A stretch of 64,000 bases of DNA, taken from Bernardetiaceae bacterium. GTDB lineage: Bacteria > Bacteroidota > Bacteroidia > Cytophagales > Thermoflexibacteraceae. Position 1 is the first letter of the stretch. The number at the start of each line of letters is the position of its first letter. The position numbers and the translations under genes are program-made. The DNA lies in contig JANWVT010000010.1 of NCBI GenBank assembly GCA_025056255.1, positions 68,662 through 132,661 on the forward strand, read 5' to 3'. Under the pieces are notes generated by a model that saw nothing but the letters and a program-made list of their open reading frames with translations, was not told the origin of the DNA and ran no database searches. This document shows positions 1 to 64,000 of the stretch, one piece after another.

Positions 1-831
1 TTCATGACTGGTAAAAATCTGCCAGTTTACATTGGTCTCAAAAAAAATGCGCAAGGCAGGGCTTGCAAAAACGGGCTTTCCTTTGGCAAACAAATCTTTT
101 GCTCGGCGAATTGCCTGAATGAGCATTTGTTCGGTGCTAACGGTTGTTTTATGCAAATATACTTGCCAATACATCAGCCTTCGGGCTACTAAGAAGTTTT
201 CGATACTGTAAATACCTTTTTCAGCAACTACCAGTCGGTCTTCTACTACGTCGAGCATCTTAATAATGCGTTCTGGGTTGATAGCCCCTTCTTGTACGCC
301 GGTAAAGAAACTGTCGCGTTGCAAATAGTCTAATCGGTCCATGTCTAGCTGGCTGGAAACCAACTGGTGGAAAAACTTGCGTGGATAGATGCCTTTAAAC
401 ATCTGTATTGCTAAGGCAAGTGCGCCGTTCATTTCCCGATTGAGCCGCTCAATCATAAGCAAGGAAATATCTTCATGGCATACGTTGTCTAACAGGGCTG
501 TTTCTAAGGCATGAGAAAACGGTCCGTGTCCAATGTCGTGTAATAGGATTGCTGCTAAGGCTGCCTCATATTCAGCGTCCCAGATATAGTGTCCCTTAAC
601 GCGCAGGTTGTCTAATGCTAACATCATCAGATGCATGGCTCCCAGCGCATGGTGAAATCGCGTGTGAATAGCGCCGGGATATACTTGTTCGGTAAGCCCC
701 AGTTGTTTAATCCGACGCAAGCGCTGGAGCCAAGGGTGGTTGATTAGGTCAAATATCAGACGATTGGGAATAGTAATAAATCCGTGTACAGGGTCGTTCA
801 CAATGGTTTTACGGCGCAGAGGCGTTGTCAT
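1..831 (-). CDS. HD-domain phosphohydrolase, SAMHD1/dGTPase-like (3' end cut by window edge)
   Basis: This reading frame runs off the left edge, so only the first 277 codons are present. The start is the ATG at 831, whose ATGA overlaps the stop of the PspA gene. Residues 13-17 read DPVHG and residues 56-64 read HTRFHHALG, followed by the metal-binding LLHDIGHGPFSH around 96-107 (HD at 98-99). This arrangement is typical of HD-domain proteins related to dNTP triphosphohydrolases, which cleave dNTPs to nucleosides and triphosphate. The substrate is not shown by the sequence. The gene is the last of a close-packed minus-strand set with PspA, a J-domain protein and TamB. Family assignment is secure; the exact reaction is inferred. 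Confidence 0.85.
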   Translation of the reverse strand, partial: MTTPLRRKTIVNDPVHGFITIPNRLIFDLINHPWLQRLRRIKQLGLTEQVYPGAIHTRFHHALGAMHLMMLALDNLRVKGHYIWDAEYEAALAAILLHDIGHGPFSHALETALLDNVCHEDISLLMIERLNREMNGALALAIQMFKGIYPRKFFHQLVSSQLDMDRLDYLQRDSFFTGVQEGAINPERIIKMLDVVEDRLVVAEKGIYSIENFLVARRLMYWQVYLHKTTVSTEQMLIQAIRRAKDLFAKGKPVFASPALRIFFETNVNWQIFTSHE

Positions 832-1625
832 GCAAGGTCTTGGTTGTTGTTGAGTCGAGCTTTAATTTTTGCTAATTCGTTGGTAAATGTTGAAAGATTT
901 TCTGAATCTGTTTTGGAGGAAAGCATCTTCTCACCAGAGGAGAGAGAGGAAGAAAACAGTTGTGGATAGGTTGCAGGATTGATTCCTAAGATGCGGTCTA
1001 TTTCAGCATCTATGGAGGTAGGTTGTTGGTGTAGCTGTATATAAGCCTGAGCCAAGGCTTCTTGCTCGTTTACTTTTTCTTTGAGGCTATCTAAAAAGGT
1101 AAATGTTCCTTGTGCATGTATTTGTGCAAGCCGCTCATGGAGGGCAAGTGTTGTCTGGCTGAGTTGTGCACGTGCTTTGAGGGTTTTTATTTCGGTTTCC
1201 CAGTGGTCTATTTGCATTTTAAGTTGCATGGTCTGCTGCTCTAATTGCTTAACAGTTTGGGCATAGGTTTGCAAACTTTTTTCGCCAGATTGAACGCGAC
1301 GCAGAATTTCATCTTTTTTCATCAGTGCTTGCATTGCCAATCGGTCGGCATCGGCTTGGGAGAGTTGCCCGTCGCGTGCTTTTTCCAAAAGTAAGATAGC
1401 TTTTCGCTCATACTCGTTGGCTACGCGTATTTGGGCGTGGTGTTCGTGTTGGGTGCGGAGGTAAGTGGCTTTCAGCTCTGCCAAACTTTTCAGGCTTTCA
1501 CTGAGGGCAGCTTTTAAATCGCGAATGTTTTGTTCCACAAGCATCACGGGGTCTGCTGCTTGCTCTGTTTGGGTAGTAAACAAAGATTTAATTGCCTGAA
1601 CAATGCGAGTTAAGATGTCATTCAT
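828..1625 (-). CDS. PspA/IM30 family protein
   Basis: The 265-residue product is almost entirely charged alpha helix with heptad spacing (residues about 25-190 coiled coil), starting MNDILTRIVQAIKSLF, a likely amphipathic membrane-binding helix. The pattern DPVMLVEQNIRDLKAAL at about 25-41 matches the opening of PspA/IM30 proteins, which assemble as ESCRT-III-like polymers that protect or remodel the inner membrane. Length is close to the usual 220-260 residues, with a longer tail. It overlaps the J-domain gene by 4 bases upstream and the HD gene by 4 bases downstream, so translation is probably coupled. No PspF-type regulator is visible. The family call is good; the specific stress sensed is unknown. 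Confidence 0.85.
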   Translation of the reverse strand: MNDILTRIVQAIKSLFTTQTEQAADPVMLVEQNIRDLKAALSESLKSLAELKATYLRTQHEHHAQIRVANEYERKAILLLEKARDGQLSQADADRLAMQALMKKDEILRRVQSGEKSLQTYAQTVKQLEQQTMQLKMQIDHWETEIKTLKARAQLSQTTLALHERLAQIHAQGTFTFLDSLKEKVNEQEALAQAYIQLHQQPTSIDAEIDRILGINPATYPQLFSSSLSSGEKMLSSKTDSENLSTFTNELAKIKARLNNNQDLA

Positions 1626-1990
1626 TTGCCAAATTTTTTCTCAAAATAGCTATATGCTGTGTTGATGCGTTGCGTAATTTCTATGGCAGTTTTTTGCTTG
1701 TCTGGCTCGTTTGGGAAGCGGTCGGGATGATATTTTTTGATAAGCGCCTTGTAAGAGGCTTTAATTTGTTCAAAATGTGCACCTGGTTGTACTTCTAAGG
1801 TTTGATAATGCCTTAATTCTTCGGCAGAATATGCAGGAGTAGGTTCTTTGTAAGCACTACTGCTGCGGATTTGTTCCTCATACTGCCTGTATAACTCTTG
1901 CGAGAAGGCGTCGGTTTCTTCGTTTTTCGAAAGAACATTCCCAATGTTGGCACGTATGATTTTGAAAAGACGATTTAACATATCTGGCAT
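1622..1990 (-). CDS. small J-domain (DnaJ-like) protein
   Basis: This 122-residue protein ends in a J domain: HYQTLEVQPG at 61-70, the DnaK-activating HPD motif at 88-90 inside KKYHPDRFPN, and a final helix to residue 122. There is no glycine-rich or zinc domain, so it is a short type III J protein whose first 55 residues would provide client specificity. It would stimulate DnaK ATPase activity. It starts 3 bases after the tamB-like stop and overlaps the PspA gene by 4 bases. That position suggests, by inference only, that it delivers DnaK to the PspA polymer or to envelope proteins. Confidence 0.85.
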   Translation of the reverse strand: MPDMLNRLFKIIRANIGNVLSKNEETDAFSQELYRQYEEQIRSSSAYKEPTPAYSAEELRHYQTLEVQPGAHFEQIKASYKALIKKYHPDRFPNEPDKQKTAIEITQRINTAYSYFEKKFGK

Positions 1991-1993
1991 GGT

Positions 1994-4900
1994 TTACTGC
2001 GTTTGTTCTAAATGGTCTGGTGGAATATATATGCGATTGTCGCGATAGGGAATAACAGATGAGCGGCTTCTTTGACTGAATTTACGCCGTTTTCTTCCAA
2101 AAAGTTCTGCTATGTAATTAAAACTTCGGGTGTACATCATACTTGCTCCGGTAGTAGCATTGGTACCTAGCAGCGCTGCATTAAAGGTATTGGTGATGTT
2201 TCGGCGGTACATCTTCATGCGTAGCTTGCCATCGGGGGTTAGCATGTATTCTACTGTCCAGTCGCCGGCAATACTGCTAAGGTTGGCTTGGTTTTGTACG
2301 TTGGTAAAGCTACCGTCGCGTGTGATGCGCATTCTGCCATTCATGAAGCTGTATGAAAGGCGCAACTGCATTGTATTGAGTGCATTGGCATCAAATCCGT
2401 TGAGGTCTATGTCTACTTCTAGGTTTTCATCCACTTGCGACATCCAAGCGCTAAGCTGGTTGGTAATCAGTTCGCTGAGGCTATTACCTGCCGACTGGCT
2501 AATGCCTTCAAAAGCATTTTCGGGAAGCAATTTGCGCAACATGAGCAAACTGAAAACTTGCTTTTGTAGTTCTTGCTCGTCGCCTGCTAAGCGGGCTTTA
2601 AAAGCAGCAATAGAGGTTTCCAATGAAATGGGCACGCCGCCTACTACTATGGTGCGAGGGTAGTCGAAAAATTCAATGTCGTAAGTGACCATGGGCTTGA
2701 GCAACTCTCCTGTCAGAAACAAATTAACGCGGACCGGATAGCGTCGTTTCAGTTCGGGGCGGTTGAGTGTGGTACTGTCTAATTGTGCGCGAGATAAAAT
2801 GGGGGCAAGGGATACTTTTTGGTCATAGGAGGCAGTAATGTTCATTTTGCCCTTGAACGGGTCGCCGTTCCAAGCAATACTGCTTCCTTGTGCAATCTCA
2901 AACGACTTGTTGAATAAGTTTTGGAATGTAAATGTGTAAGAGCCGCGCACAATTTCCACATCGCCAAACATGGTGAAGTCGCCTCTGGTGTCCAATTCCA
3001 TTTTGAGTTTACCACGCGCGTTACCGCGTATGATGTCGCCTGCTTTGCGGTCTAAAATAATTTCCATTTGTGCCTCGGGGGTAATTTCCAAGTTCATTAC
3101 AATAACCAACTTGGACAAATCTAATTTTTTGGTTTTCGAAAGCTCGGTTGCTATTGTATCTGCTGCCGCAACAGACTTTAACGACACAAATCGGATAAAG
3201 CTCTTTTCTTGAGCACTTGCGTATCCGTCTAAGGGCATAAAAATACGTGTACCGCGTTGGCTAATCGCATTAATCGTAATTTTCATATTTTCGGGTGGTC
3301 CGAAAATTTCCATTCTGCCTGTGGCAATGGCTGTACCGTAGTAAAGAGCATCTTCGGTTTGCTGTGTGTCCAACACTTTGAATTGGCGGAAGTCGGCTCG
3401 CATGTCAATAACAAAGTTAGTAAAGCCGTAGTGGTATATTCCGCCGTCTATGAAAGCTACATTCTGCTCGTCGTCGCGTAGGCGCAAGCGCTTTACGGCA
3501 ATGCGGTCGTCTTCAAATAGAATGCGGTCGTCGAAAAAATAAGTAGTATTGAGGTAATTTACCCTAAACCGCCCTCCTGTGATAAACAGTTCGCCAGCAA
3601 TGTGAGGGGCATCTGCCTGTCCGTACACACGCAGTTGACCTGCCGCCCGCCCTGCCATGTTAGATACAATTTCCGACAAAAAAGACTCTAATACATTGAT
3701 TTCCGTCTGTTTGAGGTCTATAAGCAGGTCTAAGGCATTGTTTGACTGTTTGTAGGTGCCTTTCAGCTGCAAGGCTTCGCGGGTGTCGTACAACATGCGT
3801 GATTCTATGGCAAGCGACTGGGTTTCTTGGTTCCACTGAATAAAGTTGCGGATTTCACCCAGTGAAAATCCCTCTAACTTCACATGGCGAGCAAACAGAA
3901 AACCGTCGGCTTGTATCTCGTTGTAAAGGTCTTTTAAAAATACTTTTCCGTCGGCTTCACCTTCTATTTTTTTGCCAATAAGGCTACTGAGCAGTTCTAT
4001 GCCAATTTTTTGGATTTCTATTTCTAAACTGGTCTGTGGATTTTCTGAGATACCTCCTTTTACACTAACAAAGCGATGTCCATCGGAAAAGTACAAGTCT
4101 TTTACTTGTATTTCGCGCCCCTGAATCATGATAGTTGCCGTGTCGGTATTTTGCCACTTTTGTTTGTTCAACACGGCAAACGAGGGGTGAAATGCTGCTA
4201 AGTAGCGCTTACCGGGCAAAAATCGGAAGTCTCCTTTAACGGTACCGTGGTCGTCGGAATGGGCTGCCTGTGCAGCTATTTGGTAGCTAATGCGGTCGCG
4301 TAGCCATTCGGCATCTATTTGCAGTTTTTGTAGTAATGTGTCAACTTGACTGCGCTCTCCTACCTGGTTTAGGTAGGCAGAGTGAAGCATCAGATTGGCG
4401 CTAATTTGGTTGGCGTCAGTAACTTTAACGGTTTGGTAGTCGGCAGTAATTTGTTGCAGGAAGAAGTTGCCATAGCGTAGGGTATCGGCTTGGAGTTGCA
4501 AGGCGAAGTCTTGTGTGATGCCGCTGCGAAACTGCCCTTGTAGGATGGTGTTGCAGGCAAGGTAAAAATCGGGCACAAAAATCTGAATGAGAGGGTTGAG
4601 GTTTTTAATTCGGATAAGGTAATCCACCTGATAAGGACTTTCTACAACTGGGGAGGGCTTCTTTTTGAGTTTCTGAATCAATTTTTGGCTGTAATACTTT
4701 TCTATTTCCTCAGAGTCGTTGCCAATGTAGAGCATGTATTCGTTTATTAGCCGTGTGAGGTCGGCTATGGTAGTAGAAGGTTTAAAGTTCCCTTCTGACT
4801 CCACATCTATCAGGTCGGAGCGGATGTAGAAACTGCGTTTGTTGCCGTTGAGTTCCGAGTGGAGTTTGAGGGTATCAAACAGCACATCTTTTTTGTCGTA

Positions 4901-6640
4901 AGCAAAATAAAAACTGTCTAAACGAATATCGCCTCGAAGGTTGTCTAAGGTTAAACCGCGAAAGTTACAGTCAATATCGGCGCGGGCAAAGGCAATTTGA
5001 TTAACAAAGTGCAGTTTTTGCAAATCGGCGCGGTCTAAGGAAGCTTTTAGCCTAATAGTGCTATCTGGTAAACTAACTTCTCCCGTGCCTTCAAATGCAA
5101 AGTTGGGGTCAGCAATTTTCAGGAATCCCGCTACTATTCCTTTTTTGAACGATACATCGGTTTGAATGTTTTTATAGGAGTAGCCGCGTAGTCCTAACTT
5201 GGCAATGTGTCCTTTTATTTCGGTTTCCATTTCATTGAGGGTGAAGCCTTTGCCCTTCATGTTTACGTGAGCATCTATGGCTCCTAGTAGGGATATATCT
5301 GCTAAGTTGCCAAGTTGGAAGTTTTCCGTAGTAACCTGTCCGCTGTAAACTTTTTGGTCTACTTTCACATTGATATCGGGTCGGACAGTTCCTATTGCTG
5401 TTTCAAACTGCCCGCGCGCTACAAAATCGTTCAGGTAGCCGACAAATTGCCCATTAAAGCGCACATCGCCCAATTTTCGCACAGTGGCAAATTGGTCTTC
5501 GGATAAAAATACTTTCAAATCCAAAGCAGACAGCCGCGAAGGACGAAATTGCAACTGCATCAAAGTTTGGTCTATGTTGGGCAAGCCGTCAAAATAAAGA
5601 TTGCCATTAATGTTGGTATTTTGACCAAAAGCAAGGCGTAAGTTGCGTATATGTAGCCTACTGAGATGTCCGTCTACGACCCCACTTAGTTGGGCACTTG
5701 TTTGCCAACTTGCCAGTGAGGGAGCAAAATGGGCTATATCGTCTGTATGCAAGGTAACAGAGTCTAATTCAGCATAAATGCGGACGCGGTTGTTGAAATC
5801 GTCCATAGCATCAGGGGTAGAGTAGGCAAGCGCCAGGCGGCGGCGCAAATAACTCTTGCCAATATGTAGGTCTAAATTGTCGAAAAAAATACCCTTGTCG
5901 CAATACACAAAAGAAGTGTTGAGGTGGTGAATATTCCAATTCAAGGTTGCCTCACGCGCCGATAAGTTACTGGCTTGCAGCAAGATAGAGTCTCGAACGC
6001 TGACAAAGTTGCGCACCTCGCCACTGATGCGGTCTAAGGTAAAGTGGTTGTAGTCAAACTCGCCTGTTCCTGTAAGGGAGTCTATTTGAGGTTGGCAGTA
6101 GCCAAAAACACAGTCTTGCAATAAGGTTTGCTCTATTACAAATCGGGAGGAAGAGGGCGTGGTGTCGGATGGGGTGCGGCTGAGTGCTTCAATGAGTTCG
6201 CTGATATTCAGCTCGCCATTTTTGCCATTAGCCACTAAGTTGAGCGTGAGTTGCGCTAATCGGGTGCGGTTCAAGATGATATCGTTGCCTTTTATGAGGG
6301 CAACAAGGTCGTAGTCCACGCTAAGTTCGGAAGCCGCAATCATTACAGCCCCGCTGCGGTCTTTGACTGCCACGCCTTTTAGTACAGCATGGTCTAACCA
6401 ACGAATAGCAATACGCTCAATATGCATTTCAAAGCCCGTCAGACGGCTTAGGTAGTGCGTAGCATAATTGCCTAACCAGGTTTGCACAGCAGGAAACTGC
6501 AAACCTAACAGTAGCAACAGCACCAAAGAAAGAACCCCGAAAACGCTGGTTACTATCGCATTTCCGATGCGACGCAGCGGGCTTTTAGGGGTTGTTTGGG
6601 TGGGCGACACCTCTGGCTGTATGCGATTATCGGCTTCCAT
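1994..6640 (-). CDS. TamB-like translocation and assembly protein (AsmA/DUF490 superfamily)
   Basis: The 1548-residue product has an N-terminal membrane anchor at about 28-52, then a very long run of beta-strand repeats with conserved short blocks, and ends with the TamB/DUF490 C-terminal domain, including GSYTFTFQNLFNKSFEIAQG and WNGDPFKGKMNITASYDQ. TamB-type proteins form a hydrophobic groove between the inner and outer membranes and are linked to lipid transport and outer-membrane protein assembly. Bacteroidota versions are usually about 1400-1700 residues, so this is full length. No Omp85/TamA partner lies next to it here. It heads the close-packed J-domain, PspA and HD genes, which fits an envelope-maintenance role. 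Confidence 0.9.
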   Translation of the reverse strand: MEADNRIQPEVSPTQTTPKSPLRRIGNAIVTSVFGVLSLVLLLLLGLQFPAVQTWLGNYATHYLSRLTGFEMHIERIAIRWLDHAVLKGVAVKDRSGAVMIAASELSVDYDLVALIKGNDIILNRTRLAQLTLNLVANGKNGELNISELIEALSRTPSDTTPSSSRFVIEQTLLQDCVFGYCQPQIDSLTGTGEFDYNHFTLDRISGEVRNFVSVRDSILLQASNLSAREATLNWNIHHLNTSFVYCDKGIFFDNLDLHIGKSYLRRRLALAYSTPDAMDDFNNRVRIYAELDSVTLHTDDIAHFAPSLASWQTSAQLSGVVDGHLSRLHIRNLRLAFGQNTNINGNLYFDGLPNIDQTLMQLQFRPSRLSALDLKVFLSEDQFATVRKLGDVRFNGQFVGYLNDFVARGQFETAIGTVRPDINVKVDQKVYSGQVTTENFQLGNLADISLLGAIDAHVNMKGKGFTLNEMETEIKGHIAKLGLRGYSYKNIQTDVSFKKGIVAGFLKIADPNFAFEGTGEVSLPDSTIRLKASLDRADLQKLHFVNQIAFARADIDCNFRGLTLDNLRGDIRLDSFYFAYDKKDVLFDTLKLHSELNGNKRSFYIRSDLIDVESEGNFKPSTTIADLTRLINEYMLYIGNDSEEIEKYYSQKLIQKLKKKPSPVVESPYQVDYLIRIKNLNPLIQIFVPDFYLACNTILQGQFRSGITQDFALQLQADTLRYGNFFLQQITADYQTVKVTDANQISANLMLHSAYLNQVGERSQVDTLLQKLQIDAEWLRDRISYQIAAQAAHSDDHGTVKGDFRFLPGKRYLAAFHPSFAVLNKQKWQNTDTATIMIQGREIQVKDLYFSDGHRFVSVKGGISENPQTSLEIEIQKIGIELLSSLIGKKIEGEADGKVFLKDLYNEIQADGFLFARHVKLEGFSLGEIRNFIQWNQETQSLAIESRMLYDTREALQLKGTYKQSNNALDLLIDLKQTEINVLESFLSEIVSNMAGRAAGQLRVYGQADAPHIAGELFITGGRFRVNYLNTTYFFDDRILFEDDRIAVKRLRLRDDEQNVAFIDGGIYHYGFTNFVIDMRADFRQFKVLDTQQTEDALYYGTAIATGRMEIFGPPENMKITINAISQRGTRIFMPLDGYASAQEKSFIRFVSLKSVAAADTIATELSKTKKLDLSKLVIVMNLEITPEAQMEIILDRKAGDIIRGNARGKLKMELDTRGDFTMFGDVEIVRGSYTFTFQNLFNKSFEIAQGSSIAWNGDPFKGKMNITASYDQKVSLAPILSRAQLDSTTLNRPELKRRYPVRVNLFLTGELLKPMVTYDIEFFDYPRTIVVGGVPISLETSIAAFKARLAGDEQELQKQVFSLLMLRKLLPENAFEGISQSAGNSLSELITNQLSAWMSQVDENLEVDIDLNGFDANALNTMQLRLSYSFMNGRMRITRDGSFTNVQNQANLSSIAGDWTVEYMLTPDGKLRMKMYRRNITNTFNAALLGTNATTGASMMYTRSFNYIAELFGRKRRKFSQRSRSSVIPYRDNRIYIPPDHLEQTQ

Positions 6641-6734
6641 GTTTTTATTTGTTTTGCCCCAAATACTTCAACAAAAATACGCTTTGCATATTTTGCTTAA
6701 TAGCTCAGGGAAGGTACTAACTGCCTTCTGTTGG

Positions 6735-8411
6735 TCAGCTTGGCGACTGGAGAAATCTCCATGCTTGTTCATTATCAGCTTGTTGTGTTGTTATTTCTAA
6801 CAATATAGGCACGCCTTCATTGCCAAAAAACTTTGGTAGTACTGCTTCAACCTGCTCTTTTGTGTTTGCATAAAGATACGCAAAACCTGCCTCTTCGGCT
6901 GCAGAGCGAGCAGAAAGTCGCTGTTGGGTTACAAAATATTCGTCGGTTTCTGCTAAGTTGCGCGGTCCGTCTATCATGCGAAAAATGCCTCCTCCGCCGT
7001 TGTTGAGTACTACAATTCTCAGGTTGGGCAGGGAGTAGTTGTGCCATAGTGCATTTCGGTCGTATAAGAAGGCTACGTCGCCTACCAGCAATATGTGTAG
7101 CTTGTTGGGGGAGGCTAATGCGTGCCCCACTGCTGTACTAACACACCCGTCTATACCACTGGTGCCGCGATTGCAAAAAACCTCAACGGTTTGCGTGTGG
7201 CGCAGCCCAATAGCTTGTGCATACCGTACTGGCATAGAGTTAGCCAAGTGCAATGTAGCTCTTTGGGGCAGTGCCTGCATCAGTCGGTAAACAGCCAAAG
7301 GTTCGCTTAGGGGGGCAGTTGCCTGCAGTTGTGCTAAACGACGGTCGCTGCGCGCTGCATCAAATAATGGAAAAGGCAACCAGTAATCAGTTGTGGGGCG
7401 GTCTTTCCACTTTTGAGATAAGGTTTGAAAAAACAGCACTGGTGAGGTTCTGATAATGCGGGTTAAAGACTGGAACACATCGGGTACATGACCTGCTTCT
7501 TGAATATGCCAGTGTTCGAGGGGGGGATACTGACGCAGCCGATTTTTCAACACCTTAGAAAGCACCGATTGCCCAAAAGTAATAAGCAAATCGGGCGAGT
7601 GCCATATGGGCTGTTGCAGCCCTATCTCATAACGGAAAACATTGTTTCGGGCAGTATGTATATTAGCAAAAATATCTCCTAACAGCGCAAACGGTAACTG
7701 TTCAATAGCTGCTACTAAAGAAGGCTCATAGCGATTTTGCCCTGCTACAAGTAATATTTTCGGTGTTTTTGATACTTTTTCAATAATGGAATGCCATATA
7801 TCTTCAGGCAATTGCATCTGTCCGCGTTGTTCTTCAAATAATCGGAGGTTGGGGGAGAAGGTTAAGTCGTCTTCGGGTTTAGGATAAAATGGCTCTCGGA
7901 AGGGCATATTGATATGGACCGGACCAGCTGGATAAGCTGTACTGGTATGGATAGCCTCGCACATAGTTCGGCGAATAGCCCATAAGGCATCGGGATGGAT
8001 GTAGTCTGCTGGTATTTCATAGGCGGCTTTGCAGTGCTGTCCGTACATATTGCGTTGGTGAATGGTCTGTCCGTCTGCCTGATTGACCCACTCAGGCGGG
8101 CGGTCTGCTGTGAGCAATAGCAATGGTACTTGGCTGAAGTAGGCTTCTGCTACGGCGGGGGCATAATTAAGTCCTGCCGAGCCAGAGGTGCAAACGAGGG
8201 CTACTGGCTTGCCCGATTGTTGTGCCATTCCAAGTGCTATAAAAGCGGCAGCGCGCTCATCGCTAATGCTGTAACATTGTATCTTAGGGTGTCGAACAAA
8301 AGCAATGGTAAGCGGTGCATTGCGCGAACCCGGCGAAATAACCGCTTGCTGCACTCCCAAATGGGCACAAATAGTAGCTATGTCTAAAATAGGGAAATGA
8401 GAGTATCGCAT
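6735..8411 (-). CDS. menD: 2-succinyl-5-enolpyruvyl-6-hydroxy-3-cyclohexene-1-carboxylate synthase
   Basis: The 558 residues match the usual MenD length. The protein shows SPGSRNAPL near residues 27-35, the thiamine diphosphate site with RGTSGIDGC and LLVGDVAFLYDRNAL, and NNGGGGIFRMIDG near the C terminus. MenD adds succinic semialdehyde (from 2-oxoglutarate) to isochorismate in menaquinone synthesis, using thiamine diphosphate and Mg2+. Menaquinone is the usual quinone of Bacteroidota and would serve the NADH dehydrogenase whose NuoA subunit is at 18981. No other men gene is in the window. It lies 94 bases upstream of tamB on the same strand and diverges from apaG. Confidence 0.95.
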   Translation of the reverse strand: MRYSHFPILDIATICAHLGVQQAVISPGSRNAPLTIAFVRHPKIQCYSISDERAAAFIALGMAQQSGKPVALVCTSGSAGLNYAPAVAEAYFSQVPLLLLTADRPPEWVNQADGQTIHQRNMYGQHCKAAYEIPADYIHPDALWAIRRTMCEAIHTSTAYPAGPVHINMPFREPFYPKPEDDLTFSPNLRLFEEQRGQMQLPEDIWHSIIEKVSKTPKILLVAGQNRYEPSLVAAIEQLPFALLGDIFANIHTARNNVFRYEIGLQQPIWHSPDLLITFGQSVLSKVLKNRLRQYPPLEHWHIQEAGHVPDVFQSLTRIIRTSPVLFFQTLSQKWKDRPTTDYWLPFPLFDAARSDRRLAQLQATAPLSEPLAVYRLMQALPQRATLHLANSMPVRYAQAIGLRHTQTVEVFCNRGTSGIDGCVSTAVGHALASPNKLHILLVGDVAFLYDRNALWHNYSLPNLRIVVLNNGGGGIFRMIDGPRNLAETDEYFVTQQRLSARSAAEEAGFAYLYANTKEQVEAVLPKFFGNEGVPILLEITTQQADNEQAWRFLQSPS

Positions 8412-8594
8412 GTGCCAACAATAGGTTTTGGCATTCCTTCCAAAAAAACTTTGTAGATTGATTTACAAGTGTAATACAATTGCGCAACTTGTATAAAATA
8501 ATTAATTCTTTTCGCTGTTATTTATTTAACTTTTGTTAGAACAAACTTGCCAATCATTCCAAAGCGTTTTTTTCATCAAAACTACACCTAAATT

Positions 8595-8981
8595 ATGGTA
8601 ACCGAAGTAACTCACGGCGTTAAAGTAACTGTTAGAGCGGAGTATAAAAGTGAGTATTCGCGCCCGATGCAGCATCATCATGTTTTTACCTACCATGTTA
8701 CTATTGAAAACAACAGTGAATACACTGTTCAACTGATGCGGCGTCATTGGGAAATTTATGAGGGGAATGGTACAGTAATGCAAGTGGATGGAGAAGGAGT
8801 GATTGGCGAACAGCCAATTTTGGCGCCGGGTGAAGTGCACGAATATGCTTCTGGCTGCCATCTGAAAACCGGTATTGGCAAAATGTCGGGCTACTATACC
8901 ATGGAACGGTTGATGGACGGTAAGGAGTTTCTTGTTACAATCCCAGAATTCACGCTGATAGCCTCGTACTTGTGCAATTAA
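8595..8981 (+). CDS. apaG: ApaG family protein (DUF525)
   Basis: The 128-residue protein matches ApaG over its whole length: an immunoglobulin-like beta sandwich with VTIENNSEYTVQLMRRHW at about 36-53, the loop VDGEGVIGEQPILAPGE at about 64-80 and the GxMSGYYTM block near 99-108. ApaG proteins have been linked genetically to cobalt/magnesium resistance and to ApaH, but their biochemical role is poorly defined. It is transcribed divergently from menD with 183 bases between them. It is the only complete gene before the phosphatase remnant at 9066. Confidence 0.9.
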   Translation: MVTEVTHGVKVTVRAEYKSEYSRPMQHHHVFTYHVTIENNSEYTVQLMRRHWEIYEGNGTVMQVDGEGVIGEQPILAPGEVHEYASGCHLKTGIGKMSGYYTMERLMDGKEFLVTIPEFTLIASYLCN

Positions 8982-9065
8982 TTTGACAGATTGGGGTTTT
9001 GCTTGCTCAGATAGCCCCAAGAGTCTTGTGAACTTATTAGTTTTATTTGGATACTTGGCAAGCAA

Positions 9066-9422
9066 CTTTACTATGCCGGAGCCAAACTCAGCTTGTTTTT
9101 GCTTCGCGCTGGCGAGTTGCAAATTGTTCCAGCCGACCGCCGCTCGATTGGCAGCAGAAAGCACTTAGGCTTACCATTCCAAGAGCATCTACTCGAAATA
9201 GCTCCCAATACGATGCTCTACATGCTCTCCGACGGTTACGCCGACCAGTTTGGTGGCGAACACAATCGCAAAATTGGTAGCCGGCAAGTAGAAGCCCTAT
9301 TGCAAAAAATTCATGCGTTTGACTGCACCCTTCAAAAAAACGTATTGCACAACTTTCTTGCTAAGTGGAAAGGCAATCAGCGGCAAATAGACGATATCTC
9401 TGTTTTAGGCATCCGCCTGTAA
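9066..9422 (+). pseudogene. 3' remnant of a SpoIIE/PP2C-type phosphatase gene
   Basis: Reading in the frame of the stop at 9420-9422, homology to SpoIIE-domain serine phosphatases starts at YYAGAKLSLFLLRAGEL (from about 9069) and runs through MLYMLSDGYADQFGGE and FLAKWKGNQRQIDDISVLGI to the stop. This is only the last 115 residues or so of the catalytic domain. The phosphatase core before it, and the TPR, GAF or transmembrane part that Bacteroidota versions carry, are absent. The same frame hits a stop at 9012-9014, just before the homology. A short ORF with an internal ATG at 9093 exists but would lack the first metal-binding aspartates. I call it a truncated, inactive gene. Confidence 0.7.
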
Positions 9423-9498
9423 GCAAGCGAGTTGAAATATGTTAAATCCGAAACCTTCGCAACTTGCTAAGTGTATTTTTGTAGTAAAATGCATTGTA

Positions 9499-10713
9499 AT
9501 GAAATTCGCTTGTTTGCGCACTCTTCTCAGTTTGATAATTTTTAGTTGGATGATGACAAGCGTTGTATCTACAACGCGCGCCCAGCAACTGCCTCACATA
9601 GACAGCGTTGACATGCTACTGACCAATGTGGCTATTCAGGTAGAATGCACGCAGGCTATCAACGACATGTATAATTTCAAATTTCGACAGGCGGAAAGCA
9701 TCTTCCAATGGTTGCGGCGTACTTATCCGGAGCATCCTTTACCTTATTTTCTGATGGGGCTGAGCCAATGGTGGCGCATCATGCCCAATCCGGACAATAC
9801 ACAGTACGACGAACGCTTTTTGGCTTATTTAGACACCGCTATTGAAAAGGGAGAAAAGTGGTTAGATAGAGGCAAGCCAAAGCAGAAAATAGAAGCAGCC
9901 TTCTTTTTGGCAGCAGCATGGGGCTTTAAGGGCAGGCTCTACTCCGACCGTAAGCAATGGGCAAAAGCAACTTTTGCAGGCAAACGCGCACTAAAATACA
10001 TGGAACTGGCTGCTGACCAAAACGACCTTAGCCCCGAACTGCTTTTTGGCGATGGCTTGTACAACTACTATTCTATTTGGGTGCCAGAGAACTATCCAGT
10101 TTTAAAGCCAGTGTTGTGGTTTTTTAAAAAAGGCGACAAAGCGCTTGGTATTGCACAATTGGAAAAAGTAGTAGCTGATGCCTTTTATACCAAAACCGAA
10201 GCTATGAACTTTTTGATGCGCATCTATGCAGATGAAAACATGCCTGAAAAATCTTTTGAAACAGCACGCTATCTGCACAAAACCTTTCCCGACAATCCTT
10301 ATTTTCACCGTTACTACGCTCGTCTGCTTTATCAGCGTGGGCAGTTTTATGAGTTAGAATCGGTTGCCAAAAGTATTATTGAAAAAATTGACCGAGGCGA
10401 ACCCGGCTATGAGGAAGTCAGCGGACGATATGCAAGCTTTTACTTGGCGCATCTGTACCGCGTAGCCTACCGCGACAAGCAACGTGCCAAACAATATTAC
10501 GAACGCACAGTTGAATTTGCCGAGCGCTTGCAGGCTTATGAAGCAGGTTATTATTTGCATGCCCTTGCCGAGTTGGCACAAATAGCAGATGCCGACAAGG
10601 ACATTTTGCAAGCCAAAAAGTACTATCAGAAAATTGTTGAACACGCCGAAAAAAAACATCCTACCTACAAAGAAGCCAAAGAATACTTGCAAAAGCATCG
10701 CAAAGTAAAATAA
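9499..10713 (+). CDS. secreted TPR-repeat protein
   Basis: I choose the ATG at 9499 (404 residues) because it gives a clean signal peptide, MKFACLRTLLSLIIFSWMM followed by a cut near TRAQQ; an in-frame upstream ATG at 9439 would put 20 extra residues before it. The rest is helical with repeated tetratricopeptide-like pairs, clearest at about 45-75 (FRQAESIFQWLRRTYPEHPL), 255-300 and 345-400. It probably acts in the periplasm as a protein-binding scaffold. It lies 11 bases upstream of moaA and may share a transcript with it, but there is no evident functional link. No specific family recognised. Confidence 0.8.
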   Translation: MKFACLRTLLSLIIFSWMMTSVVSTTRAQQLPHIDSVDMLLTNVAIQVECTQAINDMYNFKFRQAESIFQWLRRTYPEHPLPYFLMGLSQWWRIMPNPDNTQYDERFLAYLDTAIEKGEKWLDRGKPKQKIEAAFFLAAAWGFKGRLYSDRKQWAKATFAGKRALKYMELAADQNDLSPELLFGDGLYNYYSIWVPENYPVLKPVLWFFKKGDKALGIAQLEKVVADAFYTKTEAMNFLMRIYADENMPEKSFETARYLHKTFPDNPYFHRYYARLLYQRGQFYELESVAKSIIEKIDRGEPGYEEVSGRYASFYLAHLYRVAYRDKQRAKQYYERTVEFAERLQAYEAGYYLHALAELAQIADADKDILQAKKYYQKIVEHAEKKHPTYKEAKEYLQKHRKVK

Positions 10714-10724
10714 AGCACCCTGCC

Positions 10725-11726
10725 ATGTCGCCACCCGTGTTATACGACAACCACCACCGACCAATTACCTACGTTAGGTTGGCTGTAACCGACCGCTGTA
10801 ACTTGCGATGTTTTTATTGTATGCCAGAAGAAGGCATCTCATACTTACCTAAAAACCAGCTACTTACTTATGAGGAAATGCTCAGATTGGTTACTTTGCT
10901 GGCGCGCATGGGTATCACAAAGGTGCGCATCACAGGCGGTGAGCCTTTTGTGCGTCGCGACCTGATGCCGTTTTTAGAGCGCATAGCAAAAATAACAGGC
11001 ATTCAAACACTAACGCTCACTACCAACGGCGTGTTAACAGCTCCTTACGTACCTCAATTAGCCCAAATAGGCATCCACTCGGTCAACCTGAGCATTGACA
11101 GTTTAGACCGCCAACGGTTTGCTTGCATCACTCGCCGCGACGAGTTACCGCGCGTTATGCAAACCTTATATAGCCTTCTACAACACAACATTCCTACCAA
11201 GTTAAACGTGGTGGTGATGGAAGGCAAAAACACAGACGATATTGTACCTATGGCAGCTTTTACCCGCGAGCATCCCGTAGAAGTACGCTTCATTGAAGAA
11301 ATGCCATTTAACGGAACGGGGGCACTTGCACCTACGCTTACATGGAACTACCGCAAGATTCTGGCAACACTGCAAGCAGCCTATCCTGACATAGAAAAAA
11401 TGCCCGATGAGCCTTTTAGCACTGCAGTAAACTATCGCATTCCGGGTTTTAAAGGCAGCATTGGTATTATTGCTGCTTTTAGCCGCACGTTTTGCGGCAC
11501 TTGTAACCGCATCCGCATTACCGCAAAAGGTATGTTGAAAACCTGCCTTTACGACCAAGGTGTGCTGAACATCCGAGATTTATTACGTGCTTGTCCACAT
11601 GATGATGCTCCGGTAGAGAGGGCGCTGCGGCAGGCTTTTGGTCAGCGCCCTAAAGACGGTTTTGAAGCTGAGCGCCATCGCAATACGTCAGCAACAACCG
11701 AGTCGATGTCTACAATTGGCGGGTAG
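10725..11726 (+). CDS. moaA: GTP 3',8-cyclase (molybdenum cofactor biosynthesis)
   Basis: This 333-residue radical SAM enzyme has the N-terminal 4Fe-4S motif CNLRCFYC at 25-32, the SAM-binding RITGGEPFVRRDL, and the second C-terminal cluster CGTCNRIRITAKGMLKTC. It ends in Gly-Gly, as active MoaA proteins do. MoaA converts GTP to 3',8-cyclo-GTP, the first step toward molybdopterin. No moaC, moaE, moeA or molybdoenzyme gene is in the window, so the rest of the pathway must be elsewhere. It follows the TPR gene by 11 bases and converges on the aspartate kinase gene with only 3 bases between the two stops. Confidence 0.95.
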   Translation: MSPPVLYDNHHRPITYVRLAVTDRCNLRCFYCMPEEGISYLPKNQLLTYEEMLRLVTLLARMGITKVRITGGEPFVRRDLMPFLERIAKITGIQTLTLTTNGVLTAPYVPQLAQIGIHSVNLSIDSLDRQRFACITRRDELPRVMQTLYSLLQHNIPTKLNVVVMEGKNTDDIVPMAAFTREHPVEVRFIEEMPFNGTGALAPTLTWNYRKILATLQAAYPDIEKMPDEPFSTAVNYRIPGFKGSIGIIAAFSRTFCGTCNRIRITAKGMLKTCLYDQGVLNIRDLLRACPHDDAPVERALRQAFGQRPKDGFEAERHRNTSATTESMSTIGG

Positions 11727-11729
11727 CCA

Positions 11730-13046
11730 TCATAAGCCGAAAATACCTTTGTTAAGAGCTTTAAGCACATCAGCTTTATAACTGGCGTGTACCAGCAGCG
11801 AAATATTGTTTTTGCTGCCTCCGTAAGAAACCATCCGCAGGGGAATGCCTTTTACCGATTCTATTACTTGCGCTACATAGTCATGTTTTTCAACCATCAT
11901 GTCGCCTACTACACAAATAATAGTTTGCTCATGCTCTACTTCTACGCTGCTGAACCGTTGTAGTTCGGCTACTATTTCTTTCAGATAGGTGGTATTGTCA
12001 ATAGTAAGCGAAACAGCTACCTCTGAGGTAGTAATCATGTCAATGGGTGTTTTGTAGCGTTCAAATACCTCAAAGAGCTTTTTCAAAAAACCGTAGGCAA
12101 GAAACATACGCCCCGATTGTACGCGAATGGCGGTTATGCCGTCTTTGGCTGCCACTGCTTTGATGCCGTGTCCGACAGCATGGTCGCTAATAAGCGTACC
12201 GGGCTGCTGGGGTTGCATAGTATTGAGCAAGCGCACTGGAATTTTTTTCAACCGCGCCGGGTTAACACTCTGCGGATGAAGAATTTTAGCGCCAAAATAA
12301 GCCAATTCTGCTGCTTCATCGAAAGAAAGAACTGCCACTGGTACTGTGCGCTCTACTATGCGTGGGTCGTTGTTGTGCATGCCGTCTATATCTGTCCATA
12401 TTTGCACTTCCTCAGCCATAATGGCAGCACCAATAAGTGAGGCAGTATAGTCGCTGCCACCGCGTTTGAGGTTATCTACCTCGCCGTAAGAGTTTAGGCA
12501 AATGTAGCCTTGTGTAAGGAACAGATTTTTATCGGGATATTTGGCAAGCTCAGCCTGTAGCTGTTCGGTGATAAAAGGCAAATCAGGTTCTGCGTTTTCA
12601 TCGATGCGCATAAAATCGAGTGCGTCTAATAATACGGCATCTACTCCTATTTCTTCCAAATAGTAAAACATCAAATGAGTAGAGAGTATCTCGCCCTCTG
12701 CCAGCATAGCTTTTTCTTTACGCGTGTTGAACATATTTTTTGCCAGCACGCGCATGTATCCGAAGTGGTCGTACACTAGGCGGGTGCCCTTGCTTTTGGC
12801 AGCTTCGGTAGCGTAGAGTTCTGCTACTACGGCATGGTACTTAGCTTCCAGTTCGTCAATCTGCCGATGTGCATCCTGATAATTTTTGGCAAATAGGGCT
12901 TCGCTAATTTTTACCAAGGCGTTGGTAGTACCCGACATAGCAGATAGCACTACGATTTTTTTTTCGGGCGTGTTAATCAACTTTTCAACATTTTTCATCC
13001 TTTGCGCACTTCCTACCGAAGTGCCGCCAAATTTCAAAACTTTCAT
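11730..13046 (-). CDS. lysC: aspartate kinase (monofunctional)
   Basis: The 438-residue protein begins MKVLKFGGTSVGSAQRM, the amino-acid kinase signature, and has the catalytic-domain blocks LKRGGSDYTASLIGAA, WTDIDGMHNNDPRIV and LSFDEAAELAYFGAKILHPQ. Two ACT domains follow from about residue 290 and would bind lysine or threonine as feedback inhibitors. It phosphorylates aspartate at the head of the lysine, threonine, methionine and diaminopimelate pathways. There is no homoserine dehydrogenase fusion. It lies 50 bases after the thioredoxin-like gene on the same strand. The enzyme call is firm; isozyme class and effector are not visible. Confidence 0.93.
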   Translation of the reverse strand: MKVLKFGGTSVGSAQRMKNVEKLINTPEKKIVVLSAMSGTTNALVKISEALFAKNYQDAHRQIDELEAKYHAVVAELYATEAAKSKGTRLVYDHFGYMRVLAKNMFNTRKEKAMLAEGEILSTHLMFYYLEEIGVDAVLLDALDFMRIDENAEPDLPFITEQLQAELAKYPDKNLFLTQGYICLNSYGEVDNLKRGGSDYTASLIGAAIMAEEVQIWTDIDGMHNNDPRIVERTVPVAVLSFDEAAELAYFGAKILHPQSVNPARLKKIPVRLLNTMQPQQPGTLISDHAVGHGIKAVAAKDGITAIRVQSGRMFLAYGFLKKLFEVFERYKTPIDMITTSEVAVSLTIDNTTYLKEIVAELQRFSSVEVEHEQTIICVVGDMMVEKHDYVAQVIESVKGIPLRMVSYGGSKNNISLLVHASYKADVLKALNKGIFGL

Positions 13047-13096
13047 GTGCCGATGTTTGGATTTTTTAGCGTTTTATCAAAATGAAAAAGAAATAA

Positions 13097-14269
13097 TTAT
13101 TTTCGTGTGATTTTGTACAACAGTTCTTCGCACATGGTGGTGTCCATGCCCTGTTTTTTGCCAAGGTCGATGGCTTGGCGTGCAACGTTAGCTGCTGCTT
13201 GATACTCGCCTAGTTTGTAGAGCAAGTGGGCTTGGGTATCCAAATTTTGATAAGTTTTGTGTAGTTGAATGGACTTTTCTGTCCATTGCAACGCTTTGCG
13301 CAAGAGTTCTTCCGAGTGTTCCTGTTCATAGTAGTGCCATGCCATTTCGTTCAGTTCTTGCCAATCATTGCAAAAACGATCTAGGTAGCGAGCCGCAGCA
13401 GCATGTTTTTTTTCATGATGATTGCCCATGGTGTAAAAATAAAAATCTGCTCTTGCTAAGTATCGGGCTGAGTCTTGAGGGAGATAGTATTTCAGGGTTT
13501 GTTTGAGCAGCAGCAGGCGTTCTGCTTTTTGGCTTCTGCCTGCCATAAACATAGCTCTACCAGTTACTAAATGGATGTATGTGCTATATTCCGGCTCGTA
13601 GGGGGCAAAAAGTTGCGGATTTTTAGCTACATAACTAAAAATAGGGCTGTCCATATGGAGCTCTATTTTGCGAATCAGTTCCCAATTGGCGGGTTGATGC
13701 CATTGGGCTGGGGTAAGTTGTTCCAATAACTCTCGAGCAACTTTAACAGCGGCACCGTCTCCTGCGGCTAACAAAGCATACGCATAATTGCGCAACACCC
13801 ACTCGCTGCGGTCGCCGCTCTGATATTTTTGCGTCAGGCTAATTATCTGGCGCTCAGGAAGAAGCGCATTTTTTCCGTTTTCAATAAATGCTTGTGCATC
13901 GAAATAACCCACTGTGCGATGTACTAATTTGCCCTCGGGGGAGAAAAATAAGGCACAAGGATAGGCATTTACTTCAAACTCGGCAGAAAATTCAATGCCT
14001 TCTCCTTTTTCCGCATTAATTTTAAAATTGATAAAATTTTGGTTGAAAAAGTCTGCTACATGAGGGTTGGTAAACACTTCTTTTTCCAATTTTTTGCAAG
14101 GTGCGCACCAATCTGTGTAAACATCTACAAAAACGTATTTATTGGCTTGTTGTGCCTGAGCAATTATAGCCTCAAAAGAGCCAGACTGGAAATGAATACT
14201 TTTGGTTTGAGCATGGCTTAAAAAGCAAACAAGACTCATTAATAAAATTGCTGACACGCCGCATTTCAT
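13097..14269 (-). CDS. periplasmic thioredoxin-fold protein with C-terminal helical repeats
   Basis: The 390-residue protein has a signal peptide (1-20, cut near SHAQ), then a thioredoxin fold with WCAPC at 54-58 and the cis-proline strand VNAYPCALFFSPEG near 118-131. Residues 150-390 are helical with TPR-like spacing. The active site is CAPC rather than CGPC, and FVDVYTDWCAPCKKLEKEVF resembles DUF255/thioredoxin_7-type proteins common in Bacteroidota. It would act as a periplasmic disulfide reductase or isomerase. It starts 5 bases after the acyltransferase stop, so the two are probably cotranscribed. A paralogue with the same architecture is at 23489-24691. Confidence 0.8.
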   Translation of the reverse strand: MKCGVSAILLMSLVCFLSHAQTKSIHFQSGSFEAIIAQAQQANKYVFVDVYTDWCAPCKKLEKEVFTNPHVADFFNQNFINFKINAEKGEGIEFSAEFEVNAYPCALFFSPEGKLVHRTVGYFDAQAFIENGKNALLPERQIISLTQKYQSGDRSEWVLRNYAYALLAAGDGAAVKVARELLEQLTPAQWHQPANWELIRKIELHMDSPIFSYVAKNPQLFAPYEPEYSTYIHLVTGRAMFMAGRSQKAERLLLLKQTLKYYLPQDSARYLARADFYFYTMGNHHEKKHAAAARYLDRFCNDWQELNEMAWHYYEQEHSEELLRKALQWTEKSIQLHKTYQNLDTQAHLLYKLGEYQAAANVARQAIDLGKKQGMDTTMCEELLYKITRK

Positions 14270-14274
14270 CGTTT

Positions 14275-15120
14275 CTATGTGTTTAAAAATTTCCAGCGTT
14301 TATGACTCCACAACCAATGGGCAGGATGCTTGCGAATGGATGTTTCCAACAATTGGGCATAGCGCTCAATAATTTCATTCGGATGATTGTTTTGTGGCTC
14401 AATTACTTGTAGTCGCAAAACGTACTTTCCTCTTGCAAGTCGCTCTACTTCCGAATACACAACAGGGAAACCCGTTTGCCGAGATAATTTATCTGCCCCT
14501 GTGTAAAAATACGTCGGAATATTGAAAAAATTGGTTTTAAAATCGATTTCATGACCGGCAGGACTTTGGTCTGCTACTAATCCGAGGCAAAAAATTTCAC
14601 CATTTTTTTTCCGACGCACTACTTCGCGCAACACATTTTCTTTGGTGATAGGCACTACTCCAAAGCGGGAGCGAATTTGCAACACTAAGCGGTCGGAGAA
14701 AGCATTTGACAATGTTTTGTAAACGGGCATAATGCTATACTGAGGAAAACGAAGTTTTATAATAGCAGGAGTCCATTCCCAATGGGAAATATGTCCTGCT
14801 ACCACAATGCAAGATTGCCCGTTTGTCAAATATTGCCCCAACACTTCAGGATTTTCTATGTAAATACGCCTTTGTAAATCTTCTTGCGAAATGGTGAGTG
14901 TTTTTACAATTTCTACAATAATATCGCACAGGTGTTTGTAAAAATCCTTGGCGATCGCTCGGCGTTCAGCGTCGTTTTTTTCTGGAAAAGCAAGCGCTAA
15001 ATTGTACAGCACTACGTCCTTGCGGTAGCCAATCAAATAATAACTGACTAAAAATAACAAATCGCTAATGCAATATAAGATGCTCCAAGGTAAGTGCGAG
15101 AACAGTCGGATAAAGAACAT
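14275..15120 (-). CDS. lipid A biosynthesis lauroyl/myristoyl-type acyltransferase (LpxL/HtrB-like)
   Basis: The 281-residue protein has an N-terminal membrane segment (about 10-30) and the acyltransferase motif GHISHWEW near 107-114, that is H-x4-E, with downstream blocks LVADQSPAG and TGADKLSRQTGFPVV. It would transfer a secondary acyl chain to a lipid A precursor at the inner membrane. Bacteroidota proteins of this family are about 280-300 residues. The ATG is preceded by TAATTTTGCAAT, a -7-like box only 4 bases from the start, which suggests a very short or absent leader. A thioredoxin-like gene follows after 5 bases. Confidence 0.88.
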   Translation of the reverse strand: MFFIRLFSHLPWSILYCISDLLFLVSYYLIGYRKDVVLYNLALAFPEKNDAERRAIAKDFYKHLCDIIVEIVKTLTISQEDLQRRIYIENPEVLGQYLTNGQSCIVVAGHISHWEWTPAIIKLRFPQYSIMPVYKTLSNAFSDRLVLQIRSRFGVVPITKENVLREVVRRKKNGEIFCLGLVADQSPAGHEIDFKTNFFNIPTYFYTGADKLSRQTGFPVVYSEVERLARGKYVLRLQVIEPQNNHPNEIIERYAQLLETSIRKHPAHWLWSHKRWKFLNT

Positions 15121-15124
15121 ATTG

Positions 15125-15132
15125 CAAAATTA
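15125..15132 (-). promoter_or_regulatory. -7 promoter box directly before the acyltransferase ATG
   Basis: TAATTTTG on the minus strand matches the Bacteroidota -7 consensus TAnnTTTG and ends 4 bases before the ATG at 15120. The same 15-base run, TAATTTTGCAATATG including the start codon, occurs before the RlmD gene at 18914. No convincing -33 TTG is seen. If this box is used, the transcript would begin at or almost at the start codon. Confidence 0.4.
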
Positions 15133-15255
15133 CATTTCTTTGCTGGAGGTGGGTACCAAGCGCTTTGTTGTAGAGAAAAATCGCATAGACTTGTTGTTGC
15201 CAGAGCAAGATATGCCTACATGAAAAAGAATCTTCAACAACGAGTTGGGGACTTG

Positions 15256-16023
15256 CTACACGTGCCAGACCAACATAGCCGAAACACCAAAAGGGAAACG
15301 CATACCACTGCGCAGCAAAGGACGTTCGCATGCAAAAATATGCTCCAACAAACGATTAACAGGGCTTTTAGGGGGTAATACGTGATTATCAGCGCCAGAT
15401 TTTTTGCGAATTAGAGCGGCGGGCAACCATTCGGCTATCAGTCTGAATGCTGCCACAGGCGGAAAAAGCAAGGTGTTGAAATACGTATCGCGAACGATGC
15501 GTCCGGTGGTTTTGCCTGTGGTGTGGTTTTCACAAAACAGACGCCTCAATGCTGGCAAAGTATAACGACGGTGATGGTGATTGACTACATCGTGATGGCT
15601 CCACAAAAACTGAAAAGCAGGCACACTTACTATCACATAGCCACCCGGGCGACATACGCGCTTCATTTCGCGCACTGCTAAGCCGTCGTCGGCAACATGT
15701 TCAATTACATCGAACGCACACACTATATCAAAACTATTGTCGGCAAATTGAAGGGAGAGGATAGAACCTTTCTCTATGGGGAAAGGCAACTTGCCCTGCA
15801 TAAAAGCAACACAATAGTCGTCGTATTCAATAGAAGTTACTTTTCCGAATTGCTGTAACAGTTCGGAGGTATGTCCTGTGCCGGCACCAATGTTCAAAAT
15901 GTTCAAATCGGTTTTGCCCTCAGCCAGCTGTGCTATTTGTTCCATCAAGATTTGGTTTCGCACCTTAAACCACCAGTGCGTTCGTTCAAGGGTATAGTAT
16001 TCTTCGTAATATTGCTTTTCCAT
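15256..16023 (-). CDS. class I SAM-dependent methyltransferase
   Basis: The 255-residue protein has motif I NILNIGAGTGHTSELL near 41-56, an acidic residue in the next strand (SIEYDD) and FDIVCAFDVIEHVADD near 98-113 followed by MKRVCRPGGYVIVSVP. This is the Methyltransf_11/23 pattern. The N terminus YYEEYYTLERTHWWFKVRN is typical of methyltransferases found beside glycosyltransferases and cell-surface genes. The substrate is unknown. It starts 3 bases after the PAP2 lipoprotein stop. The C-terminal 80 residues are hydrophobic and basic and may touch the membrane. Confidence 0.8.
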   Translation of the reverse strand: MEKQYYEEYYTLERTHWWFKVRNQILMEQIAQLAEGKTDLNILNIGAGTGHTSELLQQFGKVTSIEYDDYCVAFMQGKLPFPIEKGSILSLQFADNSFDIVCAFDVIEHVADDGLAVREMKRVCRPGGYVIVSVPAFQFLWSHHDVVNHHHRRYTLPALRRLFCENHTTGKTTGRIVRDTYFNTLLFPPVAAFRLIAEWLPAALIRKKSGADNHVLPPKSPVNRLLEHIFACERPLLRSGMRFPFGVSAMLVWHV

Positions 16024-16026
16024 GTA

Positions 16027-17367
16027 TTAGCGTGTTTGCTTGCGGGTTTGTAAACGGCTGATGATGTAGGCAGCAATTTTTCTGCCTTGTTGCAGTCCGT
16101 TTCTAACGGCTGGGGTATAGTGAATGCCACCATATACCCGACTGACAGAGGCTTCGTCGGCAGCTTGCCGGAAGGAGTTGTAGTTGCGAGCAGGCAAACC
16201 ATAACGCACTTCTGTGGTGTCTCGGTAGGTAAAAGGTTCGCCGTACAGATGAGTGAGAATGTCGCCTGCCACACCCGACACTACGCTATGTCCGCTGGTA
16301 TACTCAGGGAAGGGGGGAGTTTGCAAAAGTGGCACCCAATTTCTGTCTATGTATTCATTGATATAAGTTTCGGGGCGTACTACATTGCTGCGATACTTTT
16401 CATCCCAGCAGCTGATAAATCCATCTGCCAGTCCTATGGCTACCCACGCATAAGTTTCAGCCGCTTTTCCAAAATCGTCGCCAGCAGTGCGGCTAGCAAT
16501 GCTAGCAATACCTATCCAGTGCCCGCCCGGCGTGATTTTCTTAGTAGCATACATCACGTGCCCTTGCAAATTGACTTTGTAGGGGTTGCAGTCCCAAAAA
16601 TTGGCAATTTCTTTTTGCTCGTCGGTAAGTGATTGGCTAGTGCGATACACCTCGTAGGCTTCTTTGTAGAAAGTACTGGCGGTGTCGGTACTGAAAGCAA
16701 TAGCTGGTGGAGGAGCAAACTGGTCGGCGCTTTGCAAAGTGAAAGGTCGTATCTGATTCCAGTGGGGTTCTACTGCATCCATGTAGGCGGGCGGAGTAGG
16801 ACGCCATCTGCCTGCTGCGGTAGTTACGGTATATTTTGGAGCGCTGCGGGTTTCTTTGTATCGGTCTTTACTTGCCCAGGCAATAATGTGGTCGGCAACG
16901 GCTTGCCCTACTTTTAAAGAACGTTCAAAAACTGCCTCGGGTATGCCAGTTGCTTTCATTTCGGCATACAGTTTTTCTTGAAAAGCTGCAATTTTTTCTT
17001 CTGAAAAAATGAGTTTCTTGCCTACACTCAAATAAGCATGCACGGCTGCCACAGGCATAACGTATTGTTGGGTAGTATCAACGCTGCTAATAGGCTGTAA
17101 ATCATTTAGTTGCCCTGCAAGGCTGCGATATTGCGGATGCCGGAGCGCCACAGTCTCGTAAGCAGCAATGGAGGCATAGGCATAAATCCGTGAAGCTACT
17201 GGGGGGGAGAAAATATCGTGTACAATAACATCGGTGAGTTGTTGTACCGAACGATGCAGAAAGTGAGGGTTGGCGAGTGCTTGCTCGTACTCGCTAGCAG
17301 GCTGACAACTTGCTACGCTCATCAGCACTACCCATAACGCAAAGCGAATAAAGCCTTTCATGTTCAT
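16027..17367 (-). CDS. vanadium haloperoxidase / PAP2-family lipoprotein
   Basis: The 446-residue protein begins with a lipoprotein signal (LMSVASC with Cys near residue 21), and the second Met (MKGFIRF) would also serve as start. The PAP2 phosphatase/haloperoxidase signature is complete: KYRSNVVRP (K-x6-RP), then YTSGHSVVSG, then SRVYGGIHYTPAVRNG. These residues bind phosphate or vanadate. Bacteroidota members of this type are usually annotated as vanadium-dependent haloperoxidases, but a lipid or sugar phosphatase is equally possible. It is the first gene of a minus-strand group with a methyltransferase, and shortly after it a lipid A acyltransferase. Confidence 0.85.
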   Translation of the reverse strand: MNMKGFIRFALWVVLMSVASCQPASEYEQALANPHFLHRSVQQLTDVIVHDIFSPPVASRIYAYASIAAYETVALRHPQYRSLAGQLNDLQPISSVDTTQQYVMPVAAVHAYLSVGKKLIFSEEKIAAFQEKLYAEMKATGIPEAVFERSLKVGQAVADHIIAWASKDRYKETRSAPKYTVTTAAGRWRPTPPAYMDAVEPHWNQIRPFTLQSADQFAPPPAIAFSTDTASTFYKEAYEVYRTSQSLTDEQKEIANFWDCNPYKVNLQGHVMYATKKITPGGHWIGIASIASRTAGDDFGKAAETYAWVAIGLADGFISCWDEKYRSNVVRPETYINEYIDRNWVPLLQTPPFPEYTSGHSVVSGVAGDILTHLYGEPFTYRDTTEVRYGLPARNYNSFRQAADEASVSRVYGGIHYTPAVRNGLQQGRKIAAYIISRLQTRKQTR

Positions 17368-17477
17368 AAGAAAAATTGGAATTTAAAGGTTGAAAGATTC
17401 AGTCAAATTTACAAACGATTTGTGAGCGTTTGTGTTGAGTTGTAGCTGTACTTGTACCTGTGTGTAGTGAATTGTCG

Positions 17478-18914
17478 CTACTCAATTTGCAGGCGTTGCT
17501 CTACTATGTCGCGGCGCTCCAGCAAAACAATATTTTCCACGTGTGTTGTTTGTGGAAACATATCTACGGGCTGAGCCACCAAAGGCACATACATATCTGC
17601 CATTAGAGCGATGTCGCGTGCCTGAGTGGCAGGGTTGCAGCTAACGTATACTACTTTTTTAGCTTGGCTGTTTTTAATGGCTTGTACTACCAACTCGTGC
17701 ATACCCGCACGCGGAGGGTCGGTAATAATTACATCGGGTTTGCCGTGTTGTGCTATCAATTTGGCGTTGAAGATTTGCGCCATGTCGCCGGCAATGAAAA
17801 CGGCATTGTTGACTTGGTTGATGGCAGCATTGAGCCAAGCATCTTGTACGGCAGCTTCTACGTATTCAATTCCTACCACCTTTTTTGCGCGGTTAGCAAC
17901 AAAGCAGGCAATTGTACCTGTGCCAGTGTAGAGGTCATACACAATTTCTTCACCTGTTAGTCCTGCCAGTTCACGTGTAGCTTTGTAAAGTTCAACTGCT
18001 TGCCGGCTGTTGGTCTGAAAAAATGACTTAGGACCGATGCGAAAACGCATATGCTCCATTTGCTCCTCTATGTAGGGCATCCCCTTGTAGAGGGTTAATT
18101 CCAAATCGTCAAACGTATCGTTTCCTTTTTGATTGACCACATAAAACAAAGATGTAATTTCTGGGAATTGCTCGGCAATGAACTGCATAGTTGCTTGAAT
18201 CTGTTCGGGCAGGTTGTCGTAAAATTGTACAATCACCATCCACTGCCCAAGCGTTGTATTGCGTACAGTAAGGTTGCGCAAAAAACCGTGCTGCAACCAT
18301 ATATCGAAGAAAGTGTAGCCATTTCTCAAAGCAAAGGCTTTTAGTTGGTTGCGCAACGCATTAGAAGGTTCTGCTTGGTGGTAACACGTTTGAATATCAA
18401 TTACTTTGTCGAATTGATTAGGTACATGAAAGCCAACGGCATTTTGCTCTAACTCAGCGGCGCGGTCGAGCAACTCAGGAGGGAACCATCGCTTGTTGGA
18501 AAACGAAAATTGCAACTTATTGCGATAGCGGGTTGTTTGAGCAGAGGGAAGAATAGGGCGGTATTCGGGGATGAACACTTTGCCAATTCGCTCGAGGTTG
18601 TCTATTACATGTTTTTGCTTCCACTGCAGTTGTGCTTCATAAGTCAGGTGTTGCAGTCGGCAGCCGCCGCAATAGCCAAAGTGTGTGCAATAGGGCTCTT
18701 GGCGATACGGAGAGGGTACCAGTAGATTTGCTATACGCCCTTCCATGAAGTTTTTTTTGCGTTGATACACTTGAACGTCGGCAACATCTCCCATTACGGC
18801 GCCTGACACAAACACCACCATGCCGTTATGTCGAGCTAAGCCTTTTCCTTCGGTAGTCATTTCCTCAATATGGACTTGCTCGAGCAACAAATCGATTTGT
18901 TTGTTTCTTGCCAT
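17478..18914 (-). CDS. rlmD: 23S rRNA (uracil-C5)-methyltransferase, RlmD/RumA type
   Basis: The 478-residue protein has an N-terminal TRAM domain (10-62), the 4Fe-4S ligands C76, C82 and C85 in YCTHFGYCGGC with a fourth Cys near 173, a SAM site VYDLYTGTGTIACF, and the catalytic DPPRAGMHE and VSCNPATQARD. It methylates a uridine of 23S rRNA at C5 (U1939 in E. coli; in some lineages U747). Paralogues TrmA and RlmC have related sequences, but the TRAM domain and cluster favour RlmD. It is transcribed divergently from nuoA with a 66-base gap. Confidence 0.88.
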   Translation of the reverse strand: MARNKQIDLLLEQVHIEEMTTEGKGLARHNGMVVFVSGAVMGDVADVQVYQRKKNFMEGRIANLLVPSPYRQEPYCTHFGYCGGCRLQHLTYEAQLQWKQKHVIDNLERIGKVFIPEYRPILPSAQTTRYRNKLQFSFSNKRWFPPELLDRAAELEQNAVGFHVPNQFDKVIDIQTCYHQAEPSNALRNQLKAFALRNGYTFFDIWLQHGFLRNLTVRNTTLGQWMVIVQFYDNLPEQIQATMQFIAEQFPEITSLFYVVNQKGNDTFDDLELTLYKGMPYIEEQMEHMRFRIGPKSFFQTNSRQAVELYKATRELAGLTGEEIVYDLYTGTGTIACFVANRAKKVVGIEYVEAAVQDAWLNAAINQVNNAVFIAGDMAQIFNAKLIAQHGKPDVIITDPPRAGMHELVVQAIKNSQAKKVVYVSCNPATQARDIALMADMYVPLVAQPVDMFPQTTHVENIVLLERRDIVEQRLQIE

Positions 18915-18918
18915 ATTG

Positions 18919-18926
18919 CAAAATTA
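18919..18926 (-). promoter_or_regulatory. -7 promoter box directly before the rlmD ATG
   Basis: TAATTTTG on the minus strand lies 4 bases upstream of the ATG at 18914 and is followed by CAAT and the ATG, identical to the arrangement at the acyltransferase gene (15120). The close spacing implies a leaderless or near-leaderless mRNA if used. No clear -33 partner is present. Confidence 0.4.
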
Positions 18927-18967
18927 AGTTTTATTCGCTATTGCTACATCAGCGCACTTTTTTCAGG

Positions 18968-18975
18968 TATCTTTG
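18968..18975 (+). promoter_or_regulatory. -7 promoter box close to the nuoA ATG
   Basis: TATCTTTG fits TAnnTTTG and ends 5 bases before the ATG at 18981. A TTG at 18941-18943 lies 24 bases upstream, slightly longer than the usual spacing. Like the two boxes on the other strand, it predicts a very short leader. Confidence 0.35.
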
Positions 18976-18980
18976 CATGT

Positions 18981-19439
18981 ATGGATTTGTTAGTTCCAGT
19001 GTTGTTTTTTATTGGAGGCAGCTTAGTATTTGTGAGCATTGCGTTTGGGGTATGGCGTCTGTTGCGTCCTCACCGCCCTGATAGCCGCAAACTGACTGCC
19101 TATGAGTGTGGAGAAGAACCCATTGGTAGTGCACAAGGGCTTTTCAACAGCCGTTTCTATATTGTTGCAATAGTGTTTTTGCTCTTCGAAGCAGAATTAC
19201 TTTTTTTATTTCCATGGGCAGTAGCGGCTTTTCACACCAACAAACAACCCTTGCCTACCCTTCCAGCCATTTGGATAAGTGTTGAAATAGGCATTTTTGT
19301 AGCCATTCTTACGCTTGGTTTAGCCTACGTATGGCAACAAGGTCACTTCAACTGGGGGAAAACCCAGTACTTGCCACCAATAACAAGAAAATCCCCTATC
19401 CCTCGTTCTGTTTACGAAGCATTTAATAAACGGCAATAA
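18981..19439 (+). CDS. nuoA: NADH-quinone oxidoreductase subunit A
   Basis: I start at the ATG 18981 (152 residues); a longer frame from 18870 would add 37 residues that overlap rlmD and have no family match. The protein has three membrane helices and the NuoA blocks YECGEEPIGSAQGLFNSRFY near 38-57 and LLFEAELLFLFPWAVA near 65-80. NuoA is a membrane-arm subunit of complex I near the quinone site, feeding electrons to menaquinone. The odd point is context: no nuoB or other nuo gene follows; the next gene is a glycosyl-1-phosphate transferase. Confidence 0.92.
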   Translation: MDLLVPVLFFIGGSLVFVSIAFGVWRLLRPHRPDSRKLTAYECGEEPIGSAQGLFNSRFYIVAIVFLLFEAELLFLFPWAVAAFHTNKQPLPTLPAIWISVEIGIFVAILTLGLAYVWQQGHFNWGKTQYLPPITRKSPIPRSVYEAFNKRQ

Positions 19440-19472
19440 AATTGCTGTTGAATTTTCGGCTACCCCATAGTT

Positions 19473-20606
19473 ATGATACAAGAGCTCCTTTGTTGTGCGT
19501 TGTTGGCTTTCACTATTGCCTTTGTACTGATTCCTGAAATCATCAAGATTGCACATAACTACCAAATTCATGACCTTCCCAACGCTCGTAAAGTTCATTC
19601 GCAGCGGATTCCACGCTTTGGAGGTTTAGCTATTTTCATAGGGTTAATTATTACTACATTGTTGTGGTCGTTTTGGCGTAGCGAATTATTCAATTTGCCT
19701 TTGCTAGCAGCTGCCACTGGCATTGTCATTGTCGGATTCCGCGACGATTTTCTGCCATTACGTGCAAGTATCAAACTGTTGGCACAAGTGGCAGGAGCTT
19801 TTATTATCATTTTCTTTGGCGACATTCGTTTAAACTCACTACACGGCTTGCTGGGCATACATGAACTACCTGTTTATGTTGCCTATCCGGTCAGCATCTT
19901 TACGGTGGTAGTTATTACCAATGCCTTTAATCTGATAGATGGCATTAATGGCTTGGCAGGCTCAGTGGCTATTTTAGTGTTTGGTACTTATGGCTATTGG
20001 TTTTACATCAACAACGACATAGCCACAGCAGCTCTTTGTTTTGGCGTTATAGGAGGCACACTTGCTTTTTTATTTTTCAATTATCAATCACAAATTTTTA
20101 TGGGCGACTGTGGCTCGTTGCTATTGGGTTTTTTGGCTGCTACTGTAACTATCAAGTTTTTAAGCGACAATGCACAGTTGCCGCCCAGTGCGGCGCATTA
20201 TTTTGCCAGTCCAGTGATGTTTGTTTCTTGCTTGTTGGCTTTTCCACTATTCGATACCATTCGCGTATTTGTTTTGCGAACAGCTTCTGGGATTTCTCCT
20301 TTCACACCCGACCGCAACCACATTCACCATTTGCTCATTGGTATGAACCTCCCTCATGCCGTAGCTACTACCATCATTTTGTCCGTTAATGCTTTGTTCA
20401 TTATAGCTGCACTACTATTGCAAGGCTATGATGATAACCTGCTAGTAGCCGGTGGCATTTTTGTGGCTTGGCTGCTTACGCGCTTTTTAAAAAAACGCTC
20501 GGTCAAATTTGCCAGTCGGCAACTTCGCAACTTGTCGCCTCATGTAGCTTCTGCTACAAATAATCACCTTCCTCCAATGAAGGAAAAAATTAGCGAGAGC
20601 CTGTGA
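19473..20606 (+). CDS. polyprenyl-phosphate GlcNAc-1-phosphate transferase, MraY/WecA/TagO family
   Basis: The 377-residue integral membrane protein has about ten to eleven helices and the family blocks DLPNARKVHSQRIPRFGG near 32-49, GFRDDF near 88-93, NAFNLIDGINGLAG near 150-163, MGDCGSLLLGF near 211-221 and the HIHH motif in PDRNHIHHLL. These proteins move a sugar-1-phosphate from a UDP-sugar to undecaprenyl phosphate and start O-antigen, teichoic acid or exopolysaccharide synthesis. The PDRNHIHH form is typical of WecA-like rather than MraY enzymes. It sits 33 bases after nuoA. Sugar specificity is not shown. Confidence 0.88.
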   Translation: MIQELLCCALLAFTIAFVLIPEIIKIAHNYQIHDLPNARKVHSQRIPRFGGLAIFIGLIITTLLWSFWRSELFNLPLLAAATGIVIVGFRDDFLPLRASIKLLAQVAGAFIIIFFGDIRLNSLHGLLGIHELPVYVAYPVSIFTVVVITNAFNLIDGINGLAGSVAILVFGTYGYWFYINNDIATAALCFGVIGGTLAFLFFNYQSQIFMGDCGSLLLGFLAATVTIKFLSDNAQLPPSAAHYFASPVMFVSCLLAFPLFDTIRVFVLRTASGISPFTPDRNHIHHLLIGMNLPHAVATTIILSVNALFIIAALLLQGYDDNLLVAGGIFVAWLLTRFLKKRSVKFASRQLRNLSPHVASATNNHLPPMKEKISESL

Positions 20607-20620
20607 GCGCATGTCTTTAA

Positions 20621-20900
20621 GCGCATGTTTTGGTTCTACCAAAGCAAACATGATGGATAAACAACCTAAATCACTCCTTAGACAGGATGGCGGTACTGGG
20701 TAGCTGCAAACAACCTTGCTACGGAAGTTCGGATTGAGGATTGCGAATGTTGGAATTTTCCACTCTCTACATTCCAAAATCGTACCGTGGTGTGCCTTTC
20801 CACGCGCGGTAAAGATTAGCATGCGAACAACGACGAGTTTGCCTTCATGAATTATGGATGTGGCAAAATGAACCTTACAAAAAACTAAAACAACTACTTA
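20621..20900 (+). repeat. dispersed intergenic repeat A, copy 1
   Basis: This non-coding segment begins GCGCATGTTTTGGTTC and carries the blocks GCAAACATGATGGATAA, CAACCTTGCTACGGAAG, CTCTACATTCCAAAATCG, CCACGCGCGGTA and the core AGTTTGCCTTCATGAAT ending near CAACTACTTA. The same ordered blocks occur reverse-complemented at 50358-50645 and 61524-61735, and its right half recurs at 40058-40161. Copies differ at many positions and have no conserved reading frame. It may be the remains of a small mobile element or of insertion-sequence ends. Confidence 0.7.
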
Positions 20901-20902
20901 CG

Positions 20903-20937
20903 GTAGCGTGCAAATTGAATTTGTTTGATTATATAAC
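20903..20937 (+). repeat. short dispersed repeat B, copy 1
   Basis: TAGCGTGCAAATTGAATTTG and following bases match 50288-50331 on the plus strand and 33634-33680 on the minus strand. This copy directly follows repeat A copy 1. It has no coding capacity and no clear hairpin. Confidence 0.55.
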
Positions 20938-20970
20938 GCGCGCTTTTTTGTGCATAGTACAACCAACCAT

Positions 20971-21005
20971 GCGGCGTGCAACGGCGGCGTGCAACGGCGG
21001 CGTGG
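20971..21005 (+). repeat. GGCGGCGTGCAAC tandem repeat
   Basis: Two and a half copies of the 13-base unit GGCGGCGTGCAAC stand in the gap before proS. A related 12-base unit, CAACGGCGCGTG, is duplicated at 33673-33698 on the other strand, also beside repeat B. The function is unknown. Confidence 0.6.
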
Positions 21006-21064
21006 AAGATTAAGCCTTTCAGCTGTTTAATTGCATCCATCCTACTTAACAACTTCACAGCCTA

Positions 21065-21096
21065 TTTGAGCATCTGCCCTGCAAAACCTAACTTTG
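21065..21096 (+). promoter_or_regulatory. proS promoter (TTTG-N20-TAACTTTG)
   Basis: A -33 TTTG at 21065-21068 and a -7 TAACTTTG at 21089-21096 are separated by 20 bases, close to the Bacteroidota consensus. The transcript would start near 21103 and supports translation from the ATG at 21131 rather than an upstream start at 21107, which would leave almost no leader. Confidence 0.55.
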
Positions 21097-21130
21097 CAGC
21101 TTAGTTTTGCACGCAACGAAAGCACGCTAT

Positions 21131-22612
21131 ATGAGCACTAACAAAGCATTACCTAAACGCAGCGAAGACTATTCGGGCTGGTACAACGAATTGGTGAAAA
21201 AAGCAGACCTTGCCGAACACTCCTCTATTAAAGGTTGCATGGTTATTAAGCCCTATGGCTTTACCATTTGGGAAAAAATGCGCGACACGCTGGACAAAAT
21301 GTTCAAAGACACAGGACACGTGAACGCCTACTTCCCGCTATTTATCCCTAAGTCGTACCTGAGCAAGGAAGCTTCGCACGTGGAAGGTTTTGCCAAAGAA
21401 TGTGCAGTGGTTACACACTATCGGCTCAAAAATGCGCCCGACGGCAGCGGTGTAATTGTTGACCCCGAAGCAAAATTAGAAGAGGAACTGATTGTGCGCC
21501 CAACTTCTGAGACGGTTATCTGGAACACGTATCGCAACTGGATTCAGAGCTACCGCGACCTGCCGTTACTTATCAACCAGTGGGCAAACGTAGTGCGTTG
21601 GGAAATGCGCACGCGCCTGTTTCTCCGCACAGCAGAGTTTCTTTGGCAAGAAGGACACACAGCGCACGCCACCGCACAAGAAGCTATTGAAGAAACCGTG
21701 CAAATGCTGCATGTATATGCTGAATTTGCCGAGAAACACATGGCAGTTCCGGTGATTAAAGGCGTGAAAACACCAAACGAACGCTTTGCCGGGGCGGTAG
21801 ATACCTACTGCATTGAGGCGCTGATGCAAGACGGTAAGGCGCTGCAAGCAGGTACTTCACACTTTCTTGGGCAAAACTTTGCCAAAGCCTTCGACGTGCG
21901 CTTTACTACCAAAGAAGGTAAGCAAGATTTTGTTTGGGGCACTTCTTGGGGTGTGAGTACGCGCCTGATGGGTGCGTTGATTATGGCTCACTCAGACGAC
22001 GACGGGCTGGTGTTACCGCCCAACCTCGCACCGATTCAGGTGGTTATTGTGCCAATTTACCGCAGCAACGAAGAAATGGACGCTGTCAATGCCAAAGCCG
22101 CTGAAATTGCACAGCAACTGCGCAAAATGGGCATTTCAGTTAAACATGACAACCGCGACACGCATAAGCCAGGTTTTAAATTTGCCGAATGGGAACTCAA
22201 AGGCGTGCCCCTACGCATTGCCATCGGTCCGAAAGACTTGGAAAACAATACCGTAGAAATAGCCCGCCGCGATACGAAAGCAAAGGAAACAATCGGTATG
22301 GACGGCATTTATCGGTATGTGCCGCAAATGCTGGACACCATTCACCATGCTATCTACGAACGCGCTAAAAACTTCCGCGACAGTATGATTACCCGCGTAG
22401 ATAGCTACGAAGAATTTAAAGAAGTGCTGGAAACGAAAGGTGGGTTTATTAGTGCTCACTGGGACGGTACAACTGAAACCGAAGAGCGCATCAAAGCAGA
22501 AACCAAAGCAACTATTCGCTGCATTCCGCTCAACAATCCGCAAGAAGAAGGCAGATGCGTGCTCACAGGCAAACCGTCCAAAGAGCGCGTGCTATTTGCT
22601 CGAGCTTATTAA
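21131..22612 (+). CDS. proS: prolyl-tRNA synthetase, archaeal/eukaryote type
   Basis: I start at the ATG 21131 (493 residues), where family homology ([16 protein letters not shown]) begins. Class II aminoacyl-tRNA synthetase motifs are present: motif 2 around [26 protein letters not shown] and motif 3 near [22 protein letters not shown], followed by an anticodon-binding domain (about 285-390) and the C-terminal zinc-like domain typical of the archaeal/eukaryotic form. There is no bacterial-type editing insertion between motifs 2 and 3. It charges tRNA-Pro with proline. A TAnnTTTG promoter precedes it and a hairpin terminator follows it. Confidence 0.95.
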
Positions 22613-22632
22613 AGAAAAACTTGTCAAACTCT

Positions 22633-22667
22633 AAACCCCGACAAGTGTAGACAGCCTGTCGGGGTTT
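22633..22667 (+). terminator. hairpin terminator after proS
   Basis: AAACCCCGACA and TGTCGGGGTTT form an 11-base perfect stem around a 13-base loop, 20 bases after the proS stop. The T run is short on both strands. It could also serve the convergent minus-strand gene that ends at 22731. Confidence 0.65.
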
Positions 22668-22730
22668 GGGTGTATGCATGATTGTAGCCAGCAAGTGAAA
22701 GCAAGTGCGCTGCCTAACCGAATGGAATCA

Positions 22731-23483
22731 TTAATTTGCCAATTCGTCTGCTTTTTTAACCAATTGCACCAAATCTTCCTGATTTTTGCTCGGATTCAAC
22801 CTGTTTTCTCTGATGTAGTTTTTAAGGCTACCGGTTTGGTCGTTGAGTGTTTTTAGCAGCGCTTTTTCTTGGGTTTTAAGTTTGACCCACTCTGGAGATT
22901 GGTTAGTGACAAGGTAATAGTTTACTGAGGGGAGAAACTCGTCGTAGTATCTGCCTGCACTGTAAGCCCCCTTATAGTCGGCTTGTAGGATGGTTTTCTT
23001 GTGGTGTGCCAGCAGTGTGTATTGGTTTCCTTCATGCAGCACTTGGAAAAAGACAGCCTGCTTGGTTTCTGGTTCGGAGAGTTTGCGAAAAAGCATTGTT
23101 TTGCCCTTGCTATCCGTCAAAGAAAATTGTTGGATAGCAGTTTTATCAACAACAATGGAGTCGCCTGTATCGCGTTTGCGCACCATGAGCTCATCGTTGT
23201 AAGTATTCAGTTTCATGTCTATGTCTGAATACTTGGTGCCATTTTTGAAAAGCAGCTCGCCTTTTGTCCATGCATCAAATAAGTATGGGCTGTTGAGGAA
23301 ACCTCGATAGCGCGTATCAAAAGAAAGTACTACGTTGCTACCACTTGTTACTGGGCTGCCCAATGCATCTAAGTTTTGTTGTGCATTAATTCCACTGGGA
23401 GGTGTTGTATTAACAGCAGAGGGCTGCTGAGCATGTAGGCTTGAGTACAAGAACAGCAAGCAGAACAATACAGATGTTTTCAT
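22731..23483 (-). CDS. secreted protein of unknown function
   Basis: The 250-residue product has a signal peptide (MKTSVLFCLLFLYSSLHAQ, cut near residue 19) and then a beta-rich region (45-190) with blocks DTRYRGFLNSPYLFDAW, GELLFKNGTKYSDIDMKLN and FFQVLHEGNQYTLLAHHKK, ending in a lysine-rich helix. I recognise no named domain, though the pattern of short strands and polar turns resembles many uncharacterised Bacteroidota periplasmic proteins. It begins 5 bases after the stop of the thioredoxin-like gene on the same strand, so the two are probably one operon and may act on the same envelope process. Confidence 0.7.
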   Translation of the reverse strand: MKTSVLFCLLFLYSSLHAQQPSAVNTTPPSGINAQQNLDALGSPVTSGSNVVLSFDTRYRGFLNSPYLFDAWTKGELLFKNGTKYSDIDMKLNTYNDELMVRKRDTGDSIVVDKTAIQQFSLTDSKGKTMLFRKLSEPETKQAVFFQVLHEGNQYTLLAHHKKTILQADYKGAYSAGRYYDEFLPSVNYYLVTNQSPEWVKLKTQEKALLKTLNDQTGSLKNYIRENRLNPSKNQEDLVQLVKKADELAN

Positions 23484-23488
23484 GGTGA

Positions 23489-24691
23489 TTATTTGAGTCG
23501 TTCTATTAATTCTTGGATGTAGGCAGTCAGCTCTTCTTCTGGGTGCATTTGCAGCGCTTTTTCGGCAAATATTTTAGCATTTTTTTTGTCGCCTAATTGT
23601 TCTAACACAACGGCATGCACATAGCAAGCTACGGCATCTTCTTGCAACTGGATTGCTTTGGCAGACCATTCTTTTGCTTTTTGTAGCACAATTGTTTCTT
23701 TGCTGCGGGTAGCTATTTCCAAGGAACGACGCATCAGCTCGTCGCGTGCGTTTAGGTTGTAGTTTTCCATCCAGTCAATCATTGCATTGAGGTACTCGGG
23801 CTCGTTTTGGATGCCTTGTTGATAGAACATTTCTACAATGCCAGCATAAAATCCGGCTTCGCGTGCTTGTGGATTGGTAGCCTGCATCAGTTTGATGTAC
23901 AAATCTTTTACTTGATTAGCTTTTGCTGCATTTTTTTCTTGGATAGCTGTTGTGAGGTAAGCATCCATTTGTTTGATAACGAAATCTTCTAAACTTTTGC
24001 CATATTTTTCGGCAAAAAGTTGAGCATTGTGTAGCACATATTTAAACTCACGGCTTTCAATGTCGGTAACAAATTTTTGGATGATATGCCAGTTGGCTTC
24101 TTCTTGAAGTTGGGCTTCGCTTAGCTTGGCGAGGTATTGGCGGGCTATGGCAGCTTCTTCTACTCCTCCAGCATCGGTTTGTGCTAAGGCGCGCAAGTAA
24201 TTTTGGGCAGCCACCATATCATTAGGGTTAGCGTTGTACTTAGCTTTCAGTACAGGAATTTCTTTTGCTAATGCTTGCCCTGTAATCACTTTTTTGCCAA
24301 AGGCAATAAAACTTTCTTTGTCCAGTGCGCCGATATTTTTGTTAATTACTTTTCCATCAGGGGAGAAGTAATACAAAGAAGGATAGGCTTCAATCTGAGA
24401 AGCGCGTACTAATTCGGGTTCCTCTTTCTCCGCATCAATTTTTACAGAAATAAAGTGCTGATTGTAGTACTCGGCTACCTCTGTGTCTGTAAACACATTT
24501 TTAGACATGAACCTGCACGGTCCGCACCATTCAGCATAGAAATCAACAAAAATAGGCTTGTTTTCAGCTTGTGCTTTTGCTAATACTTCTTGCCATTTAC
24601 CTTTGATGAAGGCTATGCCTTGCGCTTGTAAGAGCCCGTGAAACAATAGCATCCCGAACAGGCAATAGCCGAACTTGACATAAGATTTCAT
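23489..24691 (-). CDS. periplasmic thioredoxin-fold protein with C-terminal TPR-like repeats
   Basis: I start at the ATG 24691 (400 residues), which gives a signal peptide cut near LLQAQG; an in-frame ATG at 24751 would add a 20-residue basic leader. The thioredoxin fold shows FYAEWCGPCR with the CGPC site at 56-59 and the cis-proline segment IEAYPSLYYFSPDG. Residues 150-400 are helical, ending in TPR-like AVVLEQLGDKKNAKIFAEKALQM. It is a likely periplasmic dithiol oxidoreductase and a paralogue of the CAPC protein at 13097. The downstream secreted gene is 5 bases away. Confidence 0.82.
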   Translation of the reverse strand: MKSYVKFGYCLFGMLLFHGLLQAQGIAFIKGKWQEVLAKAQAENKPIFVDFYAEWCGPCRFMSKNVFTDTEVAEYYNQHFISVKIDAEKEEPELVRASQIEAYPSLYYFSPDGKVINKNIGALDKESFIAFGKKVITGQALAKEIPVLKAKYNANPNDMVAAQNYLRALAQTDAGGVEEAAIARQYLAKLSEAQLQEEANWHIIQKFVTDIESREFKYVLHNAQLFAEKYGKSLEDFVIKQMDAYLTTAIQEKNAAKANQVKDLYIKLMQATNPQAREAGFYAGIVEMFYQQGIQNEPEYLNAMIDWMENYNLNARDELMRRSLEIATRSKETIVLQKAKEWSAKAIQLQEDAVACYVHAVVLEQLGDKKNAKIFAEKALQMHPEEELTAYIQELIERLK

Positions 24692-24935
24692 AAAACACTT
24701 GATTGGGTTAAAAAACACATATTTATTGTTCTTGCTTTTTCTATTTAGCACGTATAATTTTCCTTACCAACACGCAAACGAAGAGCTTTTGTTTCAACAA
24801 ACTCGCTTACTATTGTTCCATGACACATTCAAAAAAATATCTTACAGATAGCCGATCAGAAAAGGCTGTTCGTTATTGGTAGCATAAATTTACGTACAAT
24901 TCTTAGATTAAGCTAATTTTCCCTGCTATAAAAAC

Positions 24936-24964
24936 AAAAAGTCGCCCCGAGAGAGCGACTTTTT
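24936..24964 (-). terminator. intrinsic terminator after the M23 peptidase gene
   Basis: AAAAAGTCGC and GCGACTTTTT form a 10-base stem with a 9-base loop and a T run on both strands, 20 bases after the minus-strand peptidase stop. It is built to end that transcript but is symmetrical enough to act in both directions. Confidence 0.75.
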
Positions 24965-24983
24965 CAACATTGAATCATATTGG

Positions 24984-25964
24984 CTAATTGCCGCCCAGTG
25001 AAGGTCTGTCTTGGGCTGCAATTTCGAGCATCTTAGTATATTGCTCTGGGGTGAGGTCGTTGAAGAAATAGCCTAATGGATTTACTTTTTGTCCGTTTTT
25101 AATTACCTCGTAGTGCAAGTGGGGTGAAACAGAAGTACCTGTGCTACCTACGCGCCCTATCATCTGCCCACGTTTTACCCGCTGTCCTACTTTTACGGTG
25201 TAAGCAGAAAGGTGCGCATATTTGGTTACAAAGCCAAATCCATGGTCTATTTCTATACACTTGCCATAGCCGCCATCGTAGTCTGCCATGCGAACGATTC
25301 CTTCACCAGTGGCATATACAGGCGTGCCAGTGGGAGCTGCAAAGTCGCAACCGCTGTGAAATTTGCGTACCTTATAGATGGGGTGCATGCGCATTCCATA
25401 ACCTGAGATGAACATGGTTAAGTCGTTGTCTGCCACAGGGCGGATGGCAGGCATTGAAGCCAGACGTTTTTCTCGCTCAGCCTGCATTTTAACAATCTCA
25501 TCGTATGATTTCGATTGTACATACATTTGTCGCTTGAGTTGGTCTAATTTTTTAAAGCTACTGATAATGAGCTGCTCGCGTTTCAAACCTTCATCTAGTA
25601 GGTTGCGGTATTTTTCTGCACCGCCCACTCCGCCCTTGCGGATTTCGTCTGCAATAGGTTCTGCCTCGAAAAGTAAGCGATAGATTTTGTCATCGCGTTC
25701 TTGCAACTTAGCCAAAACGGCGTCTACTTCTTTCATTTGCTTAGAAAGCAGTTCATATTTAAGCAGCAACTGCTGATTTTCTTCTTGAAGAGCAGCTTCT
25801 GAGGCAGAGGGGAAGTAGGTGCGGGCTAAGTAAGAAAACAGCAAACCGGAAAGACTGGCAAGAATAACAAAACCGGCAATATTGATAAGCACTTCCGAGG
25901 GCGTTCTTTTAAGCTCTTCGTACCTACACGTTTCCGTGTCGTAGTAGTACTTTATCTTTGCCAT
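24984..25964 (-). CDS. M23 family metallopeptidase, membrane-anchored
   Basis: I start at the ATG 25964 (326 residues, MAKIKYYYDTETCRYEEL); 18 upstream codons in the same frame look non-coding. A transmembrane helix at about 27-49 is followed by a coiled coil (55-155) and a LytM/M23 domain with HSGCDFAAPTGTPVYA and the zinc-binding HLHYE near the C terminus. Both zinc ligand motifs (H-x3-D and HxH) are intact, so it is probably an active peptidoglycan endopeptidase. The N-terminal segment with YYYDTETCRYE is common to Bacteroidota M23 proteins. It is flanked by a terminator. Confidence 0.88.
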   Translation of the reverse strand: MAKIKYYYDTETCRYEELKRTPSEVLINIAGFVILASLSGLLFSYLARTYFPSASEAALQEENQQLLLKYELLSKQMKEVDAVLAKLQERDDKIYRLLFEAEPIADEIRKGGVGGAEKYRNLLDEGLKREQLIISSFKKLDQLKRQMYVQSKSYDEIVKMQAEREKRLASMPAIRPVADNDLTMFISGYGMRMHPIYKVRKFHSGCDFAAPTGTPVYATGEGIVRMADYDGGYGKCIEIDHGFGFVTKYAHLSAYTVKVGQRVKRGQMIGRVGSTGTSVSPHLHYEVIKNGQKVNPLGYFFNDLTPEQYTKMLEIAAQDRPSLGGN

Positions 25965-26172
25965 AGAGCAAAAGTTTAGGTTTGGTAAGCAATTAATCCT
26001 AATTACAACAGGAGGCAAAAGGGAAAAACCTCTTGTTTACTTACAAAATCACGCCATAATTTTGGCGAGCATGTTTTGCAAATATAGGATTTCTCGGAAA
26101 AAGTTGCACTACGGAGGCTTTTTTATTCAGAATAATTCTTGCTAACATTAAAGCCAAATAACGTTGGCAACT

Positions 26173-27246
26173 ATGCATCGTCCAATAGATACTCCTACTG
26201 AAGTTCGTCGTGGAGAGGAGTTAAATGTAGAGCGCCTAACCGCTTTTCTGCACCAACACTTTCCTGATTGGCAAGGTGACGTACGGGTAGCCCAGTTTCC
26301 CTCAGGTTTTTCCAATCTTACCTACCTTGTTCAGATAGGGGACAAGGAGTTAGTGCTGCGCCGACCGCCTTTTGGTGCAAATATTAAATCAGCACACGAC
26401 ATGCAGCGTGAGTATGATATCCTCCAGTGGCTGTTGCCTGTGTATCCCAAAGTACCTAAGCCACTGATTTATACTAATGATGACTCAGTAATTGGGGCTG
26501 AATTTTATTTGATGGAGCGGGTGAAAGGGTTGATTTTGCGCAATCGTCCGCCCGAGGGCATAGAACTTACTGTTGAGAAAATGCGCACTATTTCCCAAGC
26601 AGTTATTTGCAATTTGGCAGAGTTGCACGCCATCGACATTTACGCTACCAACCTTATTCGCCTTGGCAAACCCGAAGGCTACGTGCAAAGGCAAGTAGCA
26701 GGCTGGATAGGGCGATATGAAAAGGCTGCCACCGACGTGGTGCCAACTATGAACCAAGCTGCCGAGTGGCTACAAAGCAACTTACCCACCGAAAATGCCC
26801 CTGCCCTGATTCACAACGATTACAAATACGACAACGTAGTGCTCAACCCCGATGACTTATCGGAAATTATGGCTGTTTTAGACTGGGAAATGGCAACTGT
26901 TGGCGACCCACTTATGGATTTGGGAACTACATTAGCCTATTGGGCAGATGCAGACAGCCCCCAACTGCTCAAAGCCTTTTCTCTTACAGCTTTTCCGGGT
27001 AATATGAATCGCGAAGAAGTAGCCCAATGCTACGCCCAAGCAAGTGGCAGAAGCATTGACAACATCTTATTTTACTATGTTTTTGGATGCTACAAAGTAG
27101 GAGTGATTGTACAACAAATTTACGCGCGCTACAAAAAAGGATTCACACAAGACCCTCGTTTTGCCAACCTTATCTACTTGGTTCATGCCTGTGGTGAATG
27201 TGCAACAAAAGCCATTCAGTACGGTAGAATTAGCCATTGGAGGTAA
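26173..27246 (+). CDS. phosphotransferase family protein (ACAD10/11-type, APH fold)
   Basis: The start is the ATG 26173 (357 residues); a TTG three codons earlier is in frame but less likely. Kinase-like motifs are present: a GFSNLTYLV loop near 42-50, the Brenner motif LIHNDYKYDNVVLNP near 216-230 and LDWEMATVGDPLMDLGTTLAYW near 240-261. The family comprises aminoglycoside phosphotransferase-fold enzymes like the kinase half of mammalian ACAD10/ACAD11, which phosphorylates 4-hydroxy-acyl-CoA. A role in catabolism of hydroxy acids is possible but is inferred from the family only. The corrinoid-binding gene begins 4 bases downstream. Confidence 0.85.
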   Translation: MHRPIDTPTEVRRGEELNVERLTAFLHQHFPDWQGDVRVAQFPSGFSNLTYLVQIGDKELVLRRPPFGANIKSAHDMQREYDILQWLLPVYPKVPKPLIYTNDDSVIGAEFYLMERVKGLILRNRPPEGIELTVEKMRTISQAVICNLAELHAIDIYATNLIRLGKPEGYVQRQVAGWIGRYEKAATDVVPTMNQAAEWLQSNLPTENAPALIHNDYKYDNVVLNPDDLSEIMAVLDWEMATVGDPLMDLGTTLAYWADADSPQLLKAFSLTAFPGNMNREEVAQCYAQASGRSIDNILFYYVFGCYKVGVIVQQIYARYKKGFTQDPRFANLIYLVHACGECATKAIQYGRISHWR

Positions 27247-27250
27247 ACGC

Positions 27251-28033
27251 ATGCCTATTTTTATCGACCAAATGGGGCGAAGTGTAGCGGTTTCAACACC
27301 GCCTCATCGAATTATTTCCTTAGTGCCTTCTCAAACAGAGTTGCTGTTCGATTTAGGATTGCAAGCACGCATAGTAGGTATTACTAAGTTCTGCATTCAT
27401 CCTCCAGAAGCACTCAAACGCAAAACCATTGTGGGAGGCACCAAGCATTTTCGCATGGAACTGATTCACCGACTTCAGCCTGACTTAATCATTGGCAATA
27501 AGGAAGAAAACGACAAAGGTAGCATAGAAGAACTATCAAAACATTATCCTGTATGGATGAGTGATATTGCTACCTTAGAAGATGCCTTAAACATGATTGA
27601 AGCCATAGGCAAACTAACGCAAACAGAAGAAATAGCAACAGCTATTGCCAGAAAGATAAGTATTGCCTTTGCGGACTTAGCCAAACCTCCATACAGGCAG
27701 CGCGTTTTATACCTCATTTGGCGCAAGCCGTGGATGGCAGCAGGTAAACAAACGTTTATTGACGATATGTTGCAGCGCGGAGGATGGGAAAATGCCATTA
27801 CAGCACCGCGCTACCCAGTACTGACCGATTGGGAGCTACATAACCTCACTCCTGACTGGGTGTTTCTTTCTTCTGAGCCTTTTCCCTTTCAGGAAAAGCA
27901 CTTGACCGAATTGCGGGCTATACTTCCTCATGCAAAAATGCTGCTGGTAGATGGTGAGATGTTTTCGTGGTATGGTAGTCGCTTGCAGTACAGTGCAGCT
28001 TATCTAAAAAAATTACAGCAAACTGTTTCATAG
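27251..28033 (+). CDS. helical-backbone metal receptor / BtuF-like corrinoid-binding protein
   Basis: I start at the ATG 27251 (260 residues), 4 bases after the previous stop; the longer frame from 27107 overlaps the kinase gene and has no match. Blocks PPHRIISLVPSQTELLFDLG, FRMELIHRLQPDLIIGNKEEN and YLIWRKPWMAAGKQTFIDDML are typical of periplasmic binding proteins for vitamin B12 and related metal chelates. No signal peptide is seen, which is common for the Bacteroidota form, whose location is uncertain. No BtuCD permease or ATPase is in the window. A corrinoid would be the cofactor of methylmalonyl-CoA mutase, of which a damaged subunit lies at 33860. Confidence 0.82.
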   Translation: MPIFIDQMGRSVAVSTPPHRIISLVPSQTELLFDLGLQARIVGITKFCIHPPEALKRKTIVGGTKHFRMELIHRLQPDLIIGNKEENDKGSIEELSKHYPVWMSDIATLEDALNMIEAIGKLTQTEEIATAIARKISIAFADLAKPPYRQRVLYLIWRKPWMAAGKQTFIDDMLQRGGWENAITAPRYPVLTDWELHNLTPDWVFLSSEPFPFQEKHLTELRAILPHAKMLLVDGEMFSWYGSRLQYSAAYLKKLQQTVS

Positions 28034-28146
28034 GAAAAAGCAAATACAACAGTTCCAGCAGCGGCACCGGCGCAAGCAGCCGAGCCAGCATAAAAACAAT
28101 ACAACCGGTTCGTAGTTTTTCATATAAAATTTTTGGGTGTAGCTAC

Positions 28147-29619
28147 ATGGCAAAAAAAGCAATCGTAATTGGTGCAGGGTTTTCAGGACTTTCTGCTGCC
28201 ACTCATTTGGCAGATAAAGGCTGGGAAGTTATTTTGTTAGAGAAGCACAATCAAACTGGCGGGCGCGCCCGCGTCTTGGAAAAAGACGGCTTCCGCTTCG
28301 ATATGGGACCAAGCTGGTACTGGATGCCCGACGTGTTTGAAACCTACTTCGGCTGGTTTGGTAAAAAAGTAAGTGATTACTATGAACTGGTGCGCTTAGA
28401 CCCTTCTTACAGCGTGTTTCTGCCAGGCAACGAACGCGTCAATTTGCCTGCTGATTATGAGCAATTTCGCCAAGTTTGTGAGTCGTTAGAGCCGGGAGTA
28501 GGTCCTAAGTTAGACGAGTTTCTCAAACAAGCTGCCTACAAATACAAAGTGGGCATTAATGAATTTGTCTATAAGCCAAGCCTTTCGCTTACCGAATTTG
28601 CCGACCCGCGCCTATTGTTGGAAATTTTTCGCTTAGACTTGCTCAAAAGCATGGCGGCACATGTGCGCAAGTTTTTCAAAGATGAGCGCCTAATTAAAAT
28701 CATGGAGTTTCCGGTGTTGTTTTTAGGCGGCACAGCCAAAACCATTCCTGCACTATACAGTCTGATGAACTATGCCGACATCAAACTTGGCACCTGGTAT
28801 CCTATGGGCGGCATGTACAAAATTGCCGAAGGCATGACAACTCTTGCCATCGAAAAAGGAGTAAAAATTCACTTGAACACTCCCGTACGACAATTAGAAA
28901 TTAAAGGCAATAAAATTACTGCTGTTGTAACCGATAGCGGTACTTTTACTGCCAATGTGGTTATTAATAGCGGCGACTATCACCACTGCGAAACCGCTCT
29001 GTTACCCGCTGCTTTTCGTAGCTATTCAGATAGCTACTGGAACTCGCGCGTAATGGCGCCTTCCAGTTTGCTGTACTATTTAGGTGTTAGCAAGCGGTTA
29101 AAAAATTTGCTACATCACAATTTGTTCTTCGATGAAGATTTTGACCGCCATGCGGCAGAAATTTATGATACGCCGCGCTGGCCAGAACGTCCGTTATTTT
29201 ATGCCTCTGTCCCTTCGCTTACCGACCCAAGTGTTGCACCGGCAGGGTGCGAAAATGTATTTCTACTCATTCCAGTAGCCCCCGGACTGCCTGATACGCC
29301 CGAAATTCGAGAAAAATATTACCACATCGTAATGGAACGATTGGAACAACGCACCGGACAGGCAATCCGACCGCATGTAATTGTAAAAGAAACCTTTGCC
29401 TATCAGGATTTTGTGACCGAGTATCATTCTTTTAAAGGCAATGCTTACGGGCTGGCAAACACACTGATGCAAACTGCTATCTTGAAGCCCTCGCTACGAA
29501 GCAAGAAAGTAAGCAATCTTTTCCATACAGGGCAGCTGACCGTTCCCGGACCGGGTGTGCCGCCCTCACTTATTTCGGGCAGGGTAGTAGCGCAGGTGAT
29601 TGAACGAATAAATCGTTAG
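28147..29619 (+). CDS. crtI: phytoene desaturase family carotenoid oxidoreductase
   Basis: The 490-residue protein opens with the FAD-binding AIVIGAGFSGLSAATHLA near 5-22 and HNQTGGRARVLEKDGFRFDMGPSWYWMPD, and closes with the carotenoid desaturase signature FHTGQLTVPGPGVPPSLISGRVVA. It introduces double bases... that is, double bonds, into phytoene toward lycopene, with FAD. Length matches the CrtI family (about 490). The next gene is phytoene synthase, a usual crtI-crtB pair in Bacteroidota. No cyclase or hydroxylase gene (crtY, crtZ) follows, so the end product cannot be read here. Confidence 0.92.
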   Translation: MAKKAIVIGAGFSGLSAATHLADKGWEVILLEKHNQTGGRARVLEKDGFRFDMGPSWYWMPDVFETYFGWFGKKVSDYYELVRLDPSYSVFLPGNERVNLPADYEQFRQVCESLEPGVGPKLDEFLKQAAYKYKVGINEFVYKPSLSLTEFADPRLLLEIFRLDLLKSMAAHVRKFFKDERLIKIMEFPVLFLGGTAKTIPALYSLMNYADIKLGTWYPMGGMYKIAEGMTTLAIEKGVKIHLNTPVRQLEIKGNKITAVVTDSGTFTANVVINSGDYHHCETALLPAAFRSYSDSYWNSRVMAPSSLLYYLGVSKRLKNLLHHNLFFDEDFDRHAAEIYDTPRWPERPLFYASVPSLTDPSVAPAGCENVFLLIPVAPGLPDTPEIREKYYHIVMERLEQRTGQAIRPHVIVKETFAYQDFVTEYHSFKGNAYGLANTLMQTAILKPSLRSKKVSNLFHTGQLTVPGPGVPPSLISGRVVAQVIERINR

Positions 29620-29717
29620 ACTTTTCCCAAAAAATCAGTACATTGCTGAAAACTAAACCGGCAAGTAAACAGTTTAACTTACGATTTATCAGCTTATCTA
29701 CAACGCTAATCGTCGGT

Positions 29718-30554
29718 ATGTTTGACTTGTTCACTAAAACAACACTCAAGTGCAGTGAAATTGTAACCAAAAGTTACAGCACTTCCTTTTCATTAGGCAT
29801 TCGCATGTTCGATGAGTCGTTGCATAAACCTATTTATGCCATTTATGGATTTGTTCGCTATGCCGATGAAATTGTAGATACCTTTCACGACCATGATAAA
29901 AAAAACTTGTTAGACCGGTTCAGGGCCGATACCTACGCTGCTATTGAGCAAAAGCTGAGCCTTAATCCCATTCTTCACTCTTTCCAATGGGTAGTCAATC
30001 GCTACCAAATCGAGCGAGAGCTCATCGATGCTTTCTTACACAGCATGGAAATGGATTTGTATTTCCATGAGTACAACGACGAACGATATCAAGAATACAT
30101 TTACGGCTCTGCCGAAGTAGTTGGGCTGATGTGCCTGCGCGTGTTTTGCGACGGCGACAATGAGATGTACCAACGATTGAAGCCGGCGGCATGTAGCTTA
30201 GGCTCGGCTTTTCAAAAAGTTAACTTTTTGCGCGACATGAAAAGCGACTACCATGAGCGCGGTCGTGTGTATTTCCCCGGGGTGGACTATAATCGCTTCG
30301 ATGGCGATGCCAAACGCGCCATTGAAGCCGATATACAGAAAGATTTTGACAATGCTTACAAAGGCATTGTACAACTGCCTAAAAAAGCACGCTTGGGCGT
30401 TTACCTCGCTTATGTGTACTACCTGCGCTTATTTAGAAAAATTCAGGCTGCTGCTCCCGCTAAGGTACTGTCGGAGCGCATTCGCGTATCAGACAAACGC
30501 AAGATTTATCTGTTGGCTGAGAGTTATTTCAAGCATCAGTTGAACTATATCTGA
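29718..30554 (+). CDS. crtB: phytoene/squalene synthase family protein
   Basis: I start at the ATG 29718 (278 residues); the frame upstream of it runs back over 25 codons without an ATG. The two aspartate-rich motifs that bind Mg-diphosphate are present: YADEIVDTFHD (D50 and D54) and NFLRDMKSDYHERGRVYFP near 168-186. It condenses two geranylgeranyl diphosphates to phytoene, the step before the adjacent CrtI. Linked to crtI with a 98-base gap. Squalene synthase is the alternative, but the neighbour decides for carotenoids. Confidence 0.92.
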   Translation: MFDLFTKTTLKCSEIVTKSYSTSFSLGIRMFDESLHKPIYAIYGFVRYADEIVDTFHDHDKKNLLDRFRADTYAAIEQKLSLNPILHSFQWVVNRYQIERELIDAFLHSMEMDLYFHEYNDERYQEYIYGSAEVVGLMCLRVFCDGDNEMYQRLKPAACSLGSAFQKVNFLRDMKSDYHERGRVYFPGVDYNRFDGDAKRAIEADIQKDFDNAYKGIVQLPKKARLGVYLAYVYYLRLFRKIQAAAPAKVLSERIRVSDKRKIYLLAESYFKHQLNYI

Positions 30555-30702
30555 CAAGTAAATTAACGCCGAGTTTTTGATAATTAGCCGAAAAAGTGCA
30601 TTTTTTATTTTCCCCTTTTCAAAGAAAATGCCTGCTGTGGTGAGTTGTTTGCGAAGAAATGGACATTAGCGGCGTATAGTGGCGGCACGATAACCACGTT
30701 CT

Positions 30703-30735
30703 TGTTCATGTCCTTGTGAATAATTCCTTACATTT
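30703..30735 (+). promoter_or_regulatory. possible promoter before the Avd-like remnant
   Basis: TTG at 30703-30705 and TACATTTG at 30728-30735, 22 bases apart, fit the Bacteroidota pattern. A transcript would start near 30742 and cover the asparagine-rich tail and the Avd-like sequence. Confidence 0.35.
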
Positions 30736-30787
30736 GCCTATGTCTGCAAAAACAACAATTTGACTCTGTATTGTTGCTAAGGTAGCG

Positions 30788-30844
30788 TAAGAACAAAAAC
30801 GACAACATGTATGGCGTAGTTTGTCAGCAATTTTCCGAAAGATA
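30788..30844 (+). pseudogene. possible 3' end of a retroelement variable-protein gene
   Basis: The frame ending in TAG at 30842-30844 reads KNKNDNMYGVVCQQFSER. Variable proteins of diversity-generating retroelements often end in an asparagine-rich stretch followed by a GFRVV-like block, so this looks like such a tail missing two residues. The frame is closed by a stop at 30782. It lies directly upstream of the Avd-like sequence, where a target gene would end. The match is short and tentative. Confidence 0.25.
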
Positions 30845-30848
30845 GACT

Positions 30849-31131
30849 GTGTGTCATGGTTGTACAACGTATGATTTGCTCAAACACTTTATGAGCCATG
30901 TGTTGCGACGCATTCCGCGCGACCAACGCTTTGCCCTTGGTGCAAGGATGCAAAGCCTGATAACAGAGGTCATGGAAATGCTCACGGAAGCCTATTACAG
31001 TCCGCCGCTTGCAAAAGTAAATATCAGACTGGAAATATTGCGACACTACCTGCGCCTGTGTTATGAAATAGGCTAACTACAACTCGGCGAAATACAAACA
31101 CCTCAGCCAGCTTACCGACGAAATCGGGGGC
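30849..31131 (+). pseudogene. Avd-like four-helix-bundle gene, frameshifted
   Basis: The first frame (30849-31073) reads TYDLLKHFMSHVLRRIPRDQ, then LGARMQSLITEVMEMLTEAYY and LRHYLRLCYEI, which matches the Avd accessory protein of diversity-generating retroelements. That frame stops at 31074. Shifting by one base at about 31072 continues the family pattern as NYNSAKYKHLSQLTDEIGG, where Avd proteins normally end GGW. After 31131 the sequence is antisense to the caspase-like gene. The first Met codon is also missing (only GTG at 30849). Avd proteins bind the reverse transcriptase and template RNA. None of those partners is visible, so this is a relic. A general four-helix-bundle (S23-like) protein is the alternative. 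Confidence 0.6.
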
Positions 31132-31812
31132 ACGCAGCAGCGCCAGTTTAAATTGTTGGGCAAATGCCGAAGGGCTTGGCGTGGTGTTTTCTCCACCGGA
31201 GGTCATATACAGACGCGATTTGCTACTCAATGCCGTGCGGATAATCTTTTGAACAGCTTGCTCTTGCAAATAGGCGCCTTCGCCGGGGCGGTCAAAAAAG
31301 CCATCGCTTTTGTGCGTGCGCACTTGCCCGAAAGTACCGCTATGGCAGGCATCTAACATGACTAACACATGCAAGCACGGGATGGCGTTAATCAGGTCGC
31401 GCAGTTCGCTGTAAGCAATGTAGCTGCTGCCTGTTACGTCGTCTTTTTTGCCTTCTTTGGGTACGAAATAGCCTCTTTGCAGGGTTCCTTTCCGCATGTA
31501 ACCGTGCCCCGAAAAGTAAATGAGCAGTTGGGCGTCGGGGGCTTTCAGGGCTGCTTTGCTTGCGTATTCTTCCAGTTTGGCAAGTATTTTTTCTTTGGTA
31601 GCATCGGGTACTACTTCGGTAACAAAGCCGTAATCATCGCGTAGGATTTGGGCTATTTGTTGCGCTTCTTGTACGGGTTGACCCAGTGGCGACCAGTAAT
31701 CGTAATTATTGACAGTAAAAAAGAGGGCAAAGTCTTTTCCTTGCCTGTTGGGCGGAGCAACTATGTTGGCAGCCATTGTTATCAGCAGTAGCCAGACAAA
31801 AACGGTGCGCAT
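31024..31812 (-). CDS. secreted caspase-like (C14) peptidase, C terminus replaced
   Basis: The 262-residue product has a signal peptide (1-18) and a p20 caspase fold with the catalytic dyad intact: SGHG at 101-104 (His 103) and DACHSG at 154-159 (Cys 156). Up to about residue 222 (SPSAFAQQF) it follows bacterial caspase-family proteins. After that the sequence is antisense to the Avd-like remnant and no longer resembles the family, whose domain normally continues another 40-60 residues. Thus the 3' end has been lost by recombination near 31131. Bacterial caspase-like proteins cut after Arg or Lys and some act in regulated cell death; activity here is doubtful. Confidence 0.75.
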   Translation of the reverse strand: MRTVFVWLLLITMAANIVAPPNRQGKDFALFFTVNNYDYWSPLGQPVQEAQQIAQILRDDYGFVTEVVPDATKEKILAKLEEYASKAALKAPDAQLLIYFSGHGYMRKGTLQRGYFVPKEGKKDDVTGSSYIAYSELRDLINAIPCLHVLVMLDACHSGTFGQVRTHKSDGFFDRPGEGAYLQEQAVQKIIRTALSSKSRLYMTSGGENTTPSPSAFAQQFKLALLRAPDFVGKLAEVFVFRRVVVSLFHNTGAGSVAIFPV

Positions 31813-32026
31813 AGGAAATATGCTGTAAAATGGATATGTTATGGATTTATAAATGTAACAAAATCAATTGGTAGTTCGTGTACAAAAAGCGCGCAATAAA
31901 TTCAATTTAGCATCGGGATGCTGCATCTAAAAATTATTGAAAGCGCACTGAGTAAGCAATTCAGCTTGCATAAAAAACATTACAAAAAAATGTTTGAGCA
32001 ATTCAAAATTTTTGCTGACGTATCGA

Positions 32027-32149
32027 TTACGACTTAACCTGACCGTTTTGATTATTTGGGTTGTCTGAAAATTTTTCGTTTGGGGTTTTATTATAGTCAA
32101 AAAAAGAGAGTATTTGAGGGTTTGCATGGGGAGCTTTGCCTTCTGCCAT
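32027..32149 (-). CDS. small ORF, 40 residues, unknown
   Basis: An ATG at 32149 opens a 40-codon frame beginning MAEGKAPHANPQILSFFDYN and ending in an asparagine- and glutamine-rich tail. It is polar and looks more protein-like than the surrounding AT-rich sequence, but no homologue is recognised. It lies between the WD40 gene and the caspase-like gene, on the same strand. It may be the remains of a larger gene. Confidence 0.25.
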   Translation of the reverse strand: MAEGKAPHANPQILSFFDYNKTPNEKFSDNPNNQNGQVKS

Positions 32150-32176
32150 TGTTGGTATCTTCACGAACAACTGGAT

Positions 32177-32335
32177 TTAAACGATGATTAAAATGGTATT
32201 AGGTTTTTGGGAAATATTTGCTATTTGTTTTTTGAGTCGGGCGGCTGGCAGGTCGGTTGTTGGTTGTATTCGTAATTCGTAGAGACGTTGCATTGCCAGC
32301 TGTTTACCCTCGCCGTTGTTCGAGCCCTCATGCAT
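32177..32335 (-). CDS. short open frame following the WD40 gene
   Basis: An ATG at 32335 gives 52 residues beginning MHEGSNNGEGKQLAMQRLYE and ending before the stop at 32177. The frame stays open upstream for about 25 more codons (TRLKFEKNLHIAV before the ATG), right up to the WD40 stop at 32394, in a different frame. It may be a downstream gene lacking a clear start, or the former C terminus of the WD40 protein detached by a frameshift. Unknown family. Confidence 0.3.
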   Translation of the reverse strand: MHEGSNNGEGKQLAMQRLYELRIQPTTDLPAARLKKQIANISQKPNTILIIV

Positions 32336-32393
32336 CACAGCGATATGTAGATTTTTTTCAAATTTTAATCGTGTACTTGCTTGCGTTAAGTAA

Positions 32394-33464
32394 TTACTTG
32401 CGTGTCCACTGTCCCACTTCCCATAACTTCAACGTTTTATCCCTACTTCCGGAGAGGATATACCGACCATCGGGGGACAAAGCAATGGCAGTAACCCCTT
32501 TGGAGTGTTCTTTTATTGTTTTTAAGCATGTGCCCGTGTTGATATCCCATAACTTCACCGTTTTATCTTCGCTTCCCGAAAGAGCATATCGCCCGTCAGG
32601 AGAGAAGGCTACGGAAGTAACATTACTGCTATGCCCTTCCATGGTTTTTAAGCATGCGCTCATATGCACCTCCCATAACTTTAGCGTGTTATCCCAACTG
32701 CCGGAGAGGGCATACCGTCCATCGGGAGAGAAAGCTACGGAAAGTACCCAACCACTATGCCCTTCCATGGTTTGCAAACAGGTGCCGGTGCTCAGTTCCC
32801 ATAACTTCATGGTGTTATCCCAGCTTCCAGACAAGGCATGCCGACCATCAGGAGAAAAAGCTACAGAGGTAATTCCCTCCGTATGCCCTTTCATGGTTTG
32901 TAAACAGGCGCCAGTACTTACCTCCCATAATTTCAACGTGTTATCAACACTTCCCGACAAGGCATACCGACCATCGGGGGAGAAGGCTACGGTATAAATC
33001 GGACCGCCATGTCCTTCCATGGTTTGCAAACAGGTGCCGGTGCTTAGTTCCCATAACTTCAATGTTTTATCCCAACTTCCTGACAAAGCATACCGACCGT
33101 TAGGGGAGAAAGATACCGCACGCACAACAGCATCATGCCCTTCCATTGTTTTGAGGCATGTATCCGATTCTGCATAGATAACAATGGCTGGCATCGCCTT
33201 TGTAGCAAACTTGCTTTTTTCAGAATGGACAGACCAATATTTCTTAGCTATGCTTGCTACCGTCGGTGCTTTTTCTGCTAACGGCTTACACACAACGCAT
33301 GGGCACATCACCAACAACAAGATAATAGCAACAATAACGCTCTTTGATTTATTGGTAGCTTTCTCCTCTGTCCCTGCTGCGGTTACTACTGTTTCAAGCT
33401 GTTCTGATAGTCTGTTTTGGACTTTTTTGTTGCGGAAGTCAGCTACTAAATAAAAGCGCTCCAT
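32394..33464 (-). CDS. membrane-anchored WD40-repeat protein
   Basis: The start may be the ATG at 33464 (356 residues) or 33491 (365). A hydrophobic segment KSVIVAIILLLVMCPCVVC about 40 residues from the start is likely a membrane anchor. The rest is six successive 42-residue WD40 repeats of the form CLxTMEGHxxxVxSVAFSPDGRYALSGSxDxTLKLWE. They are nearly identical in protein and DNA, which points to recent duplication or gene conversion. Six blades rather than seven, plus an open frame after the stop, suggest a possibly shortened C terminus. The protein would be a beta-propeller docking platform. It is 581 bases upstream of the caspase-like gene on the same strand; both protein types often occur together. 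Confidence 0.85.
   Translation of the reverse strand: MERFYLVADFRNKKVQNRLSEQLETVVTAAGTEEKATNKSKSVIVAIILLLVMCPCVVCKPLAEKAPTVASIAKKYWSVHSEKSKFATKAMPAIVIYAESDTCLKTMEGHDAVVRAVSFSPNGRYALSGSWDKTLKLWELSTGTCLQTMEGHGGPIYTVAFSPDGRYALSGSVDNTLKLWEVSTGACLQTMKGHTEGITSVAFSPDGRHALSGSWDNTMKLWELSTGTCLQTMEGHSGWVLSVAFSPDGRYALSGSWDNTLKLWEVHMSACLKTMEGHSSNVTSVAFSPDGRYALSGSEDKTVKLWDINTGTCLKTIKEHSKGVTAIALSPDGRYILSGSRDKTLKLWEVGQWTRK
32403..33158 (-). repeat. six tandem 126-base coding repeats (WD40 units)
   Basis: Within the WD40 gene, a 126-base unit recurs six times with the recurrent words for SFSPDGRYALSGS and LKLWE. The period matches one propeller blade of 42 residues. High DNA identity between units makes copy-number change by slippage or recombination likely. 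It is a coding repeat, not a CRISPR array. Confidence 0.8.
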
Positions 33465-33633
33465 AGCAAAACATAGTATTCTGTAAATCAATTACTTAAA
33501 AAGTAAATGTTTGTTGTTCGTAGTTTGCGCCACTTGCACCATACCTTTCTGCATTGAAAAGCTCAGTTGCTTTTTTGGTTATAGCTCTACCCAATTAAAA
33601 CAAGTTTGGCTACGCAGCGTCCTTTTTGTTATT

Positions 33634-33680
33634 GTACGTAAGTTATACAGTTGAGGATTTGAAAAATTCAATTTGCACGC
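33634..33680 (-). repeat. short dispersed repeat B, copy 3
   Basis: On the minus strand this reads GCGTGCAAATTGAATTTTTC and on to GTATAACTTACGTACAA, matching copy 2 at 50288 (GCGTGCAAATTGAGCTTGTC, TGTAACTTATGTAA). It sits in the otherwise empty gap between the WD40 and mutA genes. Confidence 0.5.
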
Positions 33681-33698
33681 GCCGTTGCACGCGCCGTT
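33673..33698 (+). repeat. 12-base tandem repeat TTGCACGCGCCG
   Basis: Two copies of the unit TTGCACGCGCCG overlap the edge of repeat B. The reverse complement CAACGGCGCGTG is close to the 13-base unit at 20971-21005. The rest of the 368-base gap 33492-33859 holds only the mutA promoter candidate. Confidence 0.55.
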
Positions 33699-33796
33699 GT
33701 TTGTGTCTCTGCAAACAACACCATATTCGTAGGGTGGTGGCTATCGCAGTTAGTAAACTGCTCATTATCTGCAAGTGTAGGAGTAGAGCAACCTAC

Positions 33797-33829
33797 TTGC
33801 AATAAATTGGATGCAATTGTTTACTTTTG
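33797..33829 (+). promoter_or_regulatory. promoter candidate for the mutA fragment
   Basis: TTG at 33797-33799 and TACTTTTG at 33822-33829 are 22 bases apart, near the Bacteroidota consensus. The start codon at 33860 would have a leader of about 25 bases. Confidence 0.4.
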
Positions 33830-33859
33830 GCTTGTGTTCACCGGTTGGCAAAGTTGTTT

Positions 33860-34972
33860 ATGAATCTGTTTAGCGAATTTCCGGTGTTGCCCTTTTCTGC
33901 ATGGGAAGCACAGGCACAAAAAGAACTCAAAGGAGCAGACCTCGTTAGCAAACTCCATTGGCAAACTCCCGATGGTTTTGAGATAGGTGCTTTTTTTGCA
34001 GATTTACCTGCTCCGGCATGGGAACAATACCTAACCAATAGCATCATTGCTGCAACAGAAGCCTTAGGCAGAAGTTGGCGTAACCGCCTGCTGATTGAAT
34101 GGCAGGAAGAACGTGCTGCTAATGCACAAGCGCTGGACATGCTGAACCGAAATGTCAATGAGATTGCCTTCGATGTAACAGGAAAGGCAAAAAAGGTGCA
34201 GTTGGAGGTGTTGTTGCAAGAAATTATGCTTCCCTTTTGCGCTGTTAGTTGGCAATTGAATGCCAATGAGGCAACCGATTTTGTACAGCGCTACTTAGCA
34301 TATGCCTCTGACAAAGGTTACGCATTGGGCAGCCTCAGTGGCAGAATCGACTTGCACGATGCCTCTGGAGATGTGCGCTTGGCGCTTAGCGAAATGGTAC
34401 AGGGAACTTCTTTGCATACCATAGTGATAAATACTGCTGGGGAAACAATTAGCAAGCGCTGGGCAAAAGCGCTGGTTGAGGCATATCGCTTACTTCAAAT
34501 AGCTCCACAAGCGGGCTTACTACTACCTCACGTAGCAGTTTGCCATACACTTGGCAACAGCTATTTTGCAGAAATTGCCGGCATGCGTGCCTTCCGGCTG
34601 TTGTTTGCTGAAATGGCTACCGAGTTCGTTTCAACATACTCGCCTGCCAATTTGCACATAGCTGCTTGTACAGGTTTTGAAGGTAATCCACAAGACCCCT
34701 ATTGGAATATGATTTCCAATACCACCCAAGCAATGGCAGCTATTGTTGGCGGCTGTAATACGTTAGAAGTTACTCCTCACCAAAAAGGTTTTGAGCCAGT
34801 AGACAGTTTTGGACAGCGCATCGCTATTAACGTTTCCAATATTTTAGCAGAAGAAGCCTATTTTGGCAAACAGATTGACCCTGCTGCGGGCTCTTACTAT
34901 ATTGAACAACTTACTGAAAAAATGCTGGAAGCTATTTGGAACAATTTTCAGCAATATATGCAGCGTGTCTGA
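33860..34972 (+). pseudogene. mutA: methylmalonyl-CoA mutase small subunit, C-terminally truncated
   Basis: From the ATG at 33860 the 370-residue product follows MutA: EFPVLPFSAWEAQAQKELKGAD at the N terminus and the TIM-barrel blocks TGFEGNPQDPYWNMISNTTQ, GGCNTLEVTPHQKGFEP and DPAAGSYYIEQLTEKM. It then breaks off at IWNNFQQYMQRV, where the family continues (usually GGF... and on) for at least 60-80 residues. MutA pairs with MutB, which carries cobalamin, but no mutB follows. With the subunit cut and the partner absent I call it broken, though a folded barrel could still be made. The 338 bases after it carry no recognisable remainder. Confidence 0.7.
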
Positions 34973-35262
34973 ACTTAGTGCGCGTGTATCAGGGAAGAGC
35001 TTTGCGTTGCCGGTACATATTGCCATGGCGCGTGTCTTTACGGACAATAGCAATGTTGCTATACATGAAAACATCCTACTAACATGGCAGCGAGTATTGT
35101 GTTTGGAAAGTGCCAAAATAGAAGCGTGTTTTTCTGGCTAATGCTTTTGCTTGTAAGCAGCTGATTGCCAATTTAATATTGCCTAATCCATGTTTTATTG
35201 CAAAAGGGTGTTTAACAATTGTAGCATTTGCCTCTAAAAATGTGTAACTGCTAATAATGCTG

Positions 35263-35293
35263 TTGGCAAAATCCTTTAAAAAACATACATTTG
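35263..35293 (+). promoter_or_regulatory. promoter deciding the start of the gene at 35311
   Basis: TTG at 35263-35265 and TACATTTG at 35286-35293 have a 20-base spacer. The transcript would start near 35300, downstream of the ATG at 35257 and just before the ATG at 35311, so the later start is preferred. Confidence 0.5.
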
Positions 35294-35310
35294 CCGACCT
35301 TTTTAGCTGC

Positions 35311-35706
35311 ATGCAACAGAGCAATATCAACATAGGTCGCATGATAGGGATGCTTTTGCTGGCGTTCTATACGTTGGCAATACAACCTTTGGCGCTATTG
35401 CAGTTGCAGTGGGCGGCGATACCTACCCCAAAAAAAGAAGAGGCGGTAAGTTTTGATAACTCTGCTACAAGCAATTCTTCTCATAAAGAAGAAAAACGTA
35501 CTGTTGTAGGAGAAGCTTCCGACTTGGAGGCTATTATTAGCAGTGGCGTACAATGCATAGTTCCCAAGTGGCATTTATCTGCTCCGTTGCTTTTTCTTCT
35601 TCCCACAACAGGCAACCTACCCGAACCAAAACCTTTCCGTCAAGTTATCCTGCCTCCTTATGTGGAGGCACTTTTTGAAACACTTATTCTCCCCAACGCA
35701 CCTTAA
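35311..35706 (+). CDS. small single-span membrane protein, unknown
   Basis: The frame is open from 35257, but the promoter at 35263-35293 points to the ATG at 35311, giving 131 residues. A hydrophobic helix at about 10-32 (MLLLAFYTLAIQPLALL) acts as signal or anchor, followed by a Ser/Lys/Glu-rich polar linker and a C-terminal segment with APLLFLLPTTGNLPEPKPF and LPPYVEALFETLI. No family is recognised. It stands alone, 121 bases before secDF on the same strand. Proteins of this form, a short helix then a low-complexity linker, occur widely in Cytophagales without known function. Confidence 0.6.
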   Translation: MQQSNINIGRMIGMLLLAFYTLAIQPLALLQLQWAAIPTPKKEEAVSFDNSATSNSSHKEEKRTVVGEASDLEAIISSGVQCIVPKWHLSAPLLFLLPTTGNLPEPKPFRQVILPPYVEALFETLILPNAP

Positions 35707-35827
35707 CGGAAGCACTTGTTTGCTTTTATTACACATTGATGCATTAGGTAAAGCCTGCTTGTAGGCTTCATTCATTTCATTCAAATATTGAACACATTTT
35801 CCAAATCTTAATTTATTGTCAAAAACC

Positions 35828-38800
35828 ATGAGAAACAGAGGTTTTATTATCACGCTCACCGTGATCATATCCCTGCTTTGCCTGTTTTACCTGTCGTTCT
35901 CGTTGGTGTCTTACCAAATTCAGAAAGATGCCAATGCTTATGCAATGGACAGCAAAGGGAACATCAACTACAATAAGCGCCAGCGCTACTACGATTCACT
36001 GTGGAATTTGCCCGTTTACAACTTAGGTTTTGCTAAGTTTACGCTACGCGAAGTAAAGGATTTTGAGCTTCACTTAGGGCTTGACCTGCAAGGAGGAATG
36101 CATGTAGTATTAGAAGTGTCTCCTGTAGATGTTATCAAAGCTTTATCGGGAGACAGCAAAGACCCCAACTTTTTGCAGGCACTTGCTAACACCCAAAAAC
36201 TGGCAATTGGCAGCCAACGCACTTTTACAGAAATTTTCTTTGATGAGTATGAAAAGTTAGCAGGTCCGAATCAATTGAGTAAAGTATTCGCCAACGCTGC
36301 TAACCAAGGTATCATCGATTTCAAAACGCCTGAGCCAGAGATTAAGCGCATTATCACTAACGAGGTTGAGAATGCTATTGAACGCTCTTACCGCATCGTT
36401 AAGTCGCGTATAGATAAGTTTGGCGTTACTAATCCCAACGTGCAGCGCATTCCCGGAACTGGTCGCATTCAGGTAGAATTGCCTGGCGTGGACAATCCTG
36501 AAAGGGTGCGCAAGCTCTTACAAGGAGTAGCTAAATTAGAATTTTGGGAAGTATACGAACCCAACGAATACAGCGAATTTTTGCAAAAAATCAATGATTT
36601 TGCTATTAGCAAAAAGAAAACAACTACAACTGCTAATAACACCTCTACTTCTGACACCGACAAAGCCCTTGCATCACTTACCGATGGAGCAGATACACTC
36701 AAAGCTACTGGTGACAGCGCCAAAGTAGCTACTGCTCCTTCACAAAAAGAAGATTCAGCAGCCATAGCAAAGCGCATGATTGATTCGCTCAACAATGTCA
36801 TGAACCAAAACGCATCGGCGCTTTTCACTAAATTAGTTCGTATCAATCCTAATTACTTTGAACTTATTTATGAAGCGCGCGACACGGCTGCTATTAACGA
36901 TATTATTTTCGACCCAGAGATGGCACCGGCTATTCCTCCTACTGCAAAATTTTTGTGGGGCGTAAAACCCACTTTTGAAGACCAAGGAAAACAATACTAC
37001 ACCCTATACGTCATTAAAAAGTCACGTGGCAACCAAGCTCCACTGGACGGAGAGGCTATCAAAGATGCTCGACAAGGATTTGATGACCGCGGCAGACCCG
37101 ATGTGCAGATGGTCATGAATGCAGAAGGTAGCAAAATATGGAAGAAACTCACCGGTGCAAATGTGAACCGCCGCATTGCTATTGTGTTAGACAATAGCGT
37201 TTATTCTGCTCCTGTTGTGCAATCTGAAATTGCAGGTGGCAACTCTTCTATCTCTGGCAACTTTACCATTGAAGAAGCGCAAGACCTTGCCAATATTTTG
37301 AAAGTAGGTAAGCTTCCTGCCCCTACCCGCATTGTAGAAGAAGCTGTGGTAGGTCCTTCATTGGGTCGTGAAGCGATTCAGCAAGGCTTAATCTCCGTAG
37401 TAGTTGGATTTCTGGCGGTAGTGATATTTATGGCAGTGTACTATGCTGGTGCAGGATTGGTGGCTAATGGTGCGTTGCTGTTCAATGTTTTCTTTATTGT
37501 TGGTATTCTTGCCAACTTTGAGGCAGCTCTTACTTTGCCCGGTATTGCCGGTATTGTACTTACCATTGGCATGGCTGTGGATGCTAACGTGTTGGTGTTT
37601 GAACGCATTCGCGAAGAAATGCGCAACCAAAAACCCATGTTGGAAGCCATCGAGCTGGGCTACGAACGTGCCTTTTGGTCTATCTTCGACTCTAACCTTA
37701 CCACCTTGCTGACAGCATTCTTCCTTTATACCTTAGGAACAGGACCTATCAAAGGTTTTGCCATTACCCTCATTATCGGTATTTTCTGCTCTTTCTTTAC
37801 AGCAGTGTACGTATCTCGGGTGATTATTTACTCGCTTACACATCGCAAGAGTGGCGAAGGCAAAATATCTTTTGCTACACCATTTACTTTAAATGCCTTC
37901 CGAATTCAAGGAGTGGACTTTATTGGCAAGCGCAAACTGGCTTATGCTTTTTCGGGAGCCATTATTGTAATTGGCATTATCCTCATGCTGGTACAAGGGC
38001 TTAACTTGGGCGTAGACTTTAAAGGTGGTAGAACCTACATTGTGGAATTCAACCAAAATGTTATCGCCTCCGAAGTGCGCTCAAAGCTTAGTGCTGCTTT
38101 CCAAGGACAAGGCACAGAAGTAAAAATTTACGATACTAACAACAAAGTAAAAGTGACTACCACTTATCTGATAGATGACGATTCGGATGAGGCTGATGAA
38201 AAAGTACTGGCTGCCTTGAAAGAGGGATTGAAAAACTACAGCCAGCTCAATCCACAAATTTTGAGTTCATCAAAAGTTGGAGCAACTATTGCAAGTGATA
38301 TCCGCGATTCAGCAATAGAATCTATCTTCGCTTCTCTATTAGCTATTTTTGCTTACATTTTCTTGCGCTTCCGCAAATGGCAATTTGGTTTAGGTGCAGT
38401 GTTGGCATTGTTCCACGATGTATTGATTGTGATGTCGTGCGTAGCTATTGCTCGCTTGCTTGGATTTAGCGTAGAAATCGACCAAGTATTTGTAGCAGCC
38501 ATTTTGACCATCATCGGTTATTCTATTAACGATACAGTGGTTGTGTTTGACCGCGTTCGTGAATCGTTAGCAGGAGGAGCTGCTAACAAGCAAGAATTGG
38601 TTGCAGGTATGAACAAAGCTGTTAATGATACGTTTAGCCGCACTATCATCACAGCTTTGACTACCTTCTTAGTAGTATTTGTATTGTTTGTAGCAGGCGG
38701 TGAAGTATTGCGCGGTTTTTCATTCGCTATGCTACTGGGTGTTATTTTTGGTACTTATTCTTCTATTTTCATTGCTAGTGCCATCGTAACCGATACAATG

Positions 38801-38884
38801 GAAAGCATCGAGCCTGCTGTTGTACCTAAGCAGGGAGGTGCTACTGCCAAAGCGCCCGTAAAAATAGCTCGGGCAAAAGCATAA
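35828..38884 (+). CDS. secDF: fused protein translocase subunit SecDF
   Basis: The 1018-residue protein combines SecD (1-about 660) and SecF (about 690-1018), with 12 membrane helices expected. SecD blocks include LGLDLQGGMHVVLEV near 84-98 and the TM4-5 segment MAVDANVLVFERIREEMR; SecF has LGVDFKGGRTYIVEFNQ and YSINDTVVVFDRVRE. SecDF uses the proton gradient to pull exported proteins out through SecYEG. Fusion is normal in Bacteroidota. A Thr/Ser/Asp-rich insertion (about 260-320) interrupts the P1 domain. A start at 35816 (TTG) is in frame but the ATG is better. A strong terminator follows. Confidence 0.95.
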   Translation: MRNRGFIITLTVIISLLCLFYLSFSLVSYQIQKDANAYAMDSKGNINYNKRQRYYDSLWNLPVYNLGFAKFTLREVKDFELHLGLDLQGGMHVVLEVSPVDVIKALSGDSKDPNFLQALANTQKLAIGSQRTFTEIFFDEYEKLAGPNQLSKVFANAANQGIIDFKTPEPEIKRIITNEVENAIERSYRIVKSRIDKFGVTNPNVQRIPGTGRIQVELPGVDNPERVRKLLQGVAKLEFWEVYEPNEYSEFLQKINDFAISKKKTTTTANNTSTSDTDKALASLTDGADTLKATGDSAKVATAPSQKEDSAAIAKRMIDSLNNVMNQNASALFTKLVRINPNYFELIYEARDTAAINDIIFDPEMAPAIPPTAKFLWGVKPTFEDQGKQYYTLYVIKKSRGNQAPLDGEAIKDARQGFDDRGRPDVQMVMNAEGSKIWKKLTGANVNRRIAIVLDNSVYSAPVVQSEIAGGNSSISGNFTIEEAQDLANILKVGKLPAPTRIVEEAVVGPSLGREAIQQGLISVVVGFLAVVIFMAVYYAGAGLVANGALLFNVFFIVGILANFEAALTLPGIAGIVLTIGMAVDANVLVFERIREEMRNQKPMLEAIELGYERAFWSIFDSNLTTLLTAFFLYTLGTGPIKGFAITLIIGIFCSFFTAVYVSRVIIYSLTHRKSGEGKISFATPFTLNAFRIQGVDFIGKRKLAYAFSGAIIVIGIILMLVQGLNLGVDFKGGRTYIVEFNQNVIASEVRSKLSAAFQGQGTEVKIYDTNNKVKVTTTYLIDDDSDEADEKVLAALKEGLKNYSQLNPQILSSSKVGATIASDIRDSAIESIFASLLAIFAYIFLRFRKWQFGLGAVLALFHDVLIVMSCVAIARLLGFSVEIDQVFVAAILTIIGYSINDTVVVFDRVRESLAGGAANKQELVAGMNKAVNDTFSRTIITALTTFLVVFVLFVAGGEVLRGFSFAMLLGVIFGTYSSIFIASAIVTDTMESIEPAVVPKQGGATAKAPVKIARAKA

Positions 38885-38907
38885 CGGTCAGATAAGTTTT
38901 CCCACGG

Positions 38908-38937
38908 CAGCCAGACAACTTGTCTGGCTGTTTTTTT
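38908..38937 (+). terminator. intrinsic terminator after secDF
   Basis: CAGCCAGACAA and TTGTCTGGCTG pair across a tight loop and are followed by TTTTTTT, 24 bases after the secDF stop. It is a textbook rho-independent terminator. Confidence 0.85.
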
Positions 38938-39030
38938 GTTGCCAAAACGCGGGTTGTGCGGTAGAGCTTGGTTCAAGGTTATTTCTTTAATCACACTTGT
39001 TGCTAGAACTGACGGGCAGCAGGATTGTGT

Positions 39031-39240
39031 TACAGGCGGTTTTGCCAAGCCAGTTGTGAAATTACAAAACTGCCTTCACCCCATTTTTTTCTGCCATAGC
39101 AAATGCTATAGCCGTCCCAGTCGGCATTTCCCGACAGCAGGATGGGCTGCCCAGCCTTTGCCAGTCATGATGCTGTCTGAAATAGGGGTAAAATATCCTT
39201 TTTGGCTGTTATACCAGTTGCGGGAGTCGTTTTCTGACAA
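39031..39240 (-). pseudogene. decayed C terminus of an unknown (possibly glycosidase-like) gene
   Basis: On the minus strand two adjoining frames read SENDSRNWYNSQKGYFTPIS with GKGWAAHPA, then after a shift near 39130 LSGNADWDGYSICYGRKKWG and GSFVISQLAWQNRL to a stop at 39031. The closing YG+GxFVxSQL pattern resembles the C-terminal beta sandwich of several glycoside hydrolase families. It is too short and broken to assign. No intact 5' part is present. Confidence 0.35.
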
Positions 39241-39544
39241 ACCAACCGTATACGGATGTGGAATAACAGGTTGTGTAAAATAATAGTTAGTCGCCCCTTA
39301 AAAGATTTAATAAATTGGTTAGCAATAATTTGTCCTTGATTTGGCTCGTAAAAAACGACCGGTTTTTGTAATTTGATACCCAAAAACACGCGGAATTATT
39401 CTTATGTTGCCACCAAAAAAAACCAAAATCAGCAAAGTTTATTTTTTGGATTACGTGATACTTTGGTTCAAAAACACCCGCTGTACATACCTTCCCATTA
39501 GGTAGATTGGGATATGTTTGAAAAGAATTTTGCACCCCCTTTAT

Positions 39545-39680
39545 TTTTATTTTGCCGATAACAGACGACCTGCAAAGCCGATACGTTTGATGGTAGGTTT
39601 ACTCATTTTAAAACATCTCAGAAATCTTTCTGATGAAAGTGTAGTAGAACAATGGAGTGAAAATGCCTACTACCGCTAGA
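39545..39680 (+). pseudogene. N-terminal fragment of an IS5-like transposase
   Basis: The plus strand from about 39548 reads FADNRRPAKPIRLMVGLLIL and KHLRNLSDESVVEQWSENAYYR before a stop at about 39679. This is the N-terminal helix region of IS5/IS1182-type transposases. The rest of the enzyme, including the DDE site, is missing. No terminal inverted repeat was found. Confidence 0.6.
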
Positions 39681-39774
39681 CCTTTTGGTTATTGATTATC
39701 AGCAGGTTTATTACTTTTGCACAGTATTTCTATCGAATGTATATAATTACGGCAAGTGTTTTTCACTAAACAGT

Positions 39775-40070
39775 AACAAAAATGCAAAGCCGATACGGGC
39801 TTCACCCTTGAACAATTTCATGCATTGGCAGACATTTTCAGCCAATACTACAAGCCCCCATCAGTTTATCAGTATGTCAAAGCCACCTGTTTTGACTAAT
39901 CTCCATGAGGCGCTTTTCTTTGTGTTGCATTATTTAAAAGCCTACCCTACATGAGAAAATATGGCTTTGTATTTTGATGTAGATATGAGCACGGTTTTGT
40001 GATTATTTGAAAATTACCAAAAAGGGTCTGAAAGCGGTCTTAAAAGCACAAAATGTTTTTCCACGCGCGG
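39775..40070 (+). pseudogene. second transposase N-terminal fragment with frameshifts
   Basis: Pieces in changing frames, DTGFTLEQFHALADIFSQYY, SKPPVLTNLHEALFFVLHYL then KAYPT, LYFDVDMSTVL, and GLKAVLKAQNVFP, follow in order the N-terminal helix-turn-helix of an IS5-type transposase. Several stops and shifts interrupt it and no catalytic region follows. It runs straight into repeat A copy 4. Confidence 0.55.
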
Positions 40071-40161
40071 TAGGGGTCAACACACGAACAATGGCAAGTT
40101 TGACTTCATGAATATGCATTTGGCAAAATATGTTCTTACAAAAAACTAGATAACCACTTAC
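40058..40161 (+). repeat. dispersed intergenic repeat A, copy 4 (right half)
   Basis: CCACGCGCGGTA followed by CACACGAACAATGGCAAGTTTG, the CTTCATGAATATG block and TTACAAAAAACTAGATAACCAC match the right half of copy 1 at 20621-20900. The left half is absent; transposase remnant sequence stands in its place. Confidence 0.65.
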
Positions 40162-40286
40162 TTGCATCGTTCGCATTTGCTTGGCTAATAAATCTCACAA
40201 ATTTTAATGATTCTTTCTGTTTCGGATGCAACTATACTAGCAAGCTGTTGGTTATATTGTACATCAACTTAAAATTAGAGGTTTAC

Positions 40287-41024
40287 ATGAGTGGTTTATT
40301 ACCATGTATTTTGCTGGCAATTTTATGTTTGTCAGCATCTTGCACCCGCAAAGACCATATTCCTGTGCCACCGGGCAGTATCAAGGGCACTATTTTGAGT
40401 TTTGATGAGTTTGGGCGCGAAGTCCCATTTCATTCATCTGTTGATATTTCTTTAAACGGAGTTGAAAATTTTACTGGCAGAACTCAAACTACTGGAGAGT
40501 TTATAATTCATGGTGTACCTCCCGGAACGTATTGGCTACAAGCTACTCATCCTTTTTTGAGTATGTATCGCAAATTTGGTATTCGCGTATTGTCTGGCAA
40601 CACAACTCACTTGGGCAACATTCGCATGGTACAGCCTGCTACTACTGTTGTGTCAGAAATAGATGTGTTCTTTCCTCCAGCAGAAGAGTTTGAGATTGTT
40701 ACTTTTACAGGAAAAATTAAGCCAGCTGGTACGTTTTTGCTACGACGCGAAGTGCGCCTTTTCTTTGGCAAAACGCCTCAGGTGTCTCCTACCAACTATC
40801 AGGCGTCTGTTTCGGCTATCAACATTCAAAGCGATGCATTTTTACTCAATTTACTGGTGAACGACTTTCTTAGGCGTGGTTTCTCGCGTGGAGAAATGGT
40901 GTATGCAATTGCTTATGGCTCTTCCAGAGTAGGGGAAAGCTACGTTAATCAGAACGGGGTTGAAATTTTTACAGGGCTCAACCCGTTGGCATCTAACGTG
41001 ATAGCATTTCGATTGCCGCGTTAG
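40287..41024 (+). CDS. lipoprotein with carboxypeptidase-regulatory-like domain
   Basis: I start at the ATG 40287 (245 residues), giving a lipoprotein signal CILLAILCLSASC with the lipid-modified Cys near 20; the frame opens at 40248 but those codons add nothing. Residues 30-105 (GSIKGTILSFDEFGREVPFH, TGEFIIHGVPPGTYWLQATH) form a carboxypeptidase-regulatory/transthyretin-like beta sandwich. The second half (110-245) is a further beta domain of unknown type. It is likely attached to the outer membrane. It stands apart from its neighbours, converging on the gene at 41026 with 1 base between stops. Confidence 0.8.
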   Translation: MSGLLPCILLAILCLSASCTRKDHIPVPPGSIKGTILSFDEFGREVPFHSSVDISLNGVENFTGRTQTTGEFIIHGVPPGTYWLQATHPFLSMYRKFGIRVLSGNTTHLGNIRMVQPATTVVSEIDVFFPPAEEFEIVTFTGKIKPAGTFLLRREVRLFFGKTPQVSPTNYQASVSAINIQSDAFLLNLLVNDFLRRGFSRGEMVYAIAYGSSRVGESYVNQNGVEIFTGLNPLASNVIAFRLPR

Positions 41025-41025
41025 C

Positions 41026-41664
41026 TCAATTAGGGCAATAATGTAACAAGTAGTTAGCAAGGCGGTCGTATTCCATAAGTGTACGTTCGGGTGCACCTAA
41101 TCTTTGCAACACCTCAAAATAGGTTTCAACTAAGGGTACAAATTGTGGATGATGGCACATGCGTGCCACAATAATACCTTTAAAACAACGGTGAATCTGA
41201 TTGTAAAGGTATTTAACGGGTAGTTGAGGATGTTCATTGAATATTTTATTGAGATTGGCAAGTGACCCAGATTCATTTAAAAAATGAAATCCGCGCTCAT
41301 GCATGAAGTCCATGATTTGCTGGGCACAATGCTGGATGTCATCTTGGCAATTGATTTTGTATCGGAAATATTTTGTATCAGCAAGTTTGCCAATAGAAAC
41401 AACTAATGTATTCGCTTCTTGGCGAAATTCAGGTAAATTATCTAAGAATTGTTGGGCTATTTCCTCTACAGCATGATGTCGTACGCCAATATTGACCTCT
41501 AAAAAAGTTTCATTGCGTCCTGAAAAAGATAAGATAATGTTCTGAAACCCCGTGGAAGTAGTTTTGCGAAACTGTTTCAATGCTGGCAGCATTACAAATG
41601 ACTGCTCGCTCAAATGGGGTTCTAACGCTAAGAAAGTATAGGCTTCTGCCTGCTTGGGACACAT
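41026..41664 (-). CDS. protein of unknown function
   Basis: The 212-residue, apparently soluble protein has no signal peptide. Blocks PALKQFRKTTSTGFQNIILS and ETFLEVNIGVRHHAVEEIA near 28-72 recall DUF4304-like proteins, in which a residue pattern FQxIxxS... INxGV is shared, but the match is weak. The C-terminal half is helical. It is transcribed away from mazG with a 119-base gap, and toward the lipoprotein gene. Function cannot be stated. Confidence 0.65.
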   Translation of the reverse strand: MCPKQAEAYTFLALEPHLSEQSFVMLPALKQFRKTTSTGFQNIILSFSGRNETFLEVNIGVRHHAVEEIAQQFLDNLPEFRQEANTLVVSIGKLADTKYFRYKINCQDDIQHCAQQIMDFMHERGFHFLNESGSLANLNKIFNEHPQLPVKYLYNQIHRCFKGIIVARMCHHPQFVPLVETYFEVLQRLGAPERTLMEYDRLANYLLHYCPN

Positions 41665-41783
41665 GATGATTTGTCGTGTTTGTTTAAAGTAACTAATCGA
41701 GCAAAAGGCTTGTTTGAAGCAATAGCAATTTTATGCAGATTAGGCGTAACTTTGCTTGTCCACATTGTCATCTCACCTAATTC

Positions 41784-42596
41784 ATGCTTGTAGAACCACA
41801 CCATCCTAAATATGCGCAGGCATTTGCTCGTTTGCTAAGTATTATGAACGATTTGCGCGAACAATGCCCTTGGGATAAGCAACAAACGATGGAGTCGTTG
41901 CGCCACCTAACCATAGAAGAGACCTATGAACTTTCAGATGCCATTTTACAAAACAACTTAGAAGAAGTTAAAAAAGAACTGGGAGACTTACTGCTACACA
42001 TTGTTTTTTATGCTCGGATAGCTGCTGAACAAAATGCATTTGATATTGCTGACGTATTACAACAAGTTTGCGAAAAACTTATTCGTAGACATCCGCATAT
42101 CTACGGCAACTTGCAAGTGGCAGATGAGCAAGAAGTAAAGCGCAATTGGGAACAACTCAAAATGGCAGAAAACAAAGCCTCAGGCAAACCCGTATCGGTA
42201 TTGAGTGGCGTACCTCAGTCATTACCCGCTTTAATAAAAGCCATTCGCATACAAGAAAAAGCCCGAGCCATTGGATTCGATTGGAATCATCCTCAGGAAG
42301 TTTGGGCAAAAGTAGAAGAAGAAATGAACGAATTAAAAAATGAACTTCAACAAGGCAACGGGGCTAATCGAGAAAAAATAGAAAATGAATTTGGCGATTT
42401 GCTTTTTGCATTGGTCAATTATGCGCGTTTTATCAATGTCAACCCCGAGTCTGCCTTAGAAAAGACAAATTTGAAGTTTATTCGTCGCTTCCACTTCTTG
42501 GAAACCGAAAGCCAAAAAGACGGCAAGTCGCTTGCAGATATGACACTTGCCGAAATGGATGTGTACTGGAATCGTGCCAAAGCATTGGGATTGTAA
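41784..42596 (+). CDS. mazG: nucleoside triphosphate pyrophosphohydrolase MazG
   Basis: The 270-residue protein contains two MazG repeats. The first has CPWDKQQTMESLRHLTIEETYELSDAI near 33-59 with the metal-binding EExxE/D pattern, and KKELGDLLLHIVFYARIA. The second, near 180-245, has KVEEEMNELKNELQ and ENEFGDLLFALVNYARF. MazG hydrolyses (d)NTPs to monophosphates and pyrophosphate and clears aberrant nucleotides. A TAACTTTG at 41747-41754 could be its -7 box. No toxin-antitoxin genes are adjacent. Full length for the family (about 260-270). Confidence 0.93.
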   Translation: MLVEPHHPKYAQAFARLLSIMNDLREQCPWDKQQTMESLRHLTIEETYELSDAILQNNLEEVKKELGDLLLHIVFYARIAAEQNAFDIADVLQQVCEKLIRRHPHIYGNLQVADEQEVKRNWEQLKMAENKASGKPVSVLSGVPQSLPALIKAIRIQEKARAIGFDWNHPQEVWAKVEEEMNELKNELQQGNGANREKIENEFGDLLFALVNYARFINVNPESALEKTNLKFIRRFHFLETESQKDGKSLADMTLAEMDVYWNRAKALGL

Positions 42597-42829
42597 AATG
42601 GCTGCGTAGCAGTACTTACCTCTCATATGACCTACGTCAATCTTTCTCAGATAAGGACTTGCCACTTTTACTGAGCAAACATGTAGTATTTATGGGCACG
42701 AAATCGGTATTTTTTTCATTTTTTCTTGTTGCTGCACATCAATTCTACAGCACAGGGCTCTGTATAAGCCTTACAGGGTTGGTTTGGGGGAGTATTGTCA
42801 AATTGGTATAGTTGCTAAATTGCTAAGGC

Positions 42830-43092
42830 ACTAAGCAGCCGAAGCAAGTTTGCTGCCGTGTATTAACTGTACAGACAGGAAGATTTACTTATATCAATCG
42901 CGTTGGTGTTAGCAGCAATAGTTTTGCAATGCTCAGCAGTATTTCCAGCAACACGACAATTGCTCACGGTGGGGGCACTTTTGAGTTTGGCTATGACCCA
43001 CTCAAACACGATAATAGGCAACTTTTAGCTACTTTTATGTTTGGGGGAAGAGGAACTACCATCAACTTTAATCGAAATAATTCCGTAGAGTA
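42830..43092 (+). pseudogene. protein-like open stretch, no start codon
   Basis: A frame open from about 42830 to the TAG at about 43092 reads TGRFTYINRVGVSSNSFAML, SSISSNTTIAHGGGTFEFGY, DPLKHDNRQLLATFMFGGRG. The alternation of polar, aromatic and glycine residues is like beta-strand outer-membrane or secreted proteins. There is no good start and nothing recognisable upstream or downstream. The rest of the 782-base gap 42597-43378 shows nothing else I can support. Confidence 0.3.
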
Positions 43093-43378
43093 GACTTCAG
43101 GCAGGTTTGAACATGCATTTTTTGAACTATGTATTTTTTCACCTCGCTCCTCATTGGGAAGAGGAGGTATTCTAGGCATCCGGTTGAGCGCTTGGACAAG
43201 CCTCGCCCCAAGTAGATGGAAAAGAGGTCGATATAGGCTGCTAATAACATAGAACGCTACCGCCCATAAGGAATATAGTTATCTGTTAATTTTGGTGGAA
43301 CCAGATAACAATAGGAGCAAACCACTCAAGCTGGACAGAACCCGCACCTCAGTTATAAGAGAGTCGTTCAACATTTGT

Positions 43379-44173
43379 TTACGTTTTAGCCACAGTACGA
43401 GCAGCTGTTTCTGCAATACTTTGGCTTATTAATTGATAAATTTCTGCCCACAAAGGCGAATGTGCGGTTAGCAATGCAAGGTGTTGTTCCATTACTGGTA
43501 TATCTCCGCGTATAGCCGGACCGGTTTGTACTTTGTGTGGAGGCATCTGCATGGCTTTTTCGAGTGTTTCTTGTAGCAAAGGTCGGAATAGGTGGAAAGG
43601 AATGCCTATGGGTTTGAGTATCTGCCATGCTATATGCCACAAATGATTGGCGAAGTTGCATGCTATAACAGCGGCAAGGTGTATCTGTTTTCTTTCTTCT
43701 GAGCTGATAGCATAAACATTTGTGCTAATATCTGAGGCAATTTGAGCGAGAATGTCTATAGTAGCTTTATCGGAGGCTTCTAAACAAATGGGGATTCTTT
43801 GCCATTCTACTGGCTTGTGTTTAGAAAAAGTCTGCAATGGATAGAATACGCCGTGCGGTCGGTTTAATATTGCCAACAGATTCATGGATAAAGTTCCAGA
43901 GGTGTGTACTACGATAGCTTGGGGCGGCAGTTGCAACTGATGTAATAATTCGGATAATGCGGCATCGGCAACAGCTATGATGAATACATCCGCTTTTGAA
44001 GCGGTAAAGTCAAGTTTATCGGTAGGGGTGGCTTGATAGAGTTTTTCGGCGAGCATGACTGCATTTTTCTTGCGACGGCTAAAAACCTCTGTGATGCGAT
44101 GTCCAGCGCTTTCCAAAGCCTCTGCCAAGTGCGATGCAACATTACCCGCCCCGATAAGTGCAATGCGAAACAT
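43379..44173 (-). CDS. Rossmann-like and DUF2520 domain protein
   Basis: The 264-residue protein starts MFRIALIGAGNVASHLAEAL, an NAD(P)-binding Rossmann loop, with VFSRRKKNAVMLAEKL after strand 2. The C-terminal half (about 130-260) is the all-helical DUF2520 domain with LAAVIACNFANHLWHIA. The fold is that of F420/NADP-dependent and 6-phosphogluconate-type dehydrogenases, but the substrate is unknown. In many Bacteroidota the gene lies near Maf or HAD phosphatase genes; here it follows the ceramidase-like gene by 8 bases, suggesting one transcript. Confidence 0.85.
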   Translation of the reverse strand: MFRIALIGAGNVASHLAEALESAGHRITEVFSRRKKNAVMLAEKLYQATPTDKLDFTASKADVFIIAVADAALSELLHQLQLPPQAIVVHTSGTLSMNLLAILNRPHGVFYPLQTFSKHKPVEWQRIPICLEASDKATIDILAQIASDISTNVYAISSEERKQIHLAAVIACNFANHLWHIAWQILKPIGIPFHLFRPLLQETLEKAMQMPPHKVQTGPAIRGDIPVMEQHLALLTAHSPLWAEIYQLISQSIAETAARTVAKT

Positions 44174-44181
44174 GGTACTTA

Positions 44182-45771
44182 TTATTTTTGAATCACCTCA
44201 GCAAGTGCTTGGTATATGAGTGGAGCTGTTTCAGGTCCGGTAGAGTTTACTTCTCCGTAGGGTGCCTCTTGGTAGTTGTAGGTAAAAGGTGGCTTGGTGT
44301 CCCACTGACTTTTTGGAATGATATATCCTATTTCGTCGTTGGCAAGTCCTAATACGATGCGTTGTTTTCCTTGCATGAGGCTGCGAAGCGGTGGGGTTTC
44401 CACAGGCGCTATGGCAAAATCCTGACCTGTGGGGCTTTCTATGCCGCCGTCCACCATCTCTGGATATATTTCACCCGGCACACAAAGCATGCCGATGGCG
44501 TCGCCAATTTGCAGGTAAGCCACTTCCGTGCGCATGCGGTTCCAACTGCTGTAGCCTCTGTCTATCACCTTGAGTGCAACGGCAAGTTTGTAGTATAGGT
44601 TAGATAGTGGTATTTCTAAGGTTTTTGCTCGCAAAGTGATACCTCCTTGCCGAATGATATGGTCTGGGAGGTGGGCAGCACTATCTAATGCACGAATAGT
44701 CAACATTGCCAATTGCTTTCCTTGCGCATCTATTTTTTCAAACGACTCTTTGGCGAAAGTCATTCCACTAACGGGGTCTGTAATAGCAATATCTGAGTGA
44801 GTAGTCATCAAGCCACCGATTGCTCCGGTAAAGAAAATAGCTACTCCGCCCAATCCTTTGACAATGAGGCTATCACCTTTGTAAATGCCTTTTTCAACGT
44901 ACTCGCGCCAGTAGTGCGGAAAGTCTGAACTAATGAGCAGATTGTTGCTTCCTAAGGTTTCTGGATGATTTCCCCAGCAAAGGATAGTTCCCAAAGTTGT
45001 ATCTGCTTGTGCATCTAAGGCTTGAATCAGATGTACATTTTTATCGTACACCAACGGAGGACGCGTATCGGCGAGCATAGAGGCAGCCCCAAGCGAGTCG
45101 GTAGCAAAGCGCAGCACAGCAGGACGCAACCGAGCAGCTGCTGTTTCGATGGCTTGTACTGTACAGCTGCGAACTTTTTCCATGTACGCAGGATCGGTTC
45201 CGCTGAAAAAGTAATTTTCGCCCCATAACCCAATGGTATCAGGTCCTTCATGCACATGTGTCGAGGTAATGATGGCGTATGTAATGCCTGCTGAGGCACG
45301 GATTCGCTCTCTGATGTTCACCACTTCGTTATGCCCCAGTCCGATAAGGTCTAAGGAAGCCAATGCTACACGTGTTTTTCCGTCGTCTATCACCATGCAA
45401 CGCACCCATAGCGGGTCGTGTACGCCTTGGGCAGGTTTTTTGTTTTGATATCCTGCCATCCAAACAGCATCAAAATGTCCGTTTTGATTGAGGTCTTCCC
45501 ATTTATCACCGTCGCGTTTGTCGAAGCGTGCATCTTGATTAGCATCTGTCCATCGGTCTGCTACAACAGGGGTGATGTCTATCTTTGCAAATCCTACTTG
45601 TAAACTTGGCTGTTGAGGCGGCTCAATGTGCAGTGCCACTTTATAACCCGGTGTGCGGTCTTTACCATTGAATAATGCCCACACCATTAGTACGAGCAAT
45701 ATGAGCAATAATGGTAAAAAAATGCGGCGCAAGCGTCTGTTCATATCAGAAGACATCATCAGTGGTATCAA
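44182..45771 (-). CDS. neutral/alkaline non-lysosomal ceramidase-like membrane protein
   Basis: The 529-residue protein (start possibly one of the Met codons at 45756 or 45742) has an N-terminal membrane anchor RIFLPLLLILLVLMVWAL near 16-33. The ceramidase N-terminal domain begins at VGFAKIDITP, with metal-site-like STHVHEGPDTIGLWG and WGNHPETLGSNN. An EF-hand-like aspartate-rich insert, DANQDARFDKRDGDKWEDLN near 76-95, is typical of the bacterial forms. Ceramidases hydrolyse the amide of ceramides; Bacteroidota make sphingolipids, so that activity fits, though other amide substrates are possible. It starts 40 bases from rbfA on the opposite strand. Confidence 0.82.
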   Translation of the reverse strand: MIPLMMSSDMNRRLRRIFLPLLLILLVLMVWALFNGKDRTPGYKVALHIEPPQQPSLQVGFAKIDITPVVADRWTDANQDARFDKRDGDKWEDLNQNGHFDAVWMAGYQNKKPAQGVHDPLWVRCMVIDDGKTRVALASLDLIGLGHNEVVNIRERIRASAGITYAIITSTHVHEGPDTIGLWGENYFFSGTDPAYMEKVRSCTVQAIETAAARLRPAVLRFATDSLGAASMLADTRPPLVYDKNVHLIQALDAQADTTLGTILCWGNHPETLGSNNLLISSDFPHYWREYVEKGIYKGDSLIVKGLGGVAIFFTGAIGGLMTTHSDIAITDPVSGMTFAKESFEKIDAQGKQLAMLTIRALDSAAHLPDHIIRQGGITLRAKTLEIPLSNLYYKLAVALKVIDRGYSSWNRMRTEVAYLQIGDAIGMLCVPGEIYPEMVDGGIESPTGQDFAIAPVETPPLRSLMQGKQRIVLGLANDEIGYIIPKSQWDTKPPFTYNYQEAPYGEVNSTGPETAPLIYQALAEVIQK

Positions 45772-45780
45772 TAAAATGTG

Positions 45781-45788
45781 TATTTTTG
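45781..45788 (+). promoter_or_regulatory. -7 box for rbfA
   Basis: TATTTTTG matches TAnnTTTG and lies 23 bases before the rbfA ATG. A good -33 TTTG is not evident at the expected distance. Confidence 0.35.
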
Positions 45789-45811
45789 CACTAAGTTAAG
45801 TTAAAAACTAC

Positions 45812-46192
45812 ATGGAATCTACTCGCCAACGCAAGTTTGCCCGCTTGATACAAAAAGAATTGGGTGATATTTTTCAGAAAGAGCTGAAAGAAATCACGGG
45901 CAACCATTTAGTAACCATTACTGTTGTGCGGGTTTCACCGGATTTGAGTATAGCCAAGGTCTATTTGAGTTTTTTGCCCGATAGAGGTAAGAACGAAAAA
46001 ATAGAATTATTGCGCGAAAATATTAAGCAAATCCGCCAAGAATTAGGTGCTCGCATTCGGCATCAGGTGCGCATTATTCCAGAGCTGCAATTTTTTATCG
46101 ACGATACAGAAGAAGAGGCAATGCGCATCCAAAAGCTATTAGCAGATTTAAATATTCCGCCGGCTCCGCCCGAAGAGACGGAAGAAAACTAA
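45812..46192 (+). CDS. rbfA: 30S ribosome-binding factor
   Basis: The 126-residue KH-like protein begins RQRKFARLIQKELGDIFQKE and has VTITVVRVSPDLSIAKVYLS and the closing RHQVRIIPELQFFIDDTEEE, all typical of RbfA. It binds the 30S subunit during late maturation of 16S rRNA. Length is normal (110-130). It is followed after 15 bases by a membrane protein gene, with which it may share a transcript. Confidence 0.93.
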   Translation: MESTRQRKFARLIQKELGDIFQKELKEITGNHLVTITVVRVSPDLSIAKVYLSFLPDRGKNEKIELLRENIKQIRQELGARIRHQVRIIPELQFFIDDTEEEAMRIQKLLADLNIPPAPPEETEEN

Positions 46193-46207
46193 ACTTCTCA
46201 TTACTAC

Positions 46208-47641
46208 GTGCTTGCTATTTTTCGCATCAACGACCCTCTGCGCTTACTGCTGGCAGCAGCTATCTTTTTGTTGCTCCGCTTAGGTTGGTATTATTACACG
46301 GGTCTGCCAGCCACAGGCAATACACTGATGCTACAACTGGTAGGAGAGCGCATGGCAGAGGGAAAGAAAATGTATGTACATATTTGGGAAAATACGCCTC
46401 CGCTCTCTGCCGGGGTAGCCTGGTTAATGCACTTGTTGTTCGGGCGTTCGCTGTTTGCCTATCAATTGTTTGGAGCAATATTGGTAATTGTTCAAGCAGG
46501 CATTTTTAATAAGTTAGCTCTTCGCTACAATTTGTACAATGAAAAGAATTACTTGCCAGCGCTGTTCTATTGCCTCTTTACACTGGTCAGTTTCGACACA
46601 GCCACCCTTTCTCCACCATTGTTAGCTGCTACACCGCTCTTACTTATGTTAAGCTATTTGTTGCAGCTGCGCGACCGAGTATCTAATGAAGGATTATTTA
46701 CAATTGGTGTATATGCAGGTATAGCTATCCTATTTTATTATCCTACCGTGGTATTTGTATTTTTTGCATTATTGGCATCTATATTACTGCGGAGCCTTTC
46801 TCCACGTCAGTTGTTCATTATGGTGCTGGGCAGTTTGTTTGTTTGTTTAATCATTACCACTTACTACTACTACTACACTGGCAATATTGAGGAACTGTTC
46901 CAAAATTACTGGTTAACGTTGCTTTTGCCAGAACGTTTTCTGTTAGCCCCTCCGTTACTGATACTTTTGCTTGGCGTTCCCAGTATTTCCTTGTTATTGG
47001 CTGTGCTGAAAGTATACAGCAGCAATATGTATTTTATTAATTTCCAGCAAACTGTGCACAATATCATGCTTTTATGGTTGTTGCTGGTAGTTGCAGCTGT
47101 ATTTTTATCAGCAGGAGGGTTTTCTGGAAACGCTGTTGTGCTACTAGCACCTCCTTACGCGTTTTTTATCACGCATTACTTTTTGCTGTTACCTAAAAAA
47201 TGGGTTGTCGAGGCAACGGCGGTGTTGCTAATGTTAGCCTTACCGACGGTAGGATGGTTAGCTTTGTCACAAGCTGCTAAGTTACCTGATTCCTTGAAAT
47301 ATAGCTACGTGTTGCCCCAGAAACCTTTGCCACTGCCCAAAGAGGCTCAGCGCATCTTAGTTTTAGATAACCGTTGGCAATATTATTACGGCAGACAACA
47401 GGCAACCCCTTACTTGCGCCCCGAGCTTGCCGTGGCTCATTTGCAGCAGTTAGACAAATATGCCATTGCGCAGGCTGTGTATTTGAATATTGTGGCTGAT
47501 ATGCCAGACTTAATTATTGCTCAAACAGCAACGGGCAGCGAAATGCACTTGTTCAAGCGGCTCCCCGTATTGCAGCAGTGGTATCGGGCGCTTCCGCAGT
47601 ACCCAGATTTCTATTACAGGCAGCCTCTGCCCAAACAATAA
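46208..47641 (+). CDS. polytopic membrane protein, DUF6427-like
   Basis: The GTG at 46208 is the only plausible start (477 residues); later ATG codons would remove conserved membrane helices. About 11-12 hydrophobic segments are visible. The block GERMAEGKKMYVHIWENTPP near 44-63 and FGRSLFAYQLFGAILVIVQ resemble DUF6427 and other Bacteroidota membrane proteins distantly related to glycosyltransferase PMT-like families. The C terminus (about 370-477) is soluble. It sits between rbfA (15-base gap) and the sigma factor gene (41-base gap). Function unknown. Confidence 0.7.
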   Translation: MLAIFRINDPLRLLLAAAIFLLLRLGWYYYTGLPATGNTLMLQLVGERMAEGKKMYVHIWENTPPLSAGVAWLMHLLFGRSLFAYQLFGAILVIVQAGIFNKLALRYNLYNEKNYLPALFYCLFTLVSFDTATLSPPLLAATPLLLMLSYLLQLRDRVSNEGLFTIGVYAGIAILFYYPTVVFVFFALLASILLRSLSPRQLFIMVLGSLFVCLIITTYYYYYTGNIEELFQNYWLTLLLPERFLLAPPLLILLLGVPSISLLLAVLKVYSSNMYFINFQQTVHNIMLLWLLLVVAAVFLSAGGFSGNAVVLLAPPYAFFITHYFLLLPKKWVVEATAVLLMLALPTVGWLALSQAAKLPDSLKYSYVLPQKPLPLPKEAQRILVLDNRWQYYYGRQQATPYLRPELAVAHLQQLDKYAIAQAVYLNIVADMPDLIIAQTATGSEMHLFKRLPVLQQWYRALPQYPDFYYRQPLPKQ

Positions 47642-47681
47642 TTTTTTATTATCTTGGCAAAAGCTAATTCACGCTACATCC

Positions 47682-48269
47682 ATGACAGACAACCACACGC
47701 CTGTTCCGCGTTCCGAACAAGAAAATTTGCAACTCTTTAATCGTGAATTCATGCCTCATATAGATGCCATGTATAACTTTGCTTATAAGCTAACCTTAGA
47801 CGAAGATGCAGCCAAAGATTTGGTACAAGACACATATTTAAAGGCTTTCCGATTTATCAATTCCTTTACTGAAGGAACTAACGCCAAGGCATGGTTGTTT
47901 AGGATACTGAAAAACACCTTTATCAACGATTTTCGTAAAAAATCCAAAGAGCCTCCCAAAATTGATTATCATGAAATAGAAACCACCTATAATTCCGAAG
48001 ATGTAGATGAAAATATTACCATAGATTTGCGCTCTGAAGCCATACAAGATATGATTGGCGATGAGGTGACCAACGCCATCAATTCGTTGGCAGTAGATTT
48101 TAGGACGGTGATTATTTTGTGCGATTTAGAGGGGTTTACTTATGAAGAAATGTCAAAAATATTAGATATTCCTATTGGAACGGTACGCTCGCGTTTGCAC
48201 CGCGCGCGTACACTGTTGAAGCAAAAGTTGAGTGACTACGCCCGTAAAATGGGCTATGCAGGCAATTAA
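47682..48269 (+). CDS. RNA polymerase sigma factor, ECF (RpoE-like)
   Basis: I start at the ATG 47682 (195 residues); upstream codons to 47517 overlap the previous gene and do not match. Sigma region 2 is YKLTLDEDAAKDLVQDTYLK near 31-50 with AWLFRILKNTFINDFRKKSK, and region 4 is TVIILCDLEGFTYEEMSKIL followed by PIGTVRSRLHRARTLLKQKL. Regions 3 and 1 are absent, as in ECF sigma factors. A small zinc-finger-like gene follows after 27 bases and is the probable anti-sigma factor. The target promoters are not visible. Confidence 0.92.
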   Translation: MTDNHTPVPRSEQENLQLFNREFMPHIDAMYNFAYKLTLDEDAAKDLVQDTYLKAFRFINSFTEGTNAKAWLFRILKNTFINDFRKKSKEPPKIDYHEIETTYNSEDVDENITIDLRSEAIQDMIGDEVTNAINSLAVDFRTVIILCDLEGFTYEEMSKILDIPIGTVRSRLHRARTLLKQKLSDYARKMGYAGN

Positions 48270-48296
48270 ATACAGAAACTTTAACTTCAAAGCACT

Positions 48297-48554
48297 ATGA
48301 GCAGTCAAGACCCTAACCGAATCCTGTTCAAAGAGATTCTTCCGTTAGTACTAGACGGTGAAGCAGATGAAAGCCAACGCGCTTTCTTCTACAAGCAAAT
48401 TGGCGATTGCCCTAATTGCCGGCGTTTGTACGAGCAAGAGCATGCTATCAAGCAAGTTATCAAAACCCGTGTAGCTCGCCAACAACCCCCACAAGACCTG
48501 CGAACGGCCATTCAACAACAAATTCAACATTATTTTTCCCTTTCCCAAACCTAA
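48297..48554 (+). CDS. small anti-sigma factor candidate (zinc-finger-like)
   Basis: The 85-residue protein has LVLDGEADESQRAFFYKQIG and DCPNCRRLYEQEHAIKQVIK, the layout of short Bacteroidota anti-sigma proteins with a putative zinc-binding domain. The two Cys are C38 and C41. The residue four before the first Cys is Gln 34, where such domains normally have His (H-x3-C-x2-C). It has no membrane segment, so it would act in the cytoplasm, holding or releasing the adjacent ECF sigma factor. The missing His suggests altered or lost zinc binding. Confidence 0.75.
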   Translation: MSSQDPNRILFKEILPLVLDGEADESQRAFFYKQIGDCPNCRRLYEQEHAIKQVIKTRVARQQPPQDLRTAIQQQIQHYFSLSQT

Positions 48555-48566
48555 TTTGGCTTTGGT

Positions 48567-49160
48567 ATGACGCTCGGAAAGCTACTGATTTTCTCGGCTC
48601 CCTCCGGAGCCGGCAAAACAACCATTGTTAAACACCTGCTAAAAAAATACCCCAACTTGTTGGCTTTTTCTGTATCGGCTACTACACGCGAGCGCAGACC
48701 GCATGAAGTTGATGGCAAAGATTACTATTTCATGAGCCCACAGACTTTTCAAGCCCATGTTGAGGCGGGCGATTTTTTAGAATACGAGCAAGTTTATAAC
48801 GGAGCTTTTTACGGTACACTCAAAAATGAAGTCGAGCGGCTCCGGCAATCAGGAAAGCACGTCATTTTTGATGTAGATGTAATAGGAGGGCTCAATATTA
48901 AAAAGCAATATGGCAAAGATGCGCTAGCAGTATTTGTGAAAGTCAGTTCTATTGACGAGTTAGCTCGCCGCCTAATGAGGCGTAACACCGAGTCGGAAGA
49001 AAAGCGCCGCGAGCGCATTGAAAAAGCGCGTCGAGAGATAGCATATGCTACCCAGTTCGATGTGATTCTGTTAAACGATCACCTACCTACTGCCTTGCAA
49101 AACGCCGAAGAACTTTTTGAGCAGTTTGTTGGATTAACCACAACCCCTTCACATGAGTAA
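48567..49160 (+). CDS. gmk: guanylate kinase
   Basis: The 197-residue protein has the P-loop FSAPSGAGKTTIVKHLL near 8-24, SVSATTRERRPHEVDGKDYYF near 34-54, the GMP-binding YEQVYNGAFYGT and DVDVIGGLNIKK. It phosphorylates GMP to GDP. Length is normal. It begins 12 bases after the anti-sigma gene and overlaps tsaD by 8 bases. Unlike some fusions in Bacteroidota, no NadD domain is attached. Confidence 0.95.
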   Translation: MTLGKLLIFSAPSGAGKTTIVKHLLKKYPNLLAFSVSATTRERRPHEVDGKDYYFMSPQTFQAHVEAGDFLEYEQVYNGAFYGTLKNEVERLRQSGKHVIFDVDVIGGLNIKKQYGKDALAVFVKVSSIDELARRLMRRNTESEEKRRERIEKARREIAYATQFDVILLNDHLPTALQNAEELFEQFVGLTTTPSHE

Positions 49161-50163
49161 CCACATTACCCTGCTTGCCATAGAATCGTCTTGTGATGAA
49201 ACCTCAGCAGCAGTACTGCATCATGGACAAATCGTAAGTAATGTAACTGCCAACCAGCAGGTCCATGTGCAATACGGGGGAGTTGTGCCGGAACTTGCTT
49301 CGCGAGCACATCAGCAACATATAGTACCAGTTGTAGCTGCCGCTTTGCAACAAGCTGGCAAAACAGTGCGTGATTTACACGCCATTGCTTTCACAAGAGG
49401 TCCCGGGCTGATGGGCTCTTTACTGGTAGGTACCTCTTTTGCTAAGGGAATGGCATTAGCACTCAATATCCCTTTGATAGACGTGCAACACATGCATGCA
49501 CATGTTTTAGCACATTTAATAGAAGACCCCAAACCTCCTTTTCCTTTTCTTTGCCTTACCGTTAGCGGAGGGCACACCCAAATTGTTCATGTTCACAGCC
49601 CTACCAATATGCAATTAATTGGCGAAACCCGAGATGATGCCGTAGGTGAGGCTTTTGACAAAGCTGCCAAAATGCTTGGTTTGCCCTATCCGGGCGGACC
49701 GCTTATAGACAAATACGCCCAACAAGGTAACCCGCTGCGCTTTACCTTCCCACAAGTTAGTACCCCCGGGCTAGACTTCTCATTCAGCGGCATTAAAACA
49801 GCTTTTCTTTATTTCTTACAGACGCAACAACAACTCAATCCTGATTTTATTGCCGAAAACCTTAATGATATATGTGCTTCTATTCAGCATGCACTAATTA
49901 CCATATTGCTGACAAAACTACGCAAAGCCGCTCGGCAGACAGGTATCCGACATGTTGCCATTGCAGGCGGTGTAGCTGCCAATAGCGGATTGCGCAAAGC
50001 TGTTGCCGAAATGGGGCAAACAGAGGGCTGGCAGGTGTATGTGCCACGTTTCGAATATTGTACCGACAATGCAGCCATGATTGCCATGGCTGCCTACTAT
50101 AAATTTCTTGCAGGCGATTTCTGCGGACAAGATGTTAGCCCTCTACCGCGTATGGCATTTTAA
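49153..50163 (+). CDS. tsaD: tRNA N6-adenosine threonylcarbamoyltransferase
   Basis: The 336-residue protein starts LLAIESSCDETSAAVLHHG and holds the metal-binding HMHAH at 113-117, LTVSGGHTQIVHV and a GGVAANSGLRKA nucleotide loop. TsaD transfers the threonylcarbamoyl group to A37 of ANN-reading tRNAs, with TsaB, TsaE and TsaC. The overlap of 8 bases with gmk suggests translational coupling. Complete and of normal length. Confidence 0.95.
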   Translation: MSNHITLLAIESSCDETSAAVLHHGQIVSNVTANQQVHVQYGGVVPELASRAHQQHIVPVVAAALQQAGKTVRDLHAIAFTRGPGLMGSLLVGTSFAKGMALALNIPLIDVQHMHAHVLAHLIEDPKPPFPFLCLTVSGGHTQIVHVHSPTNMQLIGETRDDAVGEAFDKAAKMLGLPYPGGPLIDKYAQQGNPLRFTFPQVSTPGLDFSFSGIKTAFLYFLQTQQQLNPDFIAENLNDICASIQHALITILLTKLRKAARQTGIRHVAIAGGVAANSGLRKAVAEMGQTEGWQVYVPRFEYCTDNAAMIAMAAYYKFLAGDFCGQDVSPLPRMAF

Positions 50164-50197
50164 GCCATGCAGTAAAGCAATCTACCGCAAAAAAAAA

Positions 50198-50226
50198 CTC
50201 TGCCAAAGTTCAGTGTGCTGGCAGAG
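50198..50226 (-). terminator. intrinsic terminator facing the minus strand
   Basis: CTCTGCCA and TGGCAGAG form an 8-base stem, and on the minus strand nine T residues follow it (nine A before it on the plus strand). It would stop a transcript coming from the YeeE gene at 50642 after reading through repeat A copy 2. It has no T run for tsaD transcripts. Confidence 0.7.
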
Positions 50227-50287
50227 ATTGAAGAGATTGAGTGCTCATATCTATTTTTTGCTGTGCATGCCTCACGCACAAACAATG

Positions 50288-50331
50288 TAGCGTGCAAATT
50301 GAGCTTGTCAGATACCTGTAACTTATGTAAT
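50288..50331 (+). repeat. short dispersed repeat B, copy 2
   Basis: TAGCGTGCAAATTGAGCTTG continues with TCAGATACCTGTAACTTATG and matches copies at 20903 (plus) and 33634 (minus). It stands beside repeat A copy 2 but in the opposite relative orientation to copy 1. Confidence 0.55.
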
Positions 50332-50357
50332 CTTACCTATTAACAAAAAGGCAAATA

Positions 50358-50645
50358 AGTAGTTGTTTAGGTGTTGTAAGGTTCATTCTGACACATTCAT
50401 ATTCATGCAAGCAACCCCGCGGTTGTTCGTGTGCTGACTCTTACCGCGCATGAGGAGGCATGCCACAGCAAAACGATTTTGGAATGTAGAGGGGCAAATC
50501 CCGAGAGCTTCAAAATCTTCAAGCAAGTAGCAAGGTTGTTTTTCAGCTACTTATTCCTGAAATCCTACTCATTCTGTTTAAGTAGTTGTTCAGGTTTTTA
50601 TTCACCATGTTTGCCTCTTGCTGTAAAAACCCAAACATGTTCTAA
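50358..50645 (-). repeat. dispersed intergenic repeat A, copy 2
   Basis: On the minus strand this begins ACATGTTTGGGTTTTTACAG and carries GCAAACATGGTGAATAA, CAACCTTGCTACTTGC, CTCTACATTCCAAAATCG, ATGCGCGGTAAGAGTC and GAATGAACCTTACAACACC, in the order of copy 1. Its left edge overlaps the stop codon of the YeeE gene (50642-50644), so the element may have inserted at, or formed, that end. Confidence 0.7.
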
Positions 50646-51166
50646 TGTGGCAGCTTTTCACGCAGCAAACCGTACACCCACGTGCCGGCAATGGCGCTGA
50701 GTAAGGTTGCGATAACAGCTGTTGCACCTGTGCCGATTTGGGCAAATAGCGGACCAGGACAAGCACCAGTGATGCCCCATCCCAAGCCAAACAATAAGCC
50801 ACCTATGATTTGACCCTTATTGAAGGTTTTGGGATGGAATGTAATGGGTTCGCCGTCAATGGTTTTAATATTGAATTTTTTAATCAGCCAAACACTAATA
50901 GCTCCAACCATCACTGCACTGCCAATCACGCCGTACATGTGGAACGATTGCAGCTTAAACATTTCCTGAATGCGAAACCAACTTACAATTTCTGCCTTCA
51001 CGAAGACAATACCAAACAGGATGCCCACTACCATGTATTTCAGATTGTCGTACCATTTGTGCTCAATACGGCTTTCATTGACGCACATGGCATCCAGCGA
51101 ACGGACTTCGAAGTCGGTGTTCTCCGCTACTTGTTGTTCAGTTGTTGCATCTGGGTTTTGTAACAT
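50642..51166 (-). CDS. half-size YeeE/YedE sulfur transporter (second half)
   Basis: The 174-residue protein has four hydrophobic segments after a polar N terminus (1-40). GLGWGITGACPGPLFAQIG holds Cys 136 in the conserved ACPGP motif of the C-terminal half of TsuA/YedE proteins, which carry thiosulfate across the membrane through a chain of cysteines. Bacteroidota encode two half-proteins in place of one. Its partner gene is 21 bases upstream. The last gene of the sulfur group; its stop lies in the edge of repeat A copy 2. Confidence 0.85.
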   Translation of the reverse strand: MLQNPDATTEQQVAENTDFEVRSLDAMCVNESRIEHKWYDNLKYMVVGILFGIVFVKAEIVSWFRIQEMFKLQSFHMYGVIGSAVMVGAISVWLIKKFNIKTIDGEPITFHPKTFNKGQIIGGLLFGLGWGITGACPGPLFAQIGTGATAVIATLLSAIAGTWVYGLLREKLPH

Positions 51167-51187
51167 AATTTTTCAGTTTTTAAGTGA

Positions 51188-51757
51188 TTAGAGAGCAAGA
51201 ATGTAAGGTAGAATCACGTTTACCATCGTAAAGCCACCTATCATGAAGCAAATAGTAGCTATTAGTGAAGGCCATTGCAAAGTGGAAAGCCCCATAATAG
51301 AGTGCCCACTGGTGCAGCCGCCTGCATAACGCGTACCAAACCCTACTAAAAAACCACCTACTACCATCATCACAAATCCGCGAGGTGTGGTCAGTGCTTC
51401 CCAGTTTATCAGTTGCACGGGTACTAAATTGCTGTAGTCCGTAATGCCATATTGGGCAAGGCTTGCCACCAAGTCGGGGTGCACCATTATCGGCTCGGGA
51501 TTGGCTAATAAGTGTGCAGCAATGAAGCCTCCTAAGAGGATACCTGCCACAAAAAACAAGTTCCATGCTTCTTTCCGCCAGTCATACTTAAAAAATGGAA
51601 TGTTGGCAGGCATACAGGCTGCACAAATGTGCCGCAACGAGGATGATATACCGAAAGATTTGTTACCTAAAATCAATAAAGCTGGAACAGTTAGCCCAAT
51701 CAACGGACCTGCTATGTACCAAGGCCAGGGCTGTTTGATGAGTTCAATCAAGTTCAT
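51188..51757 (-). CDS. half-size YeeE/YedE sulfur transporter (first half)
   Basis: The 189-residue membrane protein has about four to five helices, Cys 45 and Cys 48 in RHICAACMPANIPFF, and GTRYAGGCTSGHSIMGLS with Cys 148 in the conserved GGCTSGH motif. These cysteines correspond to the thiosulfate path of full-length YeeE/TsuA. It would dimerise with the half-protein encoded next. It lies 14 bases after the thioredoxin gene in the sulfur operon. Confidence 0.87.
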   Translation of the reverse strand: MNLIELIKQPWPWYIAGPLIGLTVPALLILGNKSFGISSSLRHICAACMPANIPFFKYDWRKEAWNLFFVAGILLGGFIAAHLLANPEPIMVHPDLVASLAQYGITDYSNLVPVQLINWEALTTPRGFVMMVVGGFLVGFGTRYAGGCTSGHSIMGLSTLQWPSLIATICFMIGGFTMVNVILPYILAL

Positions 51758-51771
51758 GCGATTTTGGTTTT

Positions 51772-52068
51772 TTAGTTAATAAATTGCCTAATAACGCGCA
51801 CAAGTTCATGTTTAGGAACTACGCCACTTTGCCGCCAAAGTACTTTGCCATTTTTGAAAAGCATCAGCGTGGGTACGCCTCTAATTTGATAAGCCTGTGC
51901 GGCATGTGGATTTCTATCTACATCAATTTTAATGATGCTTGCCGCATCGCCTACTTCGCCTTTTACCTCGTCTAAAATAGGTGCCATCATTTTGCAAGGA
52001 CCACACCAAGTGGCAAAAAAATCTACCAATACAGGCTTATCACTGTTTATCAATTCGTTGAATTTCAT
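51772..52068 (-). CDS. thioredoxin
   Basis: I start at the ATG 52068 (98 residues, [20 protein letters not shown]); a further Met 4 codons upstream is in frame. [12 protein letters not shown] gives the CGPC site near 25-28, and RGVPTLMLF has the cis-proline. It is a cytoplasmic thioredoxin of normal length. Placed between the rhodanese and YeeE genes, it probably reduces persulfides or sulfurtransferase intermediates. The gaps are 19 bases from rhodanese and 14 from YeeE. Confidence 0.93.
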
Positions 52069-52087
52069 AAAAATTTGCAATTAGTTG

Positions 52088-52495
52088 TCATTTTACTAAC
52101 GCATCAATGTGTTGCCAAGTTCCTCCGTTAATCACATTTGTAAAACCATTTTGTTCTAAAATGGCTTTGGCTTGGCTGCTGCGATTGCCGCTACGACAAA
52201 ATACTACAATGTGCTTTTTGCCTTTGAAGGCTGCTATTTGCTTTTGTATCTGGTCTAAGGGAATATTGACTGCTCCCTTTGCAGAGCCCTGTGCAAATTC
52301 GGCGGGGGTGCGCACATCTACCAGAAATGCACCTTCTTGAAGAGCAGTAGCTAAAGCACTGTCATTGGACTGACCGAACAAATTCTTGAGCAAACTGAAC
52401 ATAGTGATAAATATTACAGTGATGAAAATTCCTACAATCAGCCTGCGAGATACACACAGCCCTTCGCAGTTAGACAAAACTGTAGTTTGCATCAT
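52088..52495 (-). CDS. rhodanese-like sulfurtransferase
   Basis: The frame begins at 52495 (135 residues) and could start at a later ATG at 52402 (about 104 residues). With the early start a hydrophobic segment (about 17-32) would anchor it in the membrane. The rhodanese domain has FLVDVRTPAEFAQGSAKGAV and the active-site loop VVFCRSGNRSSQA with Cys in the CRSGNRS motif. It moves sulfane sulfur from thiosulfate or persulfide to an acceptor. It is the second gene of the operon, 63 bases after the TSUP gene. Confidence 0.88.
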   Translation of the reverse strand: MMQTTVLSNCEGLCVSRRLIVGIFITVIFITMFSLLKNLFGQSNDSALATALQEGAFLVDVRTPAEFAQGSAKGAVNIPLDQIQKQIAAFKGKKHIVVFCRSGNRSSQAKAILEQNGFTNVINGGTWQHIDALVK

Positions 52496-52558
52496 TTTAA
52501 TACAAAATTAGAGGGATAGGGAAAGCCTTTCAGCTACTTTGGTTACACAGTGTCGATT

Positions 52559-53359
52559 TTAGGCAAATATGGTTTCCTTCAAGATAATATATATGCCCAT
52601 TACCAGTACAAACCAGCCAAAAGCCGGTTTGAGTTTTGCGCCATCGATGTGCTTGGAAAGTGCTGTACCTATGAAAATACCGCCAATAGCAAACACAGAA
52701 ATGAGTGCCAGAAATCCCCAGTTGATAAGTGTTTCACTGCTTTCACCAAAAAATCCGATGAGCGACTTGGCTGCAATGATGACCAACGAAGTGCCAACTG
52801 CCTCTTTCATGGGCAGTTTGCTGAGCACTACCAGCGCGGGGATAATCAGAAAGCCGCCCCCTGCCCCAACAAGCCCCGTCAATACGCCGACAACCAATCC
52901 TTCCAGTAAAATCATCGGATAGTTAAACTCTTGCTTGCTTACAGAGCCTGCCGCTGCCGGTTTGTTGTCTTTTTTAATCATGCTGTAGGCGGCAGCAATC
53001 ATTAGCACCGCAAAAAGCAGCATCAGCAAGATGCTTTTGGTAACGATAAATTCGCCAATGGAAAAAATTTCTTTAGGAATAGCAGGAACAATGTAGGCAC
53101 GGGTTAGGAATACTGCCACAATAGACGGAATACCAAACACAATTGCTGTGCGAATGTTGACCAGTCCTTTGCGGAAGTATTCGAAAGAACCAACTGCACT
53201 TGTAAGCCCTACAATGAATAATGAATAGGCAGTAGCTGTAACTGCATCCACAGCAAATAGGTACACCAAAACAGGTACGGTTAAGATGCTGCCACCACCG
53301 CCAATAAGACCTAATGATATGCCAATTAAAACAGAAGCCAAATAGCCGATATATTCCAT
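52559..53359 (-). CDS. TSUP family sulfite/sulfur-compound exporter (TauE/SafE)
   Basis: The 266-residue protein has eight hydrophobic segments in two inverted halves with the family signatures [18 protein letters not shown] near 19-36 and [22 protein letters not shown] near 148-169. TSUP proteins export sulfite, sulfoacetate or related anions. Context decides: rhodanese, thioredoxin and two YeeE halves follow, so it likely handles sulfite or thiosulfate. It is the first structural gene after the Crp/Fnr regulator, whose stop is 54 bases upstream of its start. Confidence 0.88.
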
Positions 53360-53413
53360 TGCCGTTTTTTCCGCAAAGTTCGGCAGTGCGGGTGCGGCAA
53401 ATAGCTACTTTGG

Positions 53414-54037
53414 TTACAAAACTGTGATTTTGTTTCGCCCGAGTTGTACTATGCCGTTATCTTCCAGTTTTTTCAATAGGCGAGAAACTACTACGCGAGC
53501 AGTACCCAATTCGTTAGCTAACTGTTCGTGGGAAACATGTAACACTTTGTTGCCTGTAAGCGCCACTTTGCGGTTGAGCAACGAGAGCAAGCGTTCATCT
53601 ACCTTATGGAAAGCAATTTCATTGATAATTTGCAGCAGTTCTTCAAAACGTTTGTGATACAAGCGGAAAATATAGTCTAACCACTGTGGAAACTCTTTCA
53701 TCAGCGACATTACCTTGTCTAAGGGCAGAAAGAGGATTTCTGCATCTTCTTCTACCTCAGCACGCACCTTGCTTTTTTCGTTGTGGATGCCTCCTAAAAA
53801 AGACATGATACAGCTTTCACCCGCTTTGATATAGTACAACAAGATTTCGCGTCCATCTTCTTCGGTGCGAATTACGCGGATGCTGCCTTCTGCCACAATG
53901 GGAATGGCTTTGATGTAGGCATTCTCATTCAGAATTACATCGCCTGCCTTGTAGTGTTTGATTTTACTGTATTCATACAACTTGGCAGTTAGCGCAGGTG
54001 AGGATTTGAAAGCAGAAACACTGTCAGAATCTTGCAT
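53414..54037 (-). CDS. Crp/Fnr family transcriptional regulator
   Basis: The 207-residue protein has a cNMP-binding beta roll (about 18-120; GSIRVIRTEEDGREILLYYI, GESCIMSFLGG) and a C-terminal winged helix with HVSHEQLANELGTARVVVSR near 160-180. No Cys cluster for an Fe-S Fnr switch is visible, although one Cys sits at CIMSF. It is transcribed with the sulfur operon and is the natural candidate regulator of it. In Bacteroidota similar regulators stand before YeeE-rhodanese sets. The effector is unknown. Confidence 0.88.
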   Translation of the reverse strand: MQDSDSVSAFKSSPALTAKLYEYSKIKHYKAGDVILNENAYIKAIPIVAEGSIRVIRTEEDGREILLYYIKAGESCIMSFLGGIHNEKSKVRAEVEEDAEILFLPLDKVMSLMKEFPQWLDYIFRLYHKRFEELLQIINEIAFHKVDERLLSLLNRKVALTGNKVLHVSHEQLANELGTARVVVSRLLKKLEDNGIVQLGRNKITVL

Positions 54038-54119
54038 GGCGCTTGAATTTTATACTGCAAAATAATCCTAAAATCTGCAATCACAACCGTCTGTCGGTTT
54101 AACAAAATATATCCGTACA

Positions 54120-54127
54120 TAGTTTTG
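54120..54127 (+). promoter_or_regulatory. -7 box for the DUF3050 gene
   Basis: TAGTTTTG matches TAnnTTTG and lies 23 bases before the ATG at 54151. A weak TTTA at 54098 sits at the -33 distance. It is divergent from the Crp/Fnr gene. Confidence 0.35.
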
Positions 54128-54150
54128 TGGTAAAACTGTCTTGATTCTTT

Positions 54151-54933
54151 ATGAACTCGTATATTAGCCAGTTGCAGGCAAGTATCGCTCCTCTGAGTAA
54201 ACAAGTGGTCAATCACCCTGTCTATGCTGCCATCCGCGATGTAGAAAGCCTGCATGCCTTTATGCAATACCATGTTTTTGCTGTGTGGGATTTCATGTCG
54301 CTTTTGAAAGCGTTGCAAAATAATTTAACCTGTACACGTACGCCTTGGTTTCCCGAAGGCAACGCTAACACGCGCTTCCTGATTAATGAAATCGTAGTCG
54401 GCGAAGAGTCGGATGTGGACTTTTTCGGCAATCGCAAAAGCCATTTTGAGATGTATCTGGATGCCATGCAGCAATGTGGAGCAGATACTTCCGCCATTGA
54501 AATGTTTACTGCTACGCTGCAACAAACAGGCAATTTGGAAAAGGCTTTTGAAGTAGCCCGTGTGCCTGAGGCTACTCGCCAATTTGTGCGCTATACTTTC
54601 GAAATTATCAACAGCAATCAGCCACACGTACAGGCTGCCGTGTTTACCTTTGGGCGCGAAGACCTGATTCCACAAATGTTTCTTTCCATCATCAACGGAA
54701 TTTTTCAGGATACCCCCGAAAAAATCAGCCTGTTTAAATACTATTTAGAGCGTCACATTGAAGTGGACGGCGACCACCACAGCCTCTTGGCATTGGAAAT
54801 GACGGCACACCTTTGCGGCGATGATGCCAAGCGCTGGCAACAAGCCACCGAAGCCGCCCAAAAAGCCCTGCAAATGCGCATAGCCCTTTGGGACGGCGTG
54901 CTGGCAGAGATTGAGCAGGCAATAGAAGCGTGA
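54151..54933 (+). CDS. DUF3050 protein (heme-oxygenase-like fold expected)
   Basis: The 260-residue helical protein matches DUF3050: LHAFMQYHVFAVWDFMSLLK near 34-53, NEIVVGEESDVD near 88-99, FTFGREDLIPQMF and the closing ERHIEVDGDHHSLLALEM with clustered His and Asp/Glu. As I recall, DUF3050 is grouped with the heme-oxygenase-like folds, some of which bind two irons and oxidise small molecules; the His/Glu pattern is consistent with that but is not proof. It diverges from the Crp/Fnr gene, which may regulate it. Confidence 0.8.
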   Translation: MNSYISQLQASIAPLSKQVVNHPVYAAIRDVESLHAFMQYHVFAVWDFMSLLKALQNNLTCTRTPWFPEGNANTRFLINEIVVGEESDVDFFGNRKSHFEMYLDAMQQCGADTSAIEMFTATLQQTGNLEKAFEVARVPEATRQFVRYTFEIINSNQPHVQAAVFTFGREDLIPQMFLSIINGIFQDTPEKISLFKYYLERHIEVDGDHHSLLALEMTAHLCGDDAKRWQQATEAAQKALQMRIALWDGVLAEIEQAIEA

Positions 54934-55190
54934 GAGAGTGAATGCATGAGCGAATAAATTAATATGTTCTTTTTCACCACAGCGTTTGTAAAAGGTTCAA
55001 TCGAATTGTGGGAAGAAAACTTAGCGTACTTGGCATGGAGTTAGCCGACTTTCCGATAAAAATTTGAAAGGTTGTTTTAAGTTGCTCGGTTATTTATCGG
55101 TACTTTACCAAGCCACTGATTTTCAGCAATGAAAGTCAGTAGTCTGGCGTTCAATGGCTGCACAAGCTGTTTTTTTAAAATTGCCTTTAC

Positions 55191-55224
55191 TTTCGTGCAT
55201 TTATGGCTGCGCTGCTTACATTTG
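55191..55224 (+). promoter_or_regulatory. promoter candidate for the UbiA-like gene
   Basis: TACATTTG at 55217-55224 fits the -7 box; TTTC at 55191-55194 is a weak -33 at a 22-base spacing. The ATG is at 55245. The rest of the 311-base gap 54934-55244 shows nothing else. Confidence 0.35.
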
Positions 55225-55244
55225 AGTATCACTCAGCCTAAACC

Positions 55245-56147
55245 ATGAAACCTTACCTGCAACTGATGCGCCCGCCCAATTTGCCGACTGCCATGTCCGA
55301 TGTGGCAGCAGGGGCAGCTATTGCTGCCTTCTTTGTCAAAGAACAATTACCCGACTGGGCACTGCTGGAAACACTGCCGTTCAATCATTTGGCGCTGCTG
55401 CTGTTTGCTACGGTTTGCCTTTATGCAGGTGGCGTAGTGATGAACGACGTATTTGATGCTGATATAGATGCGGTAGAACGTCCCGAACGCCCGATTCCTT
55501 CGGGGCGCGTACCTTTGGAACACGCCCGGATAATGGGCTTAACGCTGCTGCTGGCAGGTGTACTGGCATCTTTTGCCGTAAATGCACTTTGTGGCGGCGT
55601 TGCGCTAGCAGTGGCACTGTTGGCGCTTGTCTATGACCGCTACGCCAAGCATCAGTCTTTCTGGGGACCTTTTACAATGGGGCTGTGCCGTGCAGGCAAT
55701 CTGCTGCTGGGCATGAGTTGGCTAGGGCAATGGCAACCTATCTACGTACTTATCATGACTACTCCACTTGCCTATATTGCTTCCATTACCTACATCAGCC
55801 GTTTTGAAGTACGCGGTGGGAATGCTCAAAAACTTGGTAGAACGTTTACATGGGAATTATGGGCAATTATTTCGCCGACTATTTTAGGCAACAGTGTTGC
55901 GCACAATTTATGGCAGCCGCTTCCATTTGTTCTTTTGCTCATGATGCTGATTACACCGCCACTTGCCAAAGCACAAAAAGAACCTACGCCTGAAAATATC
56001 AAGAAAGCAGTCAAAGCCCGCGTTATTGGGCTGATTGCGCTCAATGCCGCATGGGCTGCGGCTTTTGGCGGCTGGCAATGGGGGGTGGCAGCGCTAATGT
56101 TGATGCCTATTTCGCGCCTCTTGGCAAAAACTTTTGCCGTTACGTAA
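55245..56147 (+). CDS. UbiA-superfamily prenyltransferase, EboC-like
   Basis: The 300-residue protein has 8-9 hydrophobic helices and the UbiA aspartate motif NDVFDADIDAVERPERPIPSGR at 67-88 (NDxxDxxxD), with a second weaker acidic motif (VYDRYAK near 127-133). The start MKPYLQLMRPPNLPTAMSDV is characteristic of EboC proteins, encoded in the ebo clusters of algae, cyanobacteria and Bacteroidota that help place cytosolic metabolites in the envelope. No other ebo gene is adjacent, so the class rests on sequence feel. It may equally be a generic UbiA prenyltransferase. Confidence 0.75.
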   Translation: MKPYLQLMRPPNLPTAMSDVAAGAAIAAFFVKEQLPDWALLETLPFNHLALLLFATVCLYAGGVVMNDVFDADIDAVERPERPIPSGRVPLEHARIMGLTLLLAGVLASFAVNALCGGVALAVALLALVYDRYAKHQSFWGPFTMGLCRAGNLLLGMSWLGQWQPIYVLIMTTPLAYIASITYISRFEVRGGNAQKLGRTFTWELWAIISPTILGNSVAHNLWQPLPFVLLLMMLITPPLAKAQKEPTPENIKKAVKARVIGLIALNAAWAAAFGGWQWGVAALMLMPISRLLAKTFAVT

Positions 56148-56633
56148 TTGATGTTAAAGCTAAGACAACGCCAATCCTCTTAGGTTGCTGTGCTTTTTTA
56201 ACTTGCACTTGTATCAGTACATGCCCACATTAGCCATTTAGGCAAATAGGGCGTGATGTAATTTGCACAATCACCTGTTTATATCTGACACAAGTGATGT
56301 TACTGAGCATCGGAAATGTGCAGCAGCTTACGGGTCTTTATACTTGCAAAAAATGTTTGTAGCCAATATACTCAACGAGATGGCTTTTCTCTTCGTACTT
56401 CGCTTGCTTGGCGATTGTTAATTTTTTTAACAAATCAACCACCTAACAAGTTTGAGCTTTGTAACGTTGTATGGTGCTAAACTACTGGCATAAGAGGGAA
56501 TATTTTCTTTGAAAAGTGCGAAACCAGAGAGGTGCTTTTCCCGACAGTACTTATTTTTGAGAAGTGTAAGTGTTTGACTGTCAATTTTTTGATACATTGT
56601 TTCCGTTCAAATCAGCAACTGCTTTTGCAAGCT

Positions 56634-56672
56634 AAGTGCCGCCGTTGCTGGAAAACAGTAACGACGGCACTT
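56634..56672 (-). terminator. hairpin after yceI
   Basis: AAGTGCCGCCGTT and AACGACGGCACTT pair over 13 bases (one G-U type mismatch) around a 13-base loop, 35 bases after the minus-strand YceI stop. There is no T run, so it may act as a stability or weak terminator hairpin. The rest of the 559-base gap 56148-56706 shows no supported feature. Confidence 0.45.
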
Positions 56673-56706
56673 TGAAGCAATCAGATTGGCAATGCGGCTT
56701 ACAAAA

Positions 56707-57234
56707 TTACTGACGAGTTAACTGTACATTGGCAATTATTTTCACCTCTTCGCCTACTAGTACGCCACCCGTTTCCAGTGCTGCATTCCAAGTTAAGCCA
56801 AAATCTTTGCGATTGATTTTACCATTTAGTTCAAATGCTGCTTTGATATTTCCCCAAGGGTCTTTGTTAATGCCTAAAAATTCAGCATCTAATTTTACCT
56901 CTTGGCTAACTCCATGCATGGTAAGCGTACCCACTAGCTCATAATGGTTGCCTTGCGCTTTCTTCATGGAAGAAGAAGTAAAAGTTACTTCCGGATATTT
57001 TTCTGCATCAAAGAAATCGGCTGAGCGGAGGTGATTGTCGCGGTCTGCTTGCCCAGTATTGATAGATGCCGTAACTGCAGTAAAAGAAATTTGTGCATCA
57101 GTAAAGTCCTCGTCGCTGTTAGTGATAGCACTTCCTGAAAAAGAGCCAAAAGAACCTGTTACAGTAGAAATCATCAGGTGCTTTACTTTGAATTGAATTT
57201 CGCTGTGAGCAGCATCAATTACCCATGTTGCCAT
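56707..57234 (-). CDS. YceI family protein
   Basis: I start at the ATG 57234 (175 residues, MATWVIDAAHSEIQFKVKHL), where the family begins; 53 further codons are open upstream but AT-rich and cross the operator. It is the YceI lipocalin-like barrel: GKINRKDFGLTWN, FTSSSMKKAQGNHYELVGTL and TMHGVSQEVKLDAEFLG. YceI barrels bind isoprenoid chains. There is no signal peptide, so this is a cytoplasmic form, as is common in Bacteroidota. Regulation by a MarR-type repressor is suggested by the palindrome at 57291. Confidence 0.9.
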   Translation of the reverse strand: MATWVIDAAHSEIQFKVKHLMISTVTGSFGSFSGSAITNSDEDFTDAQISFTAVTASINTGQADRDNHLRSADFFDAEKYPEVTFTSSSMKKAQGNHYELVGTLTMHGVSQEVKLDAEFLGINKDPWGNIKAAFELNGKINRKDFGLTWNAALETGGVLVGEEVKIIANVQLTRQ

Positions 57235-57278
57235 AATTGAACTATTTAGACGTGAAATCATGTAAACCTGCACAAAAA

Positions 57279-57308
57279 TATACACAATATTTGTATATAC
57301 AATATTTG
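57279..57308. promoter_or_regulatory. operator candidate between yceI and the oxygenase gene
   Basis: Two 15-base direct repeats, TATACACAATATTTG and TATATACAATATTTG, lie end to end. Across their junction is the perfect 12-base palindrome TTGTATATACAA (57291-57302), the form of MarR-family operators. It stands before yceI on the minus strand and about 20 bases upstream of the -33 box of the oxygenase gene. Confidence 0.55.
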
Positions 57309-57328
57309 GTGAGCATTTTATTTTTTTA

Positions 57329-57358
57329 TTTGCATTTACCTGCTTATTGCTACCTTTG
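57329..57358 (+). promoter_or_regulatory. promoter of the oxygenase gene (TTTG-N18-TACCTTTG)
   Basis: TTTG at 57329-57332 and TACCTTTG at 57351-57358 are 18 bases apart, a good Bacteroidota promoter. The transcript would start near 57365, about 28 bases before the ATG at 57393. Confidence 0.6.
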
Positions 57359-57392
57359 GGGCTAATTTGGAAACTTAACAAGTTGAAAAACA

Positions 57393-58370
57393 ATGAGTGA
57401 GATTTTGTATGACGAGATTCCTTCGCTGGATTTGGCAGATTTTACAGGAGGAGACCCTGAGCGAAAAGCGCGCTTCGTAAAAAATTTAGGCGACGCTTGG
57501 ACTAATATTGGCTTTGTTGCTGTTAAAAATCACGGATTGAGCGATGAGCTTACTGAGAAACTATACGAAGCTGTAAAAAAATTTTTCTTTTTGCCAGACG
57601 AGGTAAAGAAAAAATATGAAATTCCCGGCATTGCAGGGCAACGCGGCTACATCAGCAAAGGCAAAGAGCAGGCAAAAGGACACAGCGTACCAGACTTGAA
57701 AGAGTTCTACCACGTAGGGCAAGAAGTAACAGACCCTAACGACCCTGTAAAAGCTGAATATCCGGAGAATGTTTTTCCCGATACGGAGGTACCTGAATTC
57801 AGACCCTTGGCGTTGGAAGCCTATCGGACCTTGGAAAAAGCAGGCATAGAGTTATTGCGTGCTGCTGCACTCTATTTAGGGTTAGATGAACATTATTTTG
57901 ACGATAAAGTTAAATTTGGCAACAGTATTTTGCGAGCCATTCACTATTTCCCTATTGAAAATCCCGATGCACTCCCCCCTGATGCAGTGCGTGCAGCGGC
58001 ACACGGCGACATCAACCTTATCACACTGCTCATGGGAGCCAGTGCAGAGGGTTTGCAAGTGCTTCGCCGCGATGGCAAATGGATTCCTATTACGGCATTG
58101 CCTGAGCAAATTGTCGTAAATGTGGGCGATATGTTAGAGCGCCACACCAATAACCGGCTTAAATCAACTATTCACCGGGTAGTGAATCCACCACGTGAAA
58201 AAATGGGTACATCGCGCTTTTCCATTCCGTTCTTTATGCACCCTCGTTCTGAAATGAGCTTGGCATGCTTGCCCAATTGCATTGACGAGGCAAATCCCAA
58301 AGCCTACCCTGATATTACCGCTGGTGAATTCTTAAATGAGCGCCTGCGCGAAATTGGTTTGAAAAAATAA
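57393..58370 (+). CDS. isopenicillin-N-synthase-family Fe(II) oxygenase
   Basis: The 325-residue protein has the N-terminal DIOX_N segment (FVKNLGDAWTNIGFVAVKNH) and the double-stranded beta helix with the Fe(II) triad His 204, Asp 206 (HGD) and His 261 (HRVVN), plus RxS (Arg 275, Ser 277) for the acid group of 2-oxoglutarate or substrate. The family covers isopenicillin N synthase, ACC oxidase and many 2-oxoglutarate dioxygenases; the substrate here is unknown. It diverges from yceI and may share its operator. Confidence 0.88.
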   Translation: MSEILYDEIPSLDLADFTGGDPERKARFVKNLGDAWTNIGFVAVKNHGLSDELTEKLYEAVKKFFFLPDEVKKKYEIPGIAGQRGYISKGKEQAKGHSVPDLKEFYHVGQEVTDPNDPVKAEYPENVFPDTEVPEFRPLALEAYRTLEKAGIELLRAAALYLGLDEHYFDDKVKFGNSILRAIHYFPIENPDALPPDAVRAAAHGDINLITLLMGASAEGLQVLRRDGKWIPITALPEQIVVNVGDMLERHTNNRLKSTIHRVVNPPREKMGTSRFSIPFFMHPRSEMSLACLPNCIDEANPKAYPDITAGEFLNERLREIGLKK

Positions 58371-58488
58371 GTGCTAACTTATTTTTACCGTTGTGTTGCC
58401 ATAGCCACCCAGTACAGCCATAACATGTGCCGGGTGGATGGTAACTCTGCCAAAAACTTCAACTTTTCATCAGATTAAACACAGGTTT

Positions 58489-59199
58489 TCAGGCTCTGAT
58501 TTCCAAATCGGCTAAATGGTCTAATGCCTCAATGTACTGCAAGCGATTGAAAACCAATGCACGAATTTTTCGTAGAGGACGCTCTACACCCATGTGTTCT
58601 AGTACAAAATCGTACCAGATAACATATTCAGGGTGGGGCTCTATTTTAACCCGAATTTGAGCGGTTGCTACTCCCTCGCTATTGCGATGCACAAAAATAG
58701 CTGAGCGTTTGAACCGATTTTGATAGGGTGCAACAGGTTCACCAAGCAAATGGTTAGAAGGAGGCATCACTAATTCGATAGGTAAAGGCTCAAAACGATA
58801 ATACTTTAATAACTTTTCGTGTTTAACTAACTGGGCTAGCAAGTTTTGGTTATTCACCCAAATTTGAGCCGTTACCACATCGCTCTGTGTGGCTGGGGCG
58901 CCTGAAAATCTGATGGTATGTTTTTTGTCTTTGATAAGCCTGTGAAATCGCTTTTCGGCGTAGGAGCGAGGCTTCGTTCCCAATAGGCTGTTCTGGATGC
59001 GAATGCTTTCTAATTCTTTTTCCAAAGGATTAGAGCTATCGGGTAGGCAGACCAATATCAGATGTGCAATTCCCGGCAACAGCAGCCCCAACGCAAACCA
59101 AAGCCAGAACGAGCGTCCGCGCGTATAGGCGAAGTATCCACAAGTGAGTGGAATACTGAGCAAGAATAAAACGCCCATGAAGGCTAAATCCAACAACAT
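58489..59199 (-). CDS. membrane protein of unknown function
   Basis: The 236-residue protein has two hydrophobic segments at about 5-25 and 32-52 (ALGLLLPGIAHLILVCLP), then a soluble region with many basic and aromatic residues (KKHTIRFSGAPATQ, HKLLKYYRFEPLPIEL-like blocks, RVKIEPHPEYVIWYDFVLEH). I recognise no domain. The start codon is 6 bases away from the start of the divergent gene at 59206, so its promoter must lie inside that gene. It ends 118 bases after the oxygenase gene, convergent with it. Confidence 0.65.
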   Translation of the reverse strand: MLLDLAFMGVLFLLSIPLTCGYFAYTRGRSFWLWFALGLLLPGIAHLILVCLPDSSNPLEKELESIRIQNSLLGTKPRSYAEKRFHRLIKDKKHTIRFSGAPATQSDVVTAQIWVNNQNLLAQLVKHEKLLKYYRFEPLPIELVMPPSNHLLGEPVAPYQNRFKRSAIFVHRNSEGVATAQIRVKIEPHPEYVIWYDFVLEHMGVERPLRKIRALVFNRLQYIEALDHLADLEIRA

Positions 59200-59205
59200 G
59201 TAGCA

Positions 59206-61011
59206 ATGAAACTGAGGGAGTGTTTTAATAAAAGCAATTTACATTTTTTTTGTTTGATTTTTGGCGGAATAATTCTGCTTCAAGCCGGATTATACGCACA
59301 AAGAGCCGGCAACTATGCCTTTTCAACGCTAACGAGTGCTTCGCTGTTACCTATGGATGAGGCTACTACTACGCTCGTCCATGGACCTAACGCGCATTTG
59401 CGCTCCAGCCCTGTTTTCCCGATTGGCTTCGAGTTTTGGTTTATGGGAGTGCGATATACAGAGTTTTCGGTTAATAGTAGTGGTGTGGTTAGACTGGGCA
59501 GCCAGCCTATTGTCAATACAGGAAATTCCTTTGCCATTCCTGACAATGCGCGCTTGGTTCCTTTTGTGGCTACGGACTTCGACCCTCAAACACAGGCTCA
59601 GGTAGGTTCGTTGCGCACATCGGCTACGGGCAGAGTACACTTCCGACGCGGTGGAACAGCGCCTAACCGTTTTTTGGTTGTGGAAAGCCGTAATATGGCA
59701 GTTAATTATACAAGCAATACGGCAGATGCTACTTTTCAAGTTGTGATATATGAAACTACACCGGGTAGTACTGTTGGCGGACGGATAGAGTTTCGCTATG
59801 GACAGGTACGCACTACTGTAGAACTTAATAGCCTCAATATTGGTATTGGCAGCGGCAACCAACCAACGCAGTTTATAGCGGTCAGTCTCAACCCAATTGC
59901 TGCTCGAGAAGGCGCTAATATTGGCAACCTCATTCGCCCGGGCATTGTAGAGGCGTTGCATAGCCATGTTGAGGGACAGCGTCGCCAATTTACCTTCGAC
60001 CCACCCCAGCCCAATGGGCAAGTAACCGACCTAATAGTGAATTGCTTAGGTAGCGATGCAGTACATCTACAATGGAAAAATTTGGCAAGCAATGCCGTTG
60101 GAACGGTGCTGTATCGTTCCACAGACGGCAGCAACTATGAATTTCTTGCTCAGGTAAATGGTGCCACTGATTTTACTGACCGCAACATCCGGCAAGGACA
60201 AACTTACTATTACCGAGCTTATGCTGTTACCGAGGGTAAACTTGCAGCTTTGCATCCTACAGGGCAGGCGAGGTTTTCGCCGCAAAGTCCGCCGCCGTTG
60301 CGGCTGCCTGCCGCTATAACAGTGTGTAGTGGGCAAGCTGTTACCTTAGATGCTGGTGCGGGCTATCCGGTTTATGAGTGGTCAGACGGACAAACTGGAC
60401 AAATACGCACACTTCGCCCTGCCGAGTCGCAAGTGCTACGTGTTGTTGCCAAGGGCTGTGGGGAGGCACAGGCGCAGGTACAGATTAACGTGGCACCAAT
60501 TCCAGTTTTCCAAATCAGTGGCGATTCTACCATCTGTGCAGGAGAAGTTTCAGCATTATTAGAAGCCCCGCGCGGTTTGGGAATTTACCGCTGGCAAAAC
60601 CAACGGGGACAACCCATAGGCTCCTCGCCTACCCTACTGGTGAGGGAGTTGGGGACTTATTTCCTTACTGTTACCAATGCAACTGGTTGTAGCTATCGCG
60701 ACAGCATTGTTGTTACTAATTGTTGCGAGGCACAAATCGAAGTCCCAACTGCCTTTACGCCTCACAGCACACCAGCTAATAACTTGTTCCGAATTCGCCA
60801 TGAAAACGTGCAAAATATAGACATTCAAATATACAATCGCTGGGGTAATCTGGTATATCGCAGCAACGACCCTGAGCAAGGGTGGGATGGTCTTTTTGAA
60901 GGCAAACCTGCCCAAGCTGGTATTTACCAAGTCATCATTCAATACACAGGTTGCCGCAACGGATTCCCTTTTACAGGCAAGATAGCCGAAGTTTTGCATT
61001 TGTTAGAATAA
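59206..61011 (+). CDS. secreted protein with gliding-motility-associated C-terminal domain
   Basis: The 601-residue protein has a signal peptide (1-31, cut near LYAQ), a beta-rich N-terminal domain (40-260) and a fibronectin type III-like domain (about 268-350, VTDLIVNCLGSDAVHLQWKN). An Ig-like, Cys-containing region follows (370-500), and a C-terminal domain with VPTAFTPHSTPANNLFRIRH, IQIYNRWGNLVYRS and GWDGLFEGKPAQAGIYQVII. That last block is the CHU_C / gliding-motility CTD that targets proteins to the type IX secretion system. The cargo is probably a surface protein. Its start lies 6 bases from a divergent gene. Confidence 0.88.
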   Translation: MKLRECFNKSNLHFFCLIFGGIILLQAGLYAQRAGNYAFSTLTSASLLPMDEATTTLVHGPNAHLRSSPVFPIGFEFWFMGVRYTEFSVNSSGVVRLGSQPIVNTGNSFAIPDNARLVPFVATDFDPQTQAQVGSLRTSATGRVHFRRGGTAPNRFLVVESRNMAVNYTSNTADATFQVVIYETTPGSTVGGRIEFRYGQVRTTVELNSLNIGIGSGNQPTQFIAVSLNPIAAREGANIGNLIRPGIVEALHSHVEGQRRQFTFDPPQPNGQVTDLIVNCLGSDAVHLQWKNLASNAVGTVLYRSTDGSNYEFLAQVNGATDFTDRNIRQGQTYYYRAYAVTEGKLAALHPTGQARFSPQSPPPLRLPAAITVCSGQAVTLDAGAGYPVYEWSDGQTGQIRTLRPAESQVLRVVAKGCGEAQAQVQINVAPIPVFQISGDSTICAGEVSALLEAPRGLGIYRWQNQRGQPIGSSPTLLVRELGTYFLTVTNATGCSYRDSIVVTNCCEAQIEVPTAFTPHSTPANNLFRIRHENVQNIDIQIYNRWGNLVYRSNDPEQGWDGLFEGKPAQAGIYQVIIQYTGCRNGFPFTGKIAEVLHLLE

Positions 61012-61112
61012 GTCTTGAAACAAACAGCCTAATAGTTTGTTATTCAACTAGCTAAACTAGTGGAAAAACTTCATGCACTGCGGAATGGTTGAAATTGCAC
61101 AACGGCGCATCC

Positions 61113-61421
61113 ATGAAAAAAGTAGAAGAAAAGCAGCAATTATCTGAATTTCTGAGCATTGATGAAGGCGGCAAACTCGTTGGAATAGAAAAAGTGTTGT
61201 GTAGTGAGTCCGGCAAATCCTCTTATGCCATAGGTAATCGCCTCACAATGTTATTTTTTGGATTGGTGATACTGGTAATTGGAGGAGTGTGTGCAATGCT
61301 CACTTGGCATAATTCCATAACAGTAGCTGCCCAAGAGTGGATAGTGTTCGGATTGATTTGCCTAACACTTATTTTGCCAATACTGTTCTTTTTAGCCATT
61401 TTACGTTTTTTGTTGCGCTGA
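61113..61421 (+). CDS. small membrane protein, unknown
   Basis: I start at the ATG 61113 (102 residues) because the 8 codons before it are unrelated to the rest. Two hydrophobic helices (about 42-62 and 77-100) follow a polar, Lys/Glu-rich N-terminal 35 residues (MKKVEEKQQLSEFLSIDEGG). The family is not recognised. It lies 101 bases after the gliding-motility CTD protein on the same strand and 634 bases before the DciA-like gene. It may be a small regulator or assembly factor, but nothing shows it. Confidence 0.55.
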   Translation: MKKVEEKQQLSEFLSIDEGGKLVGIEKVLCSESGKSSYAIGNRLTMLFFGLVILVIGGVCAMLTWHNSITVAAQEWIVFGLICLTLILPILFFLAILRFLLR

Positions 61422-61523
61422 GCTATCCTACCTAATTAATAAGGCAGATATTACGTGAGTGGGCATGGCTTTAATGAGACTTGTGCAATAAAATCTTAGA
61501 AGCGTTTTATTGATGCAAGCGCC

Positions 61524-61735
61524 TAAGCGATTGTTTAATTTTTAGGTCAATTTTGACAAAAGCATATTCATAAAGGCAAATTTGCCGTTATTCGTGTCCT
61601 CGCGAACTACCCTGTTGTATAATGACGTGCGCTCGTGTGTAGTAAGGCAAAATCCTGTTCATCATGCTATCTTGTTTGAGTTAGGTTGCTATCCATCCTA
61701 TTTGCCCCTGTAAAAAAACCTAAACATGCTCTAAC
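61524..61735 (-). repeat. dispersed intergenic repeat A, copy 3
   Basis: On the minus strand this begins GAGCATGTTTAGGTTTTTTT and carries GCAAATAGGATGGATAGC, then GTTCGCGAGGACACGAATAA, GGCAAATTTGCCTTTATGAA and AATTGACCTAAAAATTAAAC. The left blocks and the core match copies 1 and 2; the middle is divergent and shorter. The rest of the gap 61422-62055 shows nothing else I can support. Confidence 0.6.
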
Positions 61736-62055
61736 AACCCCACAGTTTAAGCATAAAGCACACCCCTTGCATACCAACTATTACCAAATACATGGCTGTA
61801 CCAGAAAAAGTACCATTCCAAAATATACGTTTTCGTACCAGTGCTCCACTTTTAGTTTTTTTATAAAAATATGAATATCAGGCTTGTAGCGAATCATTTG
61901 CGTTTACATGAGGGAAAGCAAAGGTCATTTGCTACTGCAACAAGTGTGCTGGCAAATTCACAGTCAGCGCACCCACAGCAAAACAGAGTAGCCAAATTGT
62001 TACAAGCATGATTGTAAAAATATGCTCAACTACGCGTTAATTTGCAGTTAGTAAT

Positions 62056-62394
62056 TTGCTTACAGCTGTGCTCAACACAAATACAAATTCTTGGGAAACA
62101 GTTCGCAACAGCGAAGCTACTCCTTTGAAAGAGGTGATTAACCGCATGTTACAAGCGTATGGGCTTGCTGAAAAGTATCACCAAGTACAGGTTGTACAGT
62201 CGCTACGCAACATGTTAGCCCCCCATTTGAGCAGCCAAATAGACACTATTTACATCCGCAACAATCAGATAGTTATGCAAGTAAGCTCTGCTGCTTTGCG
62301 TCAAGAGCTTGCTATGTGGCGCGACCAGCTGCTATTGCGTTTGAAAGAAAAAGAACCGTTGGCAGCCAATATTCAAGCCATTGTATTAATTTGA
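62056..62394 (+). CDS. DUF721 protein, DciA-like
   Basis: The 112-residue protein would start at TTG 62056 or GTG 62068; no ATG precedes the conserved region. PLKEVINRMLQAYGLAEKYH near 24-43 and the KH-like end LYIRNNQIVMQVSSAALRQEL-type pattern (IYIRNNQIVMQVSSAALRQE near 75-94) match DUF721/DciA, which loads the DnaB replicative helicase in bacteria without DnaC. Bacteroidota forms are about 95-110 residues. It lies 78 bases before manC. Confidence 0.82.
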   Translation: MLTAVLNTNTNSWETVRNSEATPLKEVINRMLQAYGLAEKYHQVQVVQSLRNMLAPHLSSQIDTIYIRNNQIVMQVSSAALRQELAMWRDQLLLRLKEKEPLAANIQAIVLI

Positions 62395-62472
62395 CCATCC
62401 AAAATTTTACATTGCTTTGTTGCGTAAAGTTTTAGGGAAGCTATGAGTAATTTTAAAATGAGCCAGTAAACA

Positions 62473-63552
62473 ATGAACAAACACTATTATGTTATTGTCA
62501 TGGCAGGAGGCATAGGCACCCGTTTTTGGCCTTTTAGCCGAGTAGAGCGCCCCAAGCAGTTTCAAGATATTTTAGGAATAGGGCAAACCCTTTTACAAAT
62601 GACCGTTAAGCGCTTTAGAAAGATATGCCCTATTAGCAATATCTATGTGGTAACCAACCAAACCTATGGAGCACTTGTACGCGAACAACTACCAGAGCTC
62701 TCCGAAGAGCAGATATTACTTGAACCTTTTATGCGCAATACGGCTCCTTGTGTAGCCTATGGAGCCTATAAAATTGCAAAAAAGGACCCCCAAGCAGTTA
62801 TTGTAGTGGCTCCTTCCGACCATGTTATTCTTCATCAAGATAAGTTTGAAGAAGCCATTACCACTGCACTTCGAGCAGCTCAAAAGCATGATGCCATCAT
62901 TACATTAGGTATCACTCCTACTCGTGCAGATACGGGATACGGCTACATCAATATTGAGGAGCAACTGCTCGTAGAAGATGTCTACAAAGTGCGTACCTTC
63001 ACCGAAAAACCCAATGCTGAGATTGCTCAGGCATTTTTAGACAGTGGCGATTATGTTTGGAATGCAGGTATTTTTATTTGGCATAATCGCACCATTTTGC
63101 AGGCATTTCGGCGGCACTTGCCCGAAATCCACGAGGTTTTTGAAACCATTACTCCCAAATTCTACACCGAAGAAGAAGCACAAGCGGTTTATTGGGCTTA
63201 CGAGCGTTGCCGAAGCGTATCTATTGATTACGGTATTATGGAGCACGCCGACAACACCTACGTAGTTCCTTGCAATTTAGGGTGGTCTGATTTGGGAACA
63301 TGGAAGTCATTATATGAATATTTGCCTCATGACACAAACAACAATGTACTAAGTGGCAATATAATCACCTATGACACTTTCAACAGCCTTATTAAATCTT
63401 CCTCTGAACGCCTATTGGTAGTGCAGGGAATGAATAACTACATTATCGTAGAACACGAAAACGTATTGCTCATCTGTCACAAAGACAGTGAACAGCAAAT
63501 CAAATACATTTTAGATGATGTGCGAGAACAAAAAGGTGCCGAGTTTTTATAA
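62473..63552 (+). CDS. manC: mannose-1-phosphate guanylyltransferase
   Basis: The 359-residue protein has the nucleotidyltransferase signature GGIGTRFWPFSRVERPKQFQ near 12-31 and FMRNTAPCVAYGAYKIAKK, VVAPSDHVILHQDKFEEAI, GYGYINIEE, FTEKPNAEIAQAFL and NAGIFIWHN. It makes GDP-mannose from mannose-1-phosphate and GTP for surface polysaccharides. It lacks the C-terminal phosphomannose isomerase domain of the bifunctional form (about 470 residues), which is normal in Bacteroidota. It converges on the small membrane gene at 63557 with 4 bases between stops. Confidence 0.93.
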   Translation: MNKHYYVIVMAGGIGTRFWPFSRVERPKQFQDILGIGQTLLQMTVKRFRKICPISNIYVVTNQTYGALVREQLPELSEEQILLEPFMRNTAPCVAYGAYKIAKKDPQAVIVVAPSDHVILHQDKFEEAITTALRAAQKHDAIITLGITPTRADTGYGYINIEEQLLVEDVYKVRTFTEKPNAEIAQAFLDSGDYVWNAGIFIWHNRTILQAFRRHLPEIHEVFETITPKFYTEEEAQAVYWAYERCRSVSIDYGIMEHADNTYVVPCNLGWSDLGTWKSLYEYLPHDTNNNVLSGNIITYDTFNSLIKSSSERLLVVQGMNNYIIVEHENVLLICHKDSEQQIKYILDDVREQKGAEFL

Positions 63553-63556
63553 TTGA

Positions 63557-63817
63557 TTAGTTCCAAACTACAAAAAATTTGAGCACACCAAAACCAATGC
63601 TTAGCACAGCAAGAATGCCTGTTAGCCATTTGTTAGCCCCTAATGCGCCGCCAGCCAAAGCAGCTACTACGCCGGAGAGCACCAAGCAAACAGCTGAAAA
63701 ATGATACAAACTCATAGTTTTAAGCAGCGTTTGCACTATTTGAGCTACAATTAGGACAGCAATAGCGGCAAAAGCGGCTTTCGCCATTTTGGTGTGGGGA
63801 GTAAAGAAGTTATTCAT
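63557..63817 (-). CDS. small membrane protein, unknown
   Basis: The 86-residue protein has two to three hydrophobic helices (about 11-31, 38-62 and 64-83) and a short polar N terminus, [16 protein letters not shown]. No family is recognised. It overlaps the end of panB by 8 bases (63810-63817), so it is probably cotranscribed and coupled with it. Confidence 0.6.
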
Positions 63818-64000
63818 AACTTTCCAACTCGTTAGGAAAATTTACATTTTTTACATCTTCAATATAACGACAAAAGGCGTCGGTCATAATAGTATGTAGG
63901 TCGGCATATCGGCGCAAAAATCGCGGACGAAACTCATTAGTAATGCCCAACATATCATGCACTACTAATACTTGCCCGTCTACATGCGGACCGGCGCCAA
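63810..64000 (-). CDS. panB: 3-methyl-2-oxobutanoate hydroxymethyltransferase (5' part cut by window edge)
   Basis: Only the last 62 codons are inside the window. They read [39 protein letters not shown] and [13 protein letters not shown] before the TAA at 63810-63812. The GxGxxxDGQVLVxHDMLG block and the tail are those of PanB, which adds a hydroxymethyl group to 2-oxoisovalerate in pantothenate synthesis. The start lies beyond the right edge. A small membrane protein gene overlaps its end. Confidence 0.88.

Follow-up and report, generated by a model that had tools for sequence, protein, structure and literature searches.

A decayed avd gene joined tail to tail with a truncated caspase gene: the probable remnant of a diversity-generating retroelement in a Bernardetiaceae bacterium

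A living diversity-generating retroelement (DGR) uses the accessory protein Avd and a reverse transcriptase (RT) to copy a template repeat, random errors being made at adenines; the error-bearing copy is then written into a target gene at its variable end. Two published accounts describe related systems. One of them reports FGE domains (there called FGS) coupled to DGRs, and caspase-like domains that act as effectors in conflict systems of the same kinds (PMC7159879). The other, on Thiohalocapsa PB-PSB1, describes degenerate DGR loci whose key machinery is missing or pseudogenized, and one DGR target with a caspase-like CHAT domain (PMC10907252). Our subject is a short piece of a 64-kb stretch of DNA, the whole of which we call the window, where the fragment of an avd gene meets a caspase gene that has lost its end. 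The explanation we favor overall, with a probability of roughly 0.65, is that a dead DGR left its remnant here and that the convergent gene, once a caspase–FGE fusion, would have been its target.

An avd gene of the DGR type, and what is missing around it

The avd remnant occupies two frames of the forward strand. The first, at 30846..31076, has a possible GTG start at 30849 and a TAA stop at 31074-31076; by itself it matches NF033474, the NCBIfam model for the DGR protein Avd (43.4 bits, E=3.3e-11), as well as PHROG 3206, Avd protein of DGR (E=2.2e-7), and Pfam bAvd (E=3.9e-7). One base over, at 31075-31131, Avd similarity picks up again, reading NYNSAKYKHLSQLTDEIGG. This second piece, delimited by profile and alignment, lacks the C-terminal end of its relatives and scores 9.1 bits alone on a DGR-Avd profile. 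Read as one protein, the two frames reach 42.4 bits on Pfam bAvd, above the cut-off of 40, and 54.8 bits on NF033474 (E=9.7e-15), which is below a curated cut-off of 80 bits that applies to the full protein and would fit a truncated, diverged copy. Three or four residues are absent mid-protein when the window Avd is aligned to its relatives. A preliminary description, made from the letters alone, had read an Avd-like frame at 30849 that breaks at about 31072 and resumes one base over, a reading that NF033474 and Pfam bAvd bear out.

The closest outside matches of the protein are the Avds of a Microcystis plasmid (33% identity) and a Nostoc plasmid (31%), and identity was at most 33% to every DGR Avd compared. 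A class sample of 394 other genomes held weak matches in two. Two matches from a PDB sequence search with the window protein (E 0.4 and 0.79) we regard as chance, and scans of genome contigs with the first Avd frame and of viral contigs with an Avd alignment gave no result.

Avd-type proteins come both from DGRs and as stand-alone bAvds, and we made a profile of each, from 10 DGR-labelled Avds and 11 stand-alone bAvds, respectively. The window Avd scored 61.3 bits on the DGR-Avd profile vs 3.9 bits on the bAvd profile. In a tree of the same 10 DGR-labelled and 11 bAvd rows, the bAvds fell on one side and the DGR Avds with the window Avd on the other, at 100/99 support (the trees omit bAvd candidates with an in-frame stop, L007, L015 and L016; L005, L010 and L018 were unused). 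An RT match lies near nine of the 10 DGR-labelled rows, the exception being the Microcystis row, which was labelled by annotation. By sequence, the window avd is of the DGR type and not of the stand-alone bAvd/S23 type, which profile scores and tree alike reject. Matches to NF033474 at E<=0.001 occur in 31 of 98 genomes, the window's own included, and one is above the cut-off. Of 20 Avd loci, one is that of the window. The two highest-scoring of the rest (99 and 61.6 bits) have a DGR-type RT next to them; around the remaining 17, all below 38 bits, none was seen within the stretch of up to 1.5 kb on each side. Another orphan avd in the class, apparently intact and of the DGR type, sits at about 6805-7047 of locus L093 (contig C60 of genome G098), where three DGR RT queries found no match in about 7 kb either side.

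The window avd is broken at about 31073 and has lost the C-terminal end present in its relatives. The assembly it belongs to comprises 3.39 Mb in 107 contigs and is rated 100% complete. Across those 3.39 Mb no RVT_1 match was found at E<=0.001, and a Nostoc DGR RT used as query gave a best match of only E=0.455. There was likewise no second Avd in the assembly at E<=0.001, and 30703-31135 recurred only as 31-base scraps. Of the marks of a functional DGR, namely an RT, a template/variable repeat pair and an intact accessory gene, none was found in the assembly. The earlier claims that this is the relict of a DGR avd and that template and RT are lost or elsewhere are supported: the first on NF033474, Pfam bAvd, the DGR-vs-bAvd profiles and the tree, the second with neither an RT nor a template repeat found in the assembly. 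We regard the window avd as very probably the remnant of a dead DGR, and as a DGR it should do nothing.

Of the two results that would together have refuted the preliminary description, one turned up: the protein is not of the S23 type, but the three congeners searched have no Avd (0/3), no RVT_1 match (0/3) and not the same gene order beside the left neighbor. That neighbor is a crtB-like squalene/phytoene synthase gene on the forward strand (29643..30554; SQS_PSY E=9.9e-50) that lies outside the element. Homology to the congeners beside it ends at about 30550, and there they carry different genes that also differ from one another.

The nearest complete DGR that we have seen is in G008, a member of another genus of the same family (L001, L044). 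Like the window it has an Avd, about 29-30% identical to ours, and unlike the window it is complete, with 16 of 16 target/template differences at template adenines. Its template, used as a query, was unmatched in the window's genome and in the three congeners. Its target differs from a caspase–FGE fusion, being a 230-aa ORF that yielded an FGE domain alone and no sign of a caspase domain. Contig C77 of G008 carries a second repeat, which was rejected as a target of this template, with only 3 of 16 differences at template adenines. A second RT lies on the same contig, at 107177-108043 (L055, L101), followed closely downstream by a G008-like template-type repeat; the G008 genome yielded no second Avd.

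A caspase gene cut short by the same junction

Facing avd from the reverse strand is a truncated caspase gene, a 262-aa ORF at 31024..31812 (Peptidase_C14 E=2.6e-17). Its ortholog in the congener G001 is a 606-aa caspase–FGE fusion, with a caspase domain at residues 28-178 and an FGE-sulfatase domain at 373-603, and over residues 1-232 the two share 81% identity. Only the caspase domain is present in the window gene; the FGE half of the ortholog, the kind of domain that DGRs commonly diversify, is absent, and with it the domain pair by which we recognize a caspase–FGE target. The last 30 or so residues of its ORF come from antisense avd DNA, and past about 31132 all that the second avd frame offers is the antisense of the caspase gene. 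By blastn, homology to the G001 gene can be followed at the nucleotide level to 31133, and weak matches reach about 31124; Avd similarity ends at 31131, at the caspase homology limit. One junction, placed at 31117..31134 by the limits of Avd similarity and nucleotide homology, cuts short both genes.

The caspase part is constrained, with a dN/dS of about 0.12 over 226 codons against G001, so its truncation is probably young relative to the split from that congener. The stub retains SGHG and DACHSG motifs, which we take to be catalytic; it may or may not still be made. Beside it, at 32394-33491 on the reverse strand, is a gene for a WD40-type repeat protein with several near-identical repeats, named by eye. 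In G001 the caspase–FGE gene and crtB lie on separate contigs, and the flanks of the caspase–FGE gene are scattered in the window's genome.

Could such a gene have served a DGR? With the G001 protein as query, at least 80 loci were obtained. Among the matches listed, a fused caspase–FGE ORF is present in 11 of the 80 loci, and a DGR-like RT accompanies three of these 11 vs nine of the 69 others. The other eight of the 11, again among the matches listed, have no DGR-like RT in the stretch covered, a weak absence given that several stretches are short. In all three loci with a DGR-like RT, target and template differ mostly at template adenines, in 16/16 and 19/20 cases in L120, in 20/21 in L132, and in 15/18 and 14/16 in L144; both L120 targets, both L144 targets and the single L132 target carry Pfam caspase and FGE domains. 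On the evidence of these repeats, DGRs at three distant loci genuinely use caspase–FGE fusions as targets.

Two of these loci matter for the geometry of the window. L120 (Candidatus Anammoxibacter OFTM134, contig JAIQZO010000108) carries at 2007-9894 a DGR with two caspase–FGE targets, Avd, RT and template, with Avd sitting between target and RT. It differs from the window in being intact and in having both targets on the strand of avd and RT. L144 (Desulfobacterales HSG16) has, at 2108-8278, two caspase–FGE targets in a convergent arrangement around one RT and template: one of the genes faces RT and template tail to tail, whereas the other precedes an HRDC-domain gene and then the RT, all on the strand of the RT. 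The convergent target is arranged as our model has it for the window, where the caspase gene faces avd. L144 is unlike the window in having an HRDC-domain accessory gene and no detectable Avd. An Avd together with a convergent caspase–FGE target in one locus was seen in none of the loci examined.

How the junction may have arisen

The preferred reading, a dead DGR whose target was the caspase–FGE gene, would start from an ancestral layout in which avd, RT and template followed one another and faced an FGE–caspase gene, which is the L144 layout with avd placed before the RT. A single deletion that began late in avd and ended in the caspase linker would have removed RT, template and FGE domain together, leaving an avd that lacks its end and abuts, tail to tail, a caspase without its FGE half. 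No inversion would be required for the junction; avd would have acquired its frame break separately, through decay. L120 (the Avd) and L144 (the convergent target) each lend a feature to the model. We put it at even odds that the caspase–FGE gene was the target of this DGR and was lost by one such deletion. A bolder version, in which a DGR-diversified, hypermutating immune-type caspase–FGE receptor lost its sensor domain, template and RT in one deletion and left a sensor-less caspase gene in the lineage, we consider doubtful. If the caspase was the target, a diversified, putatively death-inducing protein has lost its sensing half, and that would bear on how such systems get discarded and on whether the leftover protease stays tame.

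Several findings count against the caspase–FGE gene as target. Neither an Avd nor an RVT_1 match was found in any of the three congeners, and the tail of the G001 protein is encoded without the NNC/NNT codon pattern expected in a live variable repeat. The convergent L144 lacks a detectable Avd, and the Avd-bearing L120 has its targets on the strand of the RT. To these can be added the eight of 11 caspase–FGE loci, among the matches listed, that are without a DGR-like RT, and the G008 target without a caspase domain.

The rival that survives best, though we think it unlikely, keeps the DGR relic and gives it a target unrelated to the caspase, a chance rearrangement having brought the avd fragment into a caspase–FGE gene. 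In its favor, the G001 gene lies elsewhere in its genome with no DGR nearby or anywhere in G001, so caspase–FGE genes of this genus do exist without DGRs. The arithmetic, which is post hoc, speaks against it: landing at random within the 3.39 Mb, an avd relic would hit this gene of about 1.8 kb some 0.05% of the time, and one or another of about six caspase or FGE genes some 0.3% of the time.

The preliminary description had placed the target elsewhere, as an asparagine-rich variable tail at 30740..30844 on the forward strand, directly upstream of avd. Such a tail would be compatible with the caspase as a second target, and a target directly 5' of avd is a real layout, known from Nostoc and Fischerella plasmids and phage BalMu-1. 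KNKNDNMYGVVCQQFSER is indeed what the frame that ends at 30844 spells, and by eye its NDNMYGVVC resembles NDNIGFRIVC of a Nostoc DGR target. The asparagine-rich sequence is present; as a variable-protein tail it is indistinguishable from background. A frameshift-tolerant profile built from 11 real target/template tails scores 16.5 at the claimed tail, and at least 16.5 at 59 places of the 64 kb (33 on the forward strand and 26 on the reverse, the claimed tail included), whereas the two true template-type G008 repeats score about 95 on the profile made without G008 rows. Within the 300-nt region the score peaks at 16.7 (30680-30727), a level that two of 60 shuffles reached. The score is also noisy, as 63895-63936 reaches 29.4, above the claimed tail, with no FGE gene in the open frames there. 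When the region 30740-30844 was aligned as DNA with seven template/variable repeats, it was equalled or beaten by 7, 17, 30, 101, 122, 199 and 205 of 422 control tiles; the best of these comparisons, at just seven tiles, speaks for the tail, but after correction for seven queries it is not significant. A plasmid DNA search with 30703-30848 gave two short matches at E=5, and the listed open frames upstream hold no FGE gene body. That the target ended in this tail strikes us as quite improbable, and the convergent truncated caspase, whose ortholog in G001 is a caspase–FGE fusion, is the better candidate for a lost target.

Two small features of this upstream region can be recorded here. Positions 30734-30764 match 42370-42400 of contig C52 in the same genome (31 bases, 87%, E 0.002), both intergenic, and we rejected the C52 copy as a template, since it is intergenic there and has no template pattern. 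Near that match, at 30729, is a TAnnTTTG element, presumably a Bacteroidota promoter motif.

An assembly chimera, with the avd and caspase pieces lying apart in the actual genome or a sequencing error behind the frame break, is very improbable. The junction is known from a single 107-contig assembly and was found in no other genome; against this, it sits well inside a contig of 136,906 bases, and the congeners also vary among themselves beside the crtB-like gene. Scarcely credible is a working stand-alone four-helix protein of the bAvd/S23 type, possibly made by programmed frameshifting: the matching Pfam model carries a bAvd-like name, and Avd-type genes without a nearby RT exist (G098, the Microcystis plasmid), but the window protein groups with DGR Avds (61 vs 4 bits, split 100/99) and lacks its C-terminal end, the second frame continuing antisense through the caspase gene, and we rejected a programmed frameshift as the protein end is missing in any case.

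The locus beside other decayed DGRs

What the locus displays is a DGR after its loss, and it points to a type of target, a Peptidase_C14 caspase fused to FGE, that has adenine-biased variation in three distant loci. A partial parallel is plasmid p1FD4 of Microcystis aeruginosa FD4 (L090), the best plasmid match of the window Avd at 33%, in which an FGE target is followed by an annotated avd and three DGR RT queries matched nothing within the 10-kb stretch; it is possibly another DGR that lost its RT. Unlike in the window, its avd is intact and annotated, and its target has no caspase annotation. In the same plasmid (2857-7899), an IS630-family transposase lies downstream of the FGE target and avd.

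The degenerate loci of Thiohalocapsa PB-PSB1, as that account presents them, differ from the window in that their genome still has intact DGRs and that transposons are implicated (PMC10907252). The window, set against the same account, has no RT or template that we could find in its assembly, and the neighbor of its avd is a Peptidase_C14 caspase truncated ahead of the FGE half rather than a target with a CHAT domain. DGR decay has thus already been described, and the window adds one more decayed DGR.
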